A stretch of DNA of 47,809 bases from Verrucomicrobiia bacterium (lineage in GTDB: Bacteria; Verrucomicrobiota; Verrucomicrobiia; Verrucomicrobiales; Akkermansiaceae), in contig CANHQJ010000027.1 of the NCBI GenBank assembly GCA_947462875.1, forward strand, positions 1 through 47,809. Direction: 5' to 3'. Under the pieces are notes generated by a model. The model searched no databases, had not been told where the DNA came from, and worked only from the letters and a program-made list of their open reading frames with translations. Every line of letters begins with the position of its first letter. Position 1 is the first letter of the stretch. Shown piece by piece: positions 1-47,809 of the stretch. Both the position numbers and the translations under genes were made by a program.

Positions 1-1
1 T

Positions 2-148
2 CAGTGGACAGCCAGCGCGACGGGTCTGAGCACCGTGGCGACGGATGGGACGATCGATGCGGTGCGAGCGCCGTTCCCGATCACGGTGATGACGCCGAGT
101 GGTCCGAAGAAGCCGACATTCTTCCGCGTGGTGGTTTCTCAGCCCTAG
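2..148 (+). CDS. C-terminal end of a secreted protein (5' end outside window)
   Basis: An open frame enters from the left edge and runs 48 codons to a TAG stop at 146-148. The last residues read FFRVVVSQP. Endings of the form FFR-hydrophobic-V are common at the C-termini of large secreted repeat or LamG-type proteins in Verrucomicrobiota, so this is probably the tail of such a protein. No catalytic motif is visible in the part present and the rest of the gene lies outside the window. It is on the same strand as the PEP-CTERM protein 54 nt downstream. The assignment to a family is a guess from the tail alone. Confidence 0.5.
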   Translation, partial: QWTASATGLSTVATDGTIDAVRAPFPITVMTPSGPKKPTFFRVVVSQP

Positions 149-202
149 TGGCAATGATGGATTTTACATAGAGCGTATCCCAATCACGAACCATAGCAGC
201 GA

Positions 203-1516
203 ATGAAGTTTCCCGTAATGAGCATTTGTGGCAGCGCAGGCCTTGTCTTTGTTGGCAATGCCTCTGCTGAATTGATCTACAGCAATGTTCGTGATATCGC
301 CATTCCCGCCAATTTCGCAGGGGTCTATCTGGACGTGGAAACGGGGAATTGGAATACCAATATGAACAGTCCGCAGTCGGGTTGGGATATCAATCCGTTC
401 TTCGGTGGTTCGGCGATCTGGAATAGTCCCAACTTCCAGCCTGTTCGCAGTGCGACTGGAGCGATGGACGCGGTGGTGAATCTGGCAGAGGGCTCATTGG
501 TCACGAGCACGAGCACGTACTCGACTTTTGTGCAGGGAGCGGGAGGTGAAAATCCGGGTGGAGCGGGTTATGGAGTTTCGGATTCCCATGTTGGTTCGGG
601 CGTGGGGCAGTTCCAAGCGGGCCAAGAGGGTTATCTCGGTTTCCGCTTGAATGGCAGCAGCTACGGCTGGATGCGCGTGGTGTTCAACGGCAACACGGGA
701 GGTGCGCTGATCAAGGATTGGGCCTATGACACATCGGGAGCGTCCATCGCCGTGGGCAACGTCAAGCTCAACGGATCGGACATGGCCTTGGACAGTGGCA
801 ACAATAACGTCACCCTTGGTTCCGCGATCTCTGATTCGAATGGATCCACCAACGTCGTGAAAAGCGGCAATGGCACGACCAATCTGAATGGAGTCAATAC
901 CTATACAGGGACGACAACCGTCGAGGCGGGTCGTCTCAATGTGAACGGATCCATCCATGCGAGCAGTCAGGTGGTCGTTGAAGCAGGAGCCACTTTGGGG
1001 GGCGATGGCGTGATCAACGGGAATGTGACGCTTGATGGGACTCTGCGCGTCGGGCAAGGCGGATCGACGGATCGCCGCTTGGAAATCGGAGGCGTTCTGA
1101 GCACGGGCAGCGGATCATCGATGGTATTCCGCATCAGTGATGAATCCAGCTACGACCAGTTGGTGGTGGGGTCGGTGGATTTGAGTAACACGAATCTGGT
1201 GATTGAGGAATTGAGTGACACCTCTTGGAGCACGCTTGAGTATGGGGATGGAGCGAACTTTTTGACGAATGGAGCGACATACTACAAACTGATCGAGGGC
1301 ACGACGATGGGGATGTTCGCAAACGTGACGGACACGATGAGCGCTGCCGAGTTGGCCTACTACGGGCTGAGCGGCACGCAATACACGGTGATGTTGAACG
1401 ACCAGAAATTCTGGGTGGCACAGGGCTCGACGTATCTGGTGGCGATCCCCGAGCCGTCGCTGGGCCTGCTCGGCAGCCTGGGCGCGCTGCTGCTGCTGCT
1501 GCGACGCCGGCGCTGA
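203..1516 (+). CDS. PEP-CTERM-anchored secreted protein with autotransporter-associated beta-strand repeat
   Basis: Secreted surface protein of 437 residues. Residues 1-22 form a signal peptide (hydrophobic stretch ending NASA-E). Residues about 142-187 (GYLGFRLNGSSYGWMRV and following) match a beta-rich segment common in verrucomicrobial PEP-CTERM proteins. About 217-250 is one autotransporter-associated beta-strand repeat (VNTYTGTTTVEAGRL core), followed by a Gly/Val-rich extension. Residues 414-437 are a textbook PEP-CTERM sorting signal: PEP at 416-418, a Leu-rich helix, then four arginines. By family knowledge it would be cut and anchored by an exosortase, which is not in the window. The C-terminal Leu/Arg stretch is encoded by a run of ctg/cgc codons. 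Binding target unknown. It stands 224 nt upstream of the cytochrome-oxidoreductase cluster. Confidence 0.85.
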   Translation: MKFPVMSICGSAGLVFVGNASAELIYSNVRDIAIPANFAGVYLDVETGNWNTNMNSPQSGWDINPFFGGSAIWNSPNFQPVRSATGAMDAVVNLAEGSLVTSTSTYSTFVQGAGGENPGGAGYGVSDSHVGSGVGQFQAGQEGYLGFRLNGSSYGWMRVVFNGNTGGALIKDWAYDTSGASIAVGNVKLNGSDMALDSGNNNVTLGSAISDSNGSTNVVKSGNGTTNLNGVNTYTGTTTVEAGRLNVNGSIHASSQVVVEAGATLGGDGVINGNVTLDGTLRVGQGGSTDRRLEIGGVLSTGSGSSMVFRISDESSYDQLVVGSVDLSNTNLVIEELSDTSWSTLEYGDGANFLTNGATYYKLIEGTTMGMFANVTDTMSAAELAYYGLSGTQYTVMLNDQKFWVAQGSTYLVAIPEPSLGLLGSLGALLLLLRRRR

Positions 1517-1739
1517 GGACGGGGGTGCTTGAGCTGTCGCATCACCCATTTGTTGAGATCGCGGAAAGCGCGAATTATTTTTTTCTGTGTGTGCGGTCCT
1601 ACCCGGAAATGGGTAGGTTGGCGAATAAATATCAGTGAAATTTTGGCTATTTTTTGTGTTTTGCCGCCGTATAGGCTTTATCATTTGCACCATGTTCGCG
1701 GCGAGGCTATCGTGAACCGTCACTCCCAACCATCTTCAC

Positions 1740-4190
1740 ATGCGTCGTTCGAATTTCTTACCTTGTCTGGCTCTCTTGTCAACCGCTTGGGCGGCGGAAC
1801 CGTCGTTTCAGGTTCCCGCGAAGCCGGCGGCGCTGTTGCAAGAGTATTGTCTGGACTGCCACGAGGACGGCACCGAAAAGGGAGACATCCGTCTCGACAA
1901 TCTTGCCGAGATTCCTCTCCAGGCGCGGCTCGATCTGATGAACCGGGCCCTCGAGCAGGTCTATCTGAAACAGATGCCGCCCAAGAAAAAGGACCAACCA
2001 TCGGAGGAGGAGCGCAATGAGCTCGGCGGCTGGATTTGGAAGGAACTGCATACGCACAACGCCTCGAAGCTCGAGGAAAAGCTGCGTTATCCGTCGTATG
2101 GCAACTACATCGATCACGAGAAGCTTTTCAGCGGCAAAATCAAAGAACCCGCCTTCACTCCCGCCCGGCGCTGGCTTGTCAGCCCGATGATTTTCGATGA
2201 ACGCGTGCGTGACGTTTTTTCTCTCGAAGGCAGGGAGCGCAACATGCCGTTGGCGGGTGTCACGAATCCGTTCATCCTGCCCGATCACTCCGGCGTGCGC
2301 GATTATGACATCGGCCTGCTCGATGGCGGCAGCTTGCTCGTCATGCTCTCGAATGCCGAGTGGATCTCCACCAAACAAATCCGCCCCGCCCGTGTGAAAG
2401 CCGGAGAAATCGGTGCCAATGATTTTCCCGACCCGAAAGAGCGCTGGTCGCCGCGCCTCACGCCGCCGGAATTCGAGAACATCATCGTCAAAAAAACTCC
2501 GCCCCTTGATGAGGAAATCCGTGCTGCCATCGTCAAACAATTCGCTCTTGTGCTGCGCCGTCCACCCACGGAAATCGAGGCATCGAAGTACTTCGAACTA
2601 ACCAAATCCGCCATCGAACTTGCGGGTAATTCCGAGGGAGTGCGACAGATGCTGAAAGCTGTTTTGTTAGAGTCGGAATTTCTCTATCGTCAGGAATGGG
2701 GAGCGGGAAATGCCGATCAACACGGACGCAAAATGCTCGCTCCGCGCGAGGCAGCCTATGCCATTTCCTATGCCATGGGCGACAAAGGACCCGATGCCAA
2801 GCTACTCGAGGCTGCCGATCAGGGCCGGCTCAACACCCGTGAGGATTTCCTCCGCGAAGTCAATCGTTTGCTCGATGACAAGAGCTACTACTTCGGCAGC
2901 ATCGATCCCGCTTCGAATACCAGCAAGGTGGTATCGCAAACCGTAAGCCACCCGCGCATCATGCGCTTCTTCCGCGAATTTTTCGGTTATCCGAACGCGC
3001 CGAAAGTGTTCAAGGACATCGAACGCAGCCAGGGAGTCTATGCCAACGCGGACCGCGGCACGCTCGGCACTTCCGGTTTTCTTGTCGATGAAGCCGACAA
3101 GATTGTCGCGTGGTGCGTGGAAAAGGACCAAAACGTTTTTGAGACACTGCTCACCACCGATCAGTATTTCATGTTTCATAATGCCGAGAGCGTGAAAGCC
3201 CCGGCCACCATCGAAAAATGGCGCGGCGTGTGGGAAAAGCTCAAGGACAGCGAGTGGAGAACCGATCCGGAAAAAGTCATCCTTGCCAACCAGGAGATGC
3301 TCAAAAGTGCCCTTGGTATCGTTCCGGGTTTTGAAAACAAACCCGCAAACCACACCAACACCCTGACGCGCTGCATGAAGCATTTCGAGGCCACATTTGG
3401 CAAGGGTGCCACCCCGTTCGTCACCCTGCCCTGGGCGCATGGCAATACCTATTGGCACTCGCCGATTTACAATCTCCCCGAACCTTCCGGCAAGGGCGGC
3501 CAATACACTGATCCTCCGCTCGATTTCCCGATCCACCAACCGTTCAAAATCGCCCATCGCAAAGGCATCCTCACCCACCCGGCCTGGCTCATCGCCCACT
3601 CACAAAACACCGAGACCGATCCTGTCCGTCGCGGTCGCTGGGTGCGGGAAAAATTGTTAGCCGGTCGCGTGCCGGATGTTCCCATCACTGTCGATGCCGT
3701 GATTCCCGAAGACCATCACAAAACCCTGCGCACCCGGCTCGACGGCGTGACGCTGAAACAGGAATGCTGGAAGTGCCACGAGTACATGAATCCGTTGGGT
3801 TTGCCCTTCGAGATGTACGATGACTTCGGTCGTTTCCGCAAAGAGGAAGTCCTGCAGCATCCCGAGAACATCATCGGCAAGGATGGTCGCTGGAACAAGT
3901 ACAAGAGCCTGCCCATCGATACCCGGGGCACGCTTGACAGCACCGGCAATCCCTCGCTGGACGGCGAAGTTAGCGATGCTCTCGACATGATCGACCGCCT
4001 CGCCAAAGCCCCGCGCACCCGCCAGTCCATCATCCGCCATGCCTTCCGCTTCTACATGGGTCGCAACGAAATGCTCTCCGACGCGCAAACGATCATCGAT
4101 GCCGACAACGCCTATGTGAAAAGCAACGGCAGCTTCCGTGCGGTGATTGTTTCCCTGCTCACGTCCGATTCGTTTCTCTATCGGAAATAA
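1740..4190 (+). CDS. DUF1592/DUF1588 planctomycete-type c-type cytochrome protein
   Basis: Exported protein of 816 residues. A signal peptide ends near AWA-A (residue 19). A first haem c motif CLDCH lies at residues 37-41 (PSCyt1-like domain). The long middle carries the RFFREFFGY-type segment of DUF1592, and a second haem motif CWKCH lies at 676-680 inside the DUF1588 region (MNPLGLPFEMYDDFGRFR). A DUF1585-like tail ends the protein. Proteins of this build are widespread in Planctomycetes and Verrucomicrobia, usually next to a DUF1552 or DUF1501 protein; their chemistry is not established. The two CxxCH motifs argue for electron transfer in the periplasm. It begins the run 1740-8666 with the DUF1552, FAD oxidoreductase and esterase genes. 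No clear Shine-Dalgarno precedes the ATG; the start is set by the signal peptide. Confidence 0.88.
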   Translation: MRRSNFLPCLALLSTAWAAEPSFQVPAKPAALLQEYCLDCHEDGTEKGDIRLDNLAEIPLQARLDLMNRALEQVYLKQMPPKKKDQPSEEERNELGGWIWKELHTHNASKLEEKLRYPSYGNYIDHEKLFSGKIKEPAFTPARRWLVSPMIFDERVRDVFSLEGRERNMPLAGVTNPFILPDHSGVRDYDIGLLDGGSLLVMLSNAEWISTKQIRPARVKAGEIGANDFPDPKERWSPRLTPPEFENIIVKKTPPLDEEIRAAIVKQFALVLRRPPTEIEASKYFELTKSAIELAGNSEGVRQMLKAVLLESEFLYRQEWGAGNADQHGRKMLAPREAAYAISYAMGDKGPDAKLLEAADQGRLNTREDFLREVNRLLDDKSYYFGSIDPASNTSKVVSQTVSHPRIMRFFREFFGYPNAPKVFKDIERSQGVYANADRGTLGTSGFLVDEADKIVAWCVEKDQNVFETLLTTDQYFMFHNAESVKAPATIEKWRGVWEKLKDSEWRTDPEKVILANQEMLKSALGIVPGFENKPANHTNTLTRCMKHFEATFGKGATPFVTLPWAHGNTYWHSPIYNLPEPSGKGGQYTDPPLDFPIHQPFKIAHRKGILTHPAWLIAHSQNTETDPVRRGRWVREKLLAGRVPDVPITVDAVIPEDHHKTLRTRLDGVTLKQECWKCHEYMNPLGLPFEMYDDFGRFRKEEVLQHPENIIGKDGRWNKYKSLPIDTRGTLDSTGNPSLDGEVSDALDMIDRLAKAPRTRQSIIRHAFRFYMGRNEMLSDAQTIIDADNAYVKSNGSFRAVIVSLLTSDSFLYRK

Positions 4191-4307
4191 AGGAGCGCGG
4201 ACTTGAGTCGCCTTCTTCTTCCCTGTTATCCGCACCACCATCCATCCCCGAAACCGATTCATCCTTGCATCTTACGCCATATCAACTAACCTAACCACAC
4301 ACTGATC

Positions 4308-5720
4308 ATGAACAACCGACGTGAATTCCTCCGCAATGCCTTTCTCGCGATGGGCGGGCTCTCGCTTCCCGGCATGATGCCCGGTCTCTCGGCCACGCCG
4401 TTGATCGGATCTTCCGCCCGCCCGCCGATGCGTTTCATCTTCATGCATCGCGGCAACGGTCTTTTCCCCAAAGTCCTCGTGCCTCCCACCCTCGGCAAGG
4501 AGGAATTGGACAAGGAAAAACAAAATCTGCCCTACGAGGTGGATCTCTCCAAACACAGCCTGCCGGAGTGGATGAGCCCGCTGGAGGCACACAAGGACCA
4601 CCTCACCATCGTCCAGGGCCTTTCCGGAAAAATGTGCACCACCGGCCACCACTCCTGGTGTTCATCGCTCGGTGTCTACAAGGCGAACGAACGCCTCAGC
4701 TCGATCAAATGGGCCACCGTCGATTTCGAACTGGCGAAGCTTTTCCCGTCGCCGATGGAGCACATCGAGCTCGCCTGTTTCCCCACCGATGGCGGCAATG
4801 CGCGCGGTGGTCTAGACGGCATCGCCAAGGGCTTCTCCGCCCGCGGTCCGCAGCAACCGAACTACGCCTTCGGCGGTCCTGGCATCGCCGTGGATGAAAT
4901 TTTCAAATCCGTTTCCGCTGATAAAAACGATCAGGTTCGTTATCAGCTCGAACGGAAAGTGTTGGAGTTCGCCGCAGGCAATCAAACGGAACTCGCCCGT
5001 CACCTCGCCGGCATCGAGAAAAAGAAAATCGGCAATTATGCCAGCTCCATCGATGAGATCCGCGAGCGTGATCGCAAGATCGACCAGATGGCCGATGTCG
5101 TGCGCAAGCACGTGCCCAAGCTGGAAAGCAAGTATCTCTCGAACGACATGGACACCTACACGCGTCAGGTCGGTCACACCGAGGTCCTGCTCTCCGCCTT
5201 GATCTCCGGTCTCACCAACGTCGTCGCTTTCACTGTCGATGAGCTCGGCCACCACTACACCGGCATCCCCGGCATCGAGGGCGAAAAGGTCAACATGCAC
5301 GACATCGGCCACGGCAAGCCCGTGAAAAACCTCAGCGCCGAGGAAATCCGCAAGCGCACCGAGAACCACCACATGGAACTGATGAATCGCATCGTCACCC
5401 GCCTCAAGAGCGTGCCGGAAGGCGATGGCACGATGTTTGACAACACGATGATCTTCTACTTCCCCGACTCCGGTGAAACACATCACAGCCATGGCCTTGA
5501 GTTTCCTTTCGTGGTCATGTCGGGTCGCAACAGCAAGATGAACCTGGGCAACCGCTACATCCGCCTGCCGTATTGGGGCAAGGAAGGGCACAAGACGCTG
5601 GGCAATTTCTACACCACCCTGCTCAACGCCTACGGCAATCCGATCAAGCACTTCGGCGACCTCGATCCCGGCCTCAAGTTCGACCAACTCGGTCCGATTA
5701 AAGAGTTTTTGCTCGCATGA
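4308..5720 (+). CDS. DUF1552 domain-containing secreted protein (Tat-type signal)
   Basis: Protein of 470 residues starting with a twin-arginine signal (NRREFLRNA, residues 3-11, then a Gly/Leu-rich core and cleavage near SAT). Tat export suggests it folds, perhaps with a cofactor, before export. The rest matches DUF1552, a family fused or paired with DUF1592-type cytochromes in Planctomycetes, Verrucomicrobia and Myxococcota and related to the DUF1501/sulfatase-like alkaline phosphatase fold. Residues about 380-400 (FYFPDSGETHHSHG) are a His-rich motif that could bind metal. Function is unknown. It follows the cytochrome gene by 117 nt and its stop overlaps the start of the FAD oxidoreductase by 4 nt (ATGA), which indicates translational coupling. 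Confidence 0.87.
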   Translation: MNNRREFLRNAFLAMGGLSLPGMMPGLSATPLIGSSARPPMRFIFMHRGNGLFPKVLVPPTLGKEELDKEKQNLPYEVDLSKHSLPEWMSPLEAHKDHLTIVQGLSGKMCTTGHHSWCSSLGVYKANERLSSIKWATVDFELAKLFPSPMEHIELACFPTDGGNARGGLDGIAKGFSARGPQQPNYAFGGPGIAVDEIFKSVSADKNDQVRYQLERKVLEFAAGNQTELARHLAGIEKKKIGNYASSIDEIRERDRKIDQMADVVRKHVPKLESKYLSNDMDTYTRQVGHTEVLLSALISGLTNVVAFTVDELGHHYTGIPGIEGEKVNMHDIGHGKPVKNLSAEEIRKRTENHHMELMNRIVTRLKSVPEGDGTMFDNTMIFYFPDSGETHHSHGLEFPFVVMSGRNSKMNLGNRYIRLPYWGKEGHKTLGNFYTTLLNAYGNPIKHFGDLDPGLKFDQLGPIKEFLLA

Positions 5721-7360
5721 TATCAAAATCTTTTTCTCATTTCACGGCCGCCTTGTTGGTGTCGTTGACGCTTTTTGCTCAAACGCTGCGTGCGGACGAA
5801 GCGCCACTTTACGACATCGTCGTCTATGGCGACTCCTCGGGCGCGGTCACGGCCGCCATCGATGCGAAACGCCGCGGTCACTCGGTGATCCTCGTCAACC
5901 CCGTCTCTTTCCCCGGCGGCATGAGTGCCAGTGGCCTTGGAGCTACGGATTTCCTTGGCAGGCGCAATACCTTCGGCGGTGTCGCCTCGGAATTTTATGA
6001 CGGTGTGGCGGCGGCCTATGGCAAAGATTTCGTCCGCAGCTTCGAGCCGCACGTCGGCCACAAGGTGTTCCAGAAAATGATCGCCGATGCCGGAGTCACG
6101 GTCGTCTACAACGAATTGCTGGATCGTGAAAAGGGTGTGAAGATGAACGGCAAGCGCATCGAGTCCATCACCACCCTCAGCGGCAAAACCTATCGCGGCA
6201 AAATGTTCATCGATGCCACCTACGTTGGCGATCTGATGGCGGCGGCAGGCGTGACCTATACCGTCGGACGCGAAGCGGAGAGCCAGTATGGTGAAGACAT
6301 GGCGGGAGTGCGGCGCGGTGATACCAATCCGCGTGTGCATTACACCCAAAAGGACAAGGACCACTTCACCAAAGACGTGGATCCCTACATCAAGCCGGGC
6401 GACCCTAACAGCGGCTTGTTGCCATATATCGTGAAAATCGACGGACTGACCAACGGGCAGGGTGATACAAAAATCCAGGCCTTCAACTACCGCGTCTGCC
6501 TCACCACCGACCCGAAACTGCACATCCCCATCGAAAAGCCCGAGGGCTACAAGGAGATCGATCACGAGCTTTTGCTGAGAAATTTTGAAGCGGGGGACAG
6601 GCGCATGCCGGCTCTCATCGAGCCACTCGAGGGCGCGGGCTCCAAAGTCGATTGGAACAACATGCATGCCGTCGGTTCCGATCATCCGGGTGCCAACTAC
6701 GAATACCCCGAGGCTTCCTACGAACGCCGCCGTGAGATTGAAAAACAGCATCAAACCTACATCCGCGGCTTTCTCTGGACCATGGCGCACAGCCCGCGCG
6801 TGCCGGAAGAAATCCGCAAAAAAAGCGCCGCGTATGGTTTGCCCAAAGATGAATTCACCGACAACGGCGGCTGGCCGTGGATGATCTATATCCGCGAGGC
6901 ACGCCGGATGGTCAGCGACTACGTCATGACCCAGCACGATTGCGAAGGCAAAAAATCCGCGCCCGATCCCGTCGCGCTCGGCTCCTTCGGCATGGACTCG
7001 CACTGTGTCCAGCACATCGTCACCGACAAAGGAACCGTCCAGAACGAAGGCGTCATCTGGCGCGTGCCACCGAGACCGTATGGCATTTCCTATCGCTCCA
7101 TCATGCCGAAAGAGAGCGAATGCGAAAACCTTTTTGCTCCGATCACCTTGTCCACCTCCCACGTCGCCCACGGCTCGATCCGCATGGAGCCGGTATTCAT
7201 GGCGCTCTCGCAAAGCGCGGCCATCGCCGCCAGCCTCGCCATCGAAAAAAACGTTTCCGTGCAGAAAGTCGACTATGCCGCGCTGAAAGAAAAACTCATC
7301 GCCGCCAAACAGATCGTGGAGCTCTCCCAGATCCCGCGCCCCGCCAAAAAAACGCAATAA
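5717..7360 (+). CDS. exported FAD-dependent oxidoreductase (copy 1)
   Basis: Protein of 547 residues with a signal peptide (about 1-26, ending LRA-D). Right after it comes an FAD-binding Rossmann strand-loop-helix (DIVVYGDSSGAVTAAIDA, residues 33-50), in which the usual GxGxxG is GDSSGA. PGGMSASGLGATD (66-78) is the next conserved block of the FAD-dependent oxidoreductase family (PF12831-like). Substrate unknown; these enzymes often sit in polysaccharide-degradation clusters of this phylum, so sugar or polyol oxidation is an inference. It is coupled by an ATGA overlap to the DUF1552 gene, and the cytochrome upstream is a plausible electron acceptor. It is a clear paralogue of the gene at 13306-14967, with the same motifs and length. 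Confidence 0.88.
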   Translation: MISKSFSHFTAALLVSLTLFAQTLRADEAPLYDIVVYGDSSGAVTAAIDAKRRGHSVILVNPVSFPGGMSASGLGATDFLGRRNTFGGVASEFYDGVAAAYGKDFVRSFEPHVGHKVFQKMIADAGVTVVYNELLDREKGVKMNGKRIESITTLSGKTYRGKMFIDATYVGDLMAAAGVTYTVGREAESQYGEDMAGVRRGDTNPRVHYTQKDKDHFTKDVDPYIKPGDPNSGLLPYIVKIDGLTNGQGDTKIQAFNYRVCLTTDPKLHIPIEKPEGYKEIDHELLLRNFEAGDRRMPALIEPLEGAGSKVDWNNMHAVGSDHPGANYEYPEASYERRREIEKQHQTYIRGFLWTMAHSPRVPEEIRKKSAAYGLPKDEFTDNGGWPWMIYIREARRMVSDYVMTQHDCEGKKSAPDPVALGSFGMDSHCVQHIVTDKGTVQNEGVIWRVPPRPYGISYRSIMPKESECENLFAPITLSTSHVAHGSIRMEPVFMALSQSAAIAASLAIEKNVSVQKVDYAALKEKLIAAKQIVELSQIPRPAKKTQ

Positions 7361-7454
7361 AAGGGAGCGCGGATTTTAGGGCGCCTCATGCAAAATGGCA
7401 GATAGAACATAGTCCCACGAACCGTATCTTGCTATAGTTCCCATCCTCAGCACC

Positions 7455-8666
7455 ATGAAATACAGTCGTCTGCTATCCACCGCCACCGCGTTTGCCTTTT
7501 TGTTTTTTGGCAATGCCGCCGCACAAGCCCGCACGTGGACCAGTTCCGATGGTGTGCGCACCTTTGAAGGTGAGCTGAAAACCTATGATCCTGAAAAAGG
7601 CGCGCTGACTGTCATTTTGGCGAACGGCAAGAGCCTGAGCTTTACCCAGGACAAGCTTTCTGCGGCCGACATCGCTTTTCTCAAAGAGCAGGGCAAGTTC
7701 CCCGCGGATAAAGCGGCAAGCGCCACCAGCGTCAAGGCGCTTCCCGACGTGTTGCCGGACCCCGATGGCAAAGAGGCCGACATGAGCAAGCCGGTGCAGG
7801 TGTTCATCATGATGGGGCAATCCAACATGCTGGGCTTCGGGAATGCAGGTCAATTGAAGGGGGTGGCTGCTGAAAAATATCCATACGTGGTCGATGATTC
7901 TGGAAACTGGAACGTGCGGAAGGATGTGCGCAATGTCTTTTTCTGCATGGCGCAACTGAAATACAATGATTGGTTGACCGCGGAAAACGGCAATGGCAGC
8001 GGGAAATTTGGCCCGGAAGTCGGCATCGGAAATTATCTCGGCCACGCCATTGACGCCCCTGTCATGTTGTTGAAATCGTGCGTCGGCAATCGCGCTTTGG
8101 GCTGGGACTTGTTGCCACCCAGCGCGGTGGGCACGGGAAAAGACGGTCAATCCTACCAAGGGACCTCGGAGAGCGGAGATCGGAAAGTCAGTGAAGAGGT
8201 CAAAGCAAAAAATGGTGGCTGGTATGCAGGCCTGCAGTATGACCAGGACGTGGGTGCTGCGCAAAACGCGCTCAAAGAGTTGGCCAAATATTATCCTGAA
8301 GCCACGAAATTCGAAGTCGCGGGATTTTTCTGGTGGCAGGGGGAAGCCGATCCAGCCAAGGGGAACGTGGAGACCTACGACAAGAACCTGGCATTTCTCT
8401 TCAACGACCTGAAAAAAGACTTCAATGCACCCAACGCTAAGTTTGTGTGCGCCACATTGGGGGAACACGACAAAAGCGCACCTCTCGCCCAAAAGATGTT
8501 TGCCTTCGCGGAAAGCGCGGAATTCAAAGATAAGGCTACGGTTTTCTTCTCGAAGCCTGTCTCCAAGGGCAGTGGCAACAGTCACTACGGTGGAGATGCC
8601 GAAACCTACATGAACGTAGGAGAAGGCATGGGCAAGGCGATGGTCGAATTGCTCGGGGGCAAGTGA
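7455..8666 (+). CDS. SHD1-SASA family carbohydrate esterase (sialate O-acetylesterase-like)
   Basis: Secreted enzyme of 403 residues. A signal peptide spans about 1-25. Residues about 27-80 (RTWTSSDGVRTFEGEL..., ending AFLKEQG) form an SHD1-like small beta domain, often seen at the N-terminus of planctomycete and verrucomicrobial enzymes. The catalytic SASA (DUF303) domain follows: block I FIMMGQSNMLGFGN holds the nucleophile S123, WWQGEADPAKG is the conserved third block, and HYGGDAETYMNVGEGMG near the C-terminus supplies the likely His. Known relatives remove acetyl groups from sialic acid or from xylan and pectin sugars; here deacetylation of the same glycan attacked by the neighbouring rhamnosidases is inferred. 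It is last in its run and converges with the GH78 gene at 8809. Confidence 0.85.
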   Translation: MKYSRLLSTATAFAFLFFGNAAAQARTWTSSDGVRTFEGELKTYDPEKGALTVILANGKSLSFTQDKLSAADIAFLKEQGKFPADKAASATSVKALPDVLPDPDGKEADMSKPVQVFIMMGQSNMLGFGNAGQLKGVAAEKYPYVVDDSGNWNVRKDVRNVFFCMAQLKYNDWLTAENGNGSGKFGPEVGIGNYLGHAIDAPVMLLKSCVGNRALGWDLLPPSAVGTGKDGQSYQGTSESGDRKVSEEVKAKNGGWYAGLQYDQDVGAAQNALKELAKYYPEATKFEVAGFFWWQGEADPAKGNVETYDKNLAFLFNDLKKDFNAPNAKFVCATLGEHDKSAPLAQKMFAFAESAEFKDKATVFFSKPVSKGSGNSHYGGDAETYMNVGEGMGKAMVELLGGK

Positions 8667-8808
8667 GCAAAGCCCTGGTCTAGCGGCTCGCTTGCGATTC
8701 CCGGTGCTGAAAGGCGCGGAAAAGTTTGAGCTGGCCGTATCTGATGCGGCCTTCGAGGTGATCGCGTCTGTTCGCTGCAGTCATTGGCGAGCGAGAAAGC
8801 CTAACGGA

Positions 8809-11610
8809 TCATTTCACGATGATCTTGTGCGAGCCGCTCGGGAGAGTTTGCGTGATCAGGGTGGTGACGCCTTTGCCCCAAGGGGAGGTTTTTGGCAGGG
8901 TTAGCTCGGCGGTGGTGTTTGGGGGGATGGTGGCTTCGTAGAGGAGCGACCCGTCATCCTGGCGCTTCCAGTGGATGGAGATGCGGCCGTGCGGGGAATC
9001 GTGGTGGGCTTTGATCCACGAAATGGTGTCGGTTTCTTTGGTGGCATTCGCGGAGGGGAAGTGCGGGTGCAGACGGATTTTAGAGTAGCCGGGTTCCATC
9101 GGCGCGATGCCCGCCAGGCTCGTCATCATCCATTCGGTGACGGCACCGAAAGCGTAGTGGGAAAACGAATTCATCGCGGCATTCATCTTGCCATCGGCAC
9201 CGCCGAAGCCGTGTTCCTCGGTGTAGGAATTCCAACGCTCCCAGATGGTGGTGGCGCCGTTTTTCACTTCGTAGCCCCAGGAGGGATACTGACGCGATTG
9301 CAGCATGGAAACGGCGAGATCGAGGTTTCCGGTATCGGTGAGCATGGGCAGCAAGGGCTTGGTGCCGAGGAAACCGGTGGTCATGCCGGTGTTTTTGGGA
9401 TTCGCTTTGGAACGGATGAGCGCGGCGAGGCGGTCGCCGGCTTTTTTGCGTTCAGCGGAATCGGTGAGCAGGCCGCAATCGAGGGCGAGCACGTAGGCGG
9501 ATTGGGACTCGGGTTTGATGCTGCCATCGGGCTGGAGAAATTGCGTGCGGAAATTCTTGCGCATGGTGTCCGTCCAGGTGCGGTATGTTTTCGCCTGATC
9601 GGTCAGGCCCTGGGCGTCGGCCATTTCCGCCATCATCTGCGCGGTTTTGGTGAAGTAGGCGAGCTCGACATACGGATGCGGCGTGGGGTCGTTGAGGTTG
9701 AGCCAGTCACCCCAGGGAGCGCCGAAGGCTTTTCCCTTGAGCTCGGGATCGTGGGCTTTCCGGGCTTCCATAAAACGCGTCATGTTTTTCCAGTGAGCGG
9801 TGAAAAACGAGGCATCACCCGTGGCTTTCCACAAGGCGTGGGGCACGATGATTCCGGCATCCGACCAAGCGGTGCCGTGGATGCCGCCGCCGTGGCCGAA
9901 ACAATACGGCGCGTAGGACGGGTAGTAGCCTTCCTTGGTGACGGCTTCGTTCAGCTCGCGCAGCCACTTGCGGAAAAAGGCGGCGACGTCGGCGTGGATG
10001 GCGGCGGAAGCGGCGTAGATCTGGGCGTCGCCGGTCCAGCCGAGCCGTTCATCGCGCTGCGGGCAATCGGTGGGAAGCTCGATCCAGTTCGCGCGCTGGG
10101 TCCAGACGGCGTTTTGAAACACTTTGTTCACAATGGGATCGTTGCACTCGAAGCCGGAGGCGAGTTTGGTGTCGCTATGCATGACGAGACCAGTGACAGT
10201 ATCGAGCGGTGGCTCGGTGGCGAAGCCAGTGATTTCGACGTATTGGAAGCCGTGGAAAGTGAAGCGTGGCGTCCATGTTTCGCCCTTGGGGTCGCCCTTG
10301 GCGATGTAGGTATCGGTGGCGCGGGCCTGGCGGAGGTTTTCGGTCATGATGCGGCCATCGGGGTGGAGCATTTCGGCGTAGCGCATGACGAAGGTTTCTC
10401 CGGCCTTGGCCTTGACCTTGAGACGGATGTTGCCGGCGAAGTTTTGGCCGAGATCGAAAATCCAGGTGTTGGGTTTGATGGATTTCACGGATTTGGCTGG
10501 TAGCTCCTGGATGACGCGCACGGGCTGTGCAGGATACGCTTCGAAGAGGGGAGGTCGCACGAAGCCGAACTCACGCTTTTCATTTTTGATGAAGGCATCC
10601 GCGAACGGTTCGATGTGGGAGCCGTTGGCTTTGGCGAAGATCGCGTTTTCCCATGACGAATCATCGAAGGATGCGGTGGCCCAGCCGGGCATTTCCTTGC
10701 GGGCATCGTAGGCTTCGCCCATGAGGAAATCGGCTTCGAGCTCGGGACCGTTGGCGGTTTTCCAGGTCGGATCGGTGCCGATGATTTTACTACTACCATC
10801 ATCGTACTTCACGTGAATCTCCACCAGCAGCGCGGGAGTCTTGCCGTAAATATTGCGACCCGTTTTGTGGGGACCATAGCCGACGAGTTTGCCGTAGCCG
10901 ACGTAGCCCGCATACCAACCATCGGCGACGATGGCTCCGATGGCGTTTTGTTTTTCAGTGAGATACGAGGTGATATCGTAAGTGTTGTAGTAGGCGCGTT
11001 GGCGGTAATCGGTCCAACCGGGCGCGAAGTAGGAATCGCCGACGCGCTTGCCGTTGATGTGGAGTTCGTAGATGCCGAGAGCGGTTGCGTGGGCAATGGC
11101 GCTGACGATTTTTTTCTCCGGCGTGAAGGTGCTGCGGTAGTAGCGGGCGGGCGGGAGATGGAGTTTGTTGCGTTCTTTGTGGAAGGGGGTGGTGTCTTTG
11201 AAAGAGATGTAGGGTTGGGTGGGTTGTTTGCCGATGAGGGCGGTGAGGAATTGCTGTGGTGCGGACCATGCGGAGGGCTTGTTGCCTGACCAGGTGCGGA
11301 CTTTCCAGTGCACCCAGGTGGAAGAGGGGAGAGGCTTGCCGGCATAGTTGATGCTGGGGTTCGCCGATTTCACTTCGCCGCTGTCCCAGAGGTCGGCTTT
11401 GCTAGAATCTAACAAATCCGCGCGGGTGGCGACGAGGATTTGATAGGTGGATTGGGTGAGATTTTTTTCATCGCCTTCGATGCGCCAGGAGAATGTCGGT
11501 TGTGAGTCATCGACGCCGAGGGGTGTGGTTCGGTGGGCGACCTTGAGATCGACGGTGGTGTGCGCCTGGACGAGGAGGCAGGTGAGGAAGAGCGCGAGTA
11601 GTGTTTTCAT
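8809..11610 (-). CDS. GH78 alpha-L-rhamnosidase (copy 1)
   Basis: Secreted glycoside hydrolase of 933 residues that removes terminal alpha-L-rhamnose by inversion. A signal peptide (MKTLLALFLTCLLVQA) precedes the N-terminal Fn3-like domain, then the Bac_rhamnosid_N lectin-like domain and the (alpha/alpha)6 catalytic barrel. DCPQRDERLGWTGDAQ at about residues 510-525 holds the acidic residues that include the general acid in characterised GH78 enzymes, and TTIWERWNS further on holds the Glu proposed as general base. The C-terminal beta domain is complete. It lies 45 nt downstream of the sulfatase on the same strand, with a short hairpin between them, so the two are probably co-transcribed. Desulfation followed by rhamnose release is the natural reading of the pair. 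Confidence 0.92.
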   Translation of the reverse strand: MKTLLALFLTCLLVQAHTTVDLKVAHRTTPLGVDDSQPTFSWRIEGDEKNLTQSTYQILVATRADLLDSSKADLWDSGEVKSANPSINYAGKPLPSSTWVHWKVRTWSGNKPSAWSAPQQFLTALIGKQPTQPYISFKDTTPFHKERNKLHLPPARYYRSTFTPEKKIVSAIAHATALGIYELHINGKRVGDSYFAPGWTDYRQRAYYNTYDITSYLTEKQNAIGAIVADGWYAGYVGYGKLVGYGPHKTGRNIYGKTPALLVEIHVKYDDGSSKIIGTDPTWKTANGPELEADFLMGEAYDARKEMPGWATASFDDSSWENAIFAKANGSHIEPFADAFIKNEKREFGFVRPPLFEAYPAQPVRVIQELPAKSVKSIKPNTWIFDLGQNFAGNIRLKVKAKAGETFVMRYAEMLHPDGRIMTENLRQARATDTYIAKGDPKGETWTPRFTFHGFQYVEITGFATEPPLDTVTGLVMHSDTKLASGFECNDPIVNKVFQNAVWTQRANWIELPTDCPQRDERLGWTGDAQIYAASAAIHADVAAFFRKWLRELNEAVTKEGYYPSYAPYCFGHGGGIHGTAWSDAGIIVPHALWKATGDASFFTAHWKNMTRFMEARKAHDPELKGKAFGAPWGDWLNLNDPTPHPYVELAYFTKTAQMMAEMADAQGLTDQAKTYRTWTDTMRKNFRTQFLQPDGSIKPESQSAYVLALDCGLLTDSAERKKAGDRLAALIRSKANPKNTGMTTGFLGTKPLLPMLTDTGNLDLAVSMLQSRQYPSWGYEVKNGATTIWERWNSYTEEHGFGGADGKMNAAMNSFSHYAFGAVTEWMMTSLAGIAPMEPGYSKIRLHPHFPSANATKETDTISWIKAHHDSPHGRISIHWKRQDDGSLLYEATIPPNTTAELTLPKTSPWGKGVTTLITQTLPSGSHKIIVK

Positions 11611-11632
11611 GGGTTGTGTTATTGAGGGGCTT

Positions 11633-11649
11633 GCAGGCGGGACGCCTGC
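11633..11649. repeat. short perfect hairpin between sulfatase and GH78 genes
   Basis: GCAGGCG, loop GGA, CGCCTGC: a perfect 7-bp stem with a 3-nt loop filling much of the 45-nt gap between the two - strand genes. It has no T-run, so it is not a standard terminator. It may be an mRNA processing or attenuation element, or a REP-like unit. Confidence 0.5.
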
Positions 11650-11655
11650 GCCACG

Positions 11656-13071
11656 TTAGGGTTGGAAGTAGTGTTGGTAGAAGGCTTTTTCTTGGGCGTT
11701 GCCAGTGCCGGTGGGAAGCCCCGCGGGCTTGAGCTCGGTGGCCCAGGCGGTGAGACTTTTTTCGAGGCGCTGGGCGATCTCGGGATTTTTTTCTAACAGA
11801 TTATTCTTTTCCTCTTTGTCTTGGGCGAGGTTGAAGAGGTAGGTTTGGCTGTTGCCGAGCATGAGCAATTTCCAATCGCCTTCGCGGGCGGCGGCTTGGT
11901 TCCAGAATCGCCAGTGCAGGGTGCGAGCGGGTAGTGCGGTGCCTTTGGCGAGCATGGGCAGGAGATCGGCGCCGTCGAAATTGTCAGGTCGTGCGATGCC
12001 AGCGGCGGCGACGGCGGTGGCGGCGGCATCGAGCGAGGTGACGGGCGTTTTGTTGATTTGTCCGGCGGGGATGGTACCCTTCCAGCGCATCAGGCAGGGC
12101 ACGCGGATGCCGCCTTCGGCGAGCATGCCTTTTTCGCCATTGAGCGGCGTGTTTTTGGAGCCGTTCCAGTAGGCTCCATCGAGGTGGACCGGGTCATCGG
12201 TCATGGTGAGCTTGAGCGGTGCACCGTTGTCGCCCATGAAGACGATGAGTGTGTTTTCATCGATGCCGTGCTCGACGAGTTTTTTCATGATTTGTCCCAC
12301 GCCCTCATCCACGGCGGAGATCATCGCGAGCGCGTGGCGGCGTCGCTCGGGCATGGTGCCGGGGAAACGGTCGAGGTATTTTTTGGACGAGGCGAGTGGC
12401 ACGTGCGGCGCGAAGTAGGCGAGGTAGAGAAAGAAGGGTTTATCCTGATGGAGGTCGATGAAGCGCAGGGCGGCATCGGACTGACGGTCGATCCGGTCGC
12501 CCTCGGTGCGGACATTGCGTGGTTTCGGGAAACGGTTGCCCTTGAGGTCGTAGGTGGCGGAGTAGCTGTTGAGTTGGCCGCAGAAGGTTTCCTGGAATCC
12601 GCGGGCTTGGGGTTGATAAGGCGCGGCAAGAGCGGGTGGGATGGTTTTGGTGGTGATGTGATTTTTTGTGAGAAAAGCGGTGTCGCTGTGATTCGGATCC
12701 AGGTGCCACTTGCCGACCATGCCGGTGATGTAACCGGCTGTGGTGAAGCGGTTGGCGAGAGTGATTTCCCCGGCGGGTAAGGGGCCGTTGCCATTGCTGA
12801 TGTGACCGAAACGGTTTTGGTCGCGGCCTGTGAGAAGCCCGGCGCGGGAAGGACAGCATTGGGGAGCGGTGATGTAGCCATCGGTGAAACGCACGCCTTC
12901 CGCTGCCAAACGATCGAGGTGCGGGGTTTTCACATCCGGTTCGGTGCCCATGCAGGAGAGGTCGGCGTAACCGTGGTCATCGGTGAAAATGATGATCACG
13001 TTCGGCGGGCGTTCGGCCGCAGGGGCGAACGCAATTCCTATCAAGGCGAAGAGAGCGGCGAGAAATTTCAT
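11656..13071 (-). CDS. secreted sulfatase (type I, formylglycine-dependent), copy 1
   Basis: Sulfatase of 471 residues that hydrolyses sulfate esters. A signal peptide covers residues 1-19. NVIIIFTDDHGYADL (24-38) carries the metal-binding Asp pair. QCCPSRAGLLTG (71-82) is the sulfatase signature in which C72 of the C-x-P-x-R core would be converted to formylglycine; this needs a maturase (FGE or anSME) that is not in the window. MGDNGAP supplies the further conserved metal-binding DN. Substrate cannot be read from sequence; the adjacent GH78 gene suggests a sulfated rhamnose-containing glycan. It is first in the - strand pair and diverges from the FAD oxidoreductase at 13306 across a 234-nt gap. 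Confidence 0.92.
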   Translation of the reverse strand: MKFLAALFALIGIAFAPAAERPPNVIIIFTDDHGYADLSCMGTEPDVKTPHLDRLAAEGVRFTDGYITAPQCCPSRAGLLTGRDQNRFGHISNGNGPLPAGEITLANRFTTAGYITGMVGKWHLDPNHSDTAFLTKNHITTKTIPPALAAPYQPQARGFQETFCGQLNSYSATYDLKGNRFPKPRNVRTEGDRIDRQSDAALRFIDLHQDKPFFLYLAYFAPHVPLASSKKYLDRFPGTMPERRRHALAMISAVDEGVGQIMKKLVEHGIDENTLIVFMGDNGAPLKLTMTDDPVHLDGAYWNGSKNTPLNGEKGMLAEGGIRVPCLMRWKGTIPAGQINKTPVTSLDAAATAVAAAGIARPDNFDGADLLPMLAKGTALPARTLHWRFWNQAAAREGDWKLLMLGNSQTYLFNLAQDKEEKNNLLEKNPEIAQRLEKSLTAWATELKPAGLPTGTGNAQEKAFYQHYFQP

Positions 13072-13156
13072 TCGGTGACAGGTTGCTGTTCGATCATGGT
13101 GAAGTTTTGGGTTTCCTCATGAGCATGGCATCAAATAAGAATGGGTTCTTTTTCGG

Positions 13157-13194
13157 AGCCATTGTTGCCAAATCGGAAAATCATTGCAATGGCT
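13157..13194. promoter_or_regulatory. inverted repeat in the divergent promoter region
   Basis: AGCCATTG at 13157-13164 and CAATGGCT at 13187-13194 are perfect 8-bp inverted repeats 22 nt apart, in the AT-richer middle of the gap between the divergently transcribed sulfatase and FAD oxidoreductase. The location suits an operator controlling both runs, but no regulator gene is nearby and 8 bp could be chance. Confidence 0.3.
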
Positions 13195-13305
13195 ATTTCT
13201 TGAAAATACGGCACGCGCATGCTGTCGCCACGGAGTCGCGGGAAAATCGACGAAAGTCTGTCGCCCGGTGCCGCGTAGTTTTGGGATTGTTATCAGCATC
13301 AACCC

Positions 13306-14967
13306 TTGATGAATCTTCCCATGAATCCGCTTTCTCGTTTTATAACCAATACCATCAGTTTCGTATGTGGCAGCACGCTGCTGCTGTCGGCGGAGACGAC
13401 AAAAGTGGATTTCTGCATTTATGGCGGAACTTCCGGTGCGGTGGCGGCAGCGGTGCAGGCCAAGCGTATGAAACGCACGGTCGTCATCGTATCGCCCGAT
13501 CGCTTTTTGGGCGGCATGACCAGTGGCGGCTTGGGCTTCACCGATATCGGCGATGAGCGCATTCTCGGTGGCTTGAGCGCGGAGTTTTTTCAGAAAGTCT
13601 ATCAGCATTATCAAAAAGACGAGGCATGGAAATGGCAGGGAAAAGAAACGTTTGCGAACAAAGGTCAGGGCGGTCCGGCGATGAACCACAAGGAAAAGAC
13701 CATGTCGCTTTTCGAGCCTTCGGTGGCATCGGCGATTTACGATCAGTGGATCCGCGAGCATGACATCCGTGTGATTCACGGCAAACTGGATCGCAGCAAG
13801 CAGGGCGTGGTGAAACAGGGCGCGTCGCTGGTGTCCATGCGCACTCTTGACGGGCACGTCATCGAAGCGAAAGTGTTCATGGATGCCACGTATGAGGGCG
13901 ACCTGATGGCGGCGGCCGGGGTGACATACACGATGGGTCGAGAGGCGGCTTCGCGGTATGGCGAGTCGGAAAACGGCATCCAGCCCGGGCATCCGGGCAA
14001 TCAATTGCCGCGTGGGATTGATCCCTACATTGTGCCGAAAAATCCGCAAAGCGGCCTGCTGCCCGGAGTCAATGCCGATCTCGGCGGTGCGAAGGGCGAC
14101 GGCGATAAAAAACTCCAGGCCTTTTGCTATCGCATGTGCTTGACGAATCATCCGGAGAACCGCATCGCGATCACCAAGCCGGAAGGCTATGATGAGAAAG
14201 CCTACGAGATCGTCTTTCGCTCGATCGAAGCCGGGCAAAAAAACCGATTCATGAAATTCAGCGCCTTGCCGAATCGCAAGACGGACTCGAACAACGACTC
14301 GGGCGCCTCCACCGACCTGATCGGAGAAAACTACTCGTATCCCGAGGCCGACTACGCCACGCGCGAAAAAATCGCCGCCGCGCACAAGAAGTGGCAGATG
14401 GGATTGTTGTGGACCTTGCAGCATCACCCGCGCGTGCCGGAGGCCATTCGCAAGGCGCATGAGCCATGGGGATTGCCGAAGGATGAGTTTGTGGAAAATG
14501 AGCACTGGGCCCATGCCTTGTATGTGCGCGAGGCGCGGCGCATGATCGGGGACTATTTGGTGACTCAGGATGTTGTATCTAACAAAAAAGAGGTCGCGCG
14601 CTCGATCGGTATGGGAGCCTACACGATGGACTCGCACCATGTGCAGCGCTACGTCACGGAAAAAGGCGACGTGCAAAACGAAGGCGACGTGCAGTCGCGC
14701 ATCCGTGGCCCGTATCGCATCGACTACGGTGCGGTCGTGCCGCGCAAGCAGGATTGCGAGAATTTGTATGTGACGTTTTGCGTGTCGGCATCGCACATCG
14801 CCTTCGGATCGATCCGCATGGAGCCGGTCTTCATGTGTCTCGCGCAGAGCGCCGTCACCGCGGGAGTGATCGCGATCGAACAGGGCATTGCGATTCAGGA
14901 TGTGAAGTACCAGGACCTGAAACCGCGCCTGCTCGCCGATGGGCAGAAGCTGGAGCTATCCAAATGA
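13306..14967 (+). CDS. exported FAD-dependent oxidoreductase (copy 2)
   Basis: Protein of 553 residues, paralogous to the gene at 5717. A signal peptide is followed by DFCIYGGTSGAVAAAVQA (residues 34-51), the FAD-binding segment, here with the more usual GGTSGA, and by LGGMTSGGLGFTDI (67-80). The shared blocks MFIDATY/VFMDATY, RVPE.IRK and SHIAFGSIRMEP run the length of both proteins. Two ATGs, at 13306 and 13321, are possible; the second gives a more compact signal peptide. It heads the second + strand run (oxidoreductase, sulfatase, GH78, DUF2264), just as copy 1 belongs to the first. Substrate unknown; oxidation of a released sugar is an inference from context. Confidence 0.88.
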   Translation: MMNLPMNPLSRFITNTISFVCGSTLLLSAETTKVDFCIYGGTSGAVAAAVQAKRMKRTVVIVSPDRFLGGMTSGGLGFTDIGDERILGGLSAEFFQKVYQHYQKDEAWKWQGKETFANKGQGGPAMNHKEKTMSLFEPSVASAIYDQWIREHDIRVIHGKLDRSKQGVVKQGASLVSMRTLDGHVIEAKVFMDATYEGDLMAAAGVTYTMGREAASRYGESENGIQPGHPGNQLPRGIDPYIVPKNPQSGLLPGVNADLGGAKGDGDKKLQAFCYRMCLTNHPENRIAITKPEGYDEKAYEIVFRSIEAGQKNRFMKFSALPNRKTDSNNDSGASTDLIGENYSYPEADYATREKIAAAHKKWQMGLLWTLQHHPRVPEAIRKAHEPWGLPKDEFVENEHWAHALYVREARRMIGDYLVTQDVVSNKKEVARSIGMGAYTMDSHHVQRYVTEKGDVQNEGDVQSRIRGPYRIDYGAVVPRKQDCENLYVTFCVSASHIAFGSIRMEPVFMCLAQSAVTAGVIAIEQGIAIQDVKYQDLKPRLLADGQKLELSK

Positions 14968-15025
14968 GTGAGCGCGTTCCGATACTTGTAATGATCACAG
15001 AGATGTTCCCGTATTACCCTTAGTC

Positions 15026-16522
15026 ATGTCCCGCAAAAATACCCTCATGAAACCGACGATGCTTTTGTTCATCGCCTTGCTTGCTCTGCTGCCGCAGTCC
15101 CAGGCCGCCACCAAGCCTAACATCATTCTGGTGATGCCCGACGATGTCGGCTACGGGGACTACGCGTGCCTGGGCAATCCCATCATGCGCACGCCATCGG
15201 TGGATGCGTTTCGCAAACAAAGTCTGCTGTTCACCCAGTTTCATGTGAGCCCCACCTGCGCGCCCACACGATCGGCCTTGATGAGCGGTCGGCATGAATT
15301 CAAGAACGGCGTCACGCATACCATTTTTGAACGCGAGCGCCTGAGCCTGAAAACATTCACCTTGCCGCAAATGCTCAAGACCGCGGGCTACACCAGCGGT
15401 ATCTTCGGCAAATGGCATCTGGGCGATGAAGAAGAGTACCGACCGGAAAACCGCGGCTTCGATGAAGTCTACACCCATGGTGCGGGCGGTATCGGTCAGA
15501 GCTACCCCGGTTCTTGTGGCGATGCCCCTGGAAACACCAACATCAATCCCGCGATCTGGCACAATGGCAAGTTCGAAAAAACCACCGGCTACTGCACCGA
15601 TTTGTTTTTCTCCCAGGCCATGAAATGGATGGACGAGAAGCGCAAGGGCAAGCAGCCGTTTTTTGCTTTCATTTCCCTGAATGCCGCGCACACGCCGCAT
15701 GTGCTGCCGAAGGAGTATTACGAAGATTATCTCGGCAAGCCGGGTGTGGATGCCGATATGGCGAAATTTTTCGGCATGATCGAAAATGTCGATAGCAACT
15801 TCGGCAAAGTGCTGCAAAAGCTCAAGGAATGGGAGATGGAAGAAAACACCTTGGTGATCTATCTCGGCAGCGACAATGGCGGCACCGCGGGTATCAAGTT
15901 GTTCGATGCGGGGATGCGCGGCACCAAGGGCACATCCTACCAGGGCGGCACGCGGGTGCCGTGTTTTTTCCGTTGGCCCGCGGGTGGGATTCCCGCGGGT
16001 GGCGAGTGCGCCGCGCTGGCCGCTCATCTGGATCTTTTTCCGACACTTGCCGAGATCACCGGCGGCAGGGTGCCGGAGTCGGCGAAAACCCAGGTCGAGG
16101 GCAAAAGTTTGCTGCCCTTGCTGAAAGCGCCCGCCAGCCCATGGCCGGACCGCATGCTCGTTCATCACGTGGGACGTTGGGAGCGCGGACAAGCGGAGAA
16201 AGGAAAGTATCAGAAAATGTCCATCCAGAACGCGCGATTCACGCTGGTGAACAATCAGGAGCTTTTTGATCTCAAGGCTGACCCGGCGGAAAAAACGAAT
16301 GTTATCGACAAGCATCCGGAGGTCGCCGCGCAATTGCGCGCTGCCTATGAGCAATGGTGGACGGACGTGCAACCCTTGCTGGTGAATGAGAATCTCGATG
16401 GCCCGGCGCAGAACCCCATGCACGTTCTCTATTGGAAACAATTCGGCGGTGAGCCGGAGAAGAAGAACCCCGCCGCAACGCCAAAACAAAAGCAGCGCAA
16501 AAAAGCCAAGGGTGATTCCTGA
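15026..16522 (+). CDS. secreted sulfatase (type I, formylglycine-dependent), copy 2
   Basis: Sulfatase of 498 residues. The signal peptide ends SQA-A near residue 27; an internal ATG (codon 8) would also leave a good signal. NIILVMPDDVGYGDY (32-46) holds the metal-binding Asp pair. SPTCAPTRSALMSG (75-88) is the sulfatase signature with C78 as the residue converted to formylglycine. GSDNGG is the conserved DN block. The C-terminus ends in a Lys-rich basic tail. It shares only motif-level similarity with copy 1, so the two probably cut different sulfate positions. It lies 58 nt after the oxidoreductase and 69 nt before the GH78 gene, consistent with one transcript. Confidence 0.92.
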   Translation: MSRKNTLMKPTMLLFIALLALLPQSQAATKPNIILVMPDDVGYGDYACLGNPIMRTPSVDAFRKQSLLFTQFHVSPTCAPTRSALMSGRHEFKNGVTHTIFERERLSLKTFTLPQMLKTAGYTSGIFGKWHLGDEEEYRPENRGFDEVYTHGAGGIGQSYPGSCGDAPGNTNINPAIWHNGKFEKTTGYCTDLFFSQAMKWMDEKRKGKQPFFAFISLNAAHTPHVLPKEYYEDYLGKPGVDADMAKFFGMIENVDSNFGKVLQKLKEWEMEENTLVIYLGSDNGGTAGIKLFDAGMRGTKGTSYQGGTRVPCFFRWPAGGIPAGGECAALAAHLDLFPTLAEITGGRVPESAKTQVEGKSLLPLLKAPASPWPDRMLVHHVGRWERGQAEKGKYQKMSIQNARFTLVNNQELFDLKADPAEKTNVIDKHPEVAAQLRAAYEQWWTDVQPLLVNENLDGPAQNPMHVLYWKQFGGEPEKKNPAATPKQKQRKKAKGDS

Positions 16523-16591
16523 GGGTGATGAAATCACCGGCTCGTGACGCATTCGACTTGTCAACGAGCGCCCACTTGCTATCACCCTTCC

Positions 16592-19393
16592 ATGAAACGT
16601 TCTTTAGGCGTGAACAGGAAGCTGGCGATGGGCATGACAGCGGTTGCCGTTTTTTCCTCCGTAATGCAGGCGGCGCTGACTCCTTGTGATCTGCGCGTGG
16701 ATGGACGCACGGAAATTTTGGCGGCATCCGCAACGCCGCGTCTCACGTGGAGGGTCGAGTCGGATGCGCGCACGCAGGCGCAGTCGGCATGGCAGCTCAT
16801 GGTGGCGAGTAGCGCGGAGATGTTAGCCAAGGATCAGGGCGACCTCGCGGATACGGGAAAAAAGGCTGCCGATGGTTCGCCGTGGATCGTTTATAGTGGC
16901 AAGCCGCTCATGGCTGGCAAACGCTACTTTTGGAAAGTGCGCTGCTGGGATGATGCGGATCAGGTTTCTGCGTGGAGTGAGACGGCAGTGATGGAAATCG
17001 CGCCGATGACGCCTGCCGACTGGCGCGGTGCGAAATGGATCGATGACGGCCGCGACAATCCCGCCGAAGACAAGGACTTTTACCTGCCCGATCCCGCGCC
17101 GCTGATGCGCAAGGAGTTTGCCATTACCAAACCGATCACCCGCGCGCGCCTGCACGTGGCGGGCCCCGGCTACGTGCTGCCCAGTCTCAATGGCAAGCGC
17201 CTCGCCGATGCGCCGCTGGATCCGCCGTGGACCGCTTTTGACAAACGCATTTTATTCCGCACCCACGATGTCACGGCGGCTCTCGGCGAGGGAAAACAGT
17301 GCATCGGTCTGGCGCTTGGCAATGGTTGGTTCAATCCGCTGCCGCTGCGCATGTGGGGGCATCGGAACATCCGCGGCAGTATGGCGGTGGGCCGCCCGCG
17401 CGCGATCGCTTGTCTGGTGATCGATCACGCGGATGGCAGTCAGACGACTATCACGACGGGTCCGGATTGGCAGGTGGCCGCGGGGCCGACCACCCGCAAT
17501 AGTGTTTATCTCGGCGAAGAACGCGATGCCCGGCTCGCGCCCGATGGCTGGGACAAGCCCGGCTTCGATGCCGCATCGTGGAAATCCGTTAGGGTGAGCG
17601 ATGCGACCCTGGAACCGCTCAAGCCCTTGCTCGACATGCCGCCCGTGCGCGAGATCGAAACGTTTCCCGCTGCCAGCGTGAAGACGCTCAAGGAGGGCCT
17701 GCACATCGTCGATTTCGGCGTGAACTTCACCGGCGTTCCCGCCATCGATCTGAATGTCCCCGCAGGTACGAAGATCACCTTGCGCTTCGGCGAAATTCTC
17801 AACGCCGATGGCACGCTCAATCCCCTGACCAGCGTCTGCGGACAAATCAAAGGCCTGCGCAAGAATGACAAAGGGGAGGAAAATCCCATCGGCGGACCCG
17901 GCGCGCCTGCGATCGCCTGGCAGCAGGACGTTTGCATCGCTCGTGGCGGCAAGGAAACCTATCGGCCTGATTTCACGTTTCACGCGTTTCGTTACATGGA
18001 AATCAGCGGGCTAACAGAAACGCCGAAAGTAGAAACGATCCGCGGCATCCGCCTGCACTCCGCCTTGCCTGATGCGGGGTCCTTTTCCTGCTCGAACGAA
18101 TTGTTGAATCGCATCCAGAAGATCACACGCAATACCTTCGTCAACAATGTGATCAGTGTGCAATCGGACTGCCCGCACCGCGAGCGTTTCGGCTACGGGG
18201 GAGACATCGCCGTCACCAGCGAGGCGTACATGATGAACTATGACATGTCCGGATTTTATGCCAAAACGATCCGCGACTGGGCGGATGGCGCGCGTCCGGA
18301 TGGCAACTTCACCGACACGGCGCCTTTCGTGGGCGTGCAGTACTGCGGTGTCGGCTGGGCCATGGCGCATCCACTTTTGTTAGAGCAACACTTCCAGCAT
18401 TACGGCGATGTTTCACTGATCCGCGAGCAGCTCCCTGCCGCGATCCGTTGGTTTGAGCTGGAGGCCGGCAAACGCAAAAACGGTCTGGTCACCTATGGCC
18501 TCGGCGATCATGAGGCGTTCAAGCGTCTGGGCGGCGCACCGGTGACCACGCCGATGTTCATCGATACAGCCCGCCGCATGGCAAGGCTGTGCCGGATCCT
18601 GGCGCAGGAAAAAGACGCCGTGCGTTTCGAGGAAATGGCCACGGAGTCCGCAGTCGCCTGGCAAAAGGAATACTTCGATGCGAAGACAGGCAACGTGGGG
18701 GGGGGCACACAGTCGGAACAGTTGTTAGCCCTGGGCTTCGGGTCCCTGGCGGAATCGGATCGCAAGGCGGCATTTGACCGTTTGGTCGCCGATGTGATGG
18801 CGCAGCCGGATGGTCCCTCGCTCACCACCGGGATTTTCGGCACACGATTTTTGTTAGAGCAGCTCTCGCAGCGTGGACGTCATGACCTGGCCTTTGCTTT
18901 GGCGAACCGCACGAAGTTTCCCTCGTGGGGCCACATGCTGGAAAATGGCGCCACCACCTTGTGGGAAACGTGGAAGCAGAGTGACAATACCTTTTCCCAC
19001 AACCACCCGATGTTTGGCTCGATCTCCGCGTGGTTCTATCGCCACCTCGGCGGCATTCAGGTGATGGATGGCGCGGTCGGGGCCAATCAGTTGCTGATTC
19101 GGCCGCAACCCGTGGGCGATGTGACCTGGGTCAAATGCTCGTACCGTTCGATCCGCGGCATGATTGAATCGAACTGGAACATCGGTGCCGCGCGTTCGGA
19201 ATTTGAAATCGTCATTCCGCCCGATACCACCGCCATCATCGAACTGCCGAAAAAAGCCGGCGATGTCGTCACGGAGTCGGGCAAGGCCATCGCCGAGGCC
19301 GAAGGCGTGGGCAGCCTGCCGGATCAGTCAGGCGCGCATCGTTTCAAGGTTAGCAGCGGGCAGTATCGATTCCGCATCGAGCACAAGCCCTGA
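16592..19393 (+). CDS. GH78 alpha-L-rhamnosidase (copy 2), contains a G9 tract
   Basis: Secreted GH78 enzyme of 933 residues. I place the start at the ATG at 16592, because it begins a normal signal peptide (basic MKRSLGVNRK, then a hydrophobic core ending MQA-A); an in-frame GTG at 16544 adds an unlikely 16-residue extension. Domain order is as in copy 1. DCPHRERFGYGGD at about residues 526-538 is the acidic catalytic segment, and TTLWETWKQSDNTFSHNH carries the distal Glu and the His-rich loop. Sequence similarity to copy 1 is limited outside these blocks, so specificity probably differs. A run of nine G (18697-18705) encodes part of V-G-G-G within the reading frame, a possible slippage site. 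Confidence 0.92.
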   Translation: MKRSLGVNRKLAMGMTAVAVFSSVMQAALTPCDLRVDGRTEILAASATPRLTWRVESDARTQAQSAWQLMVASSAEMLAKDQGDLADTGKKAADGSPWIVYSGKPLMAGKRYFWKVRCWDDADQVSAWSETAVMEIAPMTPADWRGAKWIDDGRDNPAEDKDFYLPDPAPLMRKEFAITKPITRARLHVAGPGYVLPSLNGKRLADAPLDPPWTAFDKRILFRTHDVTAALGEGKQCIGLALGNGWFNPLPLRMWGHRNIRGSMAVGRPRAIACLVIDHADGSQTTITTGPDWQVAAGPTTRNSVYLGEERDARLAPDGWDKPGFDAASWKSVRVSDATLEPLKPLLDMPPVREIETFPAASVKTLKEGLHIVDFGVNFTGVPAIDLNVPAGTKITLRFGEILNADGTLNPLTSVCGQIKGLRKNDKGEENPIGGPGAPAIAWQQDVCIARGGKETYRPDFTFHAFRYMEISGLTETPKVETIRGIRLHSALPDAGSFSCSNELLNRIQKITRNTFVNNVISVQSDCPHRERFGYGGDIAVTSEAYMMNYDMSGFYAKTIRDWADGARPDGNFTDTAPFVGVQYCGVGWAMAHPLLLEQHFQHYGDVSLIREQLPAAIRWFELEAGKRKNGLVTYGLGDHEAFKRLGGAPVTTPMFIDTARRMARLCRILAQEKDAVRFEEMATESAVAWQKEYFDAKTGNVGGGTQSEQLLALGFGSLAESDRKAAFDRLVADVMAQPDGPSLTTGIFGTRFLLEQLSQRGRHDLAFALANRTKFPSWGHMLENGATTLWETWKQSDNTFSHNHPMFGSISAWFYRHLGGIQVMDGAVGANQLLIRPQPVGDVTWVKCSYRSIRGMIESNWNIGAARSEFEIVIPPDTTAIIELPKKAGDVVTESGKAIAEAEGVGSLPDQSGAHRFKVSSGQYRFRIEHKP
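18697..18705 (+). repeat. G9 homopolymer inside GH78 coding sequence
   Basis: Nine consecutive G residues in frame in the second rhamnosidase gene (GTG GGG GGG GGC). Gain or loss of one G would shift the frame about 700 codons into the gene. It may be a contingency locus, or a spot where a sequencing error could hide. Confidence 0.7.
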
Positions 19394-19425
19394 CATTTTT
19401 CGGCAATAGTCGCCGTATTCCAGGT

Positions 19426-20619
19426 ATGATGAAATATGCGATGCTGTGGCTCGGTGGGATTTTTTTGACCTGCGCGTCAGCTGCGGAGTTATCGGATCGG
19501 GAGTATTCCCTGCAAGTGCTCGATCGCGTGGCGAGGCCGGTGATGCGTTCTCTGGCGGAGGGAAAATTGCGTGAGGAAATGCCGCTCGGACCTGGGGAAG
19601 AGTCGCGCCGCGACTATACGCATCTGGAGGCTTTTGGGCGCACGCTATCGGGCATCGCGCCCTGGCTGGCACTGGGAGAGGAGGATTCGGCCGAGGGGAA
19701 ATTGCGCGCGCAGTATGCTGACTGGGCGGTGAAAGCCATGGGGAACGCGACCGATCCGCAGTCGCCGGACCGCATGAATTTTTCGCGCGGCGGGCAGCCC
19801 TTGGTGGATGCGGCATTTCTTTCGCTGGCTCTGCTGCGCGCGCCGAAGCAACTGTGGGAGCCGCTGACGACCGTGCAGCGCGAGCATCTCATCCACTGCC
19901 TGCGCGAGACACGCCCGATCAAGCCCGGCGAGAATAACTGGCTGTTGTTCTCCGCCCTGGTCGAGGCCGCATTGTGGAAATTTTCCGATCAGGTGGAAAT
20001 GGCGCGCATCGAGCGGGCGCTGGAAAAACACGAGGAGTGGTATGTGGGCGATGGCACCTATGGCGACGGGCCGCAGTATCACTGGGACTACTACAATAGC
20101 TTCGTCATTCAGCCGGCGTTGATCGCGGTGCTGGAGGTGTGCCGGGAAAAAAAATCGCCGCTGGCGGCAGCGTTGCCGAAGATCCTCGCCCGGGCTCAGC
20201 GCTACGCCGAGGTGCAGGAGCGGCTCATTTCGCCGGAGGGCACCTTTCCCGTGATCGGTCGCTCGAGCTCCTATCGGTTTGGCGCGTTTCAAACCTTGTC
20301 ACTGATGGCCCTGCGGCGGGAACTACCGGCCTCCGTGCCACCCGCAGCGGCGCGCGGCGCGATGATAGCCGTGGTGCGTCGCATGATCGAGGCCCCCGGC
20401 ACCTTTGACGAAAATGGCTGGCTGCGTGTGGGTGTGGTGGGGAATCAACCGGCGGTGCGCGAGAAGTACATTTCCACGGGTAGTCTGTATCTTTGCCTCA
20501 ACGGCCTGCTGCATCTGGGTCTGGCGGCGGATGATCCCTTCTGGACCGCCCCCGCACAAGCCTGGACGCAGAAACGTCTCTGGGCGGGCGAAAACGTGCC
20601 AGCGGATCACGCGCATTAG
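19426..20619 (+). CDS. DUF2264 domain-containing secreted protein
   Basis: Protein of 397 residues with a short signal peptide (cleavage near SAA-E, residue 20). THLEAFGRTLSGIAPWLALG (about 66-85) is the hallmark of DUF2264, an alpha-helical barrel family related to polysaccharide lyases and glycoside hydrolases of the (alpha/alpha)6 type and often found in rhamnogalacturonan- or uronate-related clusters. YGDGPQYHWDYYNSF (about 213-227) is a second conserved block with possible catalytic Tyr/His/Asp residues. Activity is not established. It follows the GH78 gene by 32 nt and closes the degradation region. Two adjacent ATGs at the start make the exact start uncertain by one codon. Confidence 0.85.
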   Translation: MMKYAMLWLGGIFLTCASAAELSDREYSLQVLDRVARPVMRSLAEGKLREEMPLGPGEESRRDYTHLEAFGRTLSGIAPWLALGEEDSAEGKLRAQYADWAVKAMGNATDPQSPDRMNFSRGGQPLVDAAFLSLALLRAPKQLWEPLTTVQREHLIHCLRETRPIKPGENNWLLFSALVEAALWKFSDQVEMARIERALEKHEEWYVGDGTYGDGPQYHWDYYNSFVIQPALIAVLEVCREKKSPLAAALPKILARAQRYAEVQERLISPEGTFPVIGRSSSYRFGAFQTLSLMALRRELPASVPPAAARGAMIAVVRRMIEAPGTFDENGWLRVGVVGNQPAVREKYISTGSLYLCLNGLLHLGLAADDPFWTAPAQAWTQKRLWAGENVPADHAH

Positions 20620-20712
20620 CGGATGCTGCTGCCGACAATGGGTCAATATGGCCTTGCTCGTTTCGCCCATGCTCCCAGATTCGACTTTTCTCCCGAGGTT
20701 ATTCTACGTGGC

Positions 20713-20770
20713 GCAATGCGCATTGCAGGCTCAATGCGTTTTGTATTTTGTCATACACCTTAAACGCATT
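20713..20770. promoter_or_regulatory. AATGCG/CGCATT palindromes upstream of the kinase operon
   Basis: A perfect 14-bp palindrome GCAATGCGCATTGC lies at 20713-20726. AATGCGTTT (20733-20741) and AAACGCATT (20762-20770) form a second 9-bp inverted repeat around an AT-rich spacer, and a further GCGCATT occurs near 20801. The shared AATGCG half-site suggests a protein-binding operator. It occupies the otherwise gene-free part (20620-20846) of the 424-nt gap before the histidine kinase. Confidence 0.4.
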
Positions 20771-20846
20771 TTAAAAATAGCGCTTGCTCGCTTGCCTAGA
20801 TGGCGCATTAATAAGCACGATCCAATTATTTCTGATTCAGGCTATC

Positions 20847-21047
20847 ATGAATAACATCCACTCATCACTTGCCGAACTATGGCGGCATCCACATTCCGAC
20901 ATTCCAAAATTCTGCCTCTTTCAGAATTGGAGCGATGATGCTACTACTAAACATGGCATAGACAAGGATCGGATGCAATCTTTCGAGAATAACGCCAACT
21001 TCGCCGCCGGTGGCTATGCCATCGTCCATACTGCTAGTAATTTGTGA
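20847..21047 (+). CDS. possible small leader ORF coupled to the histidine kinase
   Basis: An ORF of 66 codons beginning MNNIHSSLAELWRHPH and ending HTASNL. It has no recognised domain, signal peptide or membrane segment. Its base composition is lower in GC than its neighbours. The reason to take it seriously is its end: its TGA (21045-21047) overlaps the GTG start of the kinase (21044-21046) as GTGA, the arrangement expected for translational coupling. The kinase has no obvious ribosome binding site of its own. It may equally be an accidental frame in a promoter region, so confidence is low. Confidence 0.3.
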   Translation: MNNIHSSLAELWRHPHSDIPKFCLFQNWSDDATTKHGIDKDRMQSFENNANFAAGGYAIVHTASNL

Positions 21048-23683
21048 AAAAAACCGAATCCATCAATGAACGGAACCGCCTCGCGGCGCTCGAGCGCTAT
21101 GGCATCTTCGATACACCGCCGGAGCCGGAGTTCGATGATTTCACGCGACTCGCATCACTGATTTGCCAGACACCCATCGCCCTCATCTCGCTGGTGGATG
21201 AATCGCGTCAGTGGTTCAAAAGTCGGGTGGGTGTCGAAGTTTGTGAGACCGACCGCAGCATATCGATCTGCCAGCATGCCATCCAAGGATCGGGATTGTT
21301 GGAAATTCCCGATGCGCGTCTGGATGAACGCTTTTGCGCCAACCCGCTGGTCACCGGGGAGCCATATGTTCGCTTCTACGCCGGGGCTCCTCTCACTACC
21401 CCGGATGGATATCGAATCGGCACGCTTTGCGTGATTGATCAAGAGCCCCGCCAGCTTACCGTGGAGCAGCGGGACGGGCTCTTGCGCCTGGCGCGCCAGG
21501 TCATGCGGCAGATGGAATCTCGCAGGGAGCATATCAAGTTGATCCAGAGCTCCGAGGCGTTGCGGGAGAGCAACGAGCGCACCGAGCAGATCATCGACTC
21601 TGCACTGGATGCCGTGGTCACCATGGACATGGACGGGCTCATCATCAGTTGGAACCCTCAAGCGGAAGTGATTTTCGGATGGAGTGCTGGCGAAGTCATC
21701 GGCAGGAAAATGTCGGAAGTGATCATACCTCCGTCATATCGTGAGGCGCATGAACGCGGCCACCGTCACTTGATGGAGACGGGCGAGGTGAGTGTGCTGA
21801 ATCGAAGGATCGAGTTGAGCGCCCTGCGCCGCGACGGGGCTGAGTTCCCGGTTGAGTTGACGATTGCCAAGGTCATGGTGGGCGGGAAGGCTCAGTTCAG
21901 TGCGTTCATCCGTGATCTTTCTGAGCTGAAGGAGTCTGAGTCCAAACTTGCTCAGGCCAGCGATTTGCTCCGCGCGGTGGGGAGGTTACAATCCAGCTAT
22001 ATCAGCAGAGGCAAGATTGAGGCAGCGGAGACTTTCGAAGACCTGCTCCAGCTCCTGCTGAAGTTCACGGGCAGTGAATACGGCTTTGTAGCCGAGGTTC
22101 TCCGCGATGATGAGGGGCAGCCTTACCTCAAGACCCAGGCGATCACCAATATCTCTTGGAACGACGAGATGTCGGCTTTTTATGAGAAACACAAGGCGAA
22201 GGGCTTGGAGTTCCGCAACCTCAAGACCCTGTTCGGAGCTGCCCTTGTCACAGGTGAAACGGTGATTTCTAATTCGCCCGCTGCCGACCCCCGCCGGGGC
22301 GGCCTGCCTCCTGGTCATCCCCCGATGAACTCGTTCCTCGGTGTTCCCATCAAACGGGGCGGTGAAATGATCGCCATGGTTGGCGTGTCCAATCGGCCGA
22401 GAGGTTACGATCTTGCCTTGGTCGAGGAAATCGAACCGCTTCTCTCGACGTATGCCAGCATCATTCAGGGCTTTCAGTTCGCGAAGCAAAAAGAGGCCGA
22501 TCAACAACGGATTCTGGCGTTGAATTTGGATCTGGAAGTCCGGGCGGGCGAGTTGGCGGCCGCGTTAGAGGAGAAAAGCCGTGAGAAGCGTGAGCGCCTC
22601 AAGGCCCTGCAAGAGCACTCCGCCTCCTTGGAGCGGCGGGTCGCCGAGCGCACCGCGAAGCTAGAACATTCGAAGCGGCAGTTCCAAGACCTGTTCGAGT
22701 TTGCTCCTGACGCGTTGGTGATGACAGATCCGGTGGGAATTATTCAAATGGCCAATCATCAGGCCGAGCGAATGTTTGGCTGGACCTCCGTGGAGCTGCA
22801 GGGGCAATCATTGGAAGTTCTGTTGCCCACAAGGCTTCTGGCAGGAGGCCGTATGGAGCATAGCCGTTTGCTCGAGGCGCGAGAGAAACCCCGGCTTCCC
22901 GGCAGGCGCAAGGATGGCACGGAATTCCCATTGGAGTTGAGCCTCAGCCCTGTGCAAACGGAAGACGGCATGCTGTTCGCTGCCGCCATGCGCGATGTTT
23001 CCGAACGCATTCGGCTGGAACAAGAAGTGGCGCGAATCAGTTCCCACGAACAGGAGCGTTTTGCTCATGAGTTGCACGATCATTTAGGCGCGTATCTGGC
23101 CGGCATCGCGTTCCGTTTCAAGTCGCTGGCGGAGACTTTGGAACGCCGCGCCATCCCCGAGGCGTCCACTGCCCAGCAACTGGTAGGGCAGGTCAATGAC
23201 GGCATTGATCTGGTCCGGAATTTCGCCCGCCTGCTCGCTCCGGTAGATATCGAAGGCGGCGGCCTCCCGGCTGGATTATCCCAGCTTGGCAGGGAAATGG
23301 AAACAGCCTTTCGCATTCAGTGCCGGGTGGAGGTGGCGACGGAGCTTCCTCCGCTCACTTCGGAGCAAAGCATGCAACTTTACCGCATCGCCCAAGAGGC
23401 TACGCGCAACGCCATCCAGCATGGCAAGGCCCGGCTCGTCACCATTTCCGTATCACGCGAGACGCATTGCTTGAAAATGACAATTTCTAATGACGGCAAA
23501 CCCTGGAGTCCGACTCCGGAGTGTGCCGGTGGAATGGGCTTGCGCATCATGCACCATCGCGCCGCCAACATCGGCGGCACCCTCACCATGCCATCCGATT
23601 CCGCCGGTAGCACCTCCGTCATCTGCCTCTTGCCTCTTTGTCTTGCCGCCCCCGCAAACGGAAAACCATCATCCAACCCATGA
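21044..23683 (+). CDS. GAF-PAS-GAF-PAS sensor histidine kinase (HisKA_3 / NarX-like)
   Basis: Soluble sensor kinase of 879 residues. Order: GAF (about 25-160, starting with the typical NRLAALERYGIFDTPPE), PAS (about 181-295), second GAF (about 326-478), coiled coil (480-545), second PAS (546-655), HisKA_3 dimerisation domain with ELHDHLGAY and phospho-acceptor H678, then HATPase_c (about 769-865, N-box QEATRNAIQHG, G-box GGMGLRIMHHR). No transmembrane segment, so it reads a cytoplasmic signal; the ligand is unknown. GTG at 21044 is the only possible start before the first GAF motif, because an in-frame TAA lies at 21038. Its stop overlaps the next gene by 4 nt (ATGA), so the response regulator at 23680 is its cognate partner. 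Confidence 0.93.
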   Translation: MKKTESINERNRLAALERYGIFDTPPEPEFDDFTRLASLICQTPIALISLVDESRQWFKSRVGVEVCETDRSISICQHAIQGSGLLEIPDARLDERFCANPLVTGEPYVRFYAGAPLTTPDGYRIGTLCVIDQEPRQLTVEQRDGLLRLARQVMRQMESRREHIKLIQSSEALRESNERTEQIIDSALDAVVTMDMDGLIISWNPQAEVIFGWSAGEVIGRKMSEVIIPPSYREAHERGHRHLMETGEVSVLNRRIELSALRRDGAEFPVELTIAKVMVGGKAQFSAFIRDLSELKESESKLAQASDLLRAVGRLQSSYISRGKIEAAETFEDLLQLLLKFTGSEYGFVAEVLRDDEGQPYLKTQAITNISWNDEMSAFYEKHKAKGLEFRNLKTLFGAALVTGETVISNSPAADPRRGGLPPGHPPMNSFLGVPIKRGGEMIAMVGVSNRPRGYDLALVEEIEPLLSTYASIIQGFQFAKQKEADQQRILALNLDLEVRAGELAAALEEKSREKRERLKALQEHSASLERRVAERTAKLEHSKRQFQDLFEFAPDALVMTDPVGIIQMANHQAERMFGWTSVELQGQSLEVLLPTRLLAGGRMEHSRLLEAREKPRLPGRRKDGTEFPLELSLSPVQTEDGMLFAAAMRDVSERIRLEQEVARISSHEQERFAHELHDHLGAYLAGIAFRFKSLAETLERRAIPEASTAQQLVGQVNDGIDLVRNFARLLAPVDIEGGGLPAGLSQLGREMETAFRIQCRVEVATELPPLTSEQSMQLYRIAQEATRNAIQHGKARLVTISVSRETHCLKMTISNDGKPWSPTPECAGGMGLRIMHHRAANIGGTLTMPSDSAGSTSVICLLPLCLAAPANGKPSSNP

Positions 23684-24330
23684 AAAAAACTCGCGTTCTG
23701 ATCGTCGAAGACCACCCCTTTTTTCGCAGCGGTCTCGCCCAGTGGCTTAACCAACAGGAAACCGTGACTTGCTGCGGCGAGGCGGGATCGGTGCGTGAAG
23801 CCCGGCTGGCGGTCGAGGCCTCCCGCCCCGAGGTGATCCTCATGGATCTTCGCCTGGGTGACGGAGAAGGCCTCGATCTGATAGCGGAAATCACCCAGAC
23901 GCATCCGTTCATTCGGATGATCGCCCTATCGCAGTTTGACGAGGACGTCTACGCCCACCGCGCCCTGAAGGCCGGTGCGCGCGGCTACCTGATGAAGTCC
24001 GAGGCGACAGAGGCTGTGCTCACCGCCATCGAGACCGTGATGAGCGGGGGGCTCCACCTCAGTCCCCGAATGTCGGTCAGGCTCCTGCAGAACATTTTTC
24101 CTGATCCCGCATCCCGGACGCTTGATCTAACAAAGCTGACCGATCGCGAGTTGCAGGTATTCCAATTGTTGGGTGGCGGCATGAGCACCATCGAGATCGG
24201 CAAGCACCTCAATCTCAGCCCCAAAACGATCGAGACGTATCGCGAGCATCTGAAGGACAAGCTCGCCCTCGCGGATTCTCCCGCGCTGTTGCGTGCCGCA
24301 ACGCAATGGGTGGAGTCCGGACGCCTATGA
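23680..24330 (+). CDS. NarL/FixJ-family response regulator (copy 1, tail lost)
   Basis: Regulator of 216 residues. The receiver domain (1-120) has the acidic pair E10/D11, phospho-acceptor D56 (VILMDLRLGDGEG) and K106. A LuxR-type HTH covers about 150-212 (LTDRELQVFQLLGGGMSTIEIGKHL). I chose the ATG at 23680, which overlaps the kinase stop (ATGA); the upstream TTG only adds the kinase's tail read in another frame. It is about 80% identical to the regulator at 25460. It stops directly after ESGRL, where copy 2 continues into a zinc-ribbon tail, and its 3' flank still resembles the DNA encoding that tail. This indicates loss of the tail after duplication. Confidence 0.93.
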   Translation: MKKTRVLIVEDHPFFRSGLAQWLNQQETVTCCGEAGSVREARLAVEASRPEVILMDLRLGDGEGLDLIAEITQTHPFIRMIALSQFDEDVYAHRALKAGARGYLMKSEATEAVLTAIETVMSGGLHLSPRMSVRLLQNIFPDPASRTLDLTKLTDRELQVFQLLGGGMSTIEIGKHLNLSPKTIETYREHLKDKLALADSPALLRAATQWVESGRL

Positions 24331-24440
24331 ACAAAGGTATCTGCCGCTTCTGATCGAAGCGTTAGAACGCGTCGCAGCTCCATAAGGGAGAACCTTAAAC
24401 GGTTTCAGGGTGAAACCCCGATGCGAACTTTGAGAAGTGG
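24331..24440 (+). pseudogene. remnant of the zinc-ribbon tail downstream of response regulator 1
   Basis: Non-coding DNA that aligns with the end of response regulator 2. CTGCCGC near 24343 matches CTGCCGC near 26178, which encodes the second Cys pair; further on both have taaggg, aacc and tta in order, and TTTCAGGGTGAAACCCCGATGCG near 24402 matches TTTCAGGGTTAAACCCCGATGCG near 26240 with one substitution. The part encoding the first CxxCxGxG motif is missing, and a TGA now follows the last shared Leu codon. This is read directly from the two sequences; the direction (loss here rather than gain there) is inferred. Confidence 0.6.
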
Positions 24441-24446
24441 TGAGAT

Positions 24447-24464
24447 GTTAGGCGCGTGCCTAAC
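24447..24464. repeat. perfect 7-bp stem-loop after response regulator 1
   Basis: GTTAGGC, loop GCGT, GCCTAAC. No T-run follows, so terminator function is doubtful. Both arms contain the GTTAG word that recurs through the window. Confidence 0.4.
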
Positions 24465-24551
24465 AACTATGCTTTGCTAATGTCATTCACCAAGGGCATT
24501 TCAGCAGCGGCGTAATTTTGCTCGCGTTTCTTGATTCTAACTTGCCCTCTC

Positions 24552-25298
24552 ATGCCTTCCAATTCCAAAAAGAAATTTCGCGCAGTTCGCTCCACGGGGA
24601 GACCCAAGCAATATGAAGCAGAAGAAGAGTTCGATCAGCCCATCGAAGCTACGGGTTATATCGAGTTGCCACCGAAAGAAAGGAAAAACGTCTATCCTAT
24701 CGCGAATGATAGCTCTGTTTTCGTCTTGCCGATGGAGCCTCCTCTGCATGCGATCCGTCGTGCCATCAGAGAGCTTGAAAGCGGATCTCTGGACGAGCTT
24801 GTGATCAACAAGCTGATTTCGCTAGACCGCAAATCCGCGGAGTTCCGGGAGGAGTATGTTAGGATCCGCGCTCTATCACTTGTAAGAACCAGGCCGTCGT
24901 CTCCATCCTTTAACGAAAGCTACATAATAATGGGTGGAGCTGAGGCGCAATCCCGAGAGGAGCAGGAAGAAATATCGTATCAAAATCCATGGTCCGTCAA
25001 CTCGCTCTGGGATCTATGGCGCTTTTTCGGGCCAAGTTTGACGCTCGTGATCGTCCTGCAGCTCGTCTTCAGTTTGAAGTTAAGCGCGTTGTTGGGCAAA
25101 CTTCACATTCCTCTTGGAAATTTTCCGTCCAGCATGATCGCCTTGATCATCGCTTCACTCTCACTATACACCAGTTATCTTGTCCTGAACGGATGCAAGG
25201 GCCGGGAATACAATCAATGCAGCCCGCGGCTTGTGGGAATCGGGGTTGTCAGTGCGGTTTTGGCCGTCTTCACCTTTCTCCTGGTAAAGTTCCTATGA
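24552..25298 (+). CDS. hypothetical membrane protein between the two response regulators
   Basis: Protein of 248 residues that I do not recognise. The start is taken at ATG 24552, with a Lys/Arg-rich beginning MPSNSKKKFRAVR; an upstream in-frame TTG at 24531 would add seven residues. Residues 1-155 are polar and cytoplasmic-looking, with a predicted helical stretch around 70-110 (HAIRRAIRELESGSLDELVI). The C-terminal third has three hydrophobic helices at about 160-182, 193-214 and 226-248. The gene is lower in GC than its neighbours and sits alone between the duplicated regulators, with about 220 nt before it and 160 nt after it. It could be an insertion into a former tandem pair, or a membrane partner of the signalling system. 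Confidence 0.65.
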   Translation: MPSNSKKKFRAVRSTGRPKQYEAEEEFDQPIEATGYIELPPKERKNVYPIANDSSVFVLPMEPPLHAIRRAIRELESGSLDELVINKLISLDRKSAEFREEYVRIRALSLVRTRPSSPSFNESYIIMGGAEAQSREEQEEISYQNPWSVNSLWDLWRFFGPSLTLVIVLQLVFSLKLSALLGKLHIPLGNFPSSMIALIIASLSLYTSYLVLNGCKGREYNQCSPRLVGIGVVSAVLAVFTFLLVKFL

Positions 25299-25459
25299 TG
25301 AACCCTGTCTTTTTTCCGTTCTTCGAAGCCATCATTCTGATCCATGTACCTCAATCAAGCGTGCGAGGGGATTCCAAATAACCCGACTACTCGATTGCCG
25401 TGCCGTCAGTTGCCAGCATATCACGACTTCAGCGCATCACGAAACCCAAAATCTAACGA

Positions 25460-26263
25460 ATGAAAAAAATCCGCGTTCTCATCGTCGAAGACCACCCCTT
25501 CTTTCGCAGCGGCCTCGCCCAATGGCTCAACCAACAGCAAGGAGTGACTTGCTGCGGCGAGGCCGGATCGGTGCGTGAAGCCCGGATGGCGGTGGCAAAA
25601 TTGCAGTACGACGTGATTCTGATGGATCTGCGCCTGGGCGATGGCGAGGGACTCGAACTGATTTCGGAGGTGATACGAGAGCATCCGCAAATTCGGATCA
25701 TCGCCCTGTCGCAGTTTGACGAAGACACTTACGCCCACCGCGCCCTGAAGGCCGGCGCCCGCGGCTACCTGATGAAGTCCGAGGCCACCGAAGCCGTGCT
25801 TATCGCCATTGAGACCGTGATGAGAGGGGATATCCACCTCAGTCCTCGCATAGCGGCCAAGCTTCTGCAGAACATTTTCCCTGATCCCGCCTCCCGAACG
25901 CGAGATCTGGCAAAACTGACGGATCGCGAACTTCAGGTATTCCAATTGCTGGGTGGCGGCCTGAGCACCATCGATATCGGCAAGCACCTGAAAATCAGCC
26001 CCAAGACCGTGGAGACCTATCGCGAGCATTTGAAAGACAAGCTCGCACTCGCGGATGCTGCTGAGTTATTACGTGCGGCAACGGTTTGGGTGGAATCCGG
26101 CCGCCTAGATCTGGTGTATGAGACGTGCCATACCTGCAAAGGGAAAGGTAAGGATACAGGGAAGCGCAATAGCCCCTGCCGCAGTTGCAACGGATCGGGT
26201 AACGCGCCATCCGCCCGTAAGGGCAACCCTTACTCATTTTCAGGGTTAAACCCCGATGCGTGA
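25460..26263 (+). CDS. NarL/FixJ-family response regulator with DnaJ-type zinc-ribbon tail (copy 2)
   Basis: Regulator of 267 residues, about 80% identical to copy 1 over the first 216. The receiver holds D56 (VILMDLRLGDGEG) and the LuxR HTH spans about 150-212. After ESGRL it continues for 51 residues with two CxxCxGxG motifs, CHTCKGKG (223-230) and CRSCNGSG (240-247), which is the exact pattern of the DnaJ cysteine-rich zinc-binding domain. Four cysteines would bind one zinc. This tail is not part of the usual NarL architecture. It might bind an unfolded or partner protein, or sense zinc or redox state; these are inferences. No kinase gene adjoins it, so the kinase at 21044 probably phosphorylates both regulators. 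Confidence 0.9.
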   Translation: MKKIRVLIVEDHPFFRSGLAQWLNQQQGVTCCGEAGSVREARMAVAKLQYDVILMDLRLGDGEGLELISEVIREHPQIRIIALSQFDEDTYAHRALKAGARGYLMKSEATEAVLIAIETVMRGDIHLSPRIAAKLLQNIFPDPASRTRDLAKLTDRELQVFQLLGGGLSTIDIGKHLKISPKTVETYREHLKDKLALADAAELLRAATVWVESGRLDLVYETCHTCKGKGKDTGKRNSPCRSCNGSGNAPSARKGNPYSFSGLNPDA

Positions 26264-26393
26264 TCCTGCAAAGTGATGTAGTTGTATTCCCGTTGCTCAC
26301 AACAACGCTTTACGAAAGTTACCTACCGCTGGCGTCTCCGCTCGCAGTAAATCTTTCCGGCAGTTGTGCGTTAGACAGATAAAACATATTTTG

Positions 26394-26479
26394 GAGAGTT
26401 GAAGTCGCTAAGCAGGATAAAATTCCTGAGACCCTGGGGGGGGGATCTGAATAGGACCTGCTTGGCGACTTCAACTCTC
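26394..26479. repeat. 23-bp inverted repeat with G9 tract in the loop
   Basis: Arms at 26394-26416 (GAGAGTTGAAGTCGCTAAGC...) and 26457-26479 are complementary over 23 bp with a single mismatch, which would be a G-U pair in RNA. The 40-nt loop includes nine G (26436-26444) and a TTCCTGAGACC stretch. The surrounding 415-nt gap (26264-26678) has no credible gene; it also contains three copies of a 9-mer catctcatc/t at 26652-26678 just beyond the cutA stop. The hairpin could be a structured small RNA, the two ends of a miniature mobile element, or a strong bidirectional barrier between the convergent regulator and cutA genes. Confidence 0.7.
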
Positions 26480-26678
26480 TTCCCACAGCAGCTTTCCCCC
26501 GCAGCGCGCTGTGAGCCATATACACGATAAATTGAGTCGTGCGATTTTCAAAGATTGTGGAGAACAAGACCGCAAATGGCTTCTCCTCCGGCAATCTTCG
26601 GAGCGGATCTTCTGGATCGGGATGCGGAGGCTGGCGAATCAGGGCGGCATCCATCTCATCCATCTCATCCATCTCATT

Positions 26679-27005
26679 TCAGGAAGATAGGGATTCTTTC
26701 ATCCAATCGAGGTAGGATGAGGAAATTTCCGTGATGGGCAGAGCGATGATTTCCGGCACCTGGTAGGGGTGGTGCGCGCGGATCAGGGTTTCCAGCGCGG
26801 GGTAATGGGACTGGCTGGTCTTGATCTGGGCTAGCACTTCGGTGGCGGATTCGATGCTTCCCTGCCAACGGTAGATCGATTGACCGATGGCGAAACTCAT
26901 GCAAGCTGCGAGTTGCTTTTCGAGAAGAAGTGTGCCAATCTGTCGCGCCGTGTTCTCGTCCGGAAAGCTGCACAGCACCAAAAGCGGCGTGAAGGAGGAT
27001 TTCAT
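26679..27005 (-). CDS. cutA: divalent-cation tolerance protein CutA
   Basis: Small cytoplasmic protein of 108 residues, normal length for CutA, which forms a trimer with a ferredoxin-like fold. Recognisable blocks are LVLCSFPDENTARQIGTLLL, CMSFAIGQSIYRWQGSIE, LAQIKTSQSHYPALE and HHPYQVPEIIALPI, ending in Y-LDWM. The family is linked to copper and other divalent metal tolerance, but its precise role is unsettled. It diverges from the NtrB-like kinase gene across only 44 nt, so the two promoters must overlap. Confidence 0.93.
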   Translation of the reverse strand: MKSSFTPLLVLCSFPDENTARQIGTLLLEKQLAACMSFAIGQSIYRWQGSIESATEVLAQIKTSQSHYPALETLIRAHHPYQVPEIIALPITEISSSYLDWMKESLSS

Positions 27006-27049
27006 GGGAGCAGCCTAGCCTGCCGCGGGGCACTTGGCAATCACGACAG

Positions 27050-28222
27050 ATGAAAGCAGGATTTCTGGAAAAATTGGTGGCCAAACTCGATCGCGTGGAC
27101 CCGGCGGTGGTGCAGTCGATCGTGGACCGATTGCTCAAGGAAAAGGGCTTTTTCGTGCAGGTGTTCGAGGCGCTGCGCGAGGGCGTGATCCTGATCGGTG
27201 TGGACGGACGCGTGAGTTTCCTCAATGCGGCGGCCAGTCGGTTCTTTGGCCTTGATGCCGAGTTTTCGATCGGCAAAAAATTGTCCGATCTGGTGCGCGG
27301 CATGGATTGGCAGTCGATGATGGACCAGTCCACGGTGGTCAGTCGCGACATGGAAGTGTTTTACCCGGAGCGGCGCTACCTGCATTTTTATCTGGCGCCG
27401 ATCCAGGATCGTGAACTGCCCTCGGGCTTTGTCATGATCATCAACGATCTGACCTCCGACCGCGCGCAGACGCAGGCGACGATCGAGTCCGAGCGGCTGG
27501 GGGCGCTGACCTTGCTGGCGGCGGGGGTGGCGCATGAAATCGGCAACCCGCTCAACTCGCTGGGCATTCATCTGCAATTGCTCGATCGCAAAATCAAAAA
27601 AATGGCGGCGGGGGACAGGCAGGCGCTGGAAGAGCACCTCTCGACGGCGCGGCAGGAAATCCAGCGCCTCGACTCCATCCTCAAGCAGTTCCTGCAAGCC
27701 ATACGGCCCTCGACCTTGCGTCGGGAAAAATTGCATCTCGGCGAGCTGTGCCGCGACGTGTTGCGCTTGTTAGAGCCCGAGCTCTCGGCGCGCGGCATTC
27801 GCGTGGTGCTCGATCTCAGTCCCGATCTGCCGCTGCTGGAGCTGGATCCGGTGCAGATGCATCAGGTCTTTCACAACGTGCTGCGCAATGCCGCGCAGGC
27901 GATCCGCAACGATGCCGATGGCTGCATCAGCGTCTGTATGAACTGCAACGACTACGAAGTGCATGTGCTGATCGAGGACAACGGCATGGGCATTTCTCCC
28001 GAGCAGATGGGCACGATGTTCGAGCCCTATCGCAGCACGAAAGAGGGCGGCACCGGGCTGGGCCTGCTCATCGTGCGCCGCATCATTCGCGAACACGGCG
28101 GGGAAATGGAGATCGAAAGCCGCGAGGGCAGCGGCACCCGCGTTTCCCTGTATCTGCCGCTCACCGCGAAAAAAGCGAGGCTCTTGCCCGAACCCGATTC
28201 CGTGATTGAAATTCCCTCATGA
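27050..28222 (+). CDS. NtrB-like cytoplasmic sensor histidine kinase
   Basis: Kinase of 390 residues without membrane segments. After an N-terminal helix comes a PAS domain (about 40-150, VFEALREGVILIGVDGRVSF), then HisKA with AAGVAHEIGNPLNSL, phospho-acceptor H162, and HATPase_c with N-box HQVFHNVLRNAAQAI, G1 DNGMGIS and G2 GGTGLGLLIVRRI. The layout is that of NtrB/AtoS-type partners of sigma-54 activators. Its stop overlaps the ATG of the next gene by 4 nt (ATGA), so the two form a two-component pair. The signal is unknown; the PAS domain is the likely sensor. It is the first gene of an operon running through dxs. Confidence 0.93.
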   Translation: MKAGFLEKLVAKLDRVDPAVVQSIVDRLLKEKGFFVQVFEALREGVILIGVDGRVSFLNAAASRFFGLDAEFSIGKKLSDLVRGMDWQSMMDQSTVVSRDMEVFYPERRYLHFYLAPIQDRELPSGFVMIINDLTSDRAQTQATIESERLGALTLLAAGVAHEIGNPLNSLGIHLQLLDRKIKKMAAGDRQALEEHLSTARQEIQRLDSILKQFLQAIRPSTLRREKLHLGELCRDVLRLLEPELSARGIRVVLDLSPDLPLLELDPVQMHQVFHNVLRNAAQAIRNDADGCISVCMNCNDYEVHVLIEDNGMGISPEQMGTMFEPYRSTKEGGTGLGLLIVRRIIREHGGEMEIESREGSGTRVSLYLPLTAKKARLLPEPDSVIEIPS

Positions 28223-29613
28223 GCCGCCAACCGACCTTGCTGATTGTAGATGATGAAAAGCCCACGCGCGAGGGGCTGCGGCTCGCGTTGGAGAACGACT
28301 TTGATGTGTATCTCGCCTCTAACAAAAAAGAGGCCGCCACGGTATTGCAGAACGAGGCCATCGATGTGCTGCTCACCGATCTGCGGCTGGGCAGCGACAA
28401 TGGCATGGAGGTGCTCGATCTGGCGATGGCGCTGGCCAAGCCGCCGCTCTCGGTGATGATGACCGCGTATGGCTCGGTGGATACCGCCGTGGAAGCGATG
28501 CGGCGCGGGGCCTGGCATTTCGTCACCAAGCCGCTCAATCTCGATGAAGTGGAAATGCTTCTCAAGCGCGGCCTGCGCTCGCGCAATCTGGAAGAGGAGA
28601 ATCGCGAGCTGAAGCAGGTGGTCGCGGAAAAACGCAGTCTCAAGAATCTCATCGGCAAGTCGGCCGTGCTGGCGAAAACGATCGAGCGCATCGAGCAAGT
28701 CGCGCCGACGCGCGCCACGGTCCTGATCGAGGGAGAAAGCGGCACGGGAAAAGAAGTGGTGGCGCACACCATCCACCAGTTGTCCGGTCGGCCCGCGGCG
28801 AAATTTGTGATCGTGCACTGCGCCGCGCTTTCCGCGCAGCTGTTGGAGAGCGAGTTGTTCGGTCACGAAAAAGGCTCGTTCACCGGCGCGGCACAGCGTC
28901 GCCTGGGGCGGTTCGAACAAGCGGATGGCGGCACCATTTTCCTGGATGAAATCGGCGAGATCGATGCCGCCACACAGGTGAAATTGCTGCGCGTGCTCTC
29001 GGAACGCAGCATCGAGCGGGTGGGATCGAACACCCCGATCAAGGTGGACGTGCGCCTCATCGCGGCGACGAACAAGAATTTGCGCGAGCTGGTGGACCGC
29101 GGCGAGTTTCGCGAAGACCTGTTTTTCCGGCTCAACGTGGTGAAGATCGACATGCCGCCCTTGCGCGAGCGTGGCGAGGACATCGTTCTTTTGGCCTCGG
29201 CATTCCTGCGGGAGTTTGCCGAGGAAAACAAACGGCCGATCAAGACCCTCACCGATGAAGCCATTGAGCTCATGCGCCGCTACCCCTGGCCCGGCAATGT
29301 TCGGGAGCTGCGCACCGTCATCGAACACGGGGTCGTGATGTGCAATGCCGCGCAGATCGGCGTGGAGCATTTGCCGGATTTCATGCGGCAAAGTCCCAAA
29401 TCCGTGGCGAAAAGCGAAGGAATTGCCACCAAGGGACATCAAATCGTGCTTGCTAGCGGTATTGAATTGAATTTACATGTGCTCGAGCAACGCGCGATCA
29501 ACGAGGCACTCACCCAAGCTGCGGGAAATCGCACCTTGGCCGCTGAGATGTTAGGAATTTCTCGCCGCACTCTGCAGCGGAAGCTCAAGGAAACAGGATA
29601 CGACGGACACTGA
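28219..29613 (+). CDS. sigma-54-dependent response regulator (NtrC/AtoC family)
   Basis: Transcription activator of 464 residues. The receiver (1-120) holds phospho-acceptor D54 (LLTDLRLGSDNG). The AAA+ domain has Walker A GESGTGKE at about 172-179, the sigma-54 contact loop as GSFTGA at about 219-224 (GAFTGA with Ser for the first Ala), and Walker B GGTIFLDEIGEI. A Fis-type HTH closes the protein (AAGNRTLAAEMLGISRRTLQRKLKETG). It should activate RpoN promoters when phosphorylated by the kinase encoded immediately upstream. Targets are unknown. A Ser at the second position of GAFTGA is found in other functional family members. The next gene starts 1 nt after its stop. Confidence 0.94.
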   Translation: MSRQPTLLIVDDEKPTREGLRLALENDFDVYLASNKKEAATVLQNEAIDVLLTDLRLGSDNGMEVLDLAMALAKPPLSVMMTAYGSVDTAVEAMRRGAWHFVTKPLNLDEVEMLLKRGLRSRNLEEENRELKQVVAEKRSLKNLIGKSAVLAKTIERIEQVAPTRATVLIEGESGTGKEVVAHTIHQLSGRPAAKFVIVHCAALSAQLLESELFGHEKGSFTGAAQRRLGRFEQADGGTIFLDEIGEIDAATQVKLLRVLSERSIERVGSNTPIKVDVRLIAATNKNLRELVDRGEFREDLFFRLNVVKIDMPPLRERGEDIVLLASAFLREFAEENKRPIKTLTDEAIELMRRYPWPGNVRELRTVIEHGVVMCNAAQIGVEHLPDFMRQSPKSVAKSEGIATKGHQIVLASGIELNLHVLEQRAINEALTQAAGNRTLAAEMLGISRRTLQRKLKETGYDGH

Positions 29614-29614
29614 T

Positions 29615-31426
29615 ATGATCAACACTTCTTCGAGCTCAGAAATCGACGCCCCCGCGCTGGTGCGGAAGATTCTCTTTTTCCTGCTAATGATCACCCTGAC
29701 CCTGGGGAATGTGTTTTTGCTGTTCCGCGGCCTGAACTCCGCGGAGGCGATGGACCAGGCGCAGATCGCCCGGCAGATCGCTCGCAACGAGGGCATCACC
29801 ACCAAGTTCATCCGCCCGGTGGCCTACGAACAGAGCAAACGCGCGCCGGATGCGAATGCCGGCTTCATGAACTTCCGCGATACCTTCCACGCGCCGCTGA
29901 ATCTGTTTGTCAATGCCGCTGTCTTCAAGTTCATCGATGCCGGCAACAATGAGAAGTGGAAAATCAAAAAAGACGAGATGGTGTACAATCTCGATCGCGT
30001 CGTCGCCGGGGTGGCGACCATGTTTTTCCTGCTCTCGATCGGCGTGAACTATCTTCTCCTGTCGCGGATTTTCGATGGGAAAATCGCCGGTGTGACGGCG
30101 CTGCTGATGCTGTGTTGTGAGCTGATGTGGAATTTTTCCCTTTGTGGCCTGCCGCAGATGCTGATGCTGTTCTTGTTTTCATCGGCCATGTATTTCGCCT
30201 ATCGCGCGGTGGAATACACCCAAGAGGGTCGATTGCCGCTCACGCCCGCGCTGCTGGCCGGTCTTTGTCTGATCCTGTTGGTGCTGACGCACTGGATCTG
30301 CGTGTGGATTTTGATCGGGTATCTGATCTTCGCGGCGATCGCATTCCGCCCGCGCGGACTGGTTTCTCTCCTGGTCATCATCCTGGCGGCGCTCATTTGC
30401 GCGGCTCCGCTTTACCGCAATTACCAGGCCAGCGGCTCGGTGATGGGCACGGCGTTCATGGTGATTTACAGCGGTCTCGGTGACGGTGAGGACTCGGCGA
30501 TGCGCGTGCCGGATTTTTCGTCGGATGACTCGAACTTGCGGCTCGATGGCCTGATCATGAAAATCATCCGCACCACGATTCTGCAAGGCACGGACATCCT
30601 GCCCTTCCTGGGTTCGATCTTCGCGGCTCCGTTGTTTTTCCTGGCATTGCTGCATCCGTTCAAGCGCGTGCCTATCGCGCGGTTCCGCTGGTGCATTTTG
30701 CTGATGTGGCTGTTTGCCGCACTGGGCATGTCGATTTTCGGCGTCTCGGCGGATGGCACGCATCCGAATCAGATTCACATTTTGTTCGCGCCCATCATGA
30801 CCGCGTACGGGCTCGCGCTGATTTCCATTTTGTGGAACCGTCTTGAGTTTGTGGCTACCGTGCCCTTGTTGCAGAATGCCCACCATATTCTGGTGATTTT
30901 GCTGAGCGCCGCGCCGCTGCTGCTGGGTTCCTTCAACATGGCCCGCTACGGTCTCGTGCGTGGGGAAAAAGGCCTGCCACACTGGCCGCCGTATTATCCT
31001 GCCGGATTGAATACCTATTTTGATCAAAACAACATGGTGGCGAAAGATCAGATCCTCATCACCGACCAACCGTGGGCGGTGGCATGGTATGCGGATCGTG
31101 TGGCGATCTGGATTCCGAAAAAAGTCAAAGGCTTCGATGAACTCGAGAGTGTGGCGGCGAATATGAAAACGCCCGTTGTGGGCCTCCTGATCACGCCATC
31201 CTCCCATGGTTCGCGCAGCATTGTCGAGATTACGAAGCAGTTCGGTGATTTCACCTCGCTCATCATCGATGGCCGCTCCTACCAGTCCACGATGCCGCAG
31301 GGAGTGACGCTGTTTGACAAGGATCCCAAAGTGACACCCATCGCGAACAAGTACCGCTACCGCGCCAGCATTCTGGGATATGACATGATCTATTACAGCA
31401 ACCTGCCGCTGCGCTCCGTGCAATGA
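29615..31426 (+). CDS. multi-pass membrane protein, GT-C (ArnT/PMT-like) glycosyltransferase suspected
   Basis: Protein of 603 residues. The first membrane helix (about 16-38) is followed by an acidic loop GLNSAEAMDQAQIARQIA, the position where GT-C transferases carry their catalytic Asp/Glu. Roughly ten hydrophobic helices run to about residue 460, then a soluble C-terminal domain of about 140 residues. This is the general build of ArnT/PMT-type enzymes that move a sugar from a polyprenyl carrier, but sequence motifs are weak and I cannot name donor or acceptor. It starts 1 nt after the NtrC-like gene, so it is co-transcribed with, and perhaps linked to, that two-component pair. Confidence 0.6.
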   Translation: MINTSSSSEIDAPALVRKILFFLLMITLTLGNVFLLFRGLNSAEAMDQAQIARQIARNEGITTKFIRPVAYEQSKRAPDANAGFMNFRDTFHAPLNLFVNAAVFKFIDAGNNEKWKIKKDEMVYNLDRVVAGVATMFFLLSIGVNYLLLSRIFDGKIAGVTALLMLCCELMWNFSLCGLPQMLMLFLFSSAMYFAYRAVEYTQEGRLPLTPALLAGLCLILLVLTHWICVWILIGYLIFAAIAFRPRGLVSLLVIILAALICAAPLYRNYQASGSVMGTAFMVIYSGLGDGEDSAMRVPDFSSDDSNLRLDGLIMKIIRTTILQGTDILPFLGSIFAAPLFFLALLHPFKRVPIARFRWCILLMWLFAALGMSIFGVSADGTHPNQIHILFAPIMTAYGLALISILWNRLEFVATVPLLQNAHHILVILLSAAPLLLGSFNMARYGLVRGEKGLPHWPPYYPAGLNTYFDQNNMVAKDQILITDQPWAVAWYADRVAIWIPKKVKGFDELESVAANMKTPVVGLLITPSSHGSRSIVEITKQFGDFTSLIIDGRSYQSTMPQGVTLFDKDPKVTPIANKYRYRASILGYDMIYYSNLPLRSVQ

Positions 31427-31439
31427 TGAGAAATTTCCC

Positions 31440-31751
31440 ATGAGCCGAAAAAAAGAAGAACAACCCGCGGAGATGGATTTCGAGGCTTCGTTATCGGAGT
31501 TGGAGTCCATCGTCGAGGCTCTGGAGAACGACTCGCTCAGCCTTGCCGAGATGATTTCACGCTATGAGCGCGGCAGCCATTTGCTCGGCCAATGTGATAG
31601 TTTTCTCAAATCCGCCAAACTGCGCTTGGAAAAACTGGCGATCCGTGAAGAAAATGAAAACGTGCTAGCCTCAGATCCGGATTTGTGCCAAGTTCGCCCC
31701 ACGGCGACGCCGACTAAAGATCACGATGACGACTCCATTAGCCTCTTCTGA
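31440..31751 (+). CDS. xseB: exodeoxyribonuclease VII small subunit
   Basis: Small subunit (103 residues) of exonuclease VII, which degrades single-stranded DNA in repair and recombination together with XseA (not in the window). The family core is clear: DFEASLSELESIVEALENDS, LSLAEMISRYERGSHLLGQC and AKLRLEKL. The usual protein is about 80 residues; here a polar C-terminal extension of some 25 residues runs into the next gene. Its 3' end overlaps the start of dxs by 26 nt. Pairing of xseB with dxs (often with ispA) is a familiar bacterial arrangement. Confidence 0.92.
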   Translation: MSRKKEEQPAEMDFEASLSELESIVEALENDSLSLAEMISRYERGSHLLGQCDSFLKSAKLRLEKLAIREENENVLASDPDLCQVRPTATPTKDHDDDSISLF

Positions 31752-33621
31752 ACCACCTGCCCTCGGTCCGCTATTGACGGGAATCCACTCGCCCGCAGAC
31801 GTAAAAGCACTAACCGATCAGCAGTTGCCCTTGTTGGCCGATGAGGTGCGGCATTCGCTGATCACATCGCTCGCCAAGACCGGCGGCCACCTGGGGCCCA
31901 ACCTCGGAGTGGTCGAGCTGACCATTGCGTTGCATCGCGTTTTTTCGACGCCAGAGGACAAGTTTGTTTTCGACGTCGCCCACCAGGGCTACGTGCACAA
32001 AATGCTCACCGGCCGCGCGGATAAGATCCACACGATCCGCACCTACAAGGGCCTCAATGGTTTCCTGCTGCGCTCGGAGTCCGAGCACGACAGCTACGGC
32101 GCGGGCCACGCGGGCACCTGCCTCTCCGCCGCCCTCGGCATGGCCGCCGCGCGCGATTTGCTCAAGGAGGACAGCCACGTGGTGGCGGTGGCAGGCGATG
32201 CCGCTTTCACCTGCGGCCCCACCCTTGAGGCTCTCAACAACATCGCGGAGACGACGCGCAAGTTCATCGTGGTGCTGAATGACAACGAGTGGTCGATCGA
32301 TAAAAACGTCGGAGCGATCGCGAAGTATTTCAACGCCTTGCAAACGCACTCGACCTATGCCGCGGTGAGAAACACGGCGGCCAATTTTGTCGAAAAAATC
32401 GCGGGCAAAGCCGTGCGCAATCTCGCGCACAAGGTGGAAGAGGGCGCGAAGAATTTGCTGTTCCCGAACGTCTTGTTCGAGAAATTCGGCATGCGCTACT
32501 ACGGCCCCATCGATGGCCACGATGTCGGCTTGTTGGTGAAAACCTTTGAGCACTTGAAGACGCTCAATGAGCCGGTGGTGCTACACATCATCACGGAAAA
32601 AGGCCGCGGTTACCAACCCGCTCTCGCCAATCCCGGAAAATTCCACGGCTTGGGTTCGTACAACATCGAGGACGGGTCCACCTCCGCAGGCGGCCCGCCG
32701 ACGGCATCGGAAATTTTCGGTCGCACGGTCACGGACCTCGCGAAGGCGGACGAATCGATCGTCGCCATCACCGCGGCCATGCCCGGCGGAACGCGTCTCG
32801 ATATTTTCAAAAACGAACTCCCGGAGCGCTACTACGATGTCGGCATCGCGGAAGAGCACGCGGCGTTGTTTGCCTGTGGTCTCGCCACGCGCGGCATCCG
32901 TCCCTTCCTCGCGATCTACTCGACTTTCATGCAGCGCGCCTATGACATGATCATTCACGACATGGCGTTGCAAAATCTTCCCGTGCGCCTCTGCATGGAC
33001 CGCGGCGGTCTTTCGGGCGATGACGGCCCGACGCACCACGGCCTGTTCGATATCGGCTACCTGCGCCACGTGCCGGGTTTGATTTTCATGCAGCCGAAGG
33101 ACGAGACGGAGATGGTCGATATGCTGCATTTCATGGCGCAATACGACGAAGGCCCCACCGCGATCCGCTACCCGCGCGGTCCCATCGCCGGCACGCCCAT
33201 CGCCAGCGAGCGGCGCAAGATCGAAATCGGCAAGGCGGAAGTCGTCGCCGATGGTCACGATGTGGCCTTGATCGGTCTCGGCACGATGTTTGAAGTGGCC
33301 GAGCAGGCCAAGAAGCTGTTAGAAGAAAAAGGATACTCGGTCGCCCTGATCAATCCTCGCTTCATCAAGCCGCTGGATGCCACTGTGCTGAAAGAATACG
33401 CCGGCAAGTGCCGCGTCGTTTGCACTTTTGAGGATCACGTCATTCACAACGGCTTCGGTGCCGCCGTGATTGAGTTGCTGCACGATGCCGGCATCAAGAC
33501 TCCCGTCGAGCGCATCGCCTGGCCGGATGAATTTGTCGAGCACGGCAAGCCGGATATTTTGCGCAACCTCCATCACCTCACCCCCGAGGCAGCCGTCGCG
33601 AAAGTGCTCAAGCATCTTTGA
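31726..33621 (+). CDS. dxs: 1-deoxy-D-xylulose-5-phosphate synthase (divergent type)
   Basis: Thiamine-diphosphate enzyme of 631 residues that condenses pyruvate and glyceraldehyde 3-phosphate, the first step of the MEP isoprenoid pathway. Supporting blocks: GGHLGPNLGVVELTIALH, FDVAHQGYVHKMLTGR, LTRGIRPFLAIYSTFMQR-like region around 390, DRGGLSGDDGPTHHG and PRG. Some normally constant motifs differ: the GH-ST-S motif reads GHAGTCLSAALG, the TPP motif GDG is GDA at 157-159, and NDNDMSIS is NDNEWSID at 185-192. The order and length of domains are otherwise normal. It belongs to a deviating dxs clade or a close paralogue; no other copy is in the window. Its ATG lies within xseB. Confidence 0.88.
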   Translation: MTTPLASSEPPALGPLLTGIHSPADVKALTDQQLPLLADEVRHSLITSLAKTGGHLGPNLGVVELTIALHRVFSTPEDKFVFDVAHQGYVHKMLTGRADKIHTIRTYKGLNGFLLRSESEHDSYGAGHAGTCLSAALGMAAARDLLKEDSHVVAVAGDAAFTCGPTLEALNNIAETTRKFIVVLNDNEWSIDKNVGAIAKYFNALQTHSTYAAVRNTAANFVEKIAGKAVRNLAHKVEEGAKNLLFPNVLFEKFGMRYYGPIDGHDVGLLVKTFEHLKTLNEPVVLHIITEKGRGYQPALANPGKFHGLGSYNIEDGSTSAGGPPTASEIFGRTVTDLAKADESIVAITAAMPGGTRLDIFKNELPERYYDVGIAEEHAALFACGLATRGIRPFLAIYSTFMQRAYDMIIHDMALQNLPVRLCMDRGGLSGDDGPTHHGLFDIGYLRHVPGLIFMQPKDETEMVDMLHFMAQYDEGPTAIRYPRGPIAGTPIASERRKIEIGKAEVVADGHDVALIGLGTMFEVAEQAKKLLEEKGYSVALINPRFIKPLDATVLKEYAGKCRVVCTFEDHVIHNGFGAAVIELLHDAGIKTPVERIAWPDEFVEHGKPDILRNLHHLTPEAAVAKVLKHL

Positions 33622-33954
33622 GGGCGGGAAGTCGAATGGTCGAAGCCCTGCCATAAAGGAGTGCAACTGATGTGCCAGCAAACTGTTGGTTGCTCACTCA
33701 CGGGCCACTTTCACGGATTTTTTCCTTATCCGTGGATGATGATGCCTTTCTGATTCAGTTCGACCCAGCTTGCTTGCTCGAAAGATTGAGTGATGAGCGA
33801 GATATGTGTTTCAAACAGGCAACGGAGCCGATAGCGCATGATCCAAAGCGTCGTCATGCCGAAGCTCTCCAAAAATCCCTGCCATGTTTGAGGCGGTAGG
33901 AATTTCAAATTCCCTATTCCCTTTCGTGATGCATTGATCTACCCTTTCACACGT
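33622..33954. other. 333-nt stretch without a confident gene
   Basis: A hairpin CACGGAT/ATCCGTG (33712-33718 and 33728-33734) with a T-rich loop could end the dxs transcript. On the - strand a TTG-started frame of 60 codons (33908 to 33726) ends in this hairpin with ...ASWVELNQKGIIIHG; it may be a small gene or a remnant, but has no good start and no recognised family. Nothing else is supported here. Confidence 0.35.
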
Positions 33955-34497
33955 ATGCAGAAATCCTTCTTGATCGGCGGTATGATCGCTGGTGGATTCG
34001 ATGCCACGGGAAGATACTTACTCACCGTATCTCATTCTGGCCGCGGCGTATATGATACGGCGACGTGGGAAAAGCTCATAAGAGACTATGACGATGCGTA
34101 TCCAGAAAATGGCTGTGTGCCGGGAATCGGCCCGATTGCGGGCGAGCTGATTCCCGTCACCGAAATGGATTACGACACCGGAATCCTCGCCTTCACCAAC
34201 GCTGACGAATCCCTCAGGATACACTACTCCGAGGGTACCATGACGGTGGAATCCTTTGCGCGTAAAGAAAACCGCAGCGATTGGCCTTTGATGGTGCGTC
34301 TGGGGCTGTGGGGCATATCCACCCGCGCAACCGCATGCAAGTTCGTCTGGATATCGTTCGTTTCAGCCTTGGTATGTCTGGTGATAGGCTTGTTCCTTCC
34401 GGTCTTTTTCATTGGCTCGATCTGGATCTTTTCCGCCTACTGGTATATCTACGCGATCCGTTGGGTGGATCAATATGGGAAGTGGAGAGAGGCGTAG
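33955..34497 (+). CDS. hypothetical protein with C-terminal membrane helices
   Basis: Protein of 180 residues of unrecognised function, started at the ATG at 33955 rather than the upstream TTG at 33934. The N-terminal half is beta-rich and begins GGMIAGGFDATGRYLLTVSH, SGRGVYDTATWEKLIRDYD, followed by GIGPIAGELIPVTEMDYDTG. This resembles a small soluble family of scattered distribution with WD-blade-like phrasing. Residues about 128-165 are hydrophobic, forming one or two membrane helices, and the end is charged. It is lower in GC than flanking genes and stands alone, followed by repetitive DNA, which suggests accessory origin. An immunity-type role is possible but unsupported. Confidence 0.65.
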   Translation: MQKSFLIGGMIAGGFDATGRYLLTVSHSGRGVYDTATWEKLIRDYDDAYPENGCVPGIGPIAGELIPVTEMDYDTGILAFTNADESLRIHYSEGTMTVESFARKENRSDWPLMVRLGLWGISTRATACKFVWISFVSALVCLVIGLFLPVFFIGSIWIFSAYWYIYAIRWVDQYGKWREA

Positions 34498-34507
34498 TGG
34501 GAAAAAA

Positions 34508-34577
34508 ATTCTGCGATTGGCAACAACTTGAGTGTAGGAATGGTCATTCTAACTAAAAATTGATTCTGCAATTAGCA
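34508..34577. repeat. imperfect 15-bp direct repeat
   Basis: ATTCTGCGATTGGCA (34508-34522) and ATTCTGCAATTAGCA (34563-34577) match at 13 of 15 positions, each followed by a CAACAACTT / GTTGTTACTT-like stretch. It sits between the hypothetical gene and the hairpin-rich element. Confidence 0.4.
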
Positions 34578-34607
34578 GTTGTTACTTGAACCGTGAGTGA
34601 TTGTAAA

Positions 34608-34865
34608 TCTCTAGAATCCCAGCGGGATTCCGTATCGTAGCCTAGGGATGGAGCGGGTGATCCTACCCTGGGGATTGCCCACAATCCAATTTCTTCCTGC
34701 CTCAACGATGTCGCGTCAAGTGTTGGCCGGAATCCGTGATACATCGTGGGCGCAACTCCGTGGGAGTTGATAGATGAATGCTTGTTCCTCCTGGGGTAGC
34801 TCGTGTAATCACAACCCTAGGCTTTGGGACGATATCTCGTTGCGATAGAACAATCCGTTAGGATT
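34608..34865. repeat. hairpin-rich interspersed repeat of Planctomycetes/Verrucomicrobia type
   Basis: A gene-free stretch built from short hairpins: GAATCCC-agc-GGGATTC (34614-34630), CAACTCC-gtg-GGAGTTG (34753-34769) and AATCC-gtta-GGATT (34852-34865), with CCTAGGG, TACCCTGGGG, TCCTGGGGTAGCTCG and AACCCTAGGCTTTGGGACG between them. This layout matches, from memory, a family of intergenic repeats common in Planctomycetes and Verrucomicrobia that is often mis-annotated as short hypothetical proteins. It ends at the stop codon of the HlyD-family gene. The hairpins are seen directly; the family link is recall and needs a search. Confidence 0.55.
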
Positions 34866-35813
34866 TCACTCTTCAATAAACACATCGATCTGCTGACCGA
34901 CATAGGCGCGGAATTTTTCCGGCGGGGCGAAGGAGAAAATCACTTGCAGCACCCGCGTGTCCACTCGCTCGGTGCTGGAGCCGGTGAGACTGGTCTTGGG
35001 AACGACGAAGGGCTCGATGTATTCGAGTTTGAGCTCGATGGGGTGATCGCGATCGCCTTTGATGTGCGCCACGGCCTTTTGTCCTTCGCGGATGCGGATG
35101 GCGTTCTGCTCGTCCACGTCAACGCGTGCTTGCAGGCGGTCGGTGCGGCCGAAGATGAGTGCCGGATTTTTCGAGTCGGTGCTGGCCCACTCGCCGGCGC
35201 GGATGTTGAGTTGCAATACGGTGCCGTCGCGCGGTGCGGTGACGGTGTATCGTGTTTTGAGAAGCTCCACGCTGCGTTTGCTGGCCTCGGCGGCCTGGAG
35301 CTCGGCTTGCGCGGAGAGGATCTGCGCCTCGGCGACTTGCAGCTGGTCTTTGGCGGTCTGCCATTCCTGTTCGATGATGGCGCGTTTGTCATCGACCTTG
35401 TCGAGCCGGTCAAAGAGCGAACGGGCGGTGACGCGTTGGGCTTCGGCGACCTTGATGGCCGCTTGTGCCCGGAGGACCTGGGCCTCGGCGTTGATGGCCT
35501 GCGCTTCGATGTCGCGATGATCGATCACAAAGAGCACGTCGCCTTTGCGGAGAGTCTGTCCGATTTTCACCGGCACCTCCGAGACCATGCCGGCCATGGG
35601 CGCGGAGATGATGACGTTTTCCTCGAAGGATTCGATGATGCCATTCGCCGCGATCATGTGATCGTAGGGTCGTGCGGGTGGTGTCTGTGGCGGCGCGAGG
35701 GGGATGCTGGAGTCCGCGGACTTGATAGTGTTGCTGACGCGGAAGATGCCATAGACACCGAGGATGGCGACGATGAACGTCAGGTAGCGCAGGATGGTCA
35801 GGAGGATTTGCAT
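34866..35813 (-). CDS. HlyD/DevB-family periplasmic adaptor of an ABC exporter
   Basis: Membrane fusion protein of 315 residues. One N-terminal membrane anchor (about 5-26), a split biotinyl-lipoyl domain (first half IISAPMAGMVSEVPVKIGQTL near 68-88, second half VTAPRDGTVLQLNI near 190-203) enclosing a coiled-coil hairpin rich in Ala, Gln and Glu (about 105-185), then a beta-barrel domain. Such adaptors link an inner-membrane ABC transporter to an outer-membrane channel. It is third in the - strand trio with permease and ATPase (12-nt gaps), matching DevBCA/MacAB-type systems. No TolC-like gene is in the window. Cargo unknown, possibly a lipid, peptide or antibiotic. Confidence 0.88.
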   Translation of the reverse strand: MQILLTILRYLTFIVAILGVYGIFRVSNTIKSADSSIPLAPPQTPPARPYDHMIAANGIIESFEENVIISAPMAGMVSEVPVKIGQTLRKGDVLFVIDHRDIEAQAINAEAQVLRAQAAIKVAEAQRVTARSLFDRLDKVDDKRAIIEQEWQTAKDQLQVAEAQILSAQAELQAAEASKRSVELLKTRYTVTAPRDGTVLQLNIRAGEWASTDSKNPALIFGRTDRLQARVDVDEQNAIRIREGQKAVAHIKGDRDHPIELKLEYIEPFVVPKTSLTGSSTERVDTRVLQVIFSFAPPEKFRAYVGQQIDVFIEE

Positions 35814-35825
35814 TGTGGTGGCTGG

Positions 35826-36548
35826 TTAGCGATGATGATCAAAATCGAACTTGGAAGTGGGCACTGACTCGACGATGCGGCCATCGTTCATCGTGGCGAT
35901 GCGATCCGAGTATTGTAAAATGCGGTGATCGTGCGTGACCACGATGGCGCAGCGTCCGGGCTGGCGCATGAGCCCGCGGAAGATCTCCATAACGAGTTGG
36001 CCGTTTTCGGCATCGAGCGCGGCGGTGGGTTCGTCGCAGATGATGAGGCGGGGATTGTGGACCAGCGCGCGGGCGATGGCCACGCGTTGCTGTTGCCCGC
36101 CCGAGAGCTGGTTCGGGCGTTTTTTCATGTGCTCGCTTAGCCCGACCTGGTCTAACGATTTTCTGGCATGAGGCAGCGCCTTCGAGAGGCTCATGCCCTG
36201 GATGAGCAGGGGAACAGCGGCGTTTTCCTCGCAGGAGATGGTGGGGATGAGGTTGAATTGCTGGAAGATGAAACCGATGTTGCGCGCGCGGAAGCGGGTG
36301 ATGGCGGATTTTTTCATCGCATGCAGCGGCTCGCCCAGGACGCGCAGTTCCCCGCGATCGGCCGTGAGGGTCCCGGCGAGGATGCTGATCAGGGTGGTTT
36401 TGCCACAACCGGAGGGGCCGAGCAGCATGAGGATTTCCGACTCGTAGGCGTCGATGTCGATGCCGTGGAGCACCTCGATGCGGGCGGTGCCACTACCAAA
36501 GCTTTTGGTGATGGAGCGGGCGCTGGCGGCGATGATGGGAGCGGACAT
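35826..36548 (-). CDS. ABC transporter ATP-binding protein (DevA/MacB/LolD type)
   Basis: ATPase subunit of 240 residues. Walker A GPSGCGKTT is at about 44-52, the Q-loop near FQQFNLIPTI, the signature LSGGQQQRVAIARAL at about 147-161, Walker B LIICDEPTAALD, and the H-loop VVTHDHRI. The strong match of signature and spacing places it with the MacB/LolD/DevA class that powers mechanotransmission rather than substrate passage through the membrane. The gene lies 12 nt after the permease and 12 nt before the adaptor on the - strand, so all three form one unit. Confidence 0.93.
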   Translation of the reverse strand: MSAPIIAASARSITKSFGSGTARIEVLHGIDIDAYESEILMLLGPSGCGKTTLISILAGTLTADRGELRVLGEPLHAMKKSAITRFRARNIGFIFQQFNLIPTISCEENAAVPLLIQGMSLSKALPHARKSLDQVGLSEHMKKRPNQLSGGQQQRVAIARALVHNPRLIICDEPTAALDAENGQLVMEIFRGLMRQPGRCAIVVTHDHRILQYSDRIATMNDGRIVESVPTSKFDFDHHR

Positions 36549-36560
36549 GAGCGGGGGATA

Positions 36561-37721
36561 TTAGCCTCGGAAGACGACGGCGGCATCGAGCAAACTGACG
36601 CGCAAGATGCCGAGAAAGGAAGCCAGAGAACAAATCAAAATGATCACGCCTAAGACCGCGAAGGGAATCACATCCGGCATGTAAAACGGCGGCTGTGTGT
36701 TTTTGATCGCGGCCAGACCAAACAGCGAGGCCAGCGCCAGACCGATGCCGTATCCCACCAGTCCGACAACGGTGACTTGTGAGAGCAGCATCATGCACAG
36801 TTTGCCATTGGAGGCACCCATCGCTTTTAGCGCTCCGTAATGCTTCAAATTATCCAACACAAACAAATAAAACGTCTGACAGGAAATCGCGACGCCCACG
36901 ATGAAGCCGACAAGCACCGTGGTGCCGAATGAAATCGGAATGCCGGTGTTTTTCACATACCAGAACATAGTGGCGGTGTTGAAGTCGCGTTCGGAGGATT
37001 GGAATCCGGCATTCGTGTAGGCCTTCAGCCCCGTTTGCCGTTCGATCGATGCGGCGACACTATCCGCATCGCGGCCCGCGCTGGGCGACACGAGAATGGC
37101 GGAAAGCATCTTGCGCTGCGGCGGCGAGTAGCTCAGGGCGCGCTCGTAGGTGGTCCAGATGAAAGGTCCGCCGGTGAACGAGCGCATGGCTTTACAGATG
37201 CCGACAATGCGCGCCTCCTGGTCGTTGATCTCGAAGGTGTCACCCATCTTCAACGGCGTTTTCGGATCGGGAGACAGGCGGCTGAGCGCGAGGTCGTCGA
37301 CAATCACCGCATTCGGCTGGCGCAGGGCGCCGATGCTGCCCTCGATCATGCGGGTTGGCGCTCCGGCGAAAGTGGTGGAATCGATCCCTAACAACTGCAC
37401 CACGGTGAGGCTGCCGTTTTCCAGTCGCACGTTTTGCACGCCGGAGTAGAGCGGCATGGCCCAGTCCACGCCATCGCAACTGCGCACGCGGCCGAGGTCG
37501 GTATCGCGCATGGCGATGGTTTGATTGACCTGCCGCACTTCCGTCTCCACCACCCAGATCGGCGCGGGGGCGTTTTTCAGGATGGCGGTGGTCCAGCGCA
37601 TCAGTCCGCAGAACACCGAGCTCTGTTGCGTCATCAGGAAAGTCGCGAACATGACCCCGAAAACGAGCATGAGATACTTGGCAGAATCGCCAAACAGCAT
37701 TTTCAGAGCGAGTCGGAACAT
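36561..37721 (-). CDS. ABC transporter permease (FtsX/MacB-PCD, DevC-like)
   Basis: Permease of 386 residues with the four-helix MacB/FtsX layout: helix 1 at about 15-35, a periplasmic MacB-PCD-like domain of about 220 residues, then helices at about 265-290, 310-337 and 348-375. The ECF-like cytoplasmic loop LKHYGALKAMGASNGKL, typical of FtsX-domain permeases for contact with the ATPase, sits after the second helix. It is first in the exporter trio. A 35-residue membrane peptide is encoded 55 nt upstream on the same strand. Confidence 0.88.
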   Translation of the reverse strand: MFRLALKMLFGDSAKYLMLVFGVMFATFLMTQQSSVFCGLMRWTTAILKNAPAPIWVVETEVRQVNQTIAMRDTDLGRVRSCDGVDWAMPLYSGVQNVRLENGSLTVVQLLGIDSTTFAGAPTRMIEGSIGALRQPNAVIVDDLALSRLSPDPKTPLKMGDTFEINDQEARIVGICKAMRSFTGGPFIWTTYERALSYSPPQRKMLSAILVSPSAGRDADSVAASIERQTGLKAYTNAGFQSSERDFNTATMFWYVKNTGIPISFGTTVLVGFIVGVAISCQTFYLFVLDNLKHYGALKAMGASNGKLCMMLLSQVTVVGLVGYGIGLALASLFGLAAIKNTQPPFYMPDVIPFAVLGVIILICSLASFLGILRVSLLDAAVVFRG

Positions 37722-37776
37722 CTACGCGCCGAGTCTACGTGGGTTTGCGGAAAAAGCAAACCGTAAGGGAGCGAAC

Positions 37777-37884
37777 TCAGGCCAATCCCATCAGAGCGAG
37801 CACGTTGTAGGCTCCCCAGAGGAAAGTGAGAACGATGGCAACCATCAAGAGTTTGGCGCAGATTTCAACTTGTGGACGTGTCAT
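37777..37884 (-). CDS. small single-helix membrane protein (35 aa)
   Basis: An ATG-started frame of 35 codons on the - strand, beginning MTRPQVEICAKLL and ending NVLALMGLA before TGA. Residues about 9-33 form one hydrophobic helix (LLMVAIVLTFLWGAYNVLAL); the N-terminus is polar. It lies between the Nudix gene (68 nt upstream) and the ABC permease (55 nt downstream), all on the - strand. I do not recognise a family. It may be a small accessory subunit of the exporter. Support is the well-formed helix, correct strand and fit to the gap; chance cannot be excluded at this length. Confidence 0.5.
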   Translation of the reverse strand: MTRPQVEICAKLLMVAIVLTFLWGAYNVLALMGLA

Positions 37885-37951
37885 GGCGGGCACAGTGAAT
37901 GGCGGAATGGCGGATTTGGCAAGTTGGAAATTTGTGCCAGGCAGGCGCGTA

Positions 37952-38416
37952 TCACAGCGTTACCCCGAAAAAGTCCTTCATCACCTGCCGATACACATCG
38001 TGTTTGAAGGGCGGGAGCCACTCGATATCGAACTCGCCCGGCTCGATCCAGCGGAAGTTGGAAAACTCGCGCGGGCTTTGGTTGACGTTGATCGGTGGCG
38101 CTCCGGGTTTGAGTTTGCAGAGATAATACGTTTGCTCCTGGCCGTGGAAGCCGTGCTTCTTGCGTTTTTTGAGGCGGGCTTCCGGTGGATAAATGTAGCG
38201 GTAGCCCGAGGCCTGCCGCACGACTTCGTAATGCTCCGGCAGCAGTCCGATTTCCTCCCTGACCTCGCGGGCGAGCGCCTGTTCGAGAGTTTCGCCCATG
38301 TCCACGCCTCCCTGCGGAAACTGCCACGAGCCGGGAAATGTCGAACGTTCGCACACCAACAACTGACCTTCCGGTCGGATGAAAAGAGCGGCGACATTGG
38401 GGCGAAAACGAACCAC
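37952..38416 (-). CDS. Nudix hydrolase, RppH/Ap4A-hydrolase-like
   Basis: Protein of 154 residues. RPNVAALFIRPEGQLLVCER and WQFPQGGVDMGET lead into the full Nudix box G-x5-E-x7-REVREEIGL, which binds the metal and the diphosphate. The phrase WQFPQGGVD is typical of the RppH (RNA 5'-pyrophosphohydrolase) and diadenosine tetraphosphate hydrolase branch. The frame is open far upstream, but that part is opposite the secreted gene at 38525; I place the start at the GTG at 38416, which gives the family's normal N-terminus MVRFRPNVAAL. It diverges from that secreted gene. Confidence 0.85.
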   Translation of the reverse strand: MVRFRPNVAALFIRPEGQLLVCERSTFPGSWQFPQGGVDMGETLEQALAREVREEIGLLPEHYEVVRQASGYRYIYPPEARLKKRKKHGFHGQEQTYYLCKLKPGAPPINVNQSPREFSNFRWIEPGEFDIEWLPPFKHDVYRQVMKDFFGVTL

Positions 38417-38524
38417 GACCTTGAATGTAAAGGGAAGTTGATCATTTGCAACACTCAAATCATGACAGTCAAAATATTCATTCTTGCGCTGGTCAAATCG
38501 AATCAGATGTGGGAGAGTAGCGGC

Positions 38525-39097
38525 ATGATGAAAACAATCATTTGCGCATTTGTACTCGGTGCCGGCTCTCTGGCGATGGCTCAGGGGACTAACAACAACA
38601 ATAATAACAACACGGCGAACAACACCGCGAGGCAGGATGAACTGGAGGCGCGGGTGAAGGAACTGGAAACGCCGAGCAATACCCGTTTCTGGCAATGCAA
38701 CATCAATGGCGGTGAAATCATGGTGGCGGTGGATCGCATCGGATCCATCAGCAAAACGCAGTATCTGCTGGATGGCGGACTGTTGTGCACCGAGGTGACC
38801 ATCGACACCCTCGGTGGGCAGTCGCTCACCCGCATCTATCACGTGGTGCCAGCAACGGAAGCGGTGGCGGCGAATGCGGCGACGAAAATCGTGGATCGCG
38901 CCAAGGAGGTGCTGGACAATACCTCGGCCCGCGCCGGATCACGACTGCACGAAATGGTGCAGAAATCCTATCCCACCACCACGCACGCGCATACCGTGGA
39001 ATTCCGTGTGATGCAGCTGCAGGATCTGGAAGCGCTGTATTCCAGTCTCAAGGCGACCTGGACTTCGGGCAAGGGCCGCACGTTCACGATCCGATGA
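38525..39097 (+). CDS. secreted hypothetical protein with poly-Asn linker
   Basis: Protein of 190 residues of unknown function. Two adjacent ATGs (38525 and 38528) start a signal peptide (MKTIICAFVLGAGSLAMA-Q). A low-complexity stretch with seven Asn in a row follows, then a short coiled coil (ARQDELEARVKELE) and a beta/alpha domain starting FWQCNINGGEIMVAVDRI. The long open frame upstream of 38525 is opposite the Nudix gene and is not used. Its stop overlaps the next ATG by 4 nt (ATGA), so it is coupled to the MBL-fold hydrolase. No family recognised. Confidence 0.75.
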   Translation: MMKTIICAFVLGAGSLAMAQGTNNNNNNNTANNTARQDELEARVKELETPSNTRFWQCNINGGEIMVAVDRIGSISKTQYLLDGGLLCTEVTIDTLGGQSLTRIYHVVPATEAVAANAATKIVDRAKEVLDNTSARAGSRLHEMVQKSYPTTTHAHTVEFRVMQLQDLEALYSSLKATWTSGKGRTFTIR

Positions 39098-39894
39098 GTT
39101 CCTCTGCCATGTCTTTTCGATTGGCGGACGCTTCGCCCTTGGAAGATGATGTTTCGTATGTCTGGCGCAAGGCGATGCGCGGCCACCAGCTTGACCTTGC
39201 GGGTATGGCGCGCGCCTGTGGCGTGGACGGACCGGCCATCGAAGCGATGATCGCGGGCAAGGCGAGTGCCGCTCTGTTGGAAAAAGCGGTGACGGTGCTG
39301 CATCTTCATGCCGCTGCTGTTCAGGCATTGCCCCGTTACCAACCACGGGTGCCGAATGTGCACGCGGTGATCGGATTGCGGCTGCCTTTTGAGACGGACT
39401 GGGTCAATGCGTGGCTGATACGCGAGGAGGATCAGGTGCTTCTCTTCGACACGGGCTTCGAGCGCGACTCGGCTCGTCACGCATTGCAGCCGCTGGGCGT
39501 GGCGGATCTTCAGCTGTTCCTCACGCACGATCACCGCGATCACGTGGGTGGCATCGCGGGCTTGCGTTCGATCGTGAAAAAACAACACTCGATGTCCTAT
39601 GGGCAAACGCAGCGCATCGGAGCGATGGAGCTGCGTTGCGTGGATCTGTCGGGCCACTGCATCCCCAGCTACGGCTATGTGATCACCGGGCTCTCGCGCA
39701 CGATCTGCGTGGTGGGCGATGCCCTCTTTGCCGGTTCCATCGGCGGCTGTGCGGATGCCTTCACGTATCAGATGGCATTGCGGAATCTCCGTCATCACGT
39801 GATGTCTCTGCCGGATGACACGATCCTCCTGCCCGGCCATGGTCCCGCCACCACGGTGGGCCAGGAAAAACGCAGCAATCCGTTTTTGGCATAG
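39094..39894 (+). CDS. MBL-fold metallo-hydrolase with N-terminal helical domain
   Basis: Protein of 266 residues, started at the ATG that overlaps the previous stop. Residues about 15-80 look like a helical, Xre-like segment (GHQLDLAGMARACGVDGPAI). The metallo-beta-lactamase domain follows: LFDTGFERD, the metal motif HDHRDH (THDHRDHVGG), then GH in LSGHCIPSYGY, GDALFAGSIGG and the final PGHGPATT. These are the ligands of glyoxalase II-type di-metal hydrolases. Substrate unknown; a thioester or lactone hydrolase is likely. Coupling to the secreted gene before it is probably incidental. Confidence 0.87.
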   Translation: MSSSAMSFRLADASPLEDDVSYVWRKAMRGHQLDLAGMARACGVDGPAIEAMIAGKASAALLEKAVTVLHLHAAAVQALPRYQPRVPNVHAVIGLRLPFETDWVNAWLIREEDQVLLFDTGFERDSARHALQPLGVADLQLFLTHDHRDHVGGIAGLRSIVKKQHSMSYGQTQRIGAMELRCVDLSGHCIPSYGYVITGLSRTICVVGDALFAGSIGGCADAFTYQMALRNLRHHVMSLPDDTILLPGHGPATTVGQEKRSNPFLA

Positions 39895-39898
39895 GATG

Positions 39899-40822
39899 TT
39901 ACGCGATAGGTTTTTGGCACCGTTCGTGGATGCGCTCTAGCAACTTTTGCAAATGGGGCAGGCTCAAGCCCTCAGCTTTGGCGCGGCGCAGCGGCTCGGC
40001 CCAGATCGCCTCGATTTCCACTTCCCTGCCTTCCTGCCAATCGATGAGGCTGCTCGGACGATAGGCTCCCATGGCGCGGGTGCGATCGATGTTCCAATCG
40101 ATCAAGTTCGGGTCCAGAGAAAATCCGCGCGCCGCCGCAGCCGTCACAACCTCTTCCATCAGCGCGCGAATCTCCGCGACGGTGCCGGGATTTTCCAGCA
40201 GCTGATCGGTGGTTTTTCCTCCCTCGGCAATGGCCATGCCATTGAAGGGCACATTCCAGATCAGTTTTTTCCACACGGTTTCCTCGACGTTGTCTTCGGT
40301 CACGGTATCCACTTTCGCCGCGGCAAACATCGCCGCCAGAGCCGCCGCGCGTCCGGGTATGCCTGCGGCAAATTCTCCGATGGCCATGCGCCCGCCTGCC
40401 GAGTGATGGATGGTGCCGGCGGCGAGGCGGTTGATGCAGACAAAACAGAGCGCTCCCAGAACGCGCGAGGCACCGGTGATCGCGGCGATCGCCTCGCAAT
40501 TGCCCAGGCCGTTCTGCAGTGTCATCACCTGGGTTGTTTCCTTCAACAGCGGTGGCAGGATTTTTTCTAACAATCCATTGCTCGTCGCCTTCCATGCGAC
40601 AATCACCAGATCGACCGGACCGATTTCCTCCGCACTGCGATAGGCCTGCACCGGATGCAGATGGAAATCCCCGTGCACACTGCGGCAGCGGATGCCATCG
40701 CGCTGGATGGCATCGGCATCGCTGCGCACGAGAAAACGCACGTCGTGACCGGCCTCGGCCAGTCTGCCACCGTAATACAATCCTATGGCGCCGGAGCCGA
40801 CAATGGCAATGGTGGAGAACAT
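39899..40822 (-). CDS. panE: ketopantoate reductase family protein (2-dehydropantoate 2-reductase)
   Basis: NADPH-dependent reductase of 307 residues. The Rossmann fingerprint GSGAIG (IAIVGSGAIGLYYGGRLAEAG) starts at residue 8. VDLVIVAWKATSN and TLQNGLGN are the conserved ApbA/PanE blocks, and KKLIWNVPFNGMA holds the catalytic Lys of the C-terminal ApbA_C domain. In the pantothenate pathway it would make pantoate. The family contains paralogues with other 2-oxoacid substrates and no other pantothenate gene is nearby, so the symbol is tentative. It lies 12 nt downstream of the deacetylase-family gene on the same strand. Confidence 0.82.
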   Translation of the reverse strand: MFSTIAIVGSGAIGLYYGGRLAEAGHDVRFLVRSDADAIQRDGIRCRSVHGDFHLHPVQAYRSAEEIGPVDLVIVAWKATSNGLLEKILPPLLKETTQVMTLQNGLGNCEAIAAITGASRVLGALCFVCINRLAAGTIHHSAGGRMAIGEFAAGIPGRAAALAAMFAAAKVDTVTEDNVEETVWKKLIWNVPFNGMAIAEGGKTTDQLLENPGTVAEIRALMEEVVTAAAARGFSLDPNLIDWNIDRTRAMGAYRPSSLIDWQEGREVEIEAIWAEPLRRAKAEGLSLPHLQKLLERIHERCQKPIA

Positions 40823-40834
40823 GATGGGGAAATG

Positions 40835-41770
40835 TTAGATGCCGCGGTATTCCGACGCCAGTTTTTTCGCCATGGCGATGGTGTTGCGGTGGATTTTCGC
40901 CGTGAACTCCGCCTGCCGGTTGTAGCCTCCGCCGTAGAGCACCGCCACGGGGATGCGATTGCGGATGAGCGCTTTCAGCAGGACTTCATCACGGCGCTGC
41001 ATGTCCTTGAGTGAGAGCATCATCTGTCCGAAGCGGTCGTTGCGGTGGTTGTCCGCCCCCGCGATCCAGATCACAAGATCGGGCGAAAAAACATCGAGCG
41101 CCGCGGCCAGTGTGCTGAACAGTTGTTTCAAGTACATCTCGCCCTCGACATAGCGCACGGTCTCCACATCCATCGTGCCGCTGTGTTTGTTGGTGGGGTA
41201 ATTTTTTCCGACGTGGATCGAGTAGGTGAAGACGTTAGGGTCGTTTTGCAAAATGGCATTCGTGCCATTGCCCTGATGCGCATCGGTATCCACCACCATC
41301 ACCTTGATGCCGGGGCGCCAGTCCTGCAAATCGCGGATCGCGGCGGCCACGTCGTTGAACACGCAGTATCCTTCGCCGTGTTCGCGGAAGGCATGGTGGG
41401 TGCCGCCCGCCAGACAGACGGCGACGCCCTCCTCCAACGCCGCGCGACAGGTCAGGCGCGTCGCTTCCACCTCGGTGGCGCTGCGGGTGTAGAGCTGTGG
41501 CGTCACGGGCAGCCCGAGGCGCATTTCCTCCTTGCGATCGACGGTACAGCTATAAATTTTCTGCAAGTAATTGCGATCATGCACTCGTTGCAGGATGTGC
41601 GTATCGGCGATGCGCACTTCCACGATTTCCTCCGGAGTGATGATGCCGCCATCGAGAAGCATGTCCTTCGAGATCCGGAATTTATCCATGGGAAACGGAT
41701 GGCCGGCAGGCAGGGTCAGTTCAAAATCTTCGGAATAAAAGCAGCGCATGGTGACGAAACAGGAAAGCAT
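40835..41770 (-). CDS. histone deacetylase family protein (acetoin utilisation/APAH-like)
   Basis: Zinc-dependent deacetylase-fold protein of 311 residues. AGGTHHAFREHGEGYCVFND carries the catalytic His pair and the Asn-Asp that follow it, and VVDTDAHQGNGT supplies the zinc-binding D-x-H; IAGADNH and LYGGGYN are further active-site blocks. Bacterial members act on acetylpolyamines, lysines or acetoin-related targets; which applies here cannot be told. A second ATG (codon 8, MRCFYSEDF) at 41749 is an equally good start and gives the more usual N-terminus. It is followed by the panE-like gene after 12 nt, suggesting a two-gene operon. Confidence 0.87.
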   Translation of the reverse strand: MLSCFVTMRCFYSEDFELTLPAGHPFPMDKFRISKDMLLDGGIITPEEIVEVRIADTHILQRVHDRNYLQKIYSCTVDRKEEMRLGLPVTPQLYTRSATEVEATRLTCRAALEEGVAVCLAGGTHHAFREHGEGYCVFNDVAAAIRDLQDWRPGIKVMVVDTDAHQGNGTNAILQNDPNVFTYSIHVGKNYPTNKHSGTMDVETVRYVEGEMYLKQLFSTLAAALDVFSPDLVIWIAGADNHRNDRFGQMMLSLKDMQRRDEVLLKALIRNRIPVAVLYGGGYNRQAEFTAKIHRNTIAMAKKLASEYRGI

Positions 41771-41871
41771 GGGAACGCGCCTGCGTAAAGCATAGATGTG
41801 CTTGTCAACAGGGGCGGCACCCGCATGGTAATACCAACTGTTTTCTGCTATTCCATTGACCGATCGACGGA

Positions 41872-43932
41872 ATGCGTCAATATATCAGCATTATGATTTG
41901 TTCACGCCGTCTCGCCCTTTGCTTTGGATGCCTGTGCACTCCCATGTTCGCCGAGGAACCCCAGACTTTGGAGGAGTTGATTGTCACGGGTAAGGCGGAA
42001 AATCTTCTCAGCCAGGCGGCTTCTTCCTCCGAGGGATACGCGGACTTCAAGGAAATCGCCAGCCGCCCGCTCACCCGGCGCAGTGAAATTCTGGAGATTG
42101 TTCCCGGCATGGTGACCACCCAGCATGCCGGCGGTGGCAAGGCAACGCAGTACTTCATGCGGGGCTTCAATCTCGATCACGGCACGGATTTCGCCATCAG
42201 CATCGATCGCATGCCGATGAACATGCGCAGTCACGCCCATGGCCAGGGATACACGGACCTGAACGGACTGGTGCCGGAGTTGGTCGAGAGCATCGACTAC
42301 ACGAAGGGCACCTATTCCGCCCGCCAAGGCGATCTCTCCACCGCAGGTAGCGCGGATTTCCAGTTATGGGACCGCCTGCCACGTGGCATTGCTTCCGTGG
42401 AATATGGCGAATACGACTACTACCGAATGTTGTTAGCGGATAGCTTCGATGTGGGGAAAGGGACGCTGACCCTCGGCGGCGAATGGAATACCTACGATGG
42501 ACCCTGGGATCGCGAGGAAAATTTCGAGCGCTGGAATGCCTTTGCTCGCTATTTCCAGGGCGATGACGACAATCATTTTTCCGTCACGGCGATGGGTTAC
42601 GGCGGCGAGTGGGATTCCTCGGATCAGATTGCGGCACGCGCGGTTTCTAACGGATTGATCGGCGTTTATGGAAATCTCGATGACACTACTGGCGGCGAGA
42701 GTCACCGCTACAGTTTGCAATTCGACATGCAGACCACGCAGGGCTCCGAGGTGACGCGCTACAGCGCCTATGGCGTGGCGTATGATCTCGATCTTTTCTC
42801 CAACTTCACGTATTTCCTGGACGATCCCGTGCGCGGCGATCAGTTCGAGCAACAGGAGGACCGCATGATCTTCGGAGGGGAGATCGTGCGTGAGTGGCAG
42901 GACCGGCAGTTCCTGGGGCGCGATGCGGAATTTTCGCTCGGTTTCCAAACACGGCATGACGTCATCGATGACATCGGCCTTTACAAAACGCAGCGCCGCG
43001 AGCGTCTCGACACCGTGCGTGTGGACGATATCTACCAGGCGAGCTACGGTGTTTTCGCGGAAAATACCGTGCGCTGGAAGCCCTGGTTCCGCACCGTGGC
43101 GGGCCTGCGCGCGGATGCTTTTTTCTTCGATGTCACCAGCGACAATCAGGCAAACAGCGGTGACGAATGGGATGGCATCATCAGCCCGAAGTTCAGCGCC
43201 ATTTTCGGCCCCTGGAAGGAGACGGAATTCTATGCCAACTTCGGCACCGGCTTCCACAGCAATGACGCCCGTGGCGTGAACAACACCGTTGATCCCGTAT
43301 CGGGAGATCCGCTCAAAGGCGTGGACGCCCTGGTGCGCACCATCGGCGGTGAGCTGGGCGTGCGCACCCAGGCCTGGGCGGGGCTGACTTCCACGCTGAG
43401 TCTGTGGTGGCTGGATAGCGACAGCGAGCTGGTCTATGTGGGAGATGCCGGCACCAACGAAGCCGGGCCTGCTTCCCGGCGATTCGGCATCGAGTGGTCG
43501 AACTACTGGCGCCCTAACGAATGGCTGGCACTGGATGGCGAACTGGCGCTGACCTACGCGCGCTTCCGCAATCAAGGAAACGCCGACCACATCCCGAACA
43601 GCATCCCCGTGATGTTCAGCGGCGGCATTGTGTTAGGTCGCGAGGAAGGGTTTTTCGGCAGCCTGCGCGCGCGGGCCTTCCTGGCACGCCCGCTGGAGGA
43701 AACGGGACAAATCGAGGGCAAGGACACTTTCACGGTCAACGCCCAGGTGGGCTATCGCACCAAGGATTGGGAAGTGGCGCTGCAATGCCTCAACCTTCTC
43801 GATCGCAATGATCACGACATCGAATACTACTACACTTCCCAACTCGCCGGGGAAGCCTCCGCCATGGATGACATCCACTACCACCCCGCGGAACCGCGCA
43901 TGATCCGCGTGCGAGTGTCGTATTTTTTCTAA
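41872..43932 (+). CDS. TonB-dependent outer-membrane receptor
   Basis: Outer-membrane transporter of 686 residues. A signal peptide (cleavage near FAE, residue 27) is followed by a TonB-box-like LEELIVTGKA, a plug domain (about 50-165, with IPGM-type LEIVPGMVTTQHAGGG and QYFMRGFNLDHGTDFAI), and a 22-strand-type barrel ending in aromatic RVRVSYFF. The His-rich plug loop (RSHAHGQGYTDLNG) recalls receptors for metal chelates, but the ligand cannot be assigned. No SusD partner, siderophore genes or cobalamin riboswitch are seen nearby. ATG 41872 is used; ATG 41893 is possible. It stands alone, diverging from the deacetylase gene. Confidence 0.9.
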   Translation: MRQYISIMICSRRLALCFGCLCTPMFAEEPQTLEELIVTGKAENLLSQAASSSEGYADFKEIASRPLTRRSEILEIVPGMVTTQHAGGGKATQYFMRGFNLDHGTDFAISIDRMPMNMRSHAHGQGYTDLNGLVPELVESIDYTKGTYSARQGDLSTAGSADFQLWDRLPRGIASVEYGEYDYYRMLLADSFDVGKGTLTLGGEWNTYDGPWDREENFERWNAFARYFQGDDDNHFSVTAMGYGGEWDSSDQIAARAVSNGLIGVYGNLDDTTGGESHRYSLQFDMQTTQGSEVTRYSAYGVAYDLDLFSNFTYFLDDPVRGDQFEQQEDRMIFGGEIVREWQDRQFLGRDAEFSLGFQTRHDVIDDIGLYKTQRRERLDTVRVDDIYQASYGVFAENTVRWKPWFRTVAGLRADAFFFDVTSDNQANSGDEWDGIISPKFSAIFGPWKETEFYANFGTGFHSNDARGVNNTVDPVSGDPLKGVDALVRTIGGELGVRTQAWAGLTSTLSLWWLDSDSELVYVGDAGTNEAGPASRRFGIEWSNYWRPNEWLALDGELALTYARFRNQGNADHIPNSIPVMFSGGIVLGREEGFFGSLRARAFLARPLEETGQIEGKDTFTVNAQVGYRTKDWEVALQCLNLLDRNDHDIEYYYTSQLAGEASAMDDIHYHPAEPRMIRVRVSYFF

Positions 43933-43939
43933 CAAAAAT

Positions 43940-44692
43940 TCAATAACGCACCTTCCAGAGGATCAACCCATGCGCTGGGGCGATCATTCCGGCCTGGTGC
44001 TCGGTGGGAGGGTGGAGCAGAGATTTCACCTCGGCGGGGGTGAGTTTTCCTTCGCCTACTTGCACGAGGGTGCCGACGATGCGACGGCACATTTTGTAGA
44101 GAAAACCCTCGCCGATGAGGTGGAACGTGAGCCGTGCGCCGCTGCGTTTGATCTGGCAGGTGTGCAGGGTGCGGGTGGAGTCGAGCAACTCGCCCTTGCG
44201 CTTCGCGGTGAAGGCGCGGAAGTCGTGCCGTCCGGTCAAATACGCGGCGGCTTCGCGCATGACCGCGAGGTCGAGCGGGCGGGGAATGTGCCAGGCCTGG
44301 TGGCGGAGCAGGGGAGCCATGACGGGGTGGTTCCAGACTTGGTAGCGGTATTCTTTCGTGATGGCATCGAAGCGGGCGTTAAAGTCCGCACGGGCGCGTG
44401 CGGCGGAGAGGATGCGGATCTCGGCGGGGAGCTGTGCGTTGAGGGCGAGGCGGAGCTGTGCACCCGTGAAAAGTGGGTGCCCGTCCGTGAGCTCGAGGTG
44501 AGCGACGAGGCCGCGCGCGTGCACGCCGGCATCGGTGCGGCTGGAGGCGATGATTTCCGGGGCGCTGCCGAGCAGCTGCTCGCAGGCGCCGGTGATCGTT
44601 TGGCGGATGCCGCGGCCGTTGCTGCGGGCTTGCCAGCCCTCGTAGCCGGTGCCGTCGTAGGCGATGATGAGCTTGTATTTTCGCACGGTCAC
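43940..44692 (-). CDS. truA: tRNA pseudouridine(38-40) synthase TruA
   Basis: Enzyme of 250 residues that converts U38-U40 in the tRNA anticodon arm to pseudouridine. YDGTGYEGWQ, SSRTDAGVHARG with the catalytic Asp, and LRHQAWHIPRPLD plus the C-terminal GEGFLYKMCRRIVGTLVQVG are all characteristic. Length is normal. The start is a GTG at 44692; a second GTG two codons later is also possible. It converges closely with the TonB receptor gene (7 nt between stops) and diverges from the CigR-family gene. Confidence 0.95.
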   Translation of the reverse strand: MTVRKYKLIIAYDGTGYEGWQARSNGRGIRQTITGACEQLLGSAPEIIASSRTDAGVHARGLVAHLELTDGHPLFTGAQLRLALNAQLPAEIRILSAARARADFNARFDAITKEYRYQVWNHPVMAPLLRHQAWHIPRPLDLAVMREAAAYLTGRHDFRAFTAKRKGELLDSTRTLHTCQIKRSGARLTFHLIGEGFLYKMCRRIVGTLVQVGEGKLTPAEVKSLLHPPTEHQAGMIAPAHGLILWKVRY

Positions 44693-44802
44693 GGGCGGGA
44701 TGCTAGAGAATCAGGCGCTCGCTGCCTATGAAAAAACGGTTTCGATTGCGGGGGATGGCTGCCCGCAGGGATGTCGCGAGAGAAATTTTCTGAATGATTA
44801 CT

Positions 44803-44829
44803 TGCGCACAAATGTATTTACTATATAAC
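44803..44829 (+). promoter_or_regulatory. possible promoter of the CigR-family gene
   Basis: TTGCGC at about 44802-44807 and TATAAC at 44824-44829 with 16 nt between them. Transcription would begin at about 44836, 1-3 nt before the ATG at 44838, so the mRNA would be leaderless or nearly so. Judged by eye only. Confidence 0.3.
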
Positions 44830-44837
44830 TTCTTTGT

Positions 44838-45395
44838 ATGAAAAATTCGAATCGATGGAAATGTGTGCTGGCCCTGTTGGGCACTCTGAGTCTGGCAATG
44901 GTATCCTTAGAAGCAAAGCCTGATAGGGGCAACAAAGGCGGCAATGGCAAGGGCGGCAAGCCTGCGCAAAAAGAGCAAAAGGGCAATTCCGGGAAAAAAC
45001 CCGAGCAAGCGGAGAAGAAGCAGCAGGGCAAACCGGACCATGCCGGGAACAAACAAGGTCAGCCGGCATTCGCGCCTTTCAAGGACGAGCAGCGCAATGA
45101 AATCGTCGATTATTTCACCGATTATCAAAAGAAAAACAAAGGCCTGCCACCGGGCCTGAACATGAACCAGCGCCGGGGCAAGCCGCTCCCGCCGGGTTGG
45201 GAGAAAAAACTGACTCCGGGCGCTCGCATCGATGACGACATCTGGTCCAGTCTCGTGCCGGTGCCAAATGAGTGGTTCCCGAATTTGAACATGGAGCCGG
45301 ATACCCGATTGTATCATTATGGTGACCGGGTGGTGCGCGTGCGTGATTCCAAACGCGAACTCCTTGAGGTGATCCTGCTCAACATGCTGAAGTGA
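44838..45395 (+). CDS. CigR/RcnB-like secreted protein
   Basis: Protein of 185 residues. The signal peptide ends SLEA-K near residue 26. A strongly basic, Gly/Lys/Gln-rich disordered stretch (27-72) follows, then a compact C-terminal domain: GLPPGLNMNQRRGKPLPPGW, LTPGARI and LYHYGDRVVRVRDSKRELLEV. This GLPPGL/LPPGW/VVRV pattern is that of the CigR family (named for an anti-virulence effector of Salmonella) and resembles RcnB-like domains. Its role in free-living bacteria is unknown; periplasmic or cell-envelope binding is likely. It is followed by a good hairpin terminator and precedes ribBA on the same strand. Confidence 0.82.
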   Translation: MKNSNRWKCVLALLGTLSLAMVSLEAKPDRGNKGGNGKGGKPAQKEQKGNSGKKPEQAEKKQQGKPDHAGNKQGQPAFAPFKDEQRNEIVDYFTDYQKKNKGLPPGLNMNQRRGKPLPPGWEKKLTPGARIDDDIWSSLVPVPNEWFPNLNMEPDTRLYHYGDRVVRVRDSKRELLEVILLNMLK

Positions 45396-45403
45396 TCGGA
45401 CGG

Positions 45404-45455
45404 CACAGACACGCGCGTGGTGGCGATCCGGCTGCCCGCGCGTGATGTGTTTTTC
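45404..45455 (+). terminator. hairpin terminator after the CigR-family gene
   Basis: CACGCGCG (45410-45417) pairs with CGCGCGTG (45437-45444); the stem can extend past a small bulge with CACA/TGTG, and a T5 run follows at about 45450. Placed 9-60 nt after the stop codon, as expected for a Rho-independent terminator. Confidence 0.6.
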
Positions 45456-45549
45456 GTGAAGCGCCCGAGACGGGAACGGCTTGCGGAAACAAAAAAGCAT
45501 TGCTAATTGCTGTGGTTGCGCTTCATTGTCGCAGCCCTTTTTTTTGCCC

Positions 45550-46755
45550 ATGTCATCATCTTCATTGGAGTTCAGCCCGATTCAGGAAATCATTGCCGAG
45601 ATAGCGGCGGGGCGTTTGGTGATTGTGGCCGATGATCCATCGCGCGAAAACGAGGCGGATCTGATTGGCGCGGCTTCGTTGTGCACACCGGAGCACATTA
45701 CCTTCATGGCGGTGCATGGACGCGGCTTGATCTGCGCGCCGATCCTGCGCGAGCGCGCGGAAACGCTCGATCTGCCGCCGATGACACGTCGCAACCGCGA
45801 GGTGCAGCGCACGGCCTTCACGGTATCGGTGGATGCGGCGGAAGGCATCACGACCGGCATCAGCTCGGTGGATCGCGCGCGCACGGTGCGGTTGCTGGCG
45901 GATGCGTCGATCGGCGCGGATTCTTTTGTGCAGCCGGGTCATGTGTTTCCTCTGAGTGCCATGCCGGGCGGGACCCTGCGTCGCGCCGGCCACACCGAGG
46001 CGGCGGTGGACCTGGCGACTCTGGCGGGCTTGGCTCCGGCGGGGGTGATTTGTGAAATCATGAATGACGATGGCACCATGGCGCGCGTGGGCGAGCTGGG
46101 CGACTACCAGCGCAAGCACGGTCTCAAGGCCTGCACCATCGCGCAGTTGATCGAGCACCGCCGTCGTTCGGAAAAACTGGTGCGTATGGATCAGGTGGTG
46201 AACATGCCGACAGACTACGGGGATTTCCGCTGTCATCTCTATCAGATCGACACCGATGGCAGCCATCATCTGGCGATGGTGCGCGGTGAGATCGACCCCG
46301 AAAAGCCCACCCTCGTGCGCGTGCACAGCGAGTGCCTCACGGGCGATGTTTTCCTCTCGAAGCGCTGCGACTGTGGCGAGCAACTCAATGCCGCGATGGA
46401 GCGCATCGCCGCGGAAGGCGGAGTGCTCTTGTATCTGCGTCAGGAAGGGCGGGGGATTGGATTGCCGGCGAAAATCCATGCGTATAAACTCCAGGAAGCC
46501 GGACTGGATACCATTCAGGCGAATGAAAAACTCGGTTTCCCCGCGGATCTGCGCGACTACGGCATGGGTGCCCAGATTCTCGCGGATCTGGGATTGAAAA
46601 AAATCCGCTTGCTCACGAACAACCCGAAAAAAGTCGTCGGGCTCGAGGGCTACGGGCTGAGCATTGTCGAACAATTGCCGATTCGTTGCGCGAGCAATCC
46701 GCACAATGAGAAATACATGGAAACCAAGCGCGACCACATGGGTCACACGATTTGA
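45550..46755 (+). CDS. ribBA: bifunctional riboflavin biosynthesis protein RibBA
   Basis: Protein of 401 residues joining two enzymes. Residues about 1-205 are 3,4-dihydroxy-2-butanone 4-phosphate synthase (RibB): DDPSRENEADLIGAA, the GRGLICAPI loop, GHVFPLSAMPGG and the RAGHTEAAVDL block. Residues about 206-401 are GTP cyclohydrolase II (RibA): VRVHSECLTGDVF, zinc-binding CDCGEQL, LRQEGRGIGL and LLTNNPKK. All motifs look intact. The ATG at 45550 is chosen since it begins at the normal RibB N-terminus; the frame is open further upstream. I see no FMN riboswitch in the 154-nt leader. No other rib gene is in the window. Confidence 0.95.
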   Translation: MSSSSLEFSPIQEIIAEIAAGRLVIVADDPSRENEADLIGAASLCTPEHITFMAVHGRGLICAPILRERAETLDLPPMTRRNREVQRTAFTVSVDAAEGITTGISSVDRARTVRLLADASIGADSFVQPGHVFPLSAMPGGTLRRAGHTEAAVDLATLAGLAPAGVICEIMNDDGTMARVGELGDYQRKHGLKACTIAQLIEHRRRSEKLVRMDQVVNMPTDYGDFRCHLYQIDTDGSHHLAMVRGEIDPEKPTLVRVHSECLTGDVFLSKRCDCGEQLNAAMERIAAEGGVLLYLRQEGRGIGLPAKIHAYKLQEAGLDTIQANEKLGFPADLRDYGMGAQILADLGLKKIRLLTNNPKKVVGLEGYGLSIVEQLPIRCASNPHNEKYMETKRDHMGHTI

Positions 46756-46765
46756 AAGTAAGGAG

Positions 46766-46784
46766 AAGGGGTTTGCAACCCCTT
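46766..46784. terminator. hairpin between convergent ribBA and L,D-transpeptidase genes
   Basis: AAGGGGTT, loop TGC, AACCCCTT: a perfect 8-bp stem in the 38-nt gap between two converging genes. It has no long T-run on either side but its place suits a shared bidirectional terminator. Confidence 0.5.
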
Positions 46785-46793
46785 GATGTTAAC

Positions 46794-47597
46794 TTACGGC
46801 GGAAGCACCGCGCGGAATTGATAGCGATTGTTTTGCACCGATGTTTCCGCAGGGATGCCGTGTGTTTCAAACAACTGATATCCCTCCTGCAGGTTTAGCC
46901 AAAAGCCATGATTCGGATTGGCCCTCTCCCGCTCCAAACGCTCCTGAGTCATGCGGAAAGGGAAAATGTGAATGCGGAAAAACGACTGCCCTTGCTGCAG
47001 GGCGGCAGCACACAAGCTGTAGATCTCCTCGATTTTTTCATCGGTCATCGCTAGACAACCGATCGAAACCTGGTTGCCATGGATCATGATGAAGGAACCG
47101 GTGCGTTTCATGGCCTGATCAAAAGCGTTAGGATAGCCGATGTTCATGGCGAGGTGATAGGTGCTGTCCGGTTTCATCGCACTGCGGCCTGCGGCATAGA
47201 ATCCCTCGGGCACCTGTCCATCGCCTTCGCGGAGCTTCGGTCCCAGCGTGCCGGACTGTTTGGCGATGGGGTAGCTGCGGAAAAGCACGAAGCGCCCGGA
47301 CCTGCGATCTCTAACAAAAACTTCCAGCACGGCCTCTTCCTTGAAGGCCCGCAGATAGACCGGATCGCCCCAGTGCAATTCTTTTGTGGCGAGCTCGGGC
47401 TCTAACAACTCCTTCACACGCGCGGCGGCCGCTCTTGCACGCGCCGGTCCGGCGGGCGCATCCACAGCGAGGGAAGGCGTGCTGTCAGAGGGATTGGGGA
47501 TGGATGAAGGAATCACGGATTCAAATAATTCACAGCGTTGCGCGAAAAGATACGTCAAGCCCACCATCGGCAAGAACAACCATCGCAACCACTTCAT
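46794..47597 (-). CDS. L,D-transpeptidase (YkuD family)
   Basis: Envelope enzyme of 267 residues that would form 3-3 peptidoglycan cross-links or attach proteins to the wall. The start is the ATG at 47597, which begins a membrane signal (MKWLRWLFLPMVGLTYLFA); the frame is open further up but without reason. The YkuD domain (about 75-235) has VYLRAFKEEAVLEVFV, VPEGFYAAGR and the catalytic motif IHGNQVSIGCLAM with the active-site Cys. The second conserved His is in the IHGN part. A Pro/Ala-rich linker separates anchor and domain. Members of this YafK-like subgroup can also act as hydrolases of protein-wall bonds. Confidence 0.88.
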   Translation of the reverse strand: MKWLRWLFLPMVGLTYLFAQRCELFESVIPSSIPNPSDSTPSLAVDAPAGPARARAAAARVKELLEPELATKELHWGDPVYLRAFKEEAVLEVFVRDRRSGRFVLFRSYPIAKQSGTLGPKLREGDGQVPEGFYAAGRSAMKPDSTYHLAMNIGYPNAFDQAMKRTGSFIMIHGNQVSIGCLAMTDEKIEEIYSLCAAALQQGQSFFRIHIFPFRMTQERLERERANPNHGFWLNLQEGYQLFETHGIPAETSVQNNRYQFRAVLPP

Positions 47598-47673
47598 GAC
47601 GCGAGCGTAATGCGAAAAATCGACCGCGGCAAGAGAGGGGAAGCCAGAGCATAAAAAAATTTCAGAAATATTC

Positions 47674-47702
47674 TTGACCCCTGCGATGAATTTGTGCAGT
47701 CT
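47674..47702 (+). promoter_or_regulatory. possible promoter of the tRNA-Arg gene
   Basis: TTGACC at 47674-47679, a 17-nt spacer and a poor -10 (CAGTCT, 47697-47702), in an AT-richer stretch 31-59 nt before the tRNA. Good -35, weak -10. Confidence 0.35.
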
Positions 47703-47732
47703 GCGCGCCCGCGCCAAGCGCGGTCAGCAAAA

Positions 47733-47809
<77 letters not shown>

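Follow-up and report, generated by a model that had tools for sequence, protein, structure and literature searches.

A pair of CXXCXGXG motifs behind the DNA-binding domain of a verrucomicrobial response regulator: a probable accidental extension through a short insertion

How does a response regulator of the LuxR type come to carry, behind its DNA-binding domain, a pair of cysteine motifs that resemble the repeats of DnaJ, and does this pair have a function? The question is raised by an open reading frame of 267 amino acids, running from ATG to TGA on the forward strand, within a 47,809-nucleotide stretch of DNA (hereafter, the window) from an Akkermansiaceae bacterium whose genome comprises 3.95 Mb in 39 contigs. 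A sequence-only reading of this gene had singled out the tail and suggested that it could render the regulator zinc- or redox-responsive. The explanation that we favor with reasonable confidence is that some 50-55 bases, gained by insertion or replacement, produced a lineage-restricted and probably dispensable four-cysteine tail, that is, an accidental extension; this confidence attaches to the insertion as such and stayed the same after the claim of a frame shift, considered below, had been dropped.

The regulator in question, denoted B here, contains a receiver domain (residues 6-117, E 8e-25) and a GerE helix-turn-helix (HTH) domain (residues 152-206, E 7e-14), both of which score above the cut-offs of the respective families (87.6 bits against 30.2 for PF00072 and 51.6 bits against 23.5 for PF00196); in 12 aligned rows of the regulator group, D56 is nearly invariant and K106 is invariant. 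The order of elements on the forward strand is a histidine kinase, a paralogous regulator (A), the conserved DNA element EL1, a gene for a 255-residue protein, regulator B with its tail and the stem-loop element EL2 (Table 1). The kinase, in which HisKA_3 (PF07730, 27.5 bits against a cut-off of 24) is accompanied by HATPase_c, is the probable partner of the regulators. The stop codon of paralogue A lies at the exact point where the tail of B begins. The comparison of B with A over codons 83-216 yields dN of 0.09 and dS of 0.56, which indicates, as judged from codon changes, that the core of regulator B is under purifying selection. The 255-residue protein has no match in Pfam and NCBIfam, and a homolog is found at the equivalent position in one of the related loci, L039; in the same locus (positions 2592-2879), a decayed copy of regulator A sits between the kinase and the gene for the 255-residue protein, so the A/B duplication probably predates the split from the L039 lineage. 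The close relatives found are metagenome-assembled genomes labelled Akkermansia, Akkermansiaceae, Verrucomicrobiaceae or Verrucomicrobiae.

Table 1. Features of the locus, with coordinates in the window
Feature	Coordinates	Strand	Basis or remark
GAF-PAS-GAF-PAS-HisKA_3-HATPase histidine kinase	21044..23683	+	domain search
Paralogous response regulator A, tailless, ends WVESGRL then TGA	23680..24330	+	82% identical over 218 residues
EL1 copy after paralogue A	24380..24425	+	sequence match
255-aa protein between A and B	24531..25298	+	start codon uncertain
Response regulator B: receiver, LuxR/GerE HTH and 51-residue tail	25460..26263	+	ORF and Pfam
C-terminal tail, residues 217-267	26108..26260	+	begins where paralogue A stops
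CHTCKGKG-(9)-CRSCNGSG, like two neighbouring DnaJ repeats	26126..26200	+	profile and structure alignments
EL1, conserved DNA element read as tail end	26215..26260	+	non-coding after stop in A and most relatives
EL2, covarying stem-loop with G9 run, downstream of tail gene	26393..26480	+	covariation

The 51-residue tail, with CHTCKGKG at residues 223-230 and CRSCNGSG at residues 240-247, is real, as the sequence-only reading had it, and so is its likeness to the DnaJ repeat unit: it aligns without gaps with two adjacent repeats in the structures of E. coli DnaJ (1exk, E 4.8e-4) and DNAJA3 (2ctt, E 2.9e-4). A DNA pattern of two CxxCxGxG units 9 residues apart, which was chosen after the tail had been seen, has a single occurrence in the window, and 100 shuffles give none. 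In the accessible portions of open PMC papers, the combination of a response regulator with CXXCXGXG brings up only work on DnaJ and DksA, and stop readthrough in response regulators only unrelated work.

The tail is indeed unusual within its regulator group. The regulator as query finds matches in 56 of 57 genomes, its own included, and among the matches listed, only B and a homolog in one other genome (G008, locus L043) pass residue 245 without a stop. Of 14 C-termini that were read, the decayed copy in L039 was set aside; among the remaining 13 genes (A and B included), 11 end 0-12 residues past the common end, and two carry the tail, which extends beyond that end by 51 residues in B and by 49 in G008. 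The tail as query gives a match at E <=1 in five of 10 genomes of the genus, with values better than 0.01 only in its own genome (E 3e-25) and in G008 (E 1e-8); in a set of 386 order genomes taken from a larger group, these two (E 7e-29 and 1e-11) are followed by a best value of 3e-4. With the HTH and tail together as query against 384 genomes of the class, B and G008 are, among the matches listed, the only ones that cross both motifs without a stop. A tail match beside the decayed regulator copy of L039 was considered as a third tail and rejected, the match being to EL1 only.

In G008, the homologous tail begins behind the same residue and its frame is open; a one-base difference shifts the frame at its very end. 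The second motif, CTSCNGSG, is retained, with CxSCNGSGNA common to both genomes; the first motif reads CPSSRGAC, so that its second cysteine is replaced by serine (C-x-x-C to C-x-x-S). Hence the conservation of the four cysteines in homologous regulators, on which the sequence-only reading had staked its proposal, fails in the sole tail-bearing homolog found. The regulator copy in G008 is cut off by the contig start; at a completeness of 98%, the genome yields no match to the kinase at E 1e-40 (nor do G004, G006 and G009), and a search for nitric oxide synthase (NOS) finds none there. Because both kinase match and NOS are missing, the G008 copy may be a relic of a decaying system. In L043 (positions 1-4549), an amidohydrolase-like gene, named by eye, lies 3' of the regulator with the tail, and in L214 this gene follows NOS and EL1; it is as if NOS and the kinase had been deleted in G008 between copies of EL1.

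The origin of the tail is illuminated by its C-terminal part. The last ~15 residues are a translation of EL1, which in paralogue A and most relatives is non-coding and lies behind the stop codon; a 47-base match with 91% identity links the end of the tail gene to the non-coding EL1 of G003. The element reads AAGGG..CCCTT, then GGGT...ACCCC, and occurs after regulator genes and, in L040, L041 and L214, also behind NOS genes (L039 5038; L041 5024 and 6732; L040 6442; L214 1500-1532; a putative further copy at G003:C281 6521-6548). With up to three mismatches allowed, it is found in its own genome only after A and B, and a longer pattern is found in five of the 10 genomes of the genus. The two predicted hairpins of EL1 show little covariation, with one of 10 pairs changed on both sides; EL1 is a possible operator of the regulator.

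Between the common end of the regulators and the EL1 anchor lie 129 bases in B and 128 in G008, against 66-87 in ten other sequences, one of which is the decayed copy; this comparison leaves out L040, where the hit is to a wrong portion of EL1, and L014, which has no EL1. Relatives also differ from the window in the sequence between the end of the HTH and EL1. An insertion or replacement in this interval is clear: judging from the compared loci, ~50-55 bases are extra there, and no in-frame stop remains. The excess in B, and with it the net change of frame, varies with the reference, being 53 bases relative to L039 and L212, 54 relative to L041 and 55 relative to paralogue A, and the claim that a frame shift carried translation past the old stop was dropped.

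No donor of the cysteine-encoding piece was found in the regulator's own genome, the 386 genomes of the order, phage records or PHROGs. A six-frame search of its own genome, the tail aside, gives nothing better than E 0.76, and a frame of dnaJ size (381 residues, contig C31) appears at E 4.2. Among the order genomes, 56 have a match at E <=0.01, of which two are the tails themselves; the other 54, at E 3e-4 or worse, are mostly frames of about 370-490 residues that, by their length and motif, we take for DnaJ. At the DNA level, with two candidates scored per genome in the rows shown, only G008 is matched across the cysteine part, the other matches being to EL1 or to four pieces of 24-42 bases (L216-L219); as donors, these pieces were rejected, since the longer frames that contain them do not, by eye, look like zinc proteins. 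Phage records contain two DnaJ matches to the tail at E 0.3, and the weak matches among PHROGs (best E 0.0024) are mostly to families of unknown function.

The substitutions between B and G008 are distributed differently in the tail and the core. Across 36 tail codons, 7, 12 and 6 changes fall on the first, second and third codon positions, with dN of 0.29 and dS of 0.25; across core codons 83-216, the respective counts are 23, 10 and 49, with dN of 0.12 and dS of 0.79, and the share of third-position changes differs between tail and core (Fisher P = 0.0026). In this comparison, which with two sequences is a weak test, the tail protein thus shows no visible purifying selection; in the half of the tail with motif 2 (14 codons), the changes number 1, 3 and 2, with dN of 0.14 and dS of 0.22. 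The divergence of the tail, 25 of 108 bases, is lower than the synonymous divergence of the core, which speaks against the favored explanation. The tail in the window retains all eight motif residues and the DnaJ spacing, and because random substitution seldom keeps the motif residues (in ~10% of trials with 12 changes and in 1% with 25), selection on the tail is possible if most of the change fell on the window's lineage.

These observations suggest the following course of events. The old stop codon would have been removed or bypassed, so that EL1 is translated as well and the frame closes at the following TGA; the extra piece may derive from DnaJ-like or anti-TRAP-like zinc-knuckle coding DNA or may be partly the product of chance. 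Regulator B would still be phosphorylated by the kinase and bind DNA through its HTH domain as the tailless A does, with the tail as a loose appendage that is presumably dispensable and drifting. If the tail is made in this organism, its four cysteines could bind one zinc ion, with no evolved signalling role; such putative zinc binding is possible.

The principal alternative, which we consider rather unlikely, is that the tail is a working zinc knuckle of the anti-TRAP or DnaJ kind, which makes B zinc- or redox-responsive or lets it bind a partner, with B specialized against A. The intact four cysteines with DnaJ spacing, the retention of motif 2 in both tails, the constrained core of B and the presence of a tailless sister gene, which leaves one copy free to specialize, all fit this possibility; it has to contend with the loss of motif 1 in the sole tail-bearing homolog found, the lack of visible purifying selection on the tail and the absence of the tail from 11 of the 13 genes read. 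Moreover, AlphaFold finds no confident fold for the tail, which argues only weakly against a working module, as few rows reach the tail and no metal is modelled: in the full-length model (12 rows, two of them through the tail), pLDDT is below 50 in nearly all of the tail, and residues 200-267 modelled alone have a mean pLDDT of 42.5. The zinc- or redox-responsive role put forward in the sequence-only reading thus did not hold up, given the cysteine lost in G008, the prevalence of tailless genes, the selection result and the identity of the tail end with EL1.

Alternatively, the tail could have been functional in an ancestor and been lost or be decaying in other lineages, with the window keeping the last intact copy seen. 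The core of the G008 regulator groups with that of the tailless L041 in three trees (support 97, 95 and 84), and the core of B clusters with the tailless L039 at support 78 in one tree, the remaining two leaving its position unresolved; because the two tail-bearing cores do not group together, the tail and the core have, according to these trees, different histories through recombination, or else the tail was lost several times, a point that also weighs against the favored explanation. A tail common to two such cores, a motif pair too complete for chance and a G008 copy that may be decaying would all agree with an ancestral module; the required loss in every other sampled lineage, several of which have a similar short C-terminus and spacing, makes this scenario unlikely as well.

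A third possibility invokes the association of the regulators with NOS. The NOS family (PF02898) is represented in eight of the nine genomes with a regulator match at E <=1e-70 compared to seven of 48 others (Fisher P = 3e-5, relatedness not corrected). In G002, G003, G005 and G007, and also in L040 and L041, no more than about 1.5 kb separates the NOS gene from the regulator, and the kinase-regulator pair is close to it; in G056 the distance is about 7 kb, and in the window's genome, G001 and G050 the two genes are on different contigs. The accessible part of a review (PMC9500659) contains no NOS-linked two-component system in Verrucomicrobia. Conceivably, the tail is a newly captured, functional zinc or redox knuckle that splits the roles of A and B in such a system, with B answering thiol oxidation or nitric oxide, but we regard this as decidedly improbable. 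Finally, an assembly or sequencing error, which the sequence-only reading had named as grounds for refutation and to which the dissimilarity from relatives between the HTH end and EL1 might point, is extremely improbable because a homologous tail, likewise with its frame open, is attached at the equivalent residue in G008 and the change involves some 50 bases, not a one-base slip.

Downstream of the regulators lies EL2, a 28-pair stem-loop with the G run in its loop, which was compared in seven sequences (the window, L039, L041, L042, L045, L012 and L013), in all of them downstream of the regulator. Ten pairs are changed on both sides, against 0-1 in controls with the partner slid. In a permissive comparison with Rfam, the window stretch has no match and L039 has a match at chance level only; EL2 could be either a DNA hairpin or a structured RNA of a new kind.

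An accidental extension of this kind implies that a regulator can acquire a motif-bearing tail, and a non-coding element can become part of a protein, through a small insertion next to a stop codon; it also cautions that a motif in one genome is no ground for reading function. If, on the other hand, the tail binds zinc and alters regulation, a new accessory domain would have been born beside a DNA-binding domain.

Compared to known systems, regulator B shares the receiver and the GerE HTH with NarL/FixJ (LuxR-type) regulators, from which it differs in its 51-residue, four-cysteine tail behind the HTH. The tail matches repeats 1 and 2 of the DnaJ cysteine-rich domain, including the 9-residue spacing, whereas that domain has four repeats and the tail, with its two, scores below the curated cut-off of the family (PF00684 DnaJ_CXXCXGXG, tail alone, E 1e-5, 26.2 bits against 32.7). 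In DnaJ, zinc is held by repeats 1 and 4 and by repeats 2 and 3, so a DnaJ zinc site would not be restored by repeats 1 and 2 on their own. The pair of motifs is also reminiscent of anti-TRAP, with scores far under the cut-offs (PF15777, E 0.0053, 17.2 bits against 32; NF058604, RtpA, E 3.9e-4, 20.5 bits against 65). Anti-TRAP is a free 53-residue oligomer, whereas the tail is an extension of regulator B. The accessible part of PMC2896485 describes anti-TRAP as a small protein in which two CXXCXGXG motifs bind zinc.
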